In this document: piece after piece, positions 1 through 40,315 of the stretch
How the letters are laid out: every line of letters starts with the position of its first letter
How positions within the stretch are numbered: position 1 is the stretch's first letter
Origin: Candidatus Magasanikbacteria bacterium GW2011_GWC2_37_14
GTDB lineage: Bacteria > Patescibacteriota > Patescibacteriia > Magasanikbacterales > UBA922
DNA length: 40,315 bases
Assembly: GCA_000990355.1 (NCBI GenBank)
Contig: LBSX01000008.1
Coordinates: 1 to 40,315, forward strand
Direction of reading: 5' to 3'
Translations under genes and position numbers: made by a program
Notes under the pieces: model-generated
Database searches by the model: none
What the model was told of the DNA's origin: nothing
What the model saw: the letters and a program-made list of their open reading frames with translations, nothing else

Positions 1-690
1 CATGGCATCGGTTATCGAATCATTAGGTAAACTCAAACCTGTAATAACTACTAAATTATTAATATTAGCGGTGGTAATTGTAGAAGAAGAAATTGTTGTG
101 GTTGCCAAAGAGGAATTTCCTGATACTACCAAACCAGTAGATGTGGCATTATTTAAATTTACGTTACCACTACTGTCTGTTTGCACAATGTGAGTAGCTG
201 CTGGTGAAGTAGAGCTGGCCGCAACTCCATCTAAATATTTGGCATTAAAAGCATAAGGCGTAGCACTAATTTGCCGGCGTGGACTTAGTGTTTCTCCACC
301 AACAATTACTTCTAAATAAACACTGCCATAATTTTTAAATATTTCTGGATCCAGACTATTTGTTTCACTTCCTCCCAAATCAATACTAAAAATTCCACTG
401 TTAGGTTCAATTGCCACAGTTAAAGGAACACCTAATGTACCCGAAGCAGTATAAAGAGAAGAACCAACAACAGGATCATCATACAAAACAAAAGAAATAT
501 CTTTGGTAGTAGTAGCCGACAAACCATTGTCTAACAATTTTCCTTGATAAGTAATTATTTGTGGTGGATTGGCGGCGCTAGTATTTTGCGTTAAAAAATA
601 AATACCCACAAAAACAAAACACAAAATCAAGCCTAAACCCAAAAATGAGGCTGTTTTTTTATCCTGTATTTTATGCCAAAATACCTCCAT
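1..690 (-). CDS. Fibre-like secreted surface protein, 3' end outside window
   Basis: An open frame runs from an ATG at 690 to the window edge without a stop: 230 codons, C-terminus missing. Residues about 12-30 form one hydrophobic segment, a signal anchor or signal peptide. The segment ITYQGKLLDNGLSATTTKDI, followed by an ISATPYAFNAKYLDG motif, is typical of CPR surface proteins that begin with a small beta domain and continue into Ser/Thr/Asn-rich fibre repeats, often ending in an endosialidase-type chaperone domain. That ending cannot be seen here. The Ser/Thr-rich stretch (TSTGLVVSGNSSLATTTISS) fits a fibre shaft. It lies downstream of the 1117-aa surface protein, but a terminator and an extended -10 lie between them, so it is probably transcribed on its own. 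The function is inferred from style only. Confidence 0.75.
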   Translation of the reverse strand, partial: MEVFWHKIQDKKTASFLGLGLILCFVFVGIYFLTQNTSAANPPQIITYQGKLLDNGLSATTTKDISFVLYDDPVVGSSLYTASGTLGVPLTVAIEPNSGIFSIDLGGSETNSLDPEIFKNYGSVYLEVIVGGETLSPRRQISATPYAFNAKYLDGVAASSTSPAATHIVQTDSSGNVNLNNATSTGLVVSGNSSLATTTISSSTITTANINNLVVITGLSLPNDSITDAM

Positions 691-715
691 AACTTTTCTT
701 TTGGTTGTCTGTAAA

Positions 716-726
716 ACAGTATATCA
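716..726 (-). promoter_or_regulatory. Extended -10 promoter for the fibre-like protein
   Basis: Read on the minus strand this is TGATATACT, an extended -10 (TG-N-TATACT, -10 at 723-718) about 28 bases before the ATG at 690. No good -35 is seen. A perfect DnaA-box-like TTATCCACA lies just upstream at 754-762. Confidence 0.5.
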
Positions 727-797
727 TTTTTTTAGTCTTTTTTCACTAAAAAGTGTGGATAAACTCCTAAAATTTTTTGCTAAAACTGGCGTAAAAA

Positions 798-822
798 ACA
801 AAAAAACTGTTTCCAGCTTTTT
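798..822 (-). terminator. Terminator after the 1117-aa surface protein
   Basis: On the minus strand AGCTG-GAAA-CAGTT forms a short stem with a GAAA tetraloop (805-818), followed by a run of T. It lies just past the stop of the 845-4198 gene. Confidence 0.55.
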
Positions 823-844
823 TATTAAAAATATTTATTAAAAA

Positions 845-3800
845 TCAACCGAAAATATCCTCTTTTTTGTTTTTTATCTCTATTTTTTCATCAGGTTTAT
901 CTTTTTCATCATTAATAATGATATTTTCTGGCTTTTTTCCTGCTATTTCAACTTTTTCTGGGTCAATTTTTGACAATTTAACATCTACAGCCACAGTATC
1001 TGCTTCCTTATTACTCAAATCCACTGTCTCTGTTTTTAAAGAATTATATTCTGGATGTTCAAAAGTAACAAAATATTTGTTATCTCCTGCCAAAAAATAA
1101 TAACGTCCTTTTCTATCAGTAATTTGTGAAGCCACCAATTTATTAAGATCAGCATTAAACAAACGGGCCACTGTTCTACCAATTGGTTTTTTATTCCGGG
1201 CATCATAAACAATACCCCAACCTTTTAATTTAACTGGCTTGGCTAAACGGCTAAATACTAAAGATAAAAATATATGAACAATAAGAAGAGCCCCAATATA
1301 CCAAACAGGAGAAATATAAAATGAAATTGCTGTAAGTACAAAACCAGCTACGGCCATAGTACTTTGCAAAACACGAGCTACTTTTTGCCAAATCAAACGT
1401 ACTGGCTTTTTTTGTGAACTACCCACAACATCCAAAGGTACATTCACAGTAATTATTGAATCTTTTTCTGTGACTTCAATAATCTCATTATGATAAATAT
1501 CGACTCGCCGGCCATCACTTTTTATTCCGGCCAACAAACTAGAAGGAAAAACAAAACCAGATTTTTCTACTACTAATTTATACTTACCTGGCTCTACCAC
1601 AAAGGCATAACGCCCATTTCTATCTGTAACCTTTGATTGCAAAATCTTTCCAGTCTCGGCATCGACCAAACGGACAATAGCCAAATCAACTGGCAATTTA
1701 TTAAGAGCATTATAAATCTGCCCCCATTTTTCTCTTTTCTTGCGACCCAACAAAAATAATGGTTGTAAAAATAGTAAACGTAAAAATGGCAATAATTCGG
1801 CAAAAGACAAAAATGGCAAAGTAGTAAAAGCCACAGCCATAATTGATATTGGTGTTGCCGCATTTTTTACTTCTGGATTATTTTTTATATCCACAATTTT
1901 CTGACCAGTCAACAAAGTAATTTCACCAAATTTAGCCACCAAATTTTTAATAGTTTCTCCTGGATCAGCCACCAAAATTTCTTCTATTTTTTTAATTAAA
2001 TTAATATCTTTGTTTACAACATTATTTTTTACTTCAAAAACTGGAGTAACCCGCTCATTAAAACCTTCTTTTTTTATAGTTAAATAATATTCACCATTTG
2101 GTACCACAAAACCATAACCACCGTTAACATTGGTAAAATAAGGATTACTTTGTGCGTAAACACTAGCAGAAAACACAGTGCCATTACTTTCATAAAGTAA
2201 AATTTCTGCATCGGCTACCAAAGTATTTTCGCTATCTTTAATTAAACCAAAACCCAAAGCCTTAAATTTAAAAGCCAAAGCATCAAAACCATTTGTACCA
2301 TAATTAACTTCTATAAAAGCTTCATGTAAACCCACACTCGGGAATCCCAGATTTAGAAAATAAATTTTCTCTTGCTCATTATAATTAAATAAATAACTTG
2401 CTCCTGCCAATTTTAGAGAAACAATTGGATTTACAAAAGCCAGTGACGAAGCAGATATTTTTAATTGCAAACCACTCCCGGCCAAAGAAGTTATTGTTTG
2501 ATCATATGGAGACAAAATAATTTTTCCATTTCCTGCACTAAAAATTACGTCATTAATAGTAATTCTTTGAAAATCCGGAATAGTAATAATTTGTGGGTTA
2601 TATTCATCCAAATCATCAAACGCACTACACCCCGGATCATTGGGAAAATCTATTAGCGCATCACCATCGTTATCCAAGCCATCATTACAAGCATACGAAT
2701 CTCCTCTGCCACATTTTTCATAACCATCACAATCACTATCTTTGCAATCTACCAAAGTATCGCCATCATCATCAAGATTATTATTACAAATTTCTGTTCC
2801 TGGACAATAAACCGTACCACGGCAATCACTATCCAAACAATCAATAAAAGTGTCAGCATCATTATCTATATTATCATTACAAATTTCTACAAAATGAGGA
2901 TTACAAGAGGAAGCGCAATCAACAGTATCGGCGCAATCTACCAAAAGATCACCATCATTATCTATACCATCGGTACAATTTTCTGGTGTTAAACAATAAC
3001 TCTGGCTAGCACAATCTTGGATATCTAAACAATCTACCAAAGTATCATTATCATCATCCAAACTATTATTACAAATTTCTGTGCCAACAATTATTCCATC
3101 TACCGAAACACCCGAACTAAAATTACCAGAAGTGTCATAGGAAAATAAAGTATAATAATAACGAATGTTTTTAACTACACCATTGTCGGTAAAAGTATTA
3201 TTACTGCCATCATACAAAAGTGTGCCGTCGGTGCTACTTACTGCAGGACCGCCAATTTTGCGTAATAATTTTACTCCAGCAAAATCCGCATTAATTCCGC
3301 TTTTAGCCGGATTATTCCAATCTAATTTAAATGAATCGCTCAAAACTGTAATAACAAAATCTGTAGGTGGATCTGGAGAAATATTATCCAACAAAGTTGT
3401 AAAAGTATAATCACTGGTGCTGGTAGTATTGCCCGCGTTATCGGTACTCAAAATTCTATAATGATAAAGAGTATTTGGTATTAAATTATTTAAAGTTAAT
3501 AAATGATTAATTAAAAAACTAGCATGACTAACATTAAAGCCATAACTATCAAAAATACCATAATTAATTTCTCCATTGGCTAATTCGTCGGTATCCCAGG
3601 TAACAGAACAAAAAGTAGTGCTGGGGGTACTATGCCGATTTAAAATATTAGGGGCTCGAGTATCTACCAAAACTGTATCAAATTCGTCAGTATACGTTCT
3701 TTTATTAGAATAGGGGTCCGAAGCTTCTATTTTAAAAAAATAAGTAACATTGGTAGTTAAACCAGCCAAATTTACTTCATAACGGTTATTATCCAAATTT

Positions 3801-4198
3801 ACTACTGTTCCAGCTTGTGCATAATTACCAATCCCATAAAAAAAATATTGGCTGGCGATAATTCCCGAATTGTCTGTAGCTTTCCAACTAATTTTTGCAC
3901 TGGTGTTTCCTGGTGTTTTAACCACGTTCTCTATAACCGGCAATATTCTATCTGTAGGTGGGTCACCACCATTGTCACAGACAGCCGAACAGCCGTCACC
4001 TTCTACCAAATTACCATCATCACATTCTTCTGTTCCTTCTCTTACACCATTACCACAAATACTTGGAACAGAAAAACCAATACCAATTCCTCCATTTTGG
4101 ACATCGGTAAAAGCCCAACTATTTGAATAATAAAATAAACTAAACAAAGCTATTAAAAATACACTTGCAAAAAATATTTTCCTATTAAAACCAAACAT
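845..4198 (-). CDS. Large cysteine/Asp-rich multidomain surface protein
   Basis: 1117 aa. A signal segment covers residues 8-29. Next comes a cysteine motif of the DUF4215 type (CGNGVREGTEECDDGN, about residues 48-63). Two or three fibronectin-III-like modules follow (about 85-370). Then come five or six repeats of the type EICNNNLDDDGDTLVDC (about 375-540), the Asp/Cys putative metal-binding motif known from MopE-like proteins, likely binding Ca2+. The C-terminal half has carboxypeptidase-regulatory-like beta domains (GRYAFVVEPGKYKLVVEKSG and similar, three copies) separated by hydrophobic segments near 790-830 and 960-1000, which probably anchor the protein in the membrane. The start lies 2 bases after the stop of the upstream gene, so the two are translationally coupled. 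A cell-envelope or adhesion role is inferred; no enzyme motif is seen. Confidence 0.8.
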   Translation of the reverse strand: MFGFNRKIFFASVFLIALFSLFYYSNSWAFTDVQNGGIGIGFSVPSICGNGVREGTEECDDGNLVEGDGCSAVCDNGGDPPTDRILPVIENVVKTPGNTSAKISWKATDNSGIIASQYFFYGIGNYAQAGTVVNLDNNRYEVNLAGLTTNVTYFFKIEASDPYSNKRTYTDEFDTVLVDTRAPNILNRHSTPSTTFCSVTWDTDELANGEINYGIFDSYGFNVSHASFLINHLLTLNNLIPNTLYHYRILSTDNAGNTTSTSDYTFTTLLDNISPDPPTDFVITVLSDSFKLDWNNPAKSGINADFAGVKLLRKIGGPAVSSTDGTLLYDGSNNTFTDNGVVKNIRYYYTLFSYDTSGNFSSGVSVDGIIVGTEICNNSLDDDNDTLVDCLDIQDCASQSYCLTPENCTDGIDNDGDLLVDCADTVDCASSCNPHFVEICNDNIDNDADTFIDCLDSDCRGTVYCPGTEICNNNLDDDGDTLVDCKDSDCDGYEKCGRGDSYACNDGLDNDGDALIDFPNDPGCSAFDDLDEYNPQIITIPDFQRITINDVIFSAGNGKIILSPYDQTITSLAGSGLQLKISASSLAFVNPIVSLKLAGASYLFNYNEQEKIYFLNLGFPSVGLHEAFIEVNYGTNGFDALAFKFKALGFGLIKDSENTLVADAEILLYESNGTVFSASVYAQSNPYFTNVNGGYGFVVPNGEYYLTIKKEGFNERVTPVFEVKNNVVNKDINLIKKIEEILVADPGETIKNLVAKFGEITLLTGQKIVDIKNNPEVKNAATPISIMAVAFTTLPFLSFAELLPFLRLLFLQPLFLLGRKKREKWGQIYNALNKLPVDLAIVRLVDAETGKILQSKVTDRNGRYAFVVEPGKYKLVVEKSGFVFPSSLLAGIKSDGRRVDIYHNEIIEVTEKDSIITVNVPLDVVGSSQKKPVRLIWQKVARVLQSTMAVAGFVLTAISFYISPVWYIGALLIVHIFLSLVFSRLAKPVKLKGWGIVYDARNKKPIGRTVARLFNADLNKLVASQITDRKGRYYFLAGDNKYFVTFEHPEYNSLKTETVDLSNKEADTVAVDVKLSKIDPEKVEIAGKKPENIIINDEKDKPDEKIEIKNKKEDIFG

Positions 4199-4200
4199 AA

Positions 4201-5073
4201 CTAAATTTTAATTGCTTTTTTCTTTGTCTTTATTAAATATAACAATATTAAAAAAATAAAACCAAAAATAATATAAGTTACTGAAAGATTATTTATAAAA
4301 ATTGTTTTTTGTGCCACTTGTTTGGTACGACCATAATCCACTACTACTTGGGCGAAATAAACTGGCGACCAAGATAAACTTTTATCAAAAATTAAAGTTA
4401 ATCGTCGATTACTGCTTGGCAATAAATTATTTCCTAAATAAACTTCTTGGTTACTAATTTCTTTTTTCTTCCAATCCAAAATTTTAATTTCTCCTTTCAA
4501 AGGCAAATCTACGTTGCCTTGGTTTTTTAATCCCAAGACAAAAGTAAAATCTTCCCTATTCTTGGATAATTTTTGATTTAAATTAAATTCATTTATTTGC
4601 AAAACTTCTCGGGCTTCACCTGCCACTTGCAAATTCAACAAAGTAATTAATCTACCACTCAAACCAACATCTGACCCAGGTAAGTTAATTTTTTGTACTG
4701 CCAAACCCAAATAATAAGAACCAGAATAAACAGTCGCCGGTATATTTATTTTAAAATTAATATTTTTCTCTTCTCCCGACGCTATACTTATTTGCTTAAT
4801 TTCCGGAACTATCCAGGATTCCACTTCGCTAAGACCACTTAAAAAAAGTGGTCCACCCAATTCACTTTGTTTTACACCCAAAACAGAAAAACTATATTCA
4901 ACGTCTGTATTTTCATCATTCTTTATGGTAACAGCCACATTACCAGTATCGCCACTAGCTAAAGTAATTAAATATTTGGCCGGTGAGATAGTGGTAGCTT
5001 TTACTTTTAAAACAAAAAAATAACTAGCAAAAATTAATAGACAATAAAAAATAATAAAAACTCCCCGTCTCAT
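4201..5073 (-). CDS. Membrane-anchored DUF916/WxL-type extracellular protein
   Basis: 290 aa. An N-terminal signal segment (about residues 5-26) is followed by ATTISPAKYLITLASGDTGN and two predicted Ig-like beta domains. A single C-terminal membrane segment (about 263-282, ending in a Lys-rich tail) closes the protein. This layout matches the DUF916/WxL peptidoglycan-binding family: signal, two beta domains, C-terminal TM and basic tail. The family assignment comes from layout and the N-terminal motif, not from a search. It sits between the small secreted protein (12-base gap) and the 1117-aa protein (2-base gap). It may help hold surface proteins to the wall. Confidence 0.65.
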   Translation of the reverse strand: MRRGVFIIFYCLLIFASYFFVLKVKATTISPAKYLITLASGDTGNVAVTIKNDENTDVEYSFSVLGVKQSELGGPLFLSGLSEVESWIVPEIKQISIASGEEKNINFKINIPATVYSGSYYLGLAVQKINLPGSDVGLSGRLITLLNLQVAGEAREVLQINEFNLNQKLSKNREDFTFVLGLKNQGNVDLPLKGEIKILDWKKKEISNQEVYLGNNLLPSSNRRLTLIFDKSLSWSPVYFAQVVVDYGRTKQVAQKTIFINNLSVTYIIFGFIFLILLYLIKTKKKAIKI

Positions 5074-5085
5074 AAATCAAAAACT

Positions 5086-5706
5086 CTAAAAATTAGCCGA
5101 CAAATTCAAGATCAAATTTTGATTTTTACTACCATAATTTGTGGTACTGTTTCTGGCAGCTTTTACTGTAAAAACTACCAAATCATTAGCCACAGCTACA
5201 GTGGAAGAAGCCAAAACTAATCCAGTAGCAATTTCTCGGTCATCCAAAAAATTAGCATTTGCTCCACCTACACTGGCACCATATTCCTCACTACCAATAG
5301 TTACTGCTCCGTCGGCAACAGCAAAAATAGGAGAAGGATCGGCCTCTCCAATACTCAAAATGTAACCACTCGCCGAACCGCTAGTTACATTAATATTGGT
5401 GTTATCACTTTTTATACTAGCCACATCCAAAGCACCTAAACTCAAAGAACTGTCGGCAATTACTAATTTTAAATCTCCCAATTCCATGGCTTGAAAACCA
5501 GCTCGTATTTCATAATTAGCACTAGCTGGTACAGATGCTGGCCATTCACCAACGCTATCATACAAAGAAAAATTGTTACTAGTTGAATAAACTCCACCAA
5601 CACTAAAAGTGTCCGCATAAATAGTATAATTTGTGGAACTCATTTCTCCTTTTAAGGTTGACGGACAAAAAACCAAGAGAACAACAACCAATAATAATTT
5701 TTTCAT
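5086..5706 (-). CDS. Small secreted protein of the surface operon
   Basis: 206 aa. Signal peptide at residues 1-20 (LLLVVVLLVFCPSTLKG). The mature part is rich in Ser, Ala and Asn, beginning MSSTNYTIYADTFSVGGVYS and containing NYEIRAGFQAME, a phrase common in CPR secreted proteins that travel with surface-layer operons. No catalytic motif and no C-terminal anchor are seen. It starts 3 bases after the TPR/ligase gene and precedes the DUF916-like gene, so all are probably one transcript. Function unknown; likely a secreted structural component. Confidence 0.65.
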   Translation of the reverse strand: MKKLLLVVVLLVFCPSTLKGEMSSTNYTIYADTFSVGGVYSTSNNFSLYDSVGEWPASVPASANYEIRAGFQAMELGDLKLVIADSSLSLGALDVASIKSDNTNINVTSGSASGYILSIGEADPSPIFAVADGAVTIGSEEYGASVGGANANFLDDREIATGLVLASSTVAVANDLVVFTVKAARNSTTNYGSKNQNLILNLSANF

Positions 5707-5709
5707 AAC

Positions 5710-7998
5710 CTAATTACCAGCCCCAATTAGACTATTAATTTTATTTTGAATTAAATTATTATCTGGATTTAAATCTTTTACTTTATAATAATATTCCAAA
5801 GCACTGGCATTATCTCCACGAACTTCGTACAACAAACCTAAACTATACAAAGCATTAGAATAATCAGGTTGTAAACGCAGTGTTTCTAACCATAATTTTT
5901 CTGCCAAATCCCAATCACCTTTATCCTTACGATTATAGAGTAATCTACCAAGATTAAATAATACTTGAGGATTCTGATTGGCTACTGGCATAATTATTGA
6001 ATAATTTTCAATAGCTTTATTTAAATCCTTTTTAATTTCATACACATTTGCCAAAGCCACATAAGCATCCACATAATCACTCTTTATTTCCAATGATTTT
6101 TTATACTGTTCCAAAGCTTTGTCGCTATCGTTGGCTTGTAAATAAATATTTCCTAAATGTAAATACAAAACTGGGTTATTTGGTTCGAGCAAAATTGCTT
6201 CTTCCAAAGATTTTTGTGCCCAATTTCTAGCTTCGGGAACCAACACCGCGGCATTTTCATACATGGTAGCCAAATTTTCCCACAAAGCCACAGATTTTGG
6301 TGAAAGACCTGTAGCTTGTTTGGCTTCGTTTACCGCTCTAGCTATTAATTCGGCAACTTTGTTCGTATCTGCTTTTTCATTTTTCGCTTCTTCTCCTGCT
6401 TCCATTAAATAGACTCGCGCCAAAGCCACATGATAAATATCGGCGTTTGCTCTTTGCAAAATAGCCTTATTTAAATATCCTTCGGCCACTGGCAGTGAAT
6501 TACTATTTAAAGCTTTTACATAATTATGTTCTGCAAGATAAAAACGAACACCCAAAACCGAAAGCATTATTGTTAAAGCCACCAAAACTATTACCATAAA
6601 AGAAAAAACCAAACTGTATTGTGGGGTTTCTTCTATTACCAAACTTTTTTCAATAATAAGTCCTCTTTTGTCCAAAAAATTTAAACCCACTATCAAAAAA
6701 GCCAAAACTAACCACCACAACCACCAAACCAAAACACCAAACAAACAAAAACTCAAACTAATTGATAAAATTACCCACCCTATTAAAAGTGCAAAAACTT
6801 CCAAAACTACATCTAAGTTGGCACTTTCCAAACTAAGAATCTTTAAGAAATTTTCCTTTTTGAGATTATAAAAAGCTTGAGCACCAAAACCCAAAACCAA
6901 AAGAAAAATAAACACAAAATTTAAAAATACCAATACCCCACCTTCACTCAATAAGGCCATTAGAGTATTTCCCGGTTGGTTAAATCTTAAAGACCAAGCT
7001 ACAGAATTATAATTGAAACCATTATCTTTATATTTAGAAAAATCCGAAACAAAAGTTCCCAAACCACTGCCAATTAGGAAATTTTTTGGTCCAGAAAAAA
7101 TAACGTCTTTGGCAATGGACCAAGAGGCAGAACTGGACAAAGAAATTTCTGGAGGCAAGGGAGCTTGTATTTTTTTAGGAGCACCAAAAAATACAAAAAT
7201 AGAAGTAATAATAATTAAGGTGAATAAAACAGAAAGCCAACCCATTCTAACCTGATTTAAAAATAATATTCCCAAGAGCAAAATAAGCAGTAAGGCCGCC
7301 AAGGTAAACCACCACAAAACACTAAAGCCAATTAATAAAATTACCACAAAATGCAAAAGGACCAGAAAAAAATAAAGTAAAGTTTTGGACCAACTTAATG
7401 TTTTTTTCATTATAAAAGTAGCCGCCAAAATCAAATTAAAAATTATCCAAATACCAAAAATACTAGAAGTACCATCAATAGTATTTAAAACATTTGGAAA
7501 AAATGGAAAATTTATTGAAAAAATAACTTTAAACAAAAAATATAAACTAGTTATACCACCCACAACTAATAAAGCATCCAAAAACAAACGCCAAAGTTTG
7601 GGTCCTTTTACTTGGTTAATAATTAAATAATACAAAATTAGTGAAAAAACAATAAAAACAAAATTATACACAAAATAGTCTGTTCGTCCCAAAAAACTAT
7701 CATAAATATTTACAGAAAAAATTGCTGACAAAAAATTTAAAACAAATAATAGCAATAAAGGCAGATCTATAAAAGTTCGACAATAGACAACTTTCTTTAA
7801 AAATATGCTTTTTACCGCCCACAACAAAAAACAAACCAAGACCACACCAAAAAACAAATACTGTTTGGATAAAGCATAATAATTAGACAAATTTTTGTCT
7901 AAAAAAATTGGCAAAAATACTATTCCCAAAAAAAGGAAAAAATTAATTAAAATATCTATTATTCTTACAAATTTAAAATTGGTCGAAAAGTTGAACAT
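5710..7998 (-). CDS. O-antigen-ligase-like membrane protein with C-terminal TPR repeats
   Basis: 762 aa. The first 470 residues hold about 12 hydrophobic segments with a long extracytoplasmic loop (about 265-330), the arrangement of the Wzy/WaaL O-antigen ligase and O-oligosaccharyltransferase superfamily. The last 280 residues are tetratricopeptide repeats, e.g. NPVLYLHLGNIYLQANDSDK and DYVDAYVALANVYEIKKDLN. This Wzy_C-plus-TPR fusion is common in CPR and is thought to glycosylate surface proteins. Here it is the first gene of the operon encoding large Ser/Thr-rich surface proteins, which supports that substrate. The exact chemistry is not shown by the sequence. Confidence 0.75.
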   Translation of the reverse strand: MFNFSTNFKFVRIIDILINFFLFLGIVFLPIFLDKNLSNYYALSKQYLFFGVVLVCFLLWAVKSIFLKKVVYCRTFIDLPLLLLFVLNFLSAIFSVNIYDSFLGRTDYFVYNFVFIVFSLILYYLIINQVKGPKLWRLFLDALLVVGGITSLYFLFKVIFSINFPFFPNVLNTIDGTSSIFGIWIIFNLILAATFIMKKTLSWSKTLLYFFLVLLHFVVILLIGFSVLWWFTLAALLLILLLGILFLNQVRMGWLSVLFTLIIITSIFVFFGAPKKIQAPLPPEISLSSSASWSIAKDVIFSGPKNFLIGSGLGTFVSDFSKYKDNGFNYNSVAWSLRFNQPGNTLMALLSEGGVLVFLNFVFIFLLVLGFGAQAFYNLKKENFLKILSLESANLDVVLEVFALLIGWVILSISLSFCLFGVLVWWLWWLVLAFLIVGLNFLDKRGLIIEKSLVIEETPQYSLVFSFMVIVLVALTIMLSVLGVRFYLAEHNYVKALNSNSLPVAEGYLNKAILQRANADIYHVALARVYLMEAGEEAKNEKADTNKVAELIARAVNEAKQATGLSPKSVALWENLATMYENAAVLVPEARNWAQKSLEEAILLEPNNPVLYLHLGNIYLQANDSDKALEQYKKSLEIKSDYVDAYVALANVYEIKKDLNKAIENYSIIMPVANQNPQVLFNLGRLLYNRKDKGDWDLAEKLWLETLRLQPDYSNALYSLGLLYEVRGDNASALEYYYKVKDLNPDNNLIQNKINSLIGAGN

Positions 7999-8041
7999 AC
8001 AATAAAACTAATTAATTATTAATTATTTAAAACTTATTTAA

Positions 8042-8070
8042 ATTATACCACAAACTATTATTAAACAAAA
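8042..8070 (-). promoter_or_regulatory. Promoter of the surface operon
   Basis: Minus-strand extended -10 TGGTATAAT (-10 at 8047-8042), with a weak T-rich -35 about 17 bases upstream. It lies about 45 bases before the ATG at 7998, in the divergent gap before holA. Confidence 0.5.
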
Positions 8071-8136
8071 CCCCTGGGCCTATTGCTAAAAAGATAAAAA
8101 AACATTACAATTCATTTTGTTAATAGACACCTAATT

Positions 8137-9108
8137 ATGTTAATTTTCCTTTACGGTGCCGACAGTTACCGTAGCCAAGAACACTTAAAAAAACTTGTAG
8201 AAAAATTTAAAAAAGAGCGCGACCCACAAAGTTTAAATGTGCATATTTTGGATTGTGAAAAAATCGAGGATAAAGCTATTTTGGAAGAATTGGGAAATGC
8301 CCCATTTTTAGCAGAAAAAAAGTTAATAATTTTAAAAAAACTGCTAACTACAGCCAAAAAAGGTGATTTACAAACAACTTTGCTAGAAAAAATAAAAAAT
8401 AAAAAAATATCTGATGACAATATTGTTATTTTTTGGGAAGAAGACCTTAAACCAAAAACCAACGTTGCCAAAGAACTTTATAGTTTATTAACCAAAGAAA
8501 AATTTTCTCAAGAATTTATCCCTTTTACGGGAACTAAATTAACAACCTGGATTAATACTCTAATTACAGAAAATAATGCTAAAATTAGCCAAAAAGCTCT
8601 TGATTACCTAGTTTCAAATATTGGCAATGATCCCTGGCTCCTAAATTCTTTAATTAAACAACTAGCCTCTTACAAAATAGGAGAAGAAATAACTGTAGAG
8701 GACATTAAACTGTTTTTACCAGAAAAAATAGATGACAGTATTTTTAATTTGGTTGATGCTATTATTGCCAAACAAAAAAGTACTATTTTTTCGATGATCA
8801 AAGAGCAGTACCGACTAGGAAAAGATCCATTATACATTTTGGCGATGTTAACGAGGCAAATAAAAATTTTATTGCAAATTAGAGATGAATTTGAAAAAAA
8901 TGATGTCTTAAAAAGCGATGAATTAGCCAAAAAATTAGGAATTCATCCTTTTGTAATCAAAAAATCACTTCCACTAGTAAAACATTTTACCAAAGAAAAT
9001 CTCTTAAAGATTTATCAGGATCTTCTTGCTTTGGACACCCAAATAAAAACTGGCCTTGAGGACCAGTCGTTATTGTTGGATTTGTTGGTAAGCAAACTTT
9101 GTTTATAA
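8137..9108 (+). CDS. holA: DNA polymerase III delta subunit
   Basis: 323 aa, normal length for the family. It begins MLIFLYGADSYRSQEHLKKL, the delta-subunit N-terminus (xxLYGxDxYR). A predicted AAA+-like domain covers about residues 1-210 and a C-terminal clamp-loader collar about 215-320 (ILAMLTRQIKILLQIR, typical of HolA). The protein opens the sliding clamp within the clamp-loader complex. As usual for delta, no Walker A is seen. Its end overlaps the convergent GGDEF gene by 6 bases. It is divergently placed from the surface operon. Confidence 0.85.
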   Translation: MLIFLYGADSYRSQEHLKKLVEKFKKERDPQSLNVHILDCEKIEDKAILEELGNAPFLAEKKLIILKKLLTTAKKGDLQTTLLEKIKNKKISDDNIVIFWEEDLKPKTNVAKELYSLLTKEKFSQEFIPFTGTKLTTWINTLITENNAKISQKALDYLVSNIGNDPWLLNSLIKQLASYKIGEEITVEDIKLFLPEKIDDSIFNLVDAIIAKQKSTIFSMIKEQYRLGKDPLYILAMLTRQIKILLQIRDEFEKNDVLKSDELAKKLGIHPFVIKKSLPLVKHFTKENLLKIYQDLLALDTQIKTGLEDQSLLLDLLVSKLCL

Positions 9109-10509
9109 ATGAGGTTTTTCTAATTTTCGTGCTTCTTGTCTTAGTCTAATTGCTACTCTTTCAATTTTTGTCTTCATCTCTGTTTCAATCAAACGAAGTG
9201 ATTCTTCGTGTTCGGCTAATTCACGCTTCAATTCAAGCAGCCGACCTTCTTCCATTTCATCAACAACTTCTGAATCATCTAAAATACTCCTCAATCGGCT
9301 AATTGCCACCTCATGAGGCCCAATTTCTCGATAATATTCGTTTTTTACTATTCGCTCTGCCCATTCTGTCCTTCTTTCTTCGGTAGAAATATCTGGTGCT
9401 ATATCTCGTTCAGAATACATTTTAAACTCACCTTTGCCAACAACCTTTTGATAAATAGCTGTCCTGTCAACCTTTTCTCTCACTTGTTCAAAATTTGGTT
9501 GTTCACCTTGCGGAATTGTTAGATAACCACCCGTAACTTTTACAGCATCTTTCCAACCAGGATGTTTAACTTGATTATTAATTATTGTTTTTATTTTTTC
9601 TACAAATTTTCCAACTTCATTTTTTGGTAATCTAGCCGAAACCATAAATTCATCACCACTCCGCCGACAAATTCTGTCTGATTTACGCAGTGAACTGCCA
9701 CCTTCGGCCAAACCAGACAATTGTTTAACAATATCTTTAAGAATTTCATCGGCAGCGTCATGTCCAATGGTATCATTCATTTTTTTAAAAAAATCAATAT
9801 CAAAAAATACTACCAACAAAACTTCATTTTTTTCTTGGTCAACATTTAAACTATCCAAATCTTCATAATAAAAAAATTCAAAACCCGACATGGACAAAGC
9901 ACCAGTGAGCTCATCTTTCAATCGTTTTGCTTCTTCTTTGGTTTGTTCAATTGCTTCTTGCAAGTAATTATTACGATTAGCTTTTATTTTATGCTTTTCA
10001 TGATTTACTAAGACGGGTTGCAAAGAAACACTAGCTGTAATCTGCTCAATAATCTCTGCCAAATTTTCTATTCGTTGATATTCACCATCGATTTTGTCCC
10101 GACGTAAATTGTTAATTTCTTCTTGAATTTGTAACAATTCTGCATCAAAATCAACTTCTACTTCAACACCATCAACAATCTCTTTACCTGAAAGAAGTAA
10201 ACGGTCTTTTAAAAAAAACAACTCTTCTTCTGTTAATCCCAAGTCAAGAGCTGACCCTTCTTCCAAAACAAGCTCGTGATTACCAACAGTATCACGAACA
10301 AGATTCTTAACTAAAATATTTTCAAAATTCTTAATAATTTTTTTTCGTAAAGCACGATCACTTTCATTTGGTCTTAATTCTTCATCAGTTGGGTAAAGAT
10401 CAAAAAATTCTTTGCGCACATAAGCACGTGGGCTAGACATAATCTCCCGTGTTTTTTCATTTTCACTACCTTTAAATTTACCAAATTCAAATGGAACTTC
10501 ACCAGGCAT
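9103..10509 (-). CDS. GGDEF-domain protein, probable diguanylate cyclase
   Basis: 468 aa. Residues about 1-190 are charged and helical with coiled-coil parts. The GGDEF domain follows (about 195-355): VVFFDIDFFKKMNDTIGHDA carries the metal and base-binding Asp and Asn, and the signature is SGDEF within RRSGDEFMVS. The sequence RKSD lies five residues upstream, the RxxD inhibitory I-site. The first Gly of GGDEF is Ser; variants of this kind are known to be active in some proteins, so activity is likely but not certain. The C-terminus is another charged helix. No membrane segment is seen, so the protein is cytosolic. The ATG at 10509 lies only 12 bases past the rpsT terminator; an internal ATG at 10440, preceded by GGGAG, is an alternative start. 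Confidence 0.8.
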   Translation of the reverse strand: MPGEVPFEFGKFKGSENEKTREIMSSPRAYVRKEFFDLYPTDEELRPNESDRALRKKIIKNFENILVKNLVRDTVGNHELVLEEGSALDLGLTEEELFFLKDRLLLSGKEIVDGVEVEVDFDAELLQIQEEINNLRRDKIDGEYQRIENLAEIIEQITASVSLQPVLVNHEKHKIKANRNNYLQEAIEQTKEEAKRLKDELTGALSMSGFEFFYYEDLDSLNVDQEKNEVLLVVFFDIDFFKKMNDTIGHDAADEILKDIVKQLSGLAEGGSSLRKSDRICRRSGDEFMVSARLPKNEVGKFVEKIKTIINNQVKHPGWKDAVKVTGGYLTIPQGEQPNFEQVREKVDRTAIYQKVVGKGEFKMYSERDIAPDISTEERRTEWAERIVKNEYYREIGPHEVAISRLRSILDDSEVVDEMEEGRLLELKRELAEHEESLRLIETEMKTKIERVAIRLRQEARKLEKPHL

Positions 10510-10521
10510 ATAAATTAATAA

Positions 10522-10547
10522 AAACCCGAGCTTAATTGCTCGGGTTT
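10522..10547 (-). terminator. rpsT terminator
   Basis: A perfect 10-bp stem AAACCCGAGC / GCTCGGGTTT with loop TTAATT, followed on the minus strand by T-rich sequence. It separates rpsT from the GGDEF gene. Confidence 0.8.
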
Positions 10548-10565
10548 ATTTTGCCATAATTTTAA

Positions 10566-10826
10566 TTACTTTGCAACCTTTTTGGTCATCTTGGTCAAAC
10601 GAGATAATTTTCTTGAAGCAGTATTCTTTTTAATTATGCCAACTTTGGCAGCTTTATCCATTTTCTTTTGGGCCAAACGCAACATTTCTTTGGCATCTTT
10701 GCCAAGAGCCACAGCTTTTTTAACAGCTTTTACGGCTTCTTTGTAAGCTACTCTATAAACTAAATTTTGAGCCGCTCTTTTTTTATTTTGTCTTAAAGCT
10801 TTTTTAGCGTTTTGTTTAATAGGCAT
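10566..10826 (-). CDS. rpsT: 30S ribosomal protein S20
   Basis: 86 aa from the ATG at 10826 (MPIKQNAKKALRQNKKRAAQ). This matches the usual S20 start and length better than the in-frame ATG five codons upstream. It is highly basic and all-helical, with the S20 pattern AKKALRQ...VKKAVALG...KNTASRKLSRLTK. It binds 16S rRNA in the 30S body. It has its own perfect promoter upstream (10896-10924) and a terminator downstream, so it is monocistronic. No clear Shine-Dalgarno precedes either candidate start. Confidence 0.93.
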   Translation of the reverse strand: MPIKQNAKKALRQNKKRAAQNLVYRVAYKEAVKAVKKAVALGKDAKEMLRLAQKKMDKAAKVGIIKKNTASRKLSRLTKMTKKVAK

Positions 10827-10839
10827 AAATTTATTTGTC

Positions 10840-10860
10840 ATTCTGAATTTATTTCAGAAT
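10840..10860. repeat. Short REP-like palindrome in the rpsT leader
   Basis: ATTCTGAA-TTTAT-TTCAGAAT, perfect 8-bp arms, in the rpsT 5' leader. It could be a dispersed repeat or a leader hairpin involved in S20 autoregulation; the sequence alone does not decide. Confidence 0.5.
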
Positions 10861-10895
10861 CTTACATTAAGTGTTAAATTATTACGAACGAAATG

Positions 10896-10924
10896 ATTAT
10901 ACTGTATTAAGCCAAATTTGTCAA
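10896..10924 (-). promoter_or_regulatory. Consensus sigma-70 promoter of rpsT
   Basis: Minus strand: TTGACA (10924-10919), 17-bp spacer, TATAAT (10901-10896). Both hexamers match consensus exactly. The -35 directly abuts the stop codon of the GerMN gene. Confidence 0.9.
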
Positions 10925-10925
10925 G

Positions 10926-11843
10926 TTAAGGCTGTAAAATGACTTCAGTTTGGCCATTTATAGAGATAACCACGTCTTTTATGGTTGGGAATTGTTTCAA
11001 AGTCTGTTTAATTTGACTAATAATCATACCCACCCGACAAGAACCACCTACTTGATACTGCAAAGCTTCATCAAAATCAGCATAAGCTATATTATTGATT
11101 ATTTTTAAACTTAATAATTTTACATCTGGATTTAGAGTAGTAACATAACCAGCAGTTTTTTCATTTTCATAAACTCCAGCCAGTAATAATTCTAAAGCTT
11201 TCTGCCCAATAGCCGGGGTTTTATTAATTAAACGCTCCACGGGAAAGACCAAAGAACAGTCCTGGATATTTGGATTTAATTTTCCATTTGAAAAATACAA
11301 CTTTACAAGTTGACCATCTTCATTATTAAAAAATTTAATTGGCATTGTTACACTCTTATCATTTTCTGGCAAACCCGAAGGATTGTCTGCCAAAAAAACC
11401 AACATCCCTTCTTCGGTATCAATTGGTGAAGAAAAATTTATAAAAGCCGTAAAAGGAATTAAACCAGGTTGCATCCAATCGGTTTGGGCTTCTGCAATCC
11501 CCACACCAAGTTCTTTTCCATTTGTATTAAATAATTTAACAGGAAAACTAGCCTCAAAAAACCAAGTACTTGGTGCCAAACCCTTAATTACTAGTGGTGA
11601 TAACACTTTTTGACCCGCTAAAGGCGTATAAATTTGTAACAATTCATTATTATAATACAAAATTGTACTGGTTGGCACTTCGCGATCTAGATATTGGTCA
11701 TAATCAGTATTAGTAGCAGGAAGATTATTTACATCATCGGATAAATCAATTGGTTTTTGCTCAAATTTAATTAACAAAACTATTCCAATAATTAAAAAGA
11801 AAACAACTAATAAAATAACTGCAAGATTTTTTGTTTTAAACAT
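10926..11843 (-). CDS. Membrane-anchored Gmad2 + GerMN domain protein
   Basis: 305 aa. One N-terminal membrane segment (about residues 8-26). An Ig-like Gmad2 domain follows (about 70-180, with IYTPLAGQKVLSPLVIKGLA and SFPVKLFNTNGKELG). The GerMN domain is C-terminal (about 195-305, ending FPTIKDVVISINGQTEVI). These domains are known from spore germination and lipoprotein families but are widespread in non-sporulating bacteria, where they are extracytoplasmic and of unknown role. It stands alone between rpsT and rmuC. The start is placed at the ATG just after the palindromic repeat at 11851-11962. Confidence 0.75.
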   Translation of the reverse strand: MFKTKNLAVILLVVFFLIIGIVLLIKFEQKPIDLSDDVNNLPATNTDYDQYLDREVPTSTILYYNNELLQIYTPLAGQKVLSPLVIKGLAPSTWFFEASFPVKLFNTNGKELGVGIAEAQTDWMQPGLIPFTAFINFSSPIDTEEGMLVFLADNPSGLPENDKSVTMPIKFFNNEDGQLVKLYFSNGKLNPNIQDCSLVFPVERLINKTPAIGQKALELLLAGVYENEKTAGYVTTLNPDVKLLSLKIINNIAYADFDEALQYQVGGSCRVGMIISQIKQTLKQFPTIKDVVISINGQTEVILQP

Positions 11844-11850
11844 ATAATAT

Positions 11851-11962
11851 AATTTTCAATAATCAATTTACAATTTCCATTAAATAACCAATTATCAATT
11901 TTCAAATTTGGTAATTGAAAAATTGAAAATTTATCGTAAATTGATAATTGTGAATTGTAAAT
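11851..11962. repeat. 112-bp AT-rich palindromic repeat, copy A
   Basis: Nested inverted repeats: outer AATTTACAATT / AATTGTAAATT, inner CAATTATCAATTT / AAATTGATAATTG. It ends a few bases before the ATG of the GerMN gene. A roughly 90% identical copy lies at 36239-36350, in the same orientation relative to its downstream gene (comM). Confidence 0.85.
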
Positions 11963-11971
11963 TAAAATTTA

Positions 11972-13057
11972 TTATTCATCAACGTTCGGTTTATCTAATA
12001 ACAGTGGTTCAACTGTTTTTTCGCCATCAGTAATTCGCATCACATCTTTATCTACTTTACCAAATTCTTTGTAAGCACTGTTGTACATATTTACAGTGGT
12101 ATTCAAACTATTACCCATCTTCTTCAAATAATCTTCGTAGCTTAATAAATGTTTACCCAATTGTTCTACTTGTTTTCTAATTTCTTTAGCCGATTCTTCA
12201 ATTTTTAAAGCCCGGAGTCCTTGCATTACAGTTTGTAAATAGGCGAAAAACGAAGTCGGTGAAACAATAATTACGTGCTTATCTTTAAATGCATACTCAA
12301 TTAAATCTTGCGTATTAATTTTTATTGCCCCCACTTTATTAATTAACAAATCATAATAAATTCCTTCGGCTGGAATAAACATAAAGGCAAAATCCATGGT
12401 TCCCTCTTTGGGTTTAATATATTTGGCAGTTTCGTCGATTCTGTTTTTTAAATCCTGTTTAAATAATTTTTGTAATTCTTCTTTTCGGTCTTCGTCTTTT
12501 TCTTCTACCACGCGATTATAATTTTCCAAACTAAATTTAGAATCTATTGGAATAATTTTGTCTTTTACAAACACAACCGCGTCGACAATATCACCATCTT
12601 CAAATTTATATTGCATTTCATAGCCACCGGGCGCCATCACATTTTTTAAAACATTTTCCAAATAATATTCCCCCAATACTCCTCGATGTTTGGGATTTTT
12701 TAAAACATTTTCCAAACCTTGTAATTGTTCAGCTACGCCGACAACTTGCCGATTGGTTTCGTCTAGCTTAGTAAGTCTTTCGGTAACGTCGGTGATAATT
12801 TTTACACTTTGGCCAAATTGATCTTGAATAGTTTTGTGTAAATTTGTTTGGGTTTCATTCATGCTCTTGTTGGTATCAGAAATTTTTTGATCCACCATGC
12901 GTGACAAATCTTGAATTTGATTTTGTAACATGACAAACAAATTCCCTTCACCATCTTTTGGTTGTTGAATTTGGGCAAGCTTTCTATACATTATATATAG
13001 CAAAACAACCGCGCCCACAAAGCCTAGGGAAATAATGATAAGAAGGGTGGTTTGCAT
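11972..13057 (-). CDS. rmuC: RmuC-family DNA recombination protein
   Basis: 361 aa. One N-terminal membrane segment (about residues 4-24), a coiled coil (about 30-110), then the RmuC domain (about 110-320) with PKHRGVLGEYYLENVLKNVM and DAVVFVKDKIIPIDSKF. The latter resembles the PD-(D/E)xK nuclease core proposed for the family. RmuC limits inversions at short inverted repeats in E. coli, which is notable in a genome so rich in palindromes. It lies 12 bases downstream of the DUF4325 gene and is probably co-transcribed with it. Confidence 0.87.
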   Translation of the reverse strand: MQTTLLIIISLGFVGAVVLLYIMYRKLAQIQQPKDGEGNLFVMLQNQIQDLSRMVDQKISDTNKSMNETQTNLHKTIQDQFGQSVKIITDVTERLTKLDETNRQVVGVAEQLQGLENVLKNPKHRGVLGEYYLENVLKNVMAPGGYEMQYKFEDGDIVDAVVFVKDKIIPIDSKFSLENYNRVVEEKDEDRKEELQKLFKQDLKNRIDETAKYIKPKEGTMDFAFMFIPAEGIYYDLLINKVGAIKINTQDLIEYAFKDKHVIIVSPTSFFAYLQTVMQGLRALKIEESAKEIRKQVEQLGKHLLSYEDYLKKMGNSLNTTVNMYNSAYKEFGKVDKDVMRITDGEKTVEPLLLDKPNVDE

Positions 13058-13069
13058 AAAATTAACAAG

Positions 13070-13339
13070 CTATTTTTTGCTAACAAACTCTAAAGACATC
13101 TTAACAGAAGCATTATCTGATGGCAAGAGAATAACACTATTTGGATATTCTTGAATTAAAGAGGAAATAAATTCATCAGCCCACGAGGGCGTTAAAACTT
13201 GCACCCCAGTAAAATCAACTTCAATTTTTTCATCTGGTTTTTTGTCACCAAAAATATAAGCTTTGGCAGACAACCAAGCCTCTCTGGCCGATGGCCGAGA
13301 ACTTAAAGTTGTGCCAAATTTTTTTAATTCTAGTTTCAT
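13070..13339 (-). CDS. DUF4325 / STAS-like small protein
   Basis: 89 aa. The pattern VDFTGVQVLTPSWADEFISS fits the DUF4325 STAS-like fold, in which a Ser near the end of a beta-strand and helix resembles anti-sigma-factor antagonists. It follows the HTH-ATPase gene by 81 bases and precedes rmuC by 12. In other bacteria DUF4325 proteins are found next to or fused with GHKL ATPases, so a partner role with the upstream gene is likely. Whether it is phosphorylated is unknown. Confidence 0.7.
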   Translation of the reverse strand: MKLELKKFGTTLSSRPSAREAWLSAKAYIFGDKKPDEKIEVDFTGVQVLTPSWADEFISSLIQEYPNSVILLPSDNASVKMSLEFVSKK

Positions 13340-13420
13340 AAGCGAAATGAGTGAGGAAAAAGTTAAATTTATTTAAATCTTTCTGAGAGAATGAGCTTAT
13401 ATGCTTGCATATATAATTAT

Positions 13421-14179
13421 TTAAAATTCTATTACCGCCAACGCGCCATTTATCGGTTTTCCTGTTTTTAAAAATTTTGTCTCACCTTTCTCTATTAGAC
13501 ATTTTGCATCACCAGAATAAAACTTTAATTTTAAATTATTTTCTTCTATAACTCGTTTAACAAATTTCAAACCATTGCCTCGATGTTCTGGTGTTCGACC
13601 AGATATAATTTCTGTAAAAGCTATTTCCAAAGCCTCTAAATAATTTTTAATCTCTGGTTTAATTTTTTGCAAACTCATAAATATACCCTGGCCTCTGTCT
13701 GCTAGTATAATAATTTTTTCTGCTACGTCTATTTTGAAAAAAATCCCTGGCACATCAGGCCAATTTCCCAAATTATGATCAAACGAATTATTGCCTATCT
13801 CTCCCACAACTGCAGACAACAAAAATGATATTTGTTCATTATTTGTAATACGTATTAATTCTTTTGGTAATTTATCTTGTCTGGCTTGAAATACATCTCT
13901 AGTTTCGCAATAATAATCTTGTTTTAATTCAGGAGCTTTTTGTTCATAAGCCCATTTAATTGCCCCTTGTGTAGACCAGTCTTTTGCCGACATGGGCAAG
14001 TGATAAAATACAAATGGTGAAGTACCACTTTTTTGTATCAAACCATCTTCTTGAAGTTTCTTTAATTGACGAAAAACAGCCGGGGCACTAAAACCAATAA
14101 AACCAATGAGCTCTTTAGGTGTAGTTTGACCCTTTTGTCTAATATATGCAAGTATTTTGTCACCTGTATCGGTTTTCAT
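13421..14179 (-). CDS. Winged-helix / GHKL-ATPase regulator
   Basis: 252 aa. An N-terminal winged helix (about residues 8-65: TTPKELIGFIGFSAPAVFRQ and LKKLQEDGLIQK) is fused to a GHKL ATPase domain (about 110-235). All three boxes are visible: N box EIGNNSFDHN, G1 DRGQGI, G2 RGNGLKFVKRV. No phospho-acceptor His domain is seen, so it resembles an anti-sigma-type kinase or ATP-dependent switch rather than a classical sensor kinase. The promoter overlaps a 43-bp palindrome immediately upstream, which suggests autoregulation by its own winged helix. It heads a probable operon with DUF4325 and rmuC. Confidence 0.78.
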   Translation of the reverse strand: MKTDTGDKILAYIRQKGQTTPKELIGFIGFSAPAVFRQLKKLQEDGLIQKSGTSPFVFYHLPMSAKDWSTQGAIKWAYEQKAPELKQDYYCETRDVFQARQDKLPKELIRITNNEQISFLLSAVVGEIGNNSFDHNLGNWPDVPGIFFKIDVAEKIIILADRGQGIFMSLQKIKPEIKNYLEALEIAFTEIISGRTPEHRGNGLKFVKRVIEENNLKLKFYSGDAKCLIEKGETKFLKTGKPINGALAVIEF

Positions 14180-14182
14180 ATT

Positions 14183-14225
14183 GTTTATAGTACATAGTTT
14201 ATACTGTATACTATATACTATAAAC
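14183..14225. promoter_or_regulatory. 43-bp palindromic operator over the HTH-ATPase promoter
   Basis: Arms GTTTATAGTA (14183-14192) and TACTATAAAC (14216-14225), with near-symmetry through the centre. It starts 3 bases before the ATG of the winged-helix gene and covers the -10 of its promoter. Confidence 0.7.
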
Positions 14226-14238
14226 TACACACTGTCAA
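14210..14238 (-). promoter_or_regulatory. Promoter of the HTH-ATPase gene
   Basis: Minus strand TTGACA (14238-14233), 17-bp spacer, TATAGT (14215-14210). A perfect DnaA-box-like TTATCCACA lies upstream at 14244-14252. Confidence 0.75.
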
Positions 14239-14270
14239 GTGTTTTATCCACAGTATCATCAACAAACAAA

Positions 14271-14295
14271 AAACCGCGCTGACATAGCGCGGTTT
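14271..14295 (-). terminator. Bidirectional terminator after the helical-repeat gene
   Basis: AAACCGCGCT-GACAT-AGCGCGGTTT stem with T runs on both strands. It lies 160 bases past the stop of the 14456-15403 gene. A second perfect hairpin (CCCTGAACC/GGTTCAGGG, 14303-14322) sits beside it. The rest of 14323-14455 shows nothing I can name. Confidence 0.75.
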
Positions 14296-14455
14296 TTGTA
14301 TACCCTGAACCTTGGTTCAGGGCTATCTATTTAGTACTAACTAAAATTTGCCGGTTTTAAATGTATTACCACACACTAACAATTAACCAACTATACTCAA
14401 TAAATCACAATTCAACTGAGTTTGTTTCTCCCATACATTTAAATTTTATTTTAAA

Positions 14456-15403
14456 TTAATTTACATAATCTCCATCAACAGTTAAACCAATAGATCGCAA
14501 AAAATCTTGTGGAACCTTGCAAAAATTAATAATTCCTTTTATATATTCAACGCTATTTTCCTTAATTATACGTTCAGTCAGGTCATGTTTCTCATTTTTA
14601 TGTTCATTCACACTTTTAACTTTATCCAACAACAATTCCTTGCCAACTTCCACAACAACTGCCGGTTCAATTTGCAAAATATCAATCATTTTTTGTGCAC
14701 TATCAAATCTATGGTAATGCAAAGCAGAGGACAAACTCTCTTTCCCAACATTTTTGGCAATTTCCGGTCTAATTTGTAGAAGCACAACTACTTTTTGTGC
14801 ATCTTCAACACTTAAATCACCAAATTTCGTTTCATTATCACCAACCCAATAGAATACTTGAGAAAAAAATGTCTCCAAAGCCTCTTGGGGAAGCTCATAT
14901 AAATCAATAATTTTCTTTACATCAACCATCGTTTCACCACTACTCTTTTTGTTATGTACATCCAAATCAAATGGATCTCCTAGATTCAATGAATCACGCA
15001 ATGTTTGCATACCAATTTCTTGCACAATTTCTGGGGTCAAACTGCAAAGATCAATAACCTGTTGAACCAAGACTTTATCATAACTATGATTATTAATATA
15101 ACTTGCCCTCATTTCATTTTCAATTAAACACTTGGCCCTATATTGTACTCCTGGTGAATTTAAAATTTCTGGATTCTTTTGGCACTCGGATAATGTTAAC
15201 ACCTCACCACTCAAACCGTATTTATTTAATAACTTGATAAGAGCCTCTAATCTCTTTTCTTTTTCTGCAAGGAGAGCTTCTGCCGATTTAGAAGCTAATT
15301 CTTGCAAAAGTACTTCATCCAAATCTGTCTTTTTTCCAGAAGAACCAATTACTTCCTCTGTCGGCCAAGCACCCATACCTTCTATTGGTATCTTTTTAAC
15401 CAT
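14456..15403 (-). CDS. Cytosolic protein with about five helical repeats
   Basis: 315 aa, family not recognised. After a charged N-terminus (coiled coil about residues 28-60) it carries about five related 25-30-residue helical repeats at about 113-140, 161-188, 202-229, 236-262 and 286-309. The consensus is (V/I)xxLxxIxPEIxxxVGKExL, as in VVVLLQIRPEIAKNVGKESL and MIDILQIEPAVVVEVGKELL. This suggests an alpha-solenoid used in protein binding. No signal, TM or catalytic motif is seen. It has its own promoter (15436-15464) and terminator and is not in an operon. Confidence 0.65.
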   Translation of the reverse strand: MVKKIPIEGMGAWPTEEVIGSSGKKTDLDEVLLQELASKSAEALLAEKEKRLEALIKLLNKYGLSGEVLTLSECQKNPEILNSPGVQYRAKCLIENEMRASYINNHSYDKVLVQQVIDLCSLTPEIVQEIGMQTLRDSLNLGDPFDLDVHNKKSSGETMVDVKKIIDLYELPQEALETFFSQVFYWVGDNETKFGDLSVEDAQKVVVLLQIRPEIAKNVGKESLSSALHYHRFDSAQKMIDILQIEPAVVVEVGKELLLDKVKSVNEHKNEKHDLTERIIKENSVEYIKGIINFCKVPQDFLRSIGLTVDGDYVN

Positions 15404-15435
15404 ATTTTTAAAATTAAATTATTTATCACTCTTTA

Positions 15436-15464
15436 ATCTTACCAAAATTAGTAATATTTGTCCA
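15436..15464 (-). promoter_or_regulatory. Promoter of the helical-repeat gene
   Basis: Minus strand TGGACA (15464-15459), 17-bp spacer, TAAGAT (15441-15436), about 32 bases before the ATG at 15403. Confidence 0.6.
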
Positions 15465-15501
15465 TTAAATTTCTTTTGCACACTATTTGTTTTAATAATG
15501 T

Positions 15502-15533
15502 AAAAAAAAGATTGCCGGTTTGAAGTGTCCGGC
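15502..15533 (-). terminator. Terminator of the first GC-rich secreted gene
   Basis: Minus strand GCCGG...CCGGC stem followed after AATC by eight T. A second perfect hairpin (GGGGTTG-TG-CAACCCC, 15541-15556) lies between it and the stop codon. Confidence 0.65.
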
Positions 15534-15571
15534 GCACATTGGGGTTGTGCAACCCCGATTGAAAAGAACGA

Positions 15572-16162
15572 TTAGAAATTCACGACCGCGCGGAACCAGA
15601 ACTGGAATCCGGTGTAGTCGCGCACTTGGTTGAAGTGGAACTGCGGAGCGAACACCAGCGCCAGGTGATCGCCAAGAGGGAGGGCAAGGTGCGGGGCGAC
15701 CGAGTAATCGTTCCCCTGAGAGTTGAACGTGTTCTCGGTTTCAACGCCGAGCAGTCCAAGCCCGAGCGGCATTACCCAGTCAACCTGCGAGTACCAGTAC
15801 CCCGTGCCAGTCTCGCCAGTCATGACCCACTGGAAGTTGTGCCAGCTGTATACCGGCACACCCCACAGCTTGGGCGTGAACTCCAGTCTGGTGTCCAGCA
15901 GAAGCTTGCCCTTGCCGTCTGCCACGACCATACCACCCAAGAGCTCAACACCCCAGCCCTCGCCGTCGTAGCAGGGGCCGACGAGGTTGACCCAGGTGGA
16001 CGATGAGGTCACGTTGGGTGCAATCACCCACCCCGCGACACCGAACTGGCTCTCGCCCACAGTCTTCTGCCCGTGGATCAAAAGACGTGTGTTGTAGGTC
16101 TCGGCCTGAGCGACGCCCGCGAACAGCATCAGCAACAGCAACATGATGATGAACGTACGCAT
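15572..16162 (-). CDS. GC-rich secreted protein, paralogue A
   Basis: 196 aa from the ATG at 16162, chosen because a strong Shine-Dalgarno (AGAGGAGG) precedes it; an in-frame start 12 codons upstream lacks one. Signal peptide MRTFIIMLLLLMLFAGVAQA. The mature protein is rich in Trp, Tyr and Gly with alternating hydrophobic patterns and ends FWFRAVVNF, as in beta-barrel or beta-sandwich outer-surface proteins. It is clearly paralogous to 25349-25960 (shared RLLxHG, GVAxWVxAP, GLGLxGVETE, NDYSV). Base composition is far more GC-rich than the flanking host genes, so foreign origin is likely. No known family recognised. Confidence 0.7.
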   Translation of the reverse strand: MRTFIIMLLLLMLFAGVAQAETYNTRLLIHGQKTVGESQFGVAGWVIAPNVTSSSTWVNLVGPCYDGEGWGVELLGGMVVADGKGKLLLDTRLEFTPKLWGVPVYSWHNFQWVMTGETGTGYWYSQVDWVMPLGLGLLGVETENTFNSQGNDYSVAPHLALPLGDHLALVFAPQFHFNQVRDYTGFQFWFRAVVNF

Positions 16163-16198
16163 GGAACCTCCTCTTTTAAAGATCACGTTAAACGTCAC

Positions 16199-16227
16199 TT
16201 GACATTCAACTAAGCATTATATATAAT
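16199..16227 (+). promoter_or_regulatory. Consensus promoter of the first TrmB-type regulator
   Basis: TTGACA (16199-16204), 17-bp spacer, TATAAT (16222-16227); perfect consensus. The palindromic -10 region also gives a TATAAT on the minus strand that could serve the divergent GC-rich gene. Confidence 0.85.
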
Positions 16228-16236
16228 AGTAGAAGA

Positions 16237-16273
16237 GTGGTAAATACCACCACGTGGTGTGGCTCCACACCAC
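16237..16273 (+). promoter_or_regulatory. Double palindrome in the leader of the TrmB-type gene
   Basis: GTGGTA-AA-TACCAC (16237-16250) followed by GTGGTGTGG-CT-CCACACCAC (16254-16273), right after the expected start of transcription. It could be an operator for the encoded regulator or a leader hairpin. Confidence 0.6.
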
Positions 16274-16290
16274 TTTAATATATTTTCTCT

Positions 16291-17040
16291 ATGTATAGCC
16301 AAATTTTAACTGAGTTAGGACTGTCGATAAACGAAGCCAAAATTTACGAGACACTTTTACAAGAAAAACAAACTACTGTTTCTAATATTTCTAAAAAGAG
16401 TAAAATTCATCGCCGCAATATTTATGACTCAATGAATCGCTTAATTGAAAAAGGTTTAGTGTTTCAAGTTATTGGTAATGGCGACACTTTATTTAAACCA
16501 GTAGAGCCAGCCAAGCTAATGGAATTGGTAGATGAAAAGCGTACTCGGCTAGAAAAAGAAATGCCACACCTAATGCGTGAATATCAAAAACATCCGGCCA
16601 TGGAAGCAGCCTATATTTACAAAGGTATAGAAGGTTTCAAAAATTACTTGCGCGATATGTTGAGTGTAAATGAAGATGCTTATTTTATTGGCGCCAAAGG
16701 CGCTTGGTTTGACCCTCGTTTACAGACATTTTTGGACAAATTCTTAATTGATGCCAAAAAACGCGGTATTAAGTATTACCACTTGTTTGATCACGAAGTA
16801 AAAAATATGGCTCCGCATGTACCCAAAGCCGTAGGTAAACCCTTTAAATTTCTGCCCAAACAATACTCTACACCCTCTATGGTTGACATTTTTGGCGATC
16901 ATGTGGTATCTTTTACTGGAGCTGGAATTACCAAGATCAGCGATGACATCACAATTTTTGTGAATATCAGCCGTCCGCTAGCAACTTCCTACAAAACCTG
17001 GTTTAAGTTTATGTGGGATCATTGCCCAGAGACCAAATAA
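16291..17040 (+). CDS. TrmB-family transcriptional regulator
   Basis: 249 aa. An N-terminal winged helix (about residues 5-75: LGLSINEAKIYETLLQEKQT and HRRNIYDSMNRLIEKGLV) is followed by a coiled linker (about 80-105) and a TrmB-type effector domain (about 108-245: AYIYKGIEGFKNYLRDML, EDAYFIGAKGAW). TrmB proteins were defined as sugar-responsive regulators in archaea; the ligand here is unknown. It has a perfect promoter and leader palindromes. It is one of three TrmB-type genes in the window. Confidence 0.82.
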   Translation: MYSQILTELGLSINEAKIYETLLQEKQTTVSNISKKSKIHRRNIYDSMNRLIEKGLVFQVIGNGDTLFKPVEPAKLMELVDEKRTRLEKEMPHLMREYQKHPAMEAAYIYKGIEGFKNYLRDMLSVNEDAYFIGAKGAWFDPRLQTFLDKFLIDAKKRGIKYYHLFDHEVKNMAPHVPKAVGKPFKFLPKQYSTPSMVDIFGDHVVSFTGAGITKISDDITIFVNISRPLATSYKTWFKFMWDHCPETK

Positions 17041-17044
17041 ATAC

Positions 17045-17073
17045 TTGCCAAAAGGATTAAGAAGTGATAAGAT
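17045..17073 (+). promoter_or_regulatory. Promoter of the tRNA cluster
   Basis: TTGCCA (17045-17050), 17-bp spacer, TAAGAT (17068-17073), ending 15 bases before the first base of the interrupted tRNA-Arg. It would drive the whole cluster to the terminator at 17676-17707. Confidence 0.65.
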
Positions 17074-17100
17074 TGCCTAACAATTTATGCTCCCGTAGTT

Positions 17101-17130
17101 TCCGCCAAAGGCGGATCAGCCTTGGGCTGA
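17101..17130 (+). repeat. Two-hairpin insertion in the D-arm of tRNA-Arg
   Basis: 30 bp: TCCGCC-AAA-GGCGGA followed by TCAGCC-TT-GGGCTGA. Removing it restores GTT^CAACGG, the D-arm sequence of the nested intact tRNA-Arg. There is no target duplication. Confidence 0.75.
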
Positions 17131-17139
17131 CAACGGATA

Positions 17140-17280
17140 CCTGCCCGCTCGTGCCTCACATGGCAGGCGGGCCTGCCCGCCATGGCCTGAGCCCTCGTAG
17201 TTCAACGGATAGAACAAACCCGTCCTAAGGGTAAAATAGAAGTTCAATTCCTCTCGAGGGCACAGGCGAAGGCAGGCGGG
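17140..17280 (+). repeat. Palindromic element carrying an intact tRNA-Arg
   Basis: A tRNA-free palindrome (17140-17171, CCTGCC...GGCAGGCGGG) is followed by a tandem copy split by tRNA-Arg: left arm CCTGCCCGCCATGGCCTGA (17172-17190), right arm CAGGCGAAGGCAGGCGGG (17263-17280). The arms pair as CC.GCC.GCC...GCCTG with regularly spaced mismatches. The same arms flank the tRNA-Ala nested at 17497. Confidence 0.7.
17191..17262 (+). tRNA. tRNA-Arg(CCT), intact, nested in the interrupted tRNA-Arg
   Basis: 72 nt. Acceptor GCCCTCG / CGAGGGC, discriminator A, D-arm GTTC-AACGGATA-GAAC, anticodon loop GTCCTAA (CCT, reads AGG), T-loop TTCAATT. There is one A-C mismatch in the T-stem and one A-A at the base of the anticodon stem. 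CCA is not encoded. Confidence 0.85.
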
Positions 17281-17296
17281 GAACAGATCCGTCCTA

Positions 17297-17327
17297 CTGC
17301 GCCCATCATAGCTTTAGCGACGATGGG
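17297..17327 (+). repeat. 31-bp hairpin inserted in the anticodon loop of tRNA-Arg
   Basis: A stem CCCATC / GATGGG encloses AGC-TTTA-GCG. Removing 17297-17327 restores the loop GTCCTAA exactly, i.e. insertion at position 37/38. It has the same length and core (AGC, TTA, GCGA, GGG) as the insertion at 34368-34398, with paired base changes in the stem. Confidence 0.75.
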
Positions 17328-17345
17328 AGGATAAAATGGGAGTTC

Positions 17346-17379
17346 TGAGCCTCTTCGGCTCATCCGCCGATGAGGCGGA
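17346..17379 (+). repeat. Two-hairpin insertion in the T-loop of tRNA-Arg
   Basis: 34 bp: TGAGCC-TCTTC-GGCTCA followed by TCCGCC-GATGA-GGCGGA. Removing it restores TTC^AATT, the T-loop of the nested tRNA-Arg. Confidence 0.72.
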
Positions 17380-17407
17380 AATTCATACTGGGGGTACCAG
17401 GGCTGTG

Positions 17408-17436
17408 CCGCGTAATGGCGTAGCCATTTTACGCGG
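17408..17436 (+). repeat. Palindrome abutting the interrupted tRNA-Ala
   Basis: CCGCGTAA...TTACGCGG with an inner TGGC-GTA-GCCA. It ends within the first two bases of the outer tRNA-Ala. It could be a processing signal or another inserted palindrome. Confidence 0.6.
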
Positions 17437-17470
17437 GCCTATGGTCTCGTGGTATGACGCGGCATTCGCA

Positions 17471-17593
17471 CCGTGCCCGCCAGTGCCTGAGCCTCTGGGC
17501 CTGTAGCTCATTTGGTAGAGCGCTACATTCGCATTGTAGAGGTAAGGGGTTCGATTCCCCTCAGGTCCACAGGCACAGGCGATGGCAGGCGGG
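17471..17593 (+). repeat. Palindromic insert carrying an intact tRNA-Ala
   Basis: The left arm (17471-17496) and right arm (17570-17593) are inverted repeats sharing CC.GCC.GCCA..GCCTG.GCCT, the same family as the arms around tRNA-Arg at 17172-17280. Between them lies tRNA-Ala(CGC). Confidence 0.72.
17497..17569 (+). tRNA. tRNA-Ala(CGC), intact, nested
   Basis: 73 nt. Acceptor GGGCCTG / CAGGTCC with G3-U70, discriminator A, D-arm GCTC-ATTTGGTA-GAGC, anticodon arm CTACA-TTCGCAT-TGTAG, T-arm AGGGG-TTCGATT-CCCCT. All stems are paired. CCA is not encoded. Confidence 0.93.
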
Positions 17594-17629
17594 TTGCCGA
17601 TGCCCGAGTCCGATTCTCGGTAGGTCCAC

Positions 17630-17651
17630 TTGTATAATATAGTGTATACAA
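17630..17651 (+). promoter_or_regulatory. TTGTATA-N8-TATACAA palindrome, copy 1
   Basis: Perfect arms TTGTATA / TATACAA with an 8-bp spacer, two bases after the tRNA-Ala. Four further copies are at 17706, 32334, 32399 and 32450. Confidence 0.7.
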
Positions 17652-17660
17652 ATTAATAAT

Positions 17661-17676
17661 TGTTCCATGTAGAACA
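17661..17676. promoter_or_regulatory. parS-like 16-bp palindrome 1
   Basis: TGTTCCATGTAGAACA. It keeps the TGTT..CA.GT....AACA frame of bacterial parS (consensus TGTTTCACGTGAAACA) with a few substitutions. Confidence 0.45.
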
Positions 17677-17707
17677 AAACCCTGCACCCACGTGGTACAG
17701 GGTTTTT
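17676..17707 (+). terminator. Terminator of the tRNA cluster
   Basis: AAAACCCTG ... CAGGGTTTTT stem with a 13-base loop and T run on the plus strand. Confidence 0.8.
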
Positions 17708-17727
17708 GTATACAATAGTGTAGACAA
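17706..17727 (+). promoter_or_regulatory. TTGTATA-N8-TATACAA palindrome, copy 2
   Basis: TTGTATA-N8-TAGACAA, one mismatch in the right arm. It overlaps the T run of the tRNA-cluster terminator. Confidence 0.6.
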
Positions 17728-17792
17728 TTCGAGTAATAATTAGCACATGAACACAAATAGCATTTACACATTACCATAAGTTATACTTATAT

Positions 17793-17808
17793 TGTTCCAC
17801 GGGGAACA
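17793..17808. promoter_or_regulatory. parS-like 16-bp palindrome 2
   Basis: TGTTCCACGGGGAACA, one base from the perfect palindrome TGTTCCACGTGGAACA, a close relative of the ParB-binding parS consensus. It lies 117 bases from parS-like site 1. Confidence 0.5.
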
Positions 17809-17824
17809 ATTTAACATTCACTCA

Positions 17825-18026
17825 CTCGTTCACGCGCGCACAAACACAAGGTAAAAATTTAGAGGCGAGGAAGAGTGGTACGCCGTAGCGAGAGCGAAGG
17901 CGGATTTGTTCTGCTGTTTGAGCTATGTAATAAGCGAGTTCAGAACAAAAACGAATGACGAGGCCTAAATTTTCTGTAGTGTTTGTTTAGCGCGAAGTTT
18001 TTGCTCCACTTTTTTGAAAAAGTGGA
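17825..18026. repeat. About 200-bp palindromic repeat, copy 1
   Basis: Starts CTCGTTCACGCGC and ends in CTCCACTTTTTTGAAAAAGTGG. Nested inverted repeats: ACAAACAC/GTGTTTGT, AAATTTAG/CTAAATTT, TTTGTTCTG/CAGAACAAA. The second copy is at 34238-34438 in the same orientation. This element plus the sites above fill the gene-free stretch 17630-18130. Confidence 0.8.
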
Positions 18027-18132
18027 TAATAGCTGATTTTTAAGCCAAATAACAACGTCGTAAAATAAAATATTAATATTAACTAAAATAATCAAGAAAT
18101 AATCTGCAACAACACTTATCAACTTCTACCCC

Positions 18133-18161
18133 TTGACAAACATTAAAAATAAGTTCATACT
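18133..18161 (+). promoter_or_regulatory. Promoter-like TTGACA / CATACT pair
   Basis: TTGACA (18133-18138), 17-bp spacer, CATACT (18156-18161), reading into the GC-rich segment 18166-18376. An opposing TTGACA also lies here on the minus strand, so the direction of use is uncertain. Confidence 0.4.
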
Positions 18162-18165
18162 TATG

Positions 18166-18376
18166 TCAAGATCCACGTTCCTTCTGCGCGTCAGAATTCT
18201 CCGTGGAAGCATCAAGCGCCCCATCCGAAGCACCGAGGACCACCTCATCCTTTTGCCCGGAGCTTGCTGCCTCCACATCTCCACAGGAATGCGGGGTACG
18301 AACCGTGGAAACGGAAAAAGCGTGCCCACGCTGCCCGGGCACCAGAAAAAGCCGTTAAACGGTCACGACCCCGCAT
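18166..18376 (-). pseudogene. GC-rich gene remnant, reading frame unresolved
   Basis: A GC-rich island of about 290 bases. On the minus strand an ATG at 18376, preceded by AGGAAGGG, opens MRGRDRLTAFSGARAAWARF. That frame closes after about 43 codons, but a neighbouring frame continues with coding-like, purine-rich codons (VEAASSGQKDEVVLGASDGA) to a stop at 18166. A frameshifted minus-strand gene would explain both. Plus-strand open frames over the same bases (starting MSRSTFLLRVRILRG at 18163) cannot be excluded. No family is recognised. Base composition matches the other GC-rich, mostly minus-strand genes. Confidence 0.3.
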
Positions 18377-18506
18377 CCCTTCCTATTTTAGGAGGGGAAA
18401 GAGAGACGATAGATCTTGCATCTACACCCCCGTCCATCACAAATTCTAAAAATATTTAGACTTTGTGAGGGAGAAAAGGGGGTGTTTTTGTTTATAAAAA
18501 CAAAAA

Positions 18507-18524
18507 ACTATGATTTATCATAGT
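18507..18524. terminator. Bidirectional terminator
   Basis: ACTATGAT-TT-ATCATAGT perfect hairpin with T runs on both sides. It serves the minus-strand lipoprotein gene, and the plus direction if 18166-18376 is transcribed that way. Two Shine-Dalgarno-like GGAGG stretches with no gene after them lie at 18534-18558 on the minus strand. Confidence 0.65.
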
Positions 18525-18658
18525 CTTTTGTTGTCCTCCTTTTTTGTTACCTCCTATCACGAGCGGGTAGAAATGCTTTTTGGAACACAAGAAAAGAATT
18601 CCCCGTGAAAAAAGCAATTACCCGCTTAAAGAACGTCGTAGCCGAGTACATGGCCGGC

Positions 18659-19138
18659 TCAACCGAGCATGCCGGGATGACGATCGCAGACGTTGCCGAT
18701 ACCGTCGTTGTCATCGTCTGCCTGATCCAGGTTCTGGTCGAACGGGCAGTTGTCACACCCGTCTTGGACTCCGTCCTCGTCGCTGTCGACGGGGTAGGGC
18801 AGTTCCGGGATCTCCGGACAGGTGTCGCAGTCGTCTCCGAAGGCGTCACCGTCGGTGTTGCGCTGAAGCATGTTCTGCACCAGCTTGCAGTTGTCGTACA
18901 GGTCCACGACGCCATCACCGTCGGTATCAGTGAAGTCGTCACAGGCGTCGCCGATGCCGTCGTCGTTCGAATCAATCTGCTCGAAGTTCCAGATGCCCAG
19001 GCAGTTGTCGTCCGAGTCCTTGGTGCCATCATGGTCGTAGTCATCGACCCAGGGGTCTTCGATCTTGTTGGGGTAGTACCCCTCGTAGGCACACGACACG
19101 AAGGCCGAGCACAGCGCGAGCAAAGCAAAAAACCTCAT
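18659..19138 (-). CDS. GC-rich lipoprotein with thrombospondin type-3-like calcium repeats
   Basis: 159 aa. The lipoprotein signal MRFFALLALCSAFVSC has a lipobox-like FVSC with Cys at 16. The rest is a run of Asp-rich repeats such as DHDGTKDSDDNC, DTDGDGVVDLYDNC and DSDEDGVQDGCDNC, the thrombospondin type-3 pattern that binds Ca2+. A strong Shine-Dalgarno (GGGAGGG) precedes the ATG. Its GC-rich codon use is unlike the host genes around it, yet the motif class echoes the AT-rich surface protein at 845-4198. It is probably a surface-anchored structural protein of foreign origin. An overlapping 193-residue Thr-rich minus-strand frame is a shadow. Confidence 0.75.
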   Translation of the reverse strand: MRFFALLALCSAFVSCAYEGYYPNKIEDPWVDDYDHDGTKDSDDNCLGIWNFEQIDSNDDGIGDACDDFTDTDGDGVVDLYDNCKLVQNMLQRNTDGDAFGDDCDTCPEIPELPYPVDSDEDGVQDGCDNCPFDQNLDQADDDNDGIGNVCDRHPGMLG

Positions 19139-19186
19139 CGGTCCCTCCCAAAAAGCTGGTTTTACCCAGCAGCGGTTTGTAAAAAA

Positions 19187-19215
19187 AGCTTAACTCATTT
19201 TTTGTTCTTTGTCAA
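19187..19215 (-). promoter_or_regulatory. Promoter of the GC-rich lipoprotein gene
   Basis: Minus strand TTGACA (19215-19210), 17-bp spacer, TAAGCT (19192-19187). It is back to back with the tRNA-Ala promoter. Confidence 0.6.
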
Positions 19216-19224
19216 CAGTAATAC

Positions 19225-19252
19225 TTGCTTTTTTTTATAGTTTTGTTATAAT
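19225..19252 (+). promoter_or_regulatory. Promoter of tRNA-Ala(GGC)
   Basis: TTGCTT (19225-19230), 16-bp spacer, TATAAT (19247-19252), 17 bases before the tRNA. Confidence 0.7.
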
Positions 19253-19269
19253 TTGCCCACTAAATATAA

Positions 19270-19340
19270 GGGCCTGTAGTATAACGGTAATACGCGACCA
19301 TGGCATGGTTGAGTCCGGGGTTCGATTCCCCGCAGGTCCA
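19270..19340 (+). tRNA. tRNA-Ala(GGC)
   Basis: 71 nt. Acceptor GGGCCTG / CAGGTCC with G3-U70, discriminator A, D-arm GTAT-AACGGTA-ATAC, anticodon arm CGACC-ATGGCAT-GGTTG (GGC), T-arm CGGGG-TTCGATT-CCCCG. Uninterrupted, CCA not encoded. Confidence 0.95.
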
Positions 19341-19347
19341 CACATTA

Positions 19348-19381
19348 TGCTATAATATCAAGACGCACCAGTTGCGTCTTG
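19348..19381 (+). promoter_or_regulatory. Extended -10 and hairpin before the SBF-type transporter
   Basis: TGCTATAAT extended -10 (19348-19356), then the perfect hairpin CAAGACGCA-CCAGT-TGCGTCTTG (19359-19381) in the leader. The hairpin lacks a T run, so it is more likely an operator or leader structure than a terminator. Confidence 0.5.
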
Positions 19382-19391
19382 AATTGTAAAT

Positions 19392-20282
19392 ATGAAACTA
19401 ACACAAAAATATTTCTGGTTAATAATTTTATTATCACTTATTTTGGGAATTGTTTGGCCAACTCCTGGTTTAATATTAAAAAATTGGCTTACACCAATTC
19501 TAATGATCATGATGACCCTAGGTTGTTTAAAGACTGATTTAAAAGAACTACGAAATTTTAAATATGATTGGCGGCGTTACATTTTAATTTTAGGGAACAT
19601 TTTTATTGTCTCATCATTAATAGTTTTTCTATGCCAAAAATTTTTAAATCCTGAAATTTATTTGGGTCTGCTATTAGCGGTGGTTGTACCCTGTGGTATT
19701 TCTGTAGTTGCTTTCTCCATTATTTTCAACGGGCAACCAACCAAAGCCTTAATTACCACCACTCTGGCTCACTTGGTAGCACCTCTTTTAGTTCCAATTA
19801 TTGTTTGGTTATTTGCTCATAAAATTATTAATATAAATATACTCTCCATGTTTTGGTTAGTATTCAAATTGGTAATTATTCCAATATTTTTAGCCGAAAT
19901 TATAAAATATTTTAAATTTGATAAATTTTTAGAAAAATATATTGCTGGTTCCAACACTATTTTAGTATCGATGCTCAATTGGGGAACAATAGCACCAGCA
20001 ACCTATTTAATTTCCTGGCAAAATACCTCTTTTTTAATTGCCTTGTTTATTGCCTTGTTTATTTTTATTTTACAAATAATTTTAGGAACTTTGTTCGGTA
20101 GAAATAAAGAAGAAAAAATAACTTGGTCTATTGTAAATTTTTATAAAAATACGGGACTAGCATCGGTAATTGCCTTAACTAGTTTTGGAGCCCCAACAGC
20201 TTTGGGGGTTGTAGCTTATATACTTGTCACCAATGCGGCTCTAGTACCTTTTCAATTTTATTTAACAAAAACTAATAAATAA
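19392..20282 (+). CDS. SBF-like (bile acid:Na+ symporter family) transporter
   Basis: 296 aa, about nine to ten membrane segments. The layout and motifs (LTPILMIMMTLGCLKTDL near the start, VVPCGISVVAFSIIFNG in the middle, FYKNTGLASVIALTSFG near the end) match the SBF / BASS-ACR3 superfamily of sodium-coupled organic anion carriers. The substrate cannot be told. It opens a plus-strand run of transporter genes (SBF, MFS, SIS, Nramp-like) that ends with ychF. Confidence 0.75.
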   Translation: MKLTQKYFWLIILLSLILGIVWPTPGLILKNWLTPILMIMMTLGCLKTDLKELRNFKYDWRRYILILGNIFIVSSLIVFLCQKFLNPEIYLGLLLAVVVPCGISVVAFSIIFNGQPTKALITTTLAHLVAPLLVPIIVWLFAHKIININILSMFWLVFKLVIIPIFLAEIIKYFKFDKFLEKYIAGSNTILVSMLNWGTIAPATYLISWQNTSFLIALFIALFIFILQIILGTLFGRNKEEKITWSIVNFYKNTGLASVIALTSFGAPTALGVVAYILVTNAALVPFQFYLTKTNK

Positions 20283-20320
20283 TATAAACAAATAATTTAA
20301 TAATTATTTGTTTAAGAAAT

Positions 20321-21511
20321 ATGCCCAAAATTCTGGAAGCAAAACTAAAAAGCAATATTTGGAAATATTATTTTTATGAAATCATGGATGGCATGTTTTT
20401 TTCGGTACCAATCATGGTTTTATTTTGGCAAGAAAATGGTTTGAGTTTAAGCCAAATAATGATTTTGCAATCTCTATATTCTATTGCCGCTGTTTTGTTG
20501 GAAGTGCCCACAGGTTATTTTGCCGATGTCTTTGGCAGAAAAAAAACTTTGGCCTTGGGCGGATTATTTTGGGCTTTGGGTATAATTACTTATAGTTTAG
20601 GTTACAATTTTTATCAATTTTTAATTGCGGAAATGTTATTTGCTCTAGGTTCATCATTCAAATCTGGGGCTGACTCGGCAATTGTTTATGATACTTTGGT
20701 AGAACTAAAACAAGAAGATCTTTACAAAAAAATCTGGGGAAACGCTAGATTCTTGGGAATGGCAACTATGGGTTTAGCAGGAATAATTGGTGCTTTTGTT
20801 GGCAAGTCGGGTTTAAGACTTACTCTCTATATATCTATACCTTTTTTCTTAATGCAATTTTTTATCGCTTTATTTTTTAAAGAACCAACTAAACACGAAG
20901 CCCCTAGTGAAACCAGTAAAATAAAAGAAATGTTTAATATTGTTAAACAAGCACTATTAAAAAATGTTCAATTAAAATGGTTAATAATCTATGGAGCCAT
21001 TATTTTTGCTTTCAATCAATCTGCTTTGTGGCTTTACCAACCATATTTTAAAATAACTGGACTAGATATAGTTTATTTTGGTTTAGTATTTGCTTCTTTC
21101 CAGATTGTGGCCGCTTTTTCGGCCAAATATGCTCACCGTTTAGAAAATATTTTAGGACAAAAATTTTCTTTAATTATGTTACCTATTTTAATTGGTGTTA
21201 GTTATTTATTGATGAACAATTTTATTTTTTTATTTAGTTTTTCTTTTTGTTTTTTACAACAATTTGTACGGGGATTTTCTGACCCAGTTATTTCGGATTA
21301 TTTAAACAAACTTACACCTTCACACACTCGCGCGACAATTTTATCAATCAAAGCTTTGGCAGGCAGATTAATTTATGCTGCCATTATTCCTTTTATTGGC
21401 TGGGTGGCTGACATTTATTCTTTAACACAAGCTTTATTTATTTTGGGAATCACCATTTTAATAATTGGCGCGGCCGGATTACTAATGTTAAAAAAAGTGA
21501 AAGTAATTTAA
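20321..21511 (+). CDS. MFS transporter
   Basis: 396 aa, 12 predicted membrane segments. The signature GYFADVFGRKKTLALGGLFW between TM2 and TM3 is the Major Facilitator motif (G-x-x-x-D-x-x-G-R-K/R). A second-half counterpart is visible near TM8. The segment LEVPTGYFADVFGRK is common in drug- or metabolite-efflux members. Substrate unknown. Spacing to the SBF gene is 38 bases; probably one transcript. Confidence 0.83.
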   Translation: MPKILEAKLKSNIWKYYFYEIMDGMFFSVPIMVLFWQENGLSLSQIMILQSLYSIAAVLLEVPTGYFADVFGRKKTLALGGLFWALGIITYSLGYNFYQFLIAEMLFALGSSFKSGADSAIVYDTLVELKQEDLYKKIWGNARFLGMATMGLAGIIGAFVGKSGLRLTLYISIPFFLMQFFIALFFKEPTKHEAPSETSKIKEMFNIVKQALLKNVQLKWLIIYGAIIFAFNQSALWLYQPYFKITGLDIVYFGLVFASFQIVAAFSAKYAHRLENILGQKFSLIMLPILIGVSYLLMNNFIFLFSFSFCFLQQFVRGFSDPVISDYLNKLTPSHTRATILSIKALAGRLIYAAIIPFIGWVADIYSLTQALFILGITILIIGAAGLLMLKKVKVI

Positions 21512-21622
21512 TTTATTAACAAATATAAATAATTTAATAATTTTTTGAAGCGGCCACTGTCTGCGACTATCAGATTCTGGACGCAAAAAAAATTCTTAAA
21601 TTATTTATTTAAAAATTCTTAT

Positions 21623-22561
21623 ATGCCTTACGAAAATCTAAAAACCATGCAAAATTTTACCCTAAAAAATTTACCCAATTTAGATGTGACTGTACTGGGG
21701 GCTTTGGAATTATTTATTAAAGAAGGTGTACCCAAACTTAATTTGGGTAATTATAAAAAACCACTAGTAATTGGTAGTGGCAATGGAGCAGTAACCGGGA
21801 AAATTTTATTTGCTGGCCAAGAGGTAGTGCTGGCCGATGAAAGCAATTATCAAATTAAATTAAAAAATATCAAAAATATAGATGGCGCAATTATAATTTC
21901 TGCTTCGGGCAGTAAACACGCCATTACTTTGGCCAAAGATTTTAAAAAAAGAAAAATTGCTACCAAACTTTTAACCAACAATCTTTACGCTCCTGCCAAA
22001 AAATACATTGCTCCAAATAATTTTTTTGTTCTGCCAAAAAACAAAGAACCCTATACTTACAACACTAGCACTTATCTCGGCATGATCTTGGGTCAAACAA
22101 AAGAAGACCCCAGAAAAATAAAAGACTTTATTTTAAACACCATTCAAAAACAAATTCCCAAAAATTTTAAAAAATATGATTCATTTTATTTAATTGTCCC
22201 AAATGAATTTGAGGTTACCCGCGAATTATTTGTTACCAAGTTTGATGAATTATTCGAACCCGTTGTTTCGGGTCGAGTATTTACACCCGAACAAAGCAAA
22301 CATGCCAAAAGTGTGGCCAACAATAGCAAAGAATTATTTATTAGTTTTGGCTATGATAATAAATTATTTGGCCAAAAAAATAATCGTTTAAATATTTCTC
22401 TGCCAAAAAATTCTAATTATGCCACAGTAATGGCAATTGTCTATTATGTAATTGGGAAAATTCAAGAACAACACGCACCTTATTTTAAAAAAGGAATTGC
22501 CAAATATTGCCAAAATGCTTCCAAAGTATTTGGTTATGAAATTAAACCAATTGTAGAATAA
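21623..22561 (+). CDS. SIS-domain (sugar isomerase-like) protein
   Basis: 312 aa from the ATG at 21623 (MPYENLKTMQNFTLKN). The TTG 26 codons upstream gives an Arg/Lys-rich stretch without Shine-Dalgarno and is less likely. Residues about 70-150 resemble an SIS domain: PLVIGSGNGAVTGKILF then GAIIISASGSKHAITLAKDF, the phosphosugar-binding Ser-rich turn. The C-terminal half has no recognised domain. It might act on a phosphorylated or activated sugar linked to the transporters beside it. It precedes the Nramp-like gene by 9 bases, consistent with co-transcription. Confidence 0.6.
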   Translation: MPYENLKTMQNFTLKNLPNLDVTVLGALELFIKEGVPKLNLGNYKKPLVIGSGNGAVTGKILFAGQEVVLADESNYQIKLKNIKNIDGAIIISASGSKHAITLAKDFKKRKIATKLLTNNLYAPAKKYIAPNNFFVLPKNKEPYTYNTSTYLGMILGQTKEDPRKIKDFILNTIQKQIPKNFKKYDSFYLIVPNEFEVTRELFVTKFDELFEPVVSGRVFTPEQSKHAKSVANNSKELFISFGYDNKLFGQKNNRLNISLPKNSNYATVMAIVYYVIGKIQEQHAPYFKKGIAKYCQNASKVFGYEIKPIVE

Positions 22562-22570
22562 TTAAAAAAT

Positions 22571-23980
22571 ATGCCTAATAAAAAAGAATTTCCACCACCA
22601 CTTAGCCTTAAAAAAATATTAGGACCTAGTTTTATTATTCTCGCTCTTGGCCTTGGTTCTGGCGAAGTTATTCTTTGGCCTTATCTTGTTTCCAACTATG
22701 GTTTGGGAATTGCTTGGGGTGCCATTTTAGGTATTACCTTTCAATTTTTTATAAATATGGAAATAGAAAGGTATGCCCTAGTTAAAGGGGAAAGTGTGTT
22801 TGTAGGAATTGCAAAAATTTTTAAATGGTCAACTTACTGGTTTATATTTTCTACCTTTATTGGTTTTGGCCTACCTGGAATTATTGCTGCTTCTGCCAAA
22901 GTTTTAGCAACAATTTTGGGAATTGCCAATTTTAAATGGGTCGCTATTGCCATGCTTATTTTTATTGGTATTATTTTAAGCGCTGGTAAAACCGTTTATG
23001 GCATGATGGAACGTGTAACAAAAACTATTTTAATGATTGGAGTACCTTTTATTTTTATTCTGGCTCTAGTGCTTAGCACAAGAATGGATTGGTCCACTCT
23101 AGCCCAAGGTGTAGTTGGTATTGGTAATAATTTTTGGGGTCTACCGGCTGGAATTGCTTTGGCAACATTTTTTGCTGCCTTTGCTTATTCTGGTGCTGGC
23201 GGAAATTTAAATTTAACTCAATCAATTTATATTAAAGAAAAAGGTTATGGCATGGGCAAGTATTCACAAAAAATTGCCGGTCTCTTTGGGAAAAAAGGGG
23301 TAGTTCAAAAAATTAAATTGTCTGGCGAAAATTTTGATGTTACTGATGAAAATATTTCGCGCTTCAAACTTTGGTGGAAAGCCATAAATACTGAACATTT
23401 ATTAGTTTTTTGGTTAATTGGCACTTTATCAATGTTGTTTTTAATGATCTTGGCTTATAGCACTACTTTTGGTTTGGATTCAAATGCCGAAGGTATAAAT
23501 TTTGTTATAAACGAAGGATTAGTAATTGGGCAAAGAGTGTGGCCTATTGTTGGAACATTATTTTTACTTGCAGTGTCCATTATGCTCTTTCAAACACAGC
23601 TTGGTATTATGGATTCTACTAGTAGAATTATGGCCGAAAATATTGCTATCTCAAAACTAAGAACAAATCCTAACAAGGATATCAATTTATCAAAAATTTA
23701 TTTTATTTTTGTTTGGGCACAAATTACTTTTGGTGTTATTTTATTTTTATGCAATCTCTACGAACCAAAAACTTTAATCATTCTCGGTGCTGTTATCAAT
23801 GCTTTTGCTATGTTTGTTCATGTTGGTCTAGTTACCTGGCTCAATCACAAAAGCTTACCAAAAGTATTTCAACCAAACTTATTTAGAAAAATTGCTATCG
23901 CTATCATCTTTATCTTTTTCGGATTTTTTAGTGCCCTAGTCTTATTAGAAAAGTTAGGTATCCTAAATATTAATATCTAA
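22571..23980 (+). CDS. Divergent Nramp-family transporter
   Basis: 469 aa, 11-12 membrane segments. It starts PPPLSLKKILGPSFIILALG, the Nramp TM1 context. The metal-binding DPGN of TM1 is replaced by GSGE (LGLGSGEVILWPYL), and the TM6 M-P-H motif is not seen (AYSGAGGNLNLTQS instead). This resembles the Nramp-related branches that do not carry Mn2+/Fe2+ in the classical way, so the substrate is open. It is separated from ychF by only 7 bases. Confidence 0.7.
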   Translation: MPNKKEFPPPLSLKKILGPSFIILALGLGSGEVILWPYLVSNYGLGIAWGAILGITFQFFINMEIERYALVKGESVFVGIAKIFKWSTYWFIFSTFIGFGLPGIIAASAKVLATILGIANFKWVAIAMLIFIGIILSAGKTVYGMMERVTKTILMIGVPFIFILALVLSTRMDWSTLAQGVVGIGNNFWGLPAGIALATFFAAFAYSGAGGNLNLTQSIYIKEKGYGMGKYSQKIAGLFGKKGVVQKIKLSGENFDVTDENISRFKLWWKAINTEHLLVFWLIGTLSMLFLMILAYSTTFGLDSNAEGINFVINEGLVIGQRVWPIVGTLFLLAVSIMLFQTQLGIMDSTSRIMAENIAISKLRTNPNKDINLSKIYFIFVWAQITFGVILFLCNLYEPKTLIILGAVINAFAMFVHVGLVTWLNHKSLPKVFQPNLFRKIAIAIIFIFFGFFSALVLLEKLGILNINI

Positions 23981-23987
23981 AAAAAAT

Positions 23988-25094
23988 ATGCTCTCAATCG
24001 GAATTGTTGGTCTGCCCAATGTCGGAAAATCTACTTTATTTAATGCTTTAACCCGAAGCAAACTTGCCAATGCCCAAAACTTTCCTTTTTGTACCATTGA
24101 TCCAAACATTGGTGTGGTTGAGGTACCCGATGAACGACTAGAAAAACTTGCCAAAGTTTCTAATTCCAAAAAAATTGTTCCCACTGCCATTCAATTTGTA
24201 GATATTGCTGGTTTGGTAAAAGGCGCCAGTGAAGGCCAAGGCTTGGGCAATAAATTTTTGTCACACATTCGCGAAGTAGATGCGATTGTGCAAGTAGTGC
24301 GCGAATTTTCCGACAGTAATGTAATTCATGTAAATAATAAAGTAGATCCCCAAGATGATGCCAACACCATAAATTTGGAATTAATTTTGGCCGACCTGCA
24401 AACAGTAAGTAAAAAATTAAACAATGCCAAAAAAGATGCCAAGGGTGCAGCCGCAAAGGATATGAAATTAACCATTGAAACTTTAGAAAAAATTCAAACT
24501 CAATTGGAAGCCGAGAAATTTGTCCTGCCACAGCAGGACCCCGCTCATTGCGGGGCGGATGACTATTTTTTTACCGAAGATGAATTAGCAATTGTAAAAG
24601 ATTTACATTTATTAACTATGAAACCAATGTTGTATGTGGTGAATGTAGACGAAGCCCCAATCAACCACACACCAATACTTGGCCAAGAGGGGACAAGCCA
24701 AATAGAAATTTGCGCCAAACTGGAAGCAGAGTTGGCCGACTTAAGTCCCGAAGAAGCTAAGCAATATTTAAAAGAATTAGGCCTGAATGAAACAGGTTTA
24801 GATAAATTAATTACTGCGGGTTACAAATTATTAAAATTAGTAACTTTTTTAACTAGTGGTGAACCAGAAACGCGAGCTTGGACTGTACGCGAGGGCACAA
24901 AAGCACCCGATGCCGCTGGAGTAATTCACACTGATTTTATTAAAGGTTTTGTTAAAGCCGATGTTTGCAATTGGCAAGATTTTATAGAATTTAATGGTTG
25001 GTCTGGTATTAAAACTTCTGGTAAATTAAGATTAGAAGGAAAAGATTATGTTATAAAAGACGGTGACACCATCTACTTCCACATAGCAAACTAA
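23988..25094 (+). CDS. ychF: Ribosome-binding ATPase YchF (Obg family)
   Basis: 368 aa, normal for the family. G1 [11 protein letters not shown], switch [10 protein letters not shown]3 [13 protein letters not shown] near G4, and a C-terminal TGS domain ([29 protein letters not shown]). YchF binds ribosomes and prefers ATP. Two oddities are visible. A GC-rich double palindrome encodes [14 protein letters not shown] in the helical region (24522-24555). The last nine codons are followed, 42 bases after the stop, by a second diverged copy of the same C-terminal end (25137-25166). Confidence 0.93.
24522..24555 (+). repeat. In-frame palindromic insertion inside ychF
   Basis: GTCCTG-CCACAG-CAGGAC followed by CCCCGC-TCATT-GCGGGG. 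It is GC-rich within an AT-rich gene and encodes a segment not expected in YchF. Confidence 0.6.
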
Positions 25095-25166
25095 TTTAAG
25101 ATGCGGAGCGAAGCGGAGTCCGCCCACTGGCGGAGCGATACAGTGTATTTTCATATAGCGACGTAA
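25095..25166 (+). repeat. REP hairpin plus duplicated ychF 3' end
   Basis: A 42-bp segment with TCCGCC-CACT-GGCGGA is followed by 30 bases (25137-25166) that translate DTVYFHIAT-stop, nearly the same as the ychF end DTIYFHIAN-stop (25065-25094). The differences are mostly synonymous. Confidence 0.65.
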
Positions 25167-25266
25167 TCCCCCTCTTACCAAGAGGGGGTAGGGGGAGTTG
25201 CCGAGGCTTTTCTTAACTCCGGCAAACTCCACCGCCTTCGGGCACCTCCTCTTGGAAAGAGGAGGA
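25167..25266 (+). repeat. 100-bp palindromic element, apparent short form of the DUF559 element
   Basis: The left end (CCCCCTCTTACCAAGAGGGGG, then GGAGTTGCCG) and right end (GGCACCTCCTCTTGGAAAGAGGAGG) correspond to the ends of the 500-bp element at 26169-26668, without the DUF559 gene. Confidence 0.7.
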
Positions 25267-25281
25267 TAAATAAAAACGGAC

Positions 25282-25311
25282 AAGGGCGCCTCTACCAGCG
25301 GCGCCCTTTTT
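25282..25311 (+). terminator. Terminator after ychF
   Basis: GGGCGCC-TCTACCAGC-GGCGCCC stem followed by five T on the plus strand. The hairpin is identical to the one at 29224-29254. Confidence 0.85.
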
Positions 25312-25348
25312 GTTTCTTCCTCCTTGTTAACTTAGCCAAAAAGAACAA

Positions 25349-25960
25349 CTACTTGAAGTCCAGGACCATACGTATCCAAAACTCATCACCCGTGTAGCCC
25401 TGTCCGGGCACGAAATGCCACTGATAGGCGGGGATGATGACCAACGGACCGACAATGGGGATGATGATGTGAACTCCGACCGAGTAATTGTCTGGCTTGT
25501 TCTTAAAGTTCAAGTCCTCGGTCTCCACGCCAATCAACCCCAAGCCTTTCGGCAAAACGTACACGACACGCAAGTACGAGTAGACGATCCAGTCCTCAAA
25601 AGACAGACCAAACACCTGCTCGTTGTTCCAGATCAGGAGCGGGATATCCCAGAGCTTGGGATTCAGCTCCCAGCGTAGATCGAACATAAACTTGCCCGCG
25701 CCACCCTGCATCACCGTACCGAACATACCCTCCACATACCAACCAGTACCGTCGTAACGCGGACCCACGACCCCCAACCACTTGTCGGGCTTGGATACGA
25801 TGTCTGGCGCCAGTACCCAGCTCGCAACACCCCAACCTTCTTCACCAATCGCGCGGTGACCGTGAAAGAGCAACCGCATGTGATAGGTGGGTTCGGCCTT
25901 GGCGGCCAACGAGCCGACGAACGTAGCCAACACCAGAACTAGCAACGAGAATTTCTTCAT
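25349..25960 (-). CDS. GC-rich secreted protein, paralogue B
   Basis: 203 aa. Signal peptide MKKFSLLVLVLATFVGSLAAKA. The mature part shares RLLFHGHRAIGEE, GVASWVLAPD, VVGPRYDGTGW, PKGLGLIGVETED and NYSVGVH with paralogue A (15572-16162), at equivalent positions and similar length. It is rich in Trp, Gly and Tyr with an alternating pattern that suggests a beta-structured surface or barrel protein. A strong Shine-Dalgarno (GGAGGGG) precedes the ATG. GC-rich against AT-rich neighbours and opposite in direction to them. Family not recognised. Confidence 0.7.
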   Translation of the reverse strand: MKKFSLLVLVLATFVGSLAAKAEPTYHMRLLFHGHRAIGEEGWGVASWVLAPDIVSKPDKWLGVVGPRYDGTGWYVEGMFGTVMQGGAGKFMFDLRWELNPKLWDIPLLIWNNEQVFGLSFEDWIVYSYLRVVYVLPKGLGLIGVETEDLNFKNKPDNYSVGVHIIIPIVGPLVIIPAYQWHFVPGQGYTGDEFWIRMVLDFK

Positions 25961-26021
25961 GATCCCCTCCGTTTTAAAACCATGTCAGAGGCTGAGACCA
26001 ATTCCCAGCATGACAATCTAA

Positions 26022-26048
26022 ATTATCATAAAAAAATATACTTGTCAA
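26022..26048 (-). promoter_or_regulatory. Promoter of GC-rich paralogue B
   Basis: Minus strand TTGACA (26048-26043) with a -10 of GATAAT or TAATTT 15-17 bases on. It abuts the palindrome at 26051-26076. Confidence 0.5.
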
Positions 26049-26050
26049 GT

Positions 26051-26076
26051 TTATTTGGCTAAAATAAGCCAAATAA
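26051..26076. promoter_or_regulatory. Palindromic operator TTATTTGGCT...AGCCAAATAA
   Basis: Perfect 10-bp arms around AAAATA, placed between the divergent promoters of paralogue B and the DUF559/TrmB genes. Related sites (TTTrGCTAArATwAGCC) occur at about 31491-31508 and 32508-32527, each upstream of another promoter. Confidence 0.6.
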
Positions 26077-26110
26077 TAGTCATACTTGCCTTGATAGTCC
26101 TAACCAAAAC

Positions 26111-26139
26111 TTGACTTTTTTGGCTTAATCTGGTACAAT
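26111..26139 (+). promoter_or_regulatory. Promoter of the DUF559/TrmB pair
   Basis: TTGACT (26111-26116), 17-bp spacer, TACAAT (26134-26139). Confidence 0.7.
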
Positions 26140-26168
26140 AATTTTGTCAGAAAAAATGTGATAATTTG

Positions 26169-26668
26169 TCCTCCCCTTACCAAGGGGAGGTGACGAGTCA
26201 AGCGAGCCGGAGGAGTTGCCGGAGTTAAAAAAATATGACAAAAATATACGCCCGTAAAGATAGGAAAATAATTAGAAACAAACTGCGCCAGAACATGACC
26301 AAGAGCGAAACAGTATTTTGGAAATATGCAAAAAGAAAAAATCTTGGTTATTTATTTCGTCGCCAATATAGTATTGGCAAATACATTGTTGATTTCTATT
26401 GTCCAGCTTTAAAGTTAATAATCGAAATCGATGGTATCACTCATTTAGATGAAGATGTTTATAATAATGACGTTATTAGACAAAAATATTTAGAAAATCT
26501 TGGCCACAAAATTTTACGGTTTAAAAGTGAAGAAATTTTGTTAAATTTGCATGCAGTTTTAGAAAATTTATCTATTTACTTAAAAGAAAGAGAAAAACAA
26601 CTACAGACCTCGGCATCTCCTCTGCCTTCACTGCGTCGTTCAGGCACCTCCTCTTAGAAAGAGGAGGA
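26169..26668 (+). mobile_element. 500-bp palindrome-ended element carrying a DUF559 gene
   Basis: The left end is CCTCCCCTTACCAAGGGGAGG followed by GGAGTTGCCGGAG. The right end is GGCACCTCCTCTTAGAAAGAGGAGG. The same two ends, closed up, form the element at 25167-25266; a related one lies at 33612-33687. The right end supplies a Shine-Dalgarno (AGAGGAGG) for the next gene. Confidence 0.6.
26235..26657 (+). CDS. DUF559 (VSR-like endonuclease fold) protein
   Basis: 140 aa. The pattern NMTKSETVFWKYAKRKNLGY, FRRQYSIGKYIVDFYCPALK, LIIEIDGITHLDE matches DUF559, a relative of very-short-patch-repair endonucleases with the PD-(D/E)xK core (Asp in VDFYCP, Glu-x-Asp in IEIDG). The last 16 residues (TSASPLPSLRRSGTSS) are encoded by the right palindromic end of the surrounding element, so the true protein ends inside the repeat. 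DUF559 genes often travel with such palindromes; a role in their movement is conjecture. Confidence 0.8.
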   Translation: MTKIYARKDRKIIRNKLRQNMTKSETVFWKYAKRKNLGYLFRRQYSIGKYIVDFYCPALKLIIEIDGITHLDEDVYNNDVIRQKYLENLGHKILRFKSEEILLNLHAVLENLSIYLKEREKQLQTSASPLPSLRRSGTSS

Positions 26669-26681
26669 CAACTAAACTAAT

Positions 26682-28205
26682 ATGCTAGAAACTCAACTCC
26701 ACAACTTAGGCTTCCACAAAAACGAAATAAAAGTTTATTTGGCACTGTTTGAATTAGGCCAATGCAAAGCTGGTGACATAATTCTACACACCAAACTACA
26801 CCGCAATTTGGTTTATACAGCGCTAGAAGAATTAGAAAAAAAAGAATTACTAACAAAAACTATTGCCAAAAGCGTAGCAAAATTTTCTGCTAACAATCCC
26901 GAAAGACTGGTAGAAGAATTGGAAAATAAAAAACAGTTAGCCCAAGAAATTGCCAAAAAATTAAAAGAAAGACAAAATGAAGCACCTAGAGAAATCACGG
27001 TTTTTGAAGGAATTGAAGGTATGAAAAAATTTAAAGAAAAAAGTTTAAATATTTTCCCTGATAGTACCAATTATATTATCTCGGCTTCCAGTTTGAATGT
27101 CATACCAGAGTTAGAAAATTTTTGGCGTGAATACCATCGCAAAAGATCTAGACGAGGAATCCCTGGGAAATTTTTAATTGATCAAAATACCGACAAAGAA
27201 GCAGTGGCAGTGCGCCGAGAACTTCCTCACACCGAACTAAAATATTTGCCATTTGGAACAAAAATGCCAATCTGGTTTGAAATGTTTGGTGATTATCTAG
27301 GAATTGGTCTGCCCAGTGAAAATCCACTGTTATTCTCCATCAAAAGCAGAGAAGCAGTTGCTGGTATGAAAGAATTTTTTAATTATTTTTGGAATAATAA
27401 CACCACCACCCTACGCGGAGAAAATGGAGCCAGAACATTTATCGAAGACACACTCAACTCAACCGACGTTTACTGGATTGGTGGCAATAGCGGAATAGAA
27501 AAATTTTATCCCCAAGTTTGGCATGATTATAAAAAACAACGAGTAAATAAAAAAGTTTTTTGGCATGACCTTATTGACCCAGGCATGACTTTGAGTTCAG
27601 CAGAATCTGGAAAAACTATTTACGATGAGGCATATTATGAATATAAATTTTTGCCCGAAGCAGTAGCTGGTCCGCATGTAATCTGTATTTATGGCAACAA
27701 AGTCGCCAACATAGTTTGGAAAGAAGACAGCGTAATCAATATTATTGAAGATGAAGCTGTGGCCGAGAGTTATAAAAAATATTTTAATTATCTCTGGAAC
27801 CAAGAAACGCAAATTTTGTATGGTATCGAAGCCCTAAAAAAATTATGGCTCGAGGCAATTGATTGTGGGGAGTTACGTTGGATTGGCGCTCGCGGCTATA
27901 CTATTGATAACTACCCAAAAATTTATGCGGAAGTTTTAAAAAAAGCGCAAAACACACCAGGGATAATCTGGAAAAACATCATTGATCCCGAATTCAAAGG
28001 CCATGCTTTAACAAAATTGCCTTGGGTAAAAACAAAATACAATTTATCCAAAACCAGAAATCCAATTCCTATTTGGTTGTTTGGCAACAAAGTATTAATT
28101 GTAAACTGGGCAAAAAAAGAACCAATTATTTTTGTCTCCACCAACAAAAGTTTAATCCAGAGTTATAGTGATAATTTTGAGGAGCTATGGAATTTAAAGA
28201 AGTAA
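26682..28205 (+). CDS. TrmB-type regulator with three tandem effector domains
   Basis: 507 aa, about twice the usual TrmB length. An N-terminal winged helix (about residues 5-75: LGFHKNEIKVYLALFELGQC, HRNLVYTALEELEKKELL) and a coiled linker are followed by three related sensor domains: about 100-240, 245-380 and 385-505. Each has a start like (F/Y)xGIExxKK, an internal WIG/S turn, a conserved (F/L)P(W/F/E)xxx(K/P) region, then an (I/F)xxYGNKVxNIxW-type strand and a final (F/L)NYxWN. Repeats two and three are visibly closest. It follows the DUF559 element by 13 bases and may use the Shine-Dalgarno in the element's end. Confidence 0.75.
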   Translation: MLETQLHNLGFHKNEIKVYLALFELGQCKAGDIILHTKLHRNLVYTALEELEKKELLTKTIAKSVAKFSANNPERLVEELENKKQLAQEIAKKLKERQNEAPREITVFEGIEGMKKFKEKSLNIFPDSTNYIISASSLNVIPELENFWREYHRKRSRRGIPGKFLIDQNTDKEAVAVRRELPHTELKYLPFGTKMPIWFEMFGDYLGIGLPSENPLLFSIKSREAVAGMKEFFNYFWNNNTTTLRGENGARTFIEDTLNSTDVYWIGGNSGIEKFYPQVWHDYKKQRVNKKVFWHDLIDPGMTLSSAESGKTIYDEAYYEYKFLPEAVAGPHVICIYGNKVANIVWKEDSVINIIEDEAVAESYKKYFNYLWNQETQILYGIEALKKLWLEAIDCGELRWIGARGYTIDNYPKIYAEVLKKAQNTPGIIWKNIIDPEFKGHALTKLPWVKTKYNLSKTRNPIPIWLFGNKVLIVNWAKKEPIIFVSTNKSLIQSYSDNFEELWNLKK

Positions 28206-28216
28206 GTTACAAACAC

Positions 28217-28256
28217 TTGCCATTCTGAATTACCTATGTTATAATAAATAGGTAAT
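28217..28256 (+). promoter_or_regulatory. fic promoter with overlapping palindromic operator
   Basis: TTGCCA (28217-28222), 17-bp spacer, TATAAT (28240-28245). A perfect palindrome ATTACCTAT-N10-ATAGGTAAT (28229-28256) straddles the -10. A partial third half-site TACCT follows at about 28261-28265. Confidence 0.75.
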
Positions 28257-28272
28257 TTATATACCTAAAATT

Positions 28273-29196
28273 ATGCTTCAAATAGAACAAAAAAAGGTGA
28301 ATAATAAGCCATTTTTTTACCTTTCCGAACAAATCCCCCTGGGTAATAAATATAAAAAAATTCAGGTATACTTGGGTAAAAATATACCTAATAATTTTGA
28401 GTTATTTTACAAAAAACTACAAACCAAAGAAACAAAATTAGTTATAGACAATATTAAAAAAATATTTGTCACTGAAAAAAATATTCCTCTAGAGCAAATT
28501 ACGGAAATTGAAAAACTTAAAATCAAATGGAAATATCTAATATTGTCTTTGTCGTCTTTTCAACAAGAACAACTGTGGCGCAAAATTGCGATCCAATTTA
28601 TTTATGAATCAAATGCAATCGAGGGAAGTAAATTATCACCAACAGAAGTAGAAGCAATTATTCGAAAAAAATATTTAAATAAAAATATTGATAGAAAAGA
28701 AATTATTGAAGTAGAAAATTCTATCAAAGCTTTTGCTTTGATCCGCAATCCAAAATTTGAGCTAAACCAAAGAACAATTATAAAATTACACAGTATTGTT
28801 ACCAATGAACTAAAAGTTACTAAAGGCTACAAAAAAGTTAAAATAATTGTTAACAACAAAGAAACTACTCCTCCAGGACAAGTTCGCCCACAAATGTCAC
28901 AATTATTAAATTTTTGGCATAAACAAAAAAAACTCAATCGACACCCCTTATTTATCGCCGCAAACTTTCATCAGCAGTTTGAATCAATACATCCATTTGA
29001 AGACGGCAATGGACGCGTTGGTAGGCTATTATTTAATTGGATGTTACTCCGCCTTAGTTACCCACCAATTTTATTTCGTTTCCAAAATCGTTTAACTTAT
29101 TTTTCTGCATTAAATCAAGCTGACGATGGCCGACCAAAAAAATGGTATTGGCATTGTTTAAGAGTGTATAAAAATACTTTGAAAAATCTTGTATAA
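28273..29196 (+). CDS. Fic/DOC family protein, probable AMP transferase
   Basis: 307 aa. The Fic catalytic loop HPFEDGNGRVGRLLF is complete, with His, Asp, Asn and both Arg. Upstream, YESNAIEGSKLSPTEVEAII matches the inhibitory helix motif (S/T-x-x-x-E-G) of self-inhibited class II Fic proteins, so the enzyme likely restrains itself. The N-terminal 90 residues are a helical extension. Targets are unknown; Fic enzymes usually transfer AMP to Thr/Tyr/Ser on proteins, sometimes as the toxin of a toxin-antitoxin pair. No antitoxin gene is seen beside it. Confidence 0.85.
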   Translation: MLQIEQKKVNNKPFFYLSEQIPLGNKYKKIQVYLGKNIPNNFELFYKKLQTKETKLVIDNIKKIFVTEKNIPLEQITEIEKLKIKWKYLILSLSSFQQEQLWRKIAIQFIYESNAIEGSKLSPTEVEAIIRKKYLNKNIDRKEIIEVENSIKAFALIRNPKFELNQRTIIKLHSIVTNELKVTKGYKKVKIIVNNKETTPPGQVRPQMSQLLNFWHKQKKLNRHPLFIAANFHQQFESIHPFEDGNGRVGRLLFNWMLLRLSYPPILFRFQNRLTYFSALNQADDGRPKKWYWHCLRVYKNTLKNLV

Positions 29197-29223
29197 AATC
29201 GCAATTAACAAATAAAAACGAAC

Positions 29224-29254
29224 AAGGGCGCCTCTACCAGCGGCGCCCTTTTTT
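29224..29254 (+). terminator. Terminator after fic, identical to the ychF terminator
   Basis: The same hairpin GGGCGCC-TCTACCAGC-GGCGCCC as at 25282-25311, with six T. About 10 bases of upstream flank (AATAAAAACG) are shared too. Confidence 0.85.
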
Positions 29255-29270
29255 CTTCCACGATCAATTG

Positions 29271-29495
29271 TCACTTCTTGTCATTGCGCACGAGAATCTC
29301 GCGCGCGATGATGAGATCTTCCTCCAGATGCGCCAGGACCACTTGAGCGGTCTTGAAGGTTCGGCCGACGATCGTTGCCAAGACGTTCCCCCGAATCTGG
29401 GGGTTCCTGGCACATCCGACAACCAGAATCACGAACGCAACCGAGAGCACTGCCGTATCCATGGCCAGATCCGCAACGCCCTTTGCCAGCTTCAT
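29271..29495 (-). CDS. GC-rich small membrane protein
   Basis: 74 aa from the ATG at 29495, chosen because GAGG lies seven bases before it and because the GC-rich composition begins here; a longer in-frame extension runs through AT-rich sequence and a terminator. One hydrophobic segment (about residues 12-30: DTAVLSVAFVILVVGCA) may be a membrane anchor or a lipoprotein-like signal (VVGC). The C-terminus is charged and helical. No family recognised. It lies tail to tail with fic. Confidence 0.5.
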   Translation of the reverse strand: MKLAKGVADLAMDTAVLSVAFVILVVGCARNPQIRGNVLATIVGRTFKTAQVVLAHLEEDLIIAREILVRNDKK

Positions 29496-29571
29496 GCTAG
29501 CCTCGTGAAAGAAAATCCAAAAACACCTTAACATAAAATCTTTAGTTTGTAAAGGTTTGGGGGAAACAAAA

Positions 29572-29594
29572 AAACTCGCTTCATTAGCGAGTTT
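29572..29594 (-). terminator. Terminator of the four-TM membrane gene
   Basis: AAACTCGCT-TCATT-... stem AAACTCGCT/AGCGAGTTT with seven T on the minus strand. Confidence 0.8.
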
Positions 29595-29616
29595 ATATTT
29601 TTTAAAATTATTTTTT

Positions 29617-30021
29617 CTACTGACTAGCTCTTTCCAAATCCCAAAAATCATAAAACACCAAACCAATATAGAGCAAAACTGTAAACAAAATTATTATACT
29701 ATTTAAAGAAGGATAAACTATTTCTACAGCAATCATTAATGCTTCTAGAATCAACGCAAACAAAAGCATATAAATAAAAGTAGCAAAGTACGACAACCAT
29801 CTCTGTCCAGTTTTTTGCATTTTTGTTTTTTCAAAAGTAAAAGCAAAATTGGCAAAACTGGCAGTAACCAAGAGCATCGAAAGTATCAAAAGCAAATCAT
29901 TCATTTGGTTGGGTTCTACCCCCCCCAATTTTTTGGAAAAAAATGGAAAAGCCAAACCTGCCAACAATATAATTAAAAAATTCTTAATTATATTTTCCTT
30001 TAAATAAAGTTTAATATTCAT
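29617..30021 (-). CDS. Small integral membrane protein
   Basis: 134 aa with four predicted membrane segments (about residues 13-29, 43-62, 78-100, 107-125) and short basic loops. AT-rich composition matches host genes, unlike the GC-rich genes on either side. No conserved motif recognised. It has its own terminator and no co-directional AT-rich partner. Function unknown. Confidence 0.6.
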   Translation of the reverse strand: MNIKLYLKENIIKNFLIILLAGLAFPFFSKKLGGVEPNQMNDLLLILSMLLVTASFANFAFTFEKTKMQKTGQRWLSYFATFIYMLLFALILEALMIAVEIVYPSLNSIIILFTVLLYIGLVFYDFWDLERASQ

Positions 30022-30160
30022 ATTTTATAATTATATTTATTATATAATAACATTTTTAAATAAATTCTTCCACTTTTATTTCATGCGAGATAAAATAATA
30101 GTGGAAGGGGAGAGGATTGAAACTCTCCGCGACTTCCCTCCTTGAAAGAACGAGCCGACG

Positions 30161-30577
30161 CTAGGGGCAGCGCGGGCAACCACGTGCATGGTAGAATTTG
30201 GGAAGATCTTCCTTGTTTTCAGGAAGACGCATCCCCTCCACCAAACGAATGCCTTCAACTAGTTCGGCCGCACAAATCCATCCTCTTTGTAAATACTGCT
30301 GTAGAATCTGCCTGCCTTCTTCTTTCGTCGAGAATTCGTTTGATATACTAGGATCATCCATCACCACCGTTTCAAACCACGGTGCTTTATCTCGAACCTC
30401 CCTTAATGCTCCTTCGAGAAGTACTTGTAAGCAACGGTGATCTTTTTTACCCAACTCATATTCAAGTTCAATAATTAACGATTCTTTGCGGTTTATCAGA
30501 ACCGGAACAGGTACCCTTTTAGTTCCCATGATACGAACATACGCGACCATGTAGGCAAAACGAATCACGAGCTCCAT
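30161..30577 (-). CDS. GC-rich hypothetical protein, third gene of a three-gene operon
   Basis: 138 aa, soluble, mixed alpha/beta, rich in Glu and Arg, ending in a Cys pair within GCPRCP that could bind metal. No family recognised. A strong Shine-Dalgarno (AGGAGGTG) precedes the ATG. It starts 1 base after the stop of the HTH gene, so it is translationally coupled. Downstream (30100-30145, minus strand) a hairpin GGAGAG-TTTCAATC-CTCTCC with outer GGAAG/CTTCC may end the transcript. Confidence 0.55.
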   Translation of the reverse strand: MELVIRFAYMVAYVRIMGTKRVPVPVLINRKESLIIELEYELGKKDHRCLQVLLEGALREVRDKAPWFETVVMDDPSISNEFSTKEEGRQILQQYLQRGWICAAELVEGIRLVEGMRLPENKEDLPKFYHARGCPRCP

Positions 30578-30578
30578 T

Positions 30579-30944
30579 TCACACCTCCTCTCTCTTTTTG
30601 AGAATTCCGAGCAAGAACTCCAGAAATGCCTTGGCTTCGGCCGGTGCGACGCCGGTCAGGGACAGGGTCAACCGATCTTCGGTATCGAAGGTGTACTGTG
30701 CACCACCATGACCCACCATCAACTCCTTTTTCTTTTTCCCTCGATCGCGACGAGCTGGTCCTCCCGGCAGTGTCGGAAAGATCTTCCGAAGAATTGCCAT
30801 TTGGCTCTCCGACGGAATTCTCTTCCCACTCTCGAACTTGGAAACTAAGGAGTTGTCGCTGAAACTCAATCTTTTGGCCACTTCGGCCTGCGAAAGACCA
30901 GCCTCCACGCGCAATCTCTTCAGTTCGTCTCCGAATGTTGACAT
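30579..30944 (-). CDS. GC-rich Xre-type HTH regulator
   Basis: 121 aa. An N-terminal helix-turn-helix (about residues 4-60: LKRLRVEAGLSQAEVAKRLS, NSLVSKFESGKRIPS) of the Xre/Cro family is followed by a basic linker and a C-terminal alpha/beta part (LTLSLTGVAPAEAKAFLEFL) of unknown role. It lies between two unknown proteins, 2 bases after one and 1 base before the other, with GGGAGG before its ATG, so it is probably the regulator of this operon. The trio looks like a transferred unit, perhaps of phage or plasmid origin. Confidence 0.78.
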   Translation of the reverse strand: MSTFGDELKRLRVEAGLSQAEVAKRLSFSDNSLVSKFESGKRIPSESQMAILRKIFPTLPGGPARRDRGKKKKELMVGHGGAQYTFDTEDRLTLSLTGVAPAEAKAFLEFLLGILKKREEV

Positions 30945-30946
30945 GG

Positions 30947-31354
30947 TTAGCCTCCCTTGTGTTCAGAGTCGATCGTCTCCCATGAGTCCTCGCGATAGAT
31001 CCAGGCGTACTGCTTCCGGCGCTGGTACCACTTCCCTCGGGGAATGGGCTTCAGCCACCTTTCCTTTACTTTCGCCAGAATTTCTCCCAGAATCATCGCG
31101 TGGGTACCTTCCATATACCCCCAATTCACTCCCATACACCCTAATTCGGACTTAGGTTTCTTTTCATAACAGAAAGCCCACTTTGCCCGGTCGAACCAGA
31201 CACTCCAGCCATGACCTCCATCACCGAAGAGGTTGTCGTTGTAGACCAGGAGTCCATCACCCACCAGGTGCAAGGACTGACCGTTGGTCGACAGAGCGAC
31301 CTCTGCACGGAGCTTGGCCACGAGTTCTTCGAATGTTCCGCTGAAGCGTTGCAT
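30947..31354 (-). CDS. GC-rich hypothetical protein, first gene of the HTH operon
   Basis: 135 aa, soluble, rich in Trp, Lys and Gly (GDGGHGWSVWFDRAKWAFCY, GKWYQRRKQYAWIY). No known domain recognised. It is the first gene after a perfect promoter (31426-31454), with GGAG 7 bases before the ATG. The next gene, an Xre regulator, begins 2 bases after its stop. Confidence 0.55.
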   Translation of the reverse strand: MQRFSGTFEELVAKLRAEVALSTNGQSLHLVGDGLLVYNDNLFGDGGHGWSVWFDRAKWAFCYEKKPKSELGCMGVNWGYMEGTHAMILGEILAKVKERWLKPIPRGKWYQRRKQYAWIYREDSWETIDSEHKGG

Positions 31355-31425
31355 GTGTAATCTCCGTTGTCAAAGAGCTTTTGTTGATTATAACGCCCAC
31401 AGTAGACGTCACAACCAAACACAAA

Positions 31426-31454
31426 ATTATACTTGCTTTTTAGTCTTATGTCAA
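31426..31454 (-). promoter_or_regulatory. Consensus promoter of the GC-rich HTH operon
   Basis: Minus strand TTGACA (31454-31449), 17-bp spacer, TATAAT (31431-31426). Both hexamers are perfect. The leader is about 65 bases. Confidence 0.88.
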
Positions 31455-31534
31455 GATAAAAAGCAAAATTAATAGTAATTTAATTTAAAAAGGCTATTTT
31501 TAGCTAAATATAATATAAAAAAATGTCATAAAAC

Positions 31535-31563
31535 TTGACAAATACAAATAAAAATGCTAAAAT
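31535..31563 (+). promoter_or_regulatory. Promoter of the third TrmB-type gene
   Basis: TTGACA (31535-31540), 17-bp spacer, TAAAAT (31558-31563). The ATG at 31573 is so close that the message would be nearly leaderless. A GGCTA-TTTT-TAGCT palindrome lies upstream at 31492-31505. Confidence 0.78.
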
Positions 31564-31572
31564 ACTAAATAT

Positions 31573-32331
31573 ATGGAACTACTAAAAAATCTTGTCAAAA
31601 TTGGCTTGGAAGAAAAACAAGCCAAAGTATATTTAGCCTGTTTACAGCTTGGTACAAGCCCTGTTTTGGCTATTGCCAAAGATAGTGGTTTAAAAAGACC
31701 CACTGTATATTTGGTTTTGGATGATTTAGAAAAAATGGATTTAATTGAAGAAGTTAAAAAAGGTAAAAAAACCCTTTACCAAGCCAAGTCTCCAGACAAT
31801 ATAATCGCTAATTTAAGCGAAAAATTAACTTTGGCTAAAAATTCCTTGCCAACTTTAAAAACTATTCACAATTTTGATCCCCAAAAACCCCAAATTAAAA
31901 TTGCTGAGGGTGTAAGTGGGGTAAGAAGTATTTATAATGGTATTTTTACCTATTTATCACATCACCCTAGCGAAGAATTGATTATCTTTGGCGCTTTAAA
32001 AGATGCTACCGAAAACTTTCAAACTTCAGTTATTGACTATTTTTACGAAACAATGAGTAATTCCCACAATTCAATTCGCGAAATTGGCAATGATGATACC
32101 GAAACCAGACAATATTTCCGAAAATCCAACCGCTTAAACTCTGCTCATGAGATTAGATTAATTAGAGACGAAGGAATATTTGAGCAAACAGACAACATGC
32201 TATATGGTAATACTTTGGTAATTTTTTCCGTAAAAAAAGAAATCTTTGCCATTGTGATTGAATCAAAGACCATTGTTAATACTTATCGCACACTTTTTAA
32301 CATGGCTTGGCGTAGCGGTAAGTTAATTTAA
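31573..32331 (+). CDS. TrmB-family transcriptional regulator
   Basis: 252 aa. A winged helix (about residues 4-70: LVKIGLEEKQAKVYLACLQL, RPTVYLVLDDLEKMDLIEEV) is followed by a coiled linker and a TrmB-type effector domain (about 105-250: VRSIYNGIFTYLSHHPSEEL, YGNTLVIFSVKKEIFAIVIE). It ends just before the DnaA-box/palindrome cluster at 32334-32480 and could be the protein that binds the palindromes there, though nothing in the sequence proves it. Confidence 0.82.
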   Translation: MELLKNLVKIGLEEKQAKVYLACLQLGTSPVLAIAKDSGLKRPTVYLVLDDLEKMDLIEEVKKGKKTLYQAKSPDNIIANLSEKLTLAKNSLPTLKTIHNFDPQKPQIKIAEGVSGVRSIYNGIFTYLSHHPSEELIIFGALKDATENFQTSVIDYFYETMSNSHNSIREIGNDDTETRQYFRKSNRLNSAHEIRLIRDEGIFEQTDNMLYGNTLVIFSVKKEIFAIVIESKTIVNTYRTLFNMAWRSGKLI

Positions 32332-32333
32332 AT

Positions 32334-32480
32334 TTGTATACACTATCCTATACAAACTGTGGATAAGTCTGGGGATTAAACCCCAGAACTGTGGATAAAT
32401 GTATACAACAATCTATACAAACAGCCCAAAATAATCAAAAATACCAAATTTGTATATACTATCCTATACATTTATCCACA
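32334..32480 (+). other. Origin-like cluster: three DnaA boxes and three 22-bp palindromes
   Basis: Order: palindrome TTGTATA-N8-TATACAA (32334-32355), DnaA box TGTGGATAA (32358-32366), hairpin CTGGGG-ATTAAA-CCCCAG (32369-32386), DnaA box (32390-32398), palindrome (32399-32420), palindrome (32450-32471), DnaA box TTATCCACA (32472-32480). All three DnaA boxes match the 9-mer exactly, and two directly abut a palindrome. The surroundings are AT-rich. No dnaA gene is near. It could be a replication origin, a DnaA-titrating site or a complex operator. Confidence 0.6.
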
Positions 32481-32507
32481 GGTAAACAGTAAAGAAATAA
32501 AGTCTTT

Positions 32508-32527
32508 TTTAGCTAAGATTAGCCAAA
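32508..32527. promoter_or_regulatory. TTTAGCTAAGATTAGCCAAA operator-like palindrome
   Basis: A relative of the site at 26051-26076. It lies 36 bases upstream of the ncRNA -35, with a CCCGCC...GGCGGG hairpin between them. Confidence 0.45.
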
Positions 32528-32562
32528 ATATTTACCCGCCTACCACTGTTTTCGTGGCGGGC

Positions 32563-32591
32563 TTGACAAATCTTTAAAAGTGTGCTATACT
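32563..32591 (+). promoter_or_regulatory. Promoter of the orphan structured RNA
   Basis: TTGACA (32563-32568), 17-bp spacer, TATACT (32586-32591). One mismatch from consensus. Confidence 0.85.
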
Positions 32592-32597
32592 ATATCT

Positions 32598-32989
32598 AGA
32601 TCATTAACAAAGCATATGTTCTATCAGATTTCGGTCGGATGGAGCATGTCCCCTTTTCACTACTTTATCGTCTCGAGCTAACTCCTGCTTTCCTGTCAAT
32701 TTGTGACTTGGAGGCTTTTAAAACAAAAATAAAAGATCTCAAAAAGACAAAAGCTAGCTCGAAACACCGGTGAACTCTATTATACGCTTGTGCCCTAAAC
32801 CAGCCCAGTGTGTGAGCCTACACCAATACAAGTGGTAGAAGGGAAGATCCGTTCCAGAGAAACGGCTTGCCCAATCAGGCGTTCCTAGTGCTTAAAACCT
32901 TAAGCTCTAAGATTGCCTGATAGGCGCTTTCCTGGGATATTAAAGGCGGTACGCCATCTATTAACCTAGGGTGCTATCGCTTTTTTTTT
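32598..32989 (+). ncRNA. Orphan structured RNA of about 390 nt
   Basis: Bounded by a near-perfect promoter and a strong terminator, with no credible open frame. Helices seen: TCGAGCTA (32673-32680) with TAGCTCGA (32755-32762), enclosing CTCC...GTCA-ATTTG-TGAC...GGAG; CCGTT/AACGG near 32850; TCAGGC (32875-32880) with GCCTGA (32915-32920), enclosing TAG-GCTTAA-AACC-TTAAGC-CTA; and the terminator stem GATAG.CGC...CCTGGG / CCTAGG...GTGCTATC with inner GGCG-GTA-CGCC, followed by nine T. I find no tmRNA tRNA-like end, no RNase P core motif, no SRP tetraloop and no T-arm, so it is not one of the usual RNAs in recognisable form. Confidence 0.72.
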
Positions 32990-33212
32990 GTTAATTTTCT
33001 AAATTTTTGAGTTCAAACGAAAAAAATTTAGCTAAAATTAACAATCCGCCGTAGCCCACAAGGGCGGTGGCGGATACGTGAAATACAATCAACCACCCCT
33101 AACCCCTCCTTCCCAAGGAGAGGAAATCGCCCTATTGCCAAATCCTAAATAATACTATATAATAAGAACCCAGTTTATCTATTTAACAATTTTTGGTATA
33201 ATATATTCTTAT

Positions 33213-33602
33213 ATGACCAGCAAACAGGCTTTTAGCCAAACATTTTTAAAACAAATTAAAGAAACGCTTTTACAAGAAAAAGCTCGTTTGGAATTAGAAT
33301 TAAATAAATTTGCCACCAAGAACAAACATGGTGAAACAGACTTTGATGCCACTTACCCAGAATATGGCGACAAAGAAGACGAAAATGCTCAAGAAGTAGC
33401 TGCTTATACCACCAACAAACCCTTAGAAATATCTTTGGAAAAAGAATTACGCGATGCTGAAAAATCTTTAGAACGATTAGAAAAAGGTACTTATGGTGTT
33501 TGTAAATACTGCGATAAACCAATTGACGAAAAACGTTTATTAGCTCGCCCCACATCTTCTGCTTGTATTGAATGTAAAAAAACTTTGACACAAGAGGTGT
33601 AA
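33213..33602 (+). CDS. DksA/TraR-family zinc-finger protein
   Basis: 129 aa. An N-terminal coiled coil (about residues 5-85, with an acidic YPEYGDKEDENAQEV turn) is followed by a C4 zinc finger: YGVCKYCDKPIDEKRL then SACIECKK. This is the DksA/TraR/YocK plan. DksA itself binds RNA polymerase in the secondary channel and adjusts rRNA and amino-acid promoters with ppGpp; whether this protein does so is not shown. A half-element of the palindrome family lies upstream (CCTCCTTCCCAAGGAGAGG, about 33106-33124). The next gene, lspA, follows after a palindromic element. Confidence 0.85.
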   Translation: MTSKQAFSQTFLKQIKETLLQEKARLELELNKFATKNKHGETDFDATYPEYGDKEDENAQEVAAYTTNKPLEISLEKELRDAEKSLERLEKGTYGVCKYCDKPIDEKRLLARPTSSACIECKKTLTQEV

Positions 33603-33611
33603 ATCATGACT

Positions 33612-33687
33612 TCCCTCCCCTACAAGGGGAGGGCTAGGGTGGGGTTTCGCGAAACCCCCTTCTCACCTCCCCCTCATAGGGGGAGGA
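33612..33687 (+). repeat. 76-bp palindromic element between the DksA-like gene and lspA
   Basis: The ends CCCTCCCCTACAAGGGGAGGG and CCTCCCCCTCATAGGGGGAGG enclose GGGTTTCGCGAAACCC. Same family as 25167-25266. Its right end (GGGGGAGGA) lies 11 bases before the lspA ATG and may act as its Shine-Dalgarno. Confidence 0.65.
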
Positions 33688-33698
33688 AACGAAACATT

Positions 33699-34208
33699 AT
33701 GAACAACAAAGCTCGCTTAACAATGTATATATTAACAAGCGGGCTTTTTTTATTGCTTGACCAACTTTTAAAATATTTAGCTCGCACGAACCCAGATTAT
33801 ACCTATTATTTGTGGCGACCATGGTTAGGTTGGGAATATTTTGGCAACACTGGTATTGCTTTTTCGCTCCCAATCCCAAATTGGTTAATAATAATTATCA
33901 CGCCATTAATTTTTTTGGGTTTGTTTTTGTGGTTTGTGTCATTGCGAGGATCCGCCCACTGGCGGAGCCGAAGCAATCCCAAAGAAGTGGGGGATTGCTT
34001 CGCTACACTACGTTCCGCTCGCAATGACAGATTAACCCTTGCTATCTGTTTAATCACGGCCGGTGCACTCTCTAATTATCTTGATCGTATTTTATTTGGT
34101 GTAACAATTGATTATCTTCGATTTTTTACTGGTATAATAAATTTGGCAGATGTAATGATTGTGGGGGGAGTCACTCTTTTATTATTTAATAATAAAAGAA
34201 ATTTTTAA
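33699..34208 (+). CDS. lspA: Lipoprotein signal peptidase with in-frame palindrome insertion
   Basis: 169 aa from the ATG at 33699; the open frame extends 31 codons upstream only through a palindromic element. Four membrane segments. Conserved motifs: GNTGIAFSLP (NxGxAF), SNYLDRILFGVTIDYL with the first catalytic Asp, and INLADVMIVGG with the second. LspA removes signal peptides from prolipoproteins. Between TM2 and TM3 about 30 residues (SLRGSAHWRSRSNPKEVGDC and onward to RSARND) are encoded by a 91-bp palindrome, in the loop where extra length is tolerated. Both catalytic Asp remain, so the enzyme is probably active. Confidence 0.9.
   Translation: MNNKARLTMYILTSGLFLLLDQLLKYLARTNPDYTYYLWRPWLGWEYFGNTGIAFSLPIPNWLIIIITPLIFLGLFLWFVSLRGSAHWRSRSNPKEVGDCFATLRSARNDRLTLAICLITAGALSNYLDRILFGVTIDYLRFFTGIINLADVMIVGGVTLLLFNNKRNF
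33938..34028 (+). repeat. 91-bp palindrome inserted inside lspA
   Basis: GTCATTGCGAG ... CTCGCAATGAC terminal arms enclose GAAGCAATCCC/GGGGATTGCTTC and a nested TCCGCC-CACT-GGCGGA hairpin. It adds about 30 codons without breaking the frame. Confidence 0.85.
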
Positions 34209-34237
34209 TTAGGACAAAATAAATATCAAAACACTAA

Positions 34238-34438
34238 CTCGTTCACGCGCACACAAACACGAGGTAAAAATTTAGAGTCGAGGAGGAGTGGTACGCCGTA
34301 GCGAGAGCGAAGGCGGATTTGTTCTGCTGTTTGAGCTATGTAATAAGCGAGTTCAGAACAAAAACGACTTGCCTCGCCGAAGCCTTAGCGAAGGCGGGAT
34401 GACGAGACCTAAATGCTCCACTTTTTTGAAAAAGTGGA
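34238..34438. repeat. About 200-bp palindromic repeat, copy 2, with a 31-bp insertion
   Basis: Matches 17825-18026 closely over its first 130 bases. At 34368-34398 a 31-bp hairpin (GCCGAAGC-CTTA-GCGAAGGC core) interrupts the sequence ACGA^ATGACGAG, which is uninterrupted in copy 1. The remaining part of the gap (34439-34622) holds GC-rich palindromes (GTCGCGTC/GACGCGAC; CCCCTCT/AGAGGGG) and no convincing gene. Confidence 0.82.
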
Positions 34439-34622
34439 AGTAAAAAAAGTAAATAGTATGGGTGTATTAATAACACCGGTAACACACCCCGTCGCGTCCG
34501 ACGCGACACCCCTCTCTCTTCGAGCCTGAGCCTCAGAGCCGAAGGCTAGAGGGGATTTACGAACCACTCCAAAAAACGCGAGTATTCTGTTTTCATTATA
34601 TATTAATAAAAATATAACCATC

Positions 34623-34652
34623 AAAAAAACACCACGCTCGTGATGTTTTTTT
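34623..34652. terminator. Bidirectional terminator between repeat region and GC-rich gene
   Basis: ACACCACG-CT-CGTGATGT hairpin (34629-34646) with T runs of seven on both strands. A further hairpin GGAGTG...CACTCC follows at about 34655-34678. Confidence 0.72.
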
Positions 34653-34757
34653 GATGGAGTGCCAGGGGAAGACACTCCTTGTTAGAAAGGAATTACTACC
34701 CCTGACTGGTGCCCAGAACTGGGCAAAGAACGACTGTTGATGCGCCTGTTGTCGACG

Positions 34758-36065
34758 CTAGCTGGAAAGTACGCGACGGAGGGTGGCCAGGCCCTTGGGC
34801 CCCATGAGATTGAGGGCCGCCTCAATGAAGGCCTGGACCTTGTCCTCATGCGCCCGGAGCGCGACTTCGGCCGCATTGGCTCGCGCAACCGCTGTGTCCC
34901 GTTCCTCGCGGAGCAGATCGGCCTCGGTTTTGGGCGGTGGCTCGGGAGGAGCAGGTTGTCGTGGTGTCTCGGTCTCTACGCCTGCGAACTTTCGACCCGC
35001 TTTCAGAAGAACAACCACATCGTCCGGACTATTCAGGCCACCAACATCGACCGACTGGATGTCGATGTAATCCGGCATCAGCCCGAACATGACACGGCCG
35101 ACCGAATTCTCTGGAACATGTTCGCCCCACCCGTACTTCCAACGAAGCGCCGCCCGGAACAGACCGCGTGTAACCTTGTCGACTGCCTGAGTAAGAACCC
35201 AGAGCAACAACAAGGCCTGACACTGGAGCTCGAGGTTTTTGGAAAACCCCTTCGGAGCCACTCCCTCGACTGGCGTTTGGCCGGGGAGCTTGGTGAAATC
35301 GAACACACTGTCGGGCAATTTCTTGCCTCCTTTCGGGGTGAGTGGTTTAGTAACGACGGTTTTACCCGACTTTTTCTTGCTCACTTCGGCAATGCCACCC
35401 TGGCTGGTAACGACCACGATCACGTTCCCACTCCTAGCTTCGAAGACGAGCTGGGACCGGAAAGCAGCCAAAGCGGCCACACCCTCACTAGTCAGGCAAT
35501 ACCCTCGACCGCCACCCTTTTTTTCAAACAACCTCCGTCCATTGGTCGTAACCGTGGACAGAAGATGCGAAAGGGCAGCCCGCGTGTACTGCCGGAGCAG
35601 TTCTGCACGTCCCTGAACCGTCGCGGTTGTAACAACCTCCCCCTTGGTTCCCCAGGTAGCCATGACCTGGGTTAAAACCTTGGTGAGTTGCTCCAACGGC
35701 ACGTGTTCAATTGTGCCAGGGTCATCACTCGGTTTCGAATTACCAGCGATCTCGTCTTTGGCTGCCGGCTGGCCAGAAGGCGGTAAAACCTTCCACTGTT
35801 TTTTGCCGGGAGTTGCGACGAGTAAGCCATTGCGAACAGCTAGAGCAATCATCTCGCCACGAGCATAATCTATCTTGTCCTCAATAAACAAGTCTGGCAT
35901 CAACACATCTAACTGTGCAACGCCAACGGTCTGGCCAGCAAGTGATCGAAGATTTTCAACCCATCGACTCAGAGCACGCTGACGTTCTACCTTTTGCGAC
36001 AAACGTCTGCCTCCTGGCCGGTTGGTTCCATGTTCAGGTGCTTTTCTTCTCTTGTATTTACCCAT
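34758..36065 (-). CDS. GC-rich large hypothetical protein with winged-helix-like and coiled-coil parts
   Basis: 435 aa. A basic N-terminus (MGKYKRRKAPEHGTNRPGGR) leads into helical segments. About residues 150-190 resemble a winged helix (ALSHLLSTVTTNGRRLFEKK then GYCLTSEGVAALAA). A Lys/Thr-rich linker follows at about 225-260, a helical domain (LLLLWVLTQAVDKVTRGLFR), then a Pro-rich hinge and a C-terminal coiled coil (about 375-430). No known family recognised. No signal or TM; DNA binding is plausible from the basic start and winged-helix pattern. It has a near-consensus promoter and is among the largest GC-rich genes; foreign origin likely. Confidence 0.62.
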   Translation of the reverse strand: MGKYKRRKAPEHGTNRPGGRRLSQKVERQRALSRWVENLRSLAGQTVGVAQLDVLMPDLFIEDKIDYARGEMIALAVRNGLLVATPGKKQWKVLPPSGQPAAKDEIAGNSKPSDDPGTIEHVPLEQLTKVLTQVMATWGTKGEVVTTATVQGRAELLRQYTRAALSHLLSTVTTNGRRLFEKKGGGRGYCLTSEGVAALAAFRSQLVFEARSGNVIVVVTSQGGIAEVSKKKSGKTVVTKPLTPKGGKKLPDSVFDFTKLPGQTPVEGVAPKGFSKNLELQCQALLLLWVLTQAVDKVTRGLFRAALRWKYGWGEHVPENSVGRVMFGLMPDYIDIQSVDVGGLNSPDDVVVLLKAGRKFAGVETETPRQPAPPEPPPKTEADLLREERDTAVARANAAEVALRAHEDKVQAFIEAALNLMGPKGLATLRRVLSS

Positions 36066-36152
36066 CGGTCGTCCCCCTATCCTCAGGTTGGTTGTTGTAT
36101 ATTTCCACTGCTAGCGCAGTTTGTAAATTTTCAACGAACGCTTACTTTAAAC

Positions 36153-36173
36153 AACAGACCACGAGTCTGTTGA
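36153..36173. promoter_or_regulatory. CAACAGAC-N5-GTCTGTTG palindrome at the transcription start
   Basis: Perfect 8-bp arms placed at the expected start of transcription of the 34758-36065 gene. Likely an operator, or a leader hairpin. Confidence 0.6.
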
Positions 36174-36180
36174 ACATACC

Positions 36181-36209
36181 TTTATACTATATTATTGGTA
36201 TTTTGTCAA
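36181..36209 (-). promoter_or_regulatory. Promoter of the large GC-rich gene
   Basis: Minus strand TTGACA (36209-36204), 17-bp spacer, TATAAA (36186-36181). The leader is about 110 bases. Confidence 0.78.
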
Positions 36210-36238
36210 GAGTGAATAACAAATGATATAATAATATA

Positions 36239-36350
36239 AATTTACAATTCACAATTATCAATTTACAATAAATTTTCAATTTTTTAATTACCAAACTTGA
36301 AAATTGATTATTGATAATTTAATGAAAACTGTAAATTGATTATTGAAAAT
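36239..36350. repeat. 112-bp AT-rich palindromic repeat, copy B
   Basis: About 90% identical to the reverse complement of 11851-11962. It ends 7 bases before the comM ATG, the same position and orientation relative to the gene as copy A has to the GerMN gene. Confidence 0.85.
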
Positions 36351-36357
36351 TATTTTT

Positions 36358-37875
36358 ATGTTCACCAAAATAAATTCCGCTACCGTGATTGGACTTGATT
36401 GCGCACCAGTAGAAGTGGAAGTAAACTTGGGCAAAGGTTTCCCGGGTTTTAGTATTATTGGTTTGCCCGACACAGCCATCAAAGAAGCCAAAGACCGAAT
36501 TAGAACCATGTGGCGTAATTCTGAAATGAAATTTCCTGGCGGACATAATATTTTGGTAAATTTGGCCCCTGCCGATGTTCACAAAGAAGGCTCTTCCTTT
36601 GATTTACCAATTGCTGTGGGAATTTATACAGCTAGCGAAGCTCCAGAACTAAATTTAACTGACTCGTTATTTGTTGGCGAACTTGCACTAGACGGAACTT
36701 TACGTCACACCACTGGCATTTTGCCATTGGCAATTTTTGCTTGGAAAAAAGGATTTAAAAAATTATTTGTGCCAAGTGTAAATGCTGCCGAAGCTAGTTT
36801 GATTAAAGAAATAAATATTTATCCAGTAAAAACTTTTTCACAATTAATTGCTCATTTAAATAATCTAGAAGAAATTATTCCCGTAACACCCGAAGAAATA
36901 GGGGACACCGAAACTTTAATTTCGGAAATGGATATGGCCTTTGTAAAAGGACAAGAATTTGTAAAACGCGCTTTAGAAATTGCTGCGGCTGGTGCGCATA
37001 ATATTTTACTTTCTGGCCCACCCGGCTCCGGAAAAACTTTACTCGCCCGAACCTTGCCAACAATTTTACCAAAAATGTCGCGTGAAGAAATTATTGAAGT
37101 AACCAAAATTTATTCTGTTGCTGGCACACTACCCATGGGTTCAGCATTAGTTAGTGAACGTCCATTTCGTTCACCACATCACAGTGCCAGTGCGGTGGCC
37201 TTGGTAGGTGGAGGAAAATTTCCCCATCCCGGAGAAATTTCACTAGCTCATCGCGGAGTTTTATTTTTGGATGAATTTCCCGAATTTCCCCGGACAGTTT
37301 TGGAAAATCTGCGTCAACCTTTGGAAGATGGGGTGGTAACAGTTTCCCGCGCTCAGGGCACAATTAGTTTTCCCGCGCGTTTTACTTTGGTCGCTAGTCA
37401 AAATCCTTGCCCTTGCGGATATTTTTCCGATCCCGACCGTCATTGTATTTGTACACCACTACAAATAAATAATTATAAGAAAAAAGTAAGCGGGCCAATT
37501 TTGGACCGCATTGATTTGCATGTAGAAGTACCGCGAATTAAATTTGAAAAATTAAATAAAGACGAACTTGGCGAAAGTTCAGAAAAAATTAGAGAACGTG
37601 TAGAAAGCGCTCGACAAAAACAACGCCAACGTTTACAAAATACCAATTTACAAAGCAACAGTGAAATGCGCGCTCAAGAAATAAAAGAGTTTTGTAAATT
37701 AAATGATGAGTCTGTTAATTTAATGCGTCAAGCAGTTAATCAAATGCATTTGTCCACACGCAGTTATCATCGTTTATTAAAAATCGCGCGCACCATTGCC
37801 GACTTGGCAAATTGTGAAAATATTCAAACAACTCACTTAGCCGAAGCACTACAATATCGAGCCAAGAGTGATTAA
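36358..37875 (+). CDS. comM: ComM/YifB-family AAA+ ATPase (Mg chelatase-like)
   Basis: 505 aa from the ATG at 36358 (MFTKINSATVIGLDCAPVEV), the normal ComM start; a TTG five codons upstream lies in the repeat. An N-terminal ChlI-like domain (FSIIGLPDTAIKEAKDRI), AAA+ core with Walker A GPPGSGKTLLA and Walker B GVLFLDEFPEF, CPCGYFSDPDRHC cysteine motif, and a C-terminal Mg-chelatase lid (LSTRSYHRLLKIARTIADL). ComM is a hexameric helicase that extends branch migration during natural transformation. Its presence fits uptake of the foreign GC-rich genes nearby, though that link is inference. Confidence 0.92.
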   Translation: MFTKINSATVIGLDCAPVEVEVNLGKGFPGFSIIGLPDTAIKEAKDRIRTMWRNSEMKFPGGHNILVNLAPADVHKEGSSFDLPIAVGIYTASEAPELNLTDSLFVGELALDGTLRHTTGILPLAIFAWKKGFKKLFVPSVNAAEASLIKEINIYPVKTFSQLIAHLNNLEEIIPVTPEEIGDTETLISEMDMAFVKGQEFVKRALEIAAAGAHNILLSGPPGSGKTLLARTLPTILPKMSREEIIEVTKIYSVAGTLPMGSALVSERPFRSPHHSASAVALVGGGKFPHPGEISLAHRGVLFLDEFPEFPRTVLENLRQPLEDGVVTVSRAQGTISFPARFTLVASQNPCPCGYFSDPDRHCICTPLQINNYKKKVSGPILDRIDLHVEVPRIKFEKLNKDELGESSEKIRERVESARQKQRQRLQNTNLQSNSEMRAQEIKEFCKLNDESVNLMRQAVNQMHLSTRSYHRLLKIARTIADLANCENIQTTHLAEALQYRAKSD

Positions 37876-37880
37876 AAAAA

Positions 37881-37907
37881 ATCCCGGTAATAAACCGGGA
37901 TTTTTTT
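37881..37907. terminator. Bidirectional terminator between comM and the M23 peptidase
   Basis: ATCCCGG-TAATAAA-CCGGGAT with T/A runs on both sides. It serves both convergent genes. Confidence 0.9.
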
Positions 37908-39285
37908 ATCTAATATATTTAAGCGGGTTTACTCTTACTCCATTCACTCTTATTTCAAAATGTATATGTGGACCAGTTGAACGACCAGTAGAACCCATTA
38001 AAGCAATATTTTGTCCTTGAGCAACCGATTCACCCACACTTACAAATAATCGTGAATTGTGACCATAAAGTGAAGACAAACCACCACCATGATCAATAAT
38101 AATATAACAACCATAACCACCATTATAACCACATTGTGACCGAGTAACCACACCAGCACGTGTAGCATAAATTGATGTACCAATTGGCCCAGCAATGTCC
38201 AGCCCAGTATGACGCCAACCAAAGTATTGGGTAATTCTTCTAACCCCAGCTGGCCACAAATAATCCCCACTACCAGCACTATTTGCTGGGGGAGCGGCCA
38301 CACTATTCAAACCATAATATTGACGAGTTGGATTTTTGGTTGGGCTAGCAACTGCCACAGCAATCTTTGTGCCACCAGGAATTAATAATTCTTCACCAAC
38401 TACAATATCTGCTCCATCTTCTTTTAATTTATTATAAGTAACAATATCTGTTGTTTTAACTTTATACAAACTGGCAATCTTGCCCAAGGTCTGACCTTTG
38501 GTAACTTTGTGCACCAAACCAGTCATTGGTAAAATCTTTAAATTATCGCCAGGACGAATATATGACCTTTCGGTTAAATTATTCGCCCACAAAATTGTCG
38601 CTACACTAATACCATATTTTTGTGCCAAAAAGCCAATATTTTCACCAACCTCAACCTTATGAAAAACAATACCTTCACGCCCACTGCCTGGTATAGAACC
38701 ACTACCACCATCCACAAAAACAGAACCAGACAAAACACTTGGTTTAACCAAGGCACCACCACCATTTACCATGCCACTAATTTCTGGTGCTGGCAAATAA
38801 TTAATACTTACACTGCCACCAGATTGTGCATAAACTGCTCCTTGATTCCAAAGTGAGGGAGAAGAAGAGGTGTTTGCCGCTACATAATTAGTTGCTACTT
38901 CTTCCAAAGAAAAATCTTGCTCTCCTGGCCCAACCAAACGAAAAAAAACTGTACCGCGACCAGGAATTTGTGTACTTGCATAACTGTACAAACTACTGTG
39001 CGGATAAATTACCAATAGTGCAATGCCAAAAAATAATACTTGTAAAACACCACGACGGCCAAAAATTTCCCAAATTCTACTTTTTAAAGGCAAGTCTTCT
39101 TGCCCTATTTTTTTTTGTAATCTAAATATTAATTTATAAAAATAAAAACCCAAACTATTTCTAAATAATTTATTAATAAATACAAAAAATAGTCCACTTT
39201 TTTTAAAAATCCAAAATAAAAATCGCTTTAAATGGACCAAAAGATGCAAGATATGCAGTAAAAGTCTGTATTTTACCTTTTCCAT
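37906..39285 (-). CDS. LysM + M23 peptidase, cell-wall hydrolase
   Basis: 459 aa. A basic N-terminus and a membrane segment (about residues 78-95: GVLQVLFFGIALLVIYPH) anchor it. Two LysM domains follow (about 208-252: VEVGENIGFLAQKYGISVAT; about 258-302: HKVTKGQTLGKIASLYKVKT). The C-terminal M23/LytM domain (about 345-458) keeps the zinc ligands: HTGLDIAG (HxxxD) and GPHIHFEI (HxH), with SLYGHNS between. It should cleave peptidoglycan cross-links on the cell surface, acting in growth or division. Monocistronic, convergent with comM. Confidence 0.9.
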   Translation of the reverse strand: MEKVKYRLLLHILHLLVHLKRFLFWIFKKSGLFFVFINKLFRNSLGFYFYKLIFRLQKKIGQEDLPLKSRIWEIFGRRGVLQVLFFGIALLVIYPHSSLYSYASTQIPGRGTVFFRLVGPGEQDFSLEEVATNYVAANTSSSPSLWNQGAVYAQSGGSVSINYLPAPEISGMVNGGGALVKPSVLSGSVFVDGGSGSIPGSGREGIVFHKVEVGENIGFLAQKYGISVATILWANNLTERSYIRPGDNLKILPMTGLVHKVTKGQTLGKIASLYKVKTTDIVTYNKLKEDGADIVVGEELLIPGGTKIAVAVASPTKNPTRQYYGLNSVAAPPANSAGSGDYLWPAGVRRITQYFGWRHTGLDIAGPIGTSIYATRAGVVTRSQCGYNGGYGCYIIIDHGGGLSSLYGHNSRLFVSVGESVAQGQNIALMGSTGRSTGPHIHFEIRVNGVRVNPLKYIR

Positions 39286-39433
39286 AAAGAAACACTATTA
39301 TCCAAGAAAAAAGGCTTTTTGTCAACCATTATCATACCACAAGATTGACTTTTTTCCCATGCTTATATATAATAATCGCGCACAAAAAAACAGCTAAAAA
39401 TGTCTTTAAAATATTTATTCTTAACCATTTCCT

Positions 39434-40315
39434 ATGGTCACAACCTTGCTCGTACTTTTGCCAGCATTAACGGCAATTATCTATGGTATTATCTTGATCC
39501 TTTGGATCAACAAACAACCATCTGGTTCAGACCGGATGCAGGCCATTGCCAAAGCTATCCAAGAAGGCGCCAAAGCTTATCTTGGTCGGCAATACAAAAC
39601 TATTGCTTTTGTGGCAGCAGCCGTATTTATTTTACTTTGGATTTTCTTAGGATTTAAAACTGGTTTAGGCTTTGTGGTTGGTGCTACTTTTTCGGGAATT
39701 GCTGGATATCTTGGCATGTCTATTTCGGTAAAAGCCAATGTAAAAACTGCCGAAGCTGCTAAAAAAGGTTTTAAAGAAGCTTTGGATGTGGCTGTTAAAG
39801 GCGGTTCAATTACTGGTTTACTTGTCGTGGGTTTGGGCTTATTAGGAGTAGGTGGTTTTTATTTAATTTTCAAAGACACTGATTCCTTAATTGGTTTGGC
39901 TTTTGGTGGCTCGCTGATTTCTATTTTTGCTAGAATCGGTGGCGGTATTTTTACCAAAGCTGCTGATGTAGGGGCTGACTTGGTTGGTAAAGTAGAAAAA
40001 GGTATTCCAGAAGATGATCCACGTAACCCAGCAGTAATTGCCGACAATGTAGGGGACAATGTTGGTGACTGTGCTGGTATGGCAGCGGATTTATTTGAAA
40101 CATATGCTGTGACTGCCGTGGCCGCTATGGTTTTGGGAGCCCTTACTTTTAAAGGTATCGAAGAAGCGATTACTTTTCCTTTAATTTTAGGTGGCATTTC
40201 AATTATTGCTTCCATCATTGGTACTTTCTTTATTAAATTAGGTAAAACCAAAAATGTCATGAACGCCTTATATAAAGGTTTAGTAGTTTCCGGAATTTTA
40301 TCCATGATTGGTTTT
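39434..40315 (+). CDS. hppA: Membrane-bound H+/Na+-translocating pyrophosphatase, 3' end outside window
   Basis: 294 codons from the ATG at 39434 to the window edge; an in-frame stop lies four codons upstream, so this is the first possible start. It begins with TM1 ([20 protein letters not shown]), then [20 protein letters not shown]. The catalytic region is conserved: [40 protein letters not shown], then [14 protein letters not shown], with the Asp-rich Mg-PPi site. The enzyme pumps ions out of the cytoplasm using pyrophosphate hydrolysis. The residue that decides K+ dependence is beyond the window. Confidence 0.95.

Follow-up and report, generated by a model that had tools for sequence, protein, structure and literature searches.

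The window, that is, the whole stretch of 40,315 nucleotides analysed here (G000:C8:1-40315), belongs to a genome of 1.10 Mb that is 100% complete, is assembled in 24 contigs and holds 48 tRNAs. Two interrupted tRNA genes lie close together in it, an Arg(CCT) and an Ala(CGC), and within each, flanked by inverted arms, lies a complete tRNA with the identical anticodon. ARAGORN and Rfam, run on the full window, called solely the inner gene at each of these two loci, Arg(CCT) at 17191-17262 (54.6 bits) and Ala(CGC) at 17497-17569 (68.3 bits), which confirms the complete enclosed tRNAs proposed by an earlier, sequence-only reading of the locus. Among its 48 tRNAs, the genome has no Arg(CCT) or Ala(CGC) other than these two inner genes. 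The parts of both nests, with insert boundaries placed by hand, are the following:

17089..17100, + strand: outer tRNA-Arg(CCT) segment 1, GCTCCCGTAGTT (read from the sequence; the joined outer gene is called as Arg(cct))
17101..17130, + strand: double-hairpin insert TCCGCC..GGCGGA-TCAGCC..GGCTGA in the D arm, between GTT and CAA (near-identical copies are dispersed in relatives)
17131..17139, + strand: outer tRNA-Arg segment 2, CAACGGATA (sequence, joined call)
17140..17171, + strand: empty palindrome CCTGCCCG..GGCAGGCGGG, without a tRNA (listed with 20 other matches in the genome)
17172..17190, + strand: left arm, family A, CCTGCCCGCCATGGCCTGA (the same arm is found in L213, L214 and others)
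17191..17262, + strand: inner tRNA-Arg(CCT), intact, single genome copy (ARAGORN, Rfam)
17263..17280, + strand: right arm of the Arg nest, CAGGCGAAGGCAGGCGGG (sequence)
17281..17296, + strand: outer tRNA-Arg segment 3, GAACAGATCCGTCCTA, ending at nt 37 (sequence, joined call)
17297..17327, + strand: imperfect hairpin insert of 31 nt at Arg 37/38 (sequence)
17328..17345, + strand: outer tRNA-Arg segment 4, AGGATAAAATGGGAGTTC (sequence, joined call)
17346..17379, + strand: double-hairpin insert in reversed orientation in the T-loop, between GTTC and AA (same type and same site in L046 and L036)
17380..17399, + strand: outer tRNA-Arg segment 5 (to 17396) with encoded CCA at 17397-17399, T stem 3/5 (sequence, joined call)
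17435..17470, + strand: outer tRNA-Ala(CGC) nt 1-37 (joined call; uninterrupted orthologue in L032)
17471..17496, + strand: left arm of the Ala nest, CCGTGCCCGCCAGTGCCTGA followed by GCCTCT (sequence)
17497..17569, + strand: inner tRNA-Ala(CGC), intact, single genome copy (95% identity to a free-standing Ala(CGC) in G015)
17570..17593, + strand: right arm of the Ala nest, CAGGCACAGGCGATGGCAGGCGGG (sequence)
17594..17628, + strand: outer tRNA-Ala(CGC) nt 38-73 (sequence, joined call)

Once the inserts are removed, ARAGORN calls the outer genes as a tRNA-Arg(cct) of 72 nt and a tRNA-Ala(cgc) of 71 nt, just as had been rebuilt by eye, and the inserts sit where they had been placed, near 12/13, 21/22, 37/38 and 56/57 in the Arg gene and at 37/38 in the Ala gene. 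The joined outer Ala reads GGGCCTATGG..TTCGCA/TTGCCG..GGTCCA (the slash marks the join) and keeps the complete acceptor, anticodon and T stems claimed for it (7/7, 5/5 and 5/5 pairs, with 3/4 in the D stem). The outer Arg pairs at 7/7 positions in the acceptor stem (G-U pairs included), 4/4 in the D stem and 4/5 in the anticodon stem, and it is partly decayed, since its T stem pairs at only 3/5. Its encoded CCA is present as described, while the compensatory stem change described along with it is weak given this decay. Identity between inner and outer genes is 84% for Arg and 69% for Ala, and the folding z-scores are -6.2 for the Arg locus and -5.3 for the Ala locus. Group I introns, already dismissed on the grounds of size, find no support here either, the inserts being far too short and the window having no matches at the Rfam gathering score except to tRNA families.

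A further hairpin, CGCGTAATGGC..GCCATTTTACGCG, lies between the outer Arg and the outer Ala (17409-17435), and it offers an alternative pairing to the D/anticodon region of the outer Ala (17406-17416 with 17454-17464). The surroundings contain a dispersed repeat of about 205 nt, found in the window at 17810-18026 and 34232-34438 and in several more copies in the genome at 81-98% identity; the copy on contig C15 is followed by the CCTGCCCG palindrome.

A search of related genomes for uninterrupted orthologues, the check that had been put forward for these genes, was successful for the outer Ala. This type of Ala(CGC) is uninterrupted in G014 (both halves matched contiguously), G022, G007, G032 and G037, and some uninterrupted relatives have its odd T-loop TCCGATT as well. 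The inner type stands alone in G015 (95%) and G024 (91%). Another genome, G335 (locus L275), has an independent nest of one Ala(CGC) in another, again at 37/38, in which the inner gene is of the type that is outer in the window. In both G032 and G037 an Arg(CCT) is nested in an Arg(CCT), and the D-loop site is that used in the window. The nesting in the window is more than chance, considering the uninterrupted relatives of the outer Ala, the recurrence of nests in dozens of genomes and the folding z-scores. The tRNA order Arg(CCT)-Ala(CGC)-Ala(GGC), in which Ala(GGC) is at 19270-19341 of the window, recurs in relatives (L032, L033, L039 and L189), and the locus is therefore an old tRNA cluster. 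When L029 and L030 are compared, the T-arms of the inner and outer Arg(CCT) look swapped, so that the acceptor stem of the outer gene is mismatched in L030, which suggests recombination between nested copies.

We scanned about 760 sampled genomes of the same phylum (Patescibacteria/CPR, bacteria that are tiny and for the most part uncultured), all of them assemblies, and found about 50 nests, in Arg, Thr, Ala, Val, Ile and Lys genes. The hand list holds 52, with the insertion in the D-loop in 30 and in the anticodon loop in 22. Left-arm and right-arm patterns matched 17 and 18 of 381 class genomes, respectively (29 in union), with pattern-reversed controls near zero, and the 22 and 18 matches of these class scans that were inspected were without exception a tRNA within remnants of a same-type tRNA; the arm patterns skew this sample toward Arg, Thr and Ala. 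An arm-independent pattern (two D arms too close to each other) matched 24 of 380 phylum genomes, also with a reversed control near zero, a few of these 24 matches being non-tRNA or non-nest, and it added nests in Val (TAC, CAC, GAC), Ile (GAT, TAT), Lys (CTT) and Arg (TCT, GCG). No nests were found with it in 41 non-CPR genomes (about 190 Mb), where its two matches were not tRNA-like. An early, looser contig pattern was discarded as unspecific in GC-rich genomes, only five CPR loci from it having stood up, and a phage origin was rejected after a scan of viral contigs, in which the pattern was not followed by a T-arm at any of the 45 matches. We found no report of same-anticodon nested tRNAs in the open-access literature, nor any bacterial description there of such nesting as a replacement of essential genes.

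Inner and outer anticodons are identical in 18 of the 18 clean ARAGORN calls of joined outer genes. Fifteen of these calls come from a set of 19 joined outers, several of them badly broken, and the others are L330, L334 and L336; in D-loop nests the outer anticodon is legible without any editing. Such agreement is very unlikely to result from a random draw of isoacceptors (about 1e-10 by our own estimate, which ignores shared ancestry). The remaining loci look consistent with the same rule, with less certainty. Nests include the essential anticodons Thr GGT, Thr TGT and Arg TCT. The first cases were all C34 anticodons (CCT, CGC, CGT), and the idea that only dispensable isoacceptors are hit was ruled out by the nests of Thr GGT/TGT, Arg TCT, Ile GAT and Val.

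The outer genes are found in very different states. They are structurally perfect in L029, L087, L214, L221 (middle gene), L268 and L275, and broken or ruined in L030, L210, L212, L213, L219, L220 and L267. L221 spans both states, its innermost and middle Thr(CGT) being intact and its outermost ruined; several levels are also present in L188, L215, L277, L334 and L348, and some nests are three deep, the innermost tRNA being intact and the outermost decayed. At L036, L191, L199 and L205 an intact Arg gene adjoins a fossil Arg half. This series is the trail expected from insertion, takeover, decay and loss. In L214, L268, L275 and the window Ala, the outer gene is intact and the identity between inner and outer is merely 65-84%; therefore, the inner gene came from elsewhere and was not copied in place, and duplication of the outer gene in situ is ruled out for these four. 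For L224 and L279, where the copies are near-identical, in-place duplication is possible. L224 (G330:C12:3164-3287) has an unusual layout, with four Arg(CCG) 5' parts at a 47-nt period followed by one inner tRNA and one right arm, and the 3' halves of its inner and outer genes are identical.

The conserved trait across cases is the geometry: the tRNA lies at the exact centre of a palindrome with its mature ends (nt 1 to 73 or to CCA), and the inverted repeat extends the inner acceptor stem and sits within a host tRNA loop. Arms of the GC-rich families A, B and C turn up in many genomes, and in the hand list family B goes with Arg only (12/12) and family C with Thr only (10/10). Other lineages have unrelated, locus-specific, AT-rich arms, such as TCCACTATCCGG[Lys]CCGGATAGTGGA, TTTAAAATCTT[Ile]AAGATTTTAAA and CCCTGTTAAAT[Val]ATTTAACAGGG; the arm of L341 has no other occurrence in its own genome. 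Because the arms are locus-specific in these other classes, a single transposable element cannot explain all cases, and one mobile element with fixed ends was rejected as the sole explanation on the same AT-rich arms. No free-standing palindrome bearing a tRNA was found outside tRNA genes in the 381 class genomes. The mobile palindromes suggested by the sequence-only reading are only half supported: families A, B and C recur across genomes, but the arms of other lineages are unrelated to them and tRNA-bearing copies outside tRNA genes were not found.

Some palindromes carry no cargo. CCYGCCCG..GGCRGGCGGG has 21 matches in the genome, mostly empty (reversed control 0), and empty palindromes lie within tRNA loops at 17140-17171 of the window and in L055, L040 and L046. 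The double hairpin is found as well in tRNA loops of G005 (L040), G020 (L046), G010 (L036) and G062 (L205). The left flanks at the tRNA sites of the window are GGATA and CGCA, with no GTAG-type tag, and eight empty copies have GGTAGG; inspection of the sequence at the window Ala site revealed no obvious target duplication. RAYT genes were among those that the sequence-only reading had proposed to look for. The two Y1_Tnp genes of the genome are both flanked by unrelated hairpins instead of nest palindromes, and a link to these RAYT-like genes was discarded for that reason. In L055 (1501-1548; G000:C7:68130-68177), an empty 48-nt palindrome occupies the D-loop of a Lys-type 5' fossil, and downstream there is a small ORF resembling a GIY-YIG endonuclease and then an intact Lys(CTT) that shares the 5' end of the fossil. 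Palindromes of 39 nt are also found in frame in two protein genes, one CCA-adding-enzyme-like and one helicase-like, read through without a stop (L049, G000:C1:87195-87233; L054, G000:C7:53881-53919).

One account of these loci, also raised from the letters alone, is splicing: the inserts would be introns, or the inner tRNA would be cut out and the outer halves, held by the arms, joined, so that one locus would give two tRNAs. Archaeal split tRNAs have GC-rich complementary arms, which the nest arms resemble; besides, the arms pair at the insertion point, the Ala insert and one Arg insert are at the canonical 37/38 position, and the outer cloverleaf is intact at several loci. However, splicing could not mend many of the outer genes (L030, L210, L212, L213, L219), in multi-level nests the outermost layers are wrecks, the insertions are spread over various positions (12/13, 21/22, 34/35, 35/36, 37/38, 56/57) and the same anticodon is already supplied by the inner gene. 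Moreover, neither RtcB (PF01139) nor an EndA-type splicing endonuclease (PF01974, matched among the controls in four archaea only) had a match in this 100%-complete genome, and we consider splicing very improbable. A variant in which both tRNAs are used, the inner freed by RNase P/RNase Z and the arm-clamped outer halves joined by an unknown enzyme, seems if anything harder still to credit; if true, bacteria would have a split tRNA with another tRNA for an intron. Least credible of all, to the point of being negligible, is an assembly artefact or a chance tRNA-like flank: these are metagenome assemblies and palindromes can mislead assemblers, but the same architecture is found in dozens of independent assemblies from many families, the pattern-reversed controls are near zero and uninterrupted orthologues of the outer genes exist.

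A more serious alternative, which we hold to be possible though unlikely, is that the palindrome came first, a hairpin entering a tRNA loop and a same-anticodon tRNA being captured later at its tip, for example by break repair at the palindrome centre or by self-primed (snap-back) copying at the acceptor stem. It accounts for the absence of free-standing cassettes, for the empty palindromes in tRNA loops (17140-17171, L055, L040, L046) and for the position of the tRNA, with its mature ends, at the exact centre. The locus-specific arms of L341, L347, L351 and L353 extend the acceptor stem as self-primed copying of the leader would give, and we propose that such copying at the acceptor stem would create arms of this kind. 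On the other hand, the cell would have to survive without an essential tRNA between the two steps, or have a second copy, the right anticodon is not expected from random capture, and families B (Arg 12/12) and C (Thr 10/10) look like lineages of arm plus cargo. Alternatively, ready-made nests may have spread horizontally, with homologous recombination in the tRNA and the DNA on either side of it and only a few true insertions. This would explain why G032 and G037 share an Arg nest, its site and its arm type, and why inner and outer T-arms look exchanged between them. Yet sites, arms, anticodons and flanking genes differ across families and both orders of the Ala types are found at one site (the window and L275), which makes this a rather improbable general explanation, less so than splicing.

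Taking all this together, we favour as the probable origin of both window loci a serial replacement of tRNA genes by the nesting of a same-anticodon cassette. The cassette would be an intact tRNA gene with its ends extended by an inverted repeat, whose single strand would fold as a hairpin with the tRNA at the tip. It would enter a resident tRNA gene of the same anticodon at an exposed loop, either the D-loop or the anticodon loop, destroying that gene, by a chemistry that, as a first guess, may be hairpin-mediated single-strand insertion as in REP/IS200-type palindromes, acting in trans. The insertion would be tolerated because the cassette supplies a tRNA for the same codon, so that there would be no lethal intermediate even for essential anticodons, and mismatched insertions would be removed by selection. 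The inner gene would become the working gene, RNase P and 3' nucleases being able to free its tRNA from a long transcript, while the outer halves would turn into a pseudogene, gain more hairpin inserts and point changes and finally be lost, at times leaving a fossil half beside an intact tRNA. An inner gene hit in turn would give nests of three or four levels. Since the inner gene is intact and the sole copy in the genome, it is presumably the working one, and we infer that it is expressed and the outer one is not. Tolerance through a replacement tRNA, the other suggestion of the sequence-only reading, is well supported by the same anticodon in all readable cases, by inner genes that are always intact and, in this genome, sole copies, by outer genes from perfect to ruined and by decay that proceeds outward. 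Several observations count against serial replacement: perfect outer genes would be predicted by a functional outer tRNA as well, the locus-specific arms speak against one transposable element for all cases, the Y1 genes of the genome lack the nest palindromes on their flanks, and the absence of free-standing cassettes speaks against a mobile cassette, unless targeting is strict.

tRNA genes are regarded as among the most constrained in the genome. Here, they would turn over through invasion from within by a tRNA of the same anticodon, and nesting would be a route to replace an essential gene without a lethal intermediate. The nested loci would then be a readable fossil record of tRNA replacement, as well as a natural experiment on the insertion of palindromes into folded loops. 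In Patescibacteria/CPR, tRNA finders report the inner gene alone, and the interrupted outer gene escapes them.

Several known systems share some of these traits. REP/REPIN sequences and their RAYT (IS200/IS605-type Y1) are similar in their short, GC-rich, dispersed palindromes, some of them inside genes, and two Y1_Tnp genes are present here. However, the nests carry a tRNA cargo at the palindrome centre and lie in tRNA loops, no GTAG tag adjoins the tRNA insertion sites, hairpins of another kind flank the Y1 genes here, and the phylum as a whole does not share a single family of nest arms. Rickettsia palindromic elements (RPEs) are also inserted in frame in protein genes, as the 39-nt palindromes of L049 and L054 are, and in RNA genes, but to our knowledge none carries a replacement for the gene that it breaks. 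Integrative elements that target tRNA genes through tyrosine integrases likewise insert in tRNA loops and restore the broken tRNA; they restore just the 3' part, via att identity, and carry an integrase, in contrast to the nests, which hold a whole second tRNA in inserts of about 30-200 bp, too short to encode one. Mobile DNA has been proposed as the disrupter of the Caldiarchaeum tRNA-Thr and of archaeal intron-containing and split tRNAs (PMC3293823), which resemble the nests in their interruption at 37/38 or in the D-loop and in the tRNA fragment beside an intact gene, although here the splicing enzymes were not found in the genome, the insert is a tRNA of the same anticodon and the outer genes decay. 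Finally, a tRNA gene within another gene is known from the tRNA-Sec gene nested in selB (PMC8124441), where the host gene is protein-coding and stays intact.
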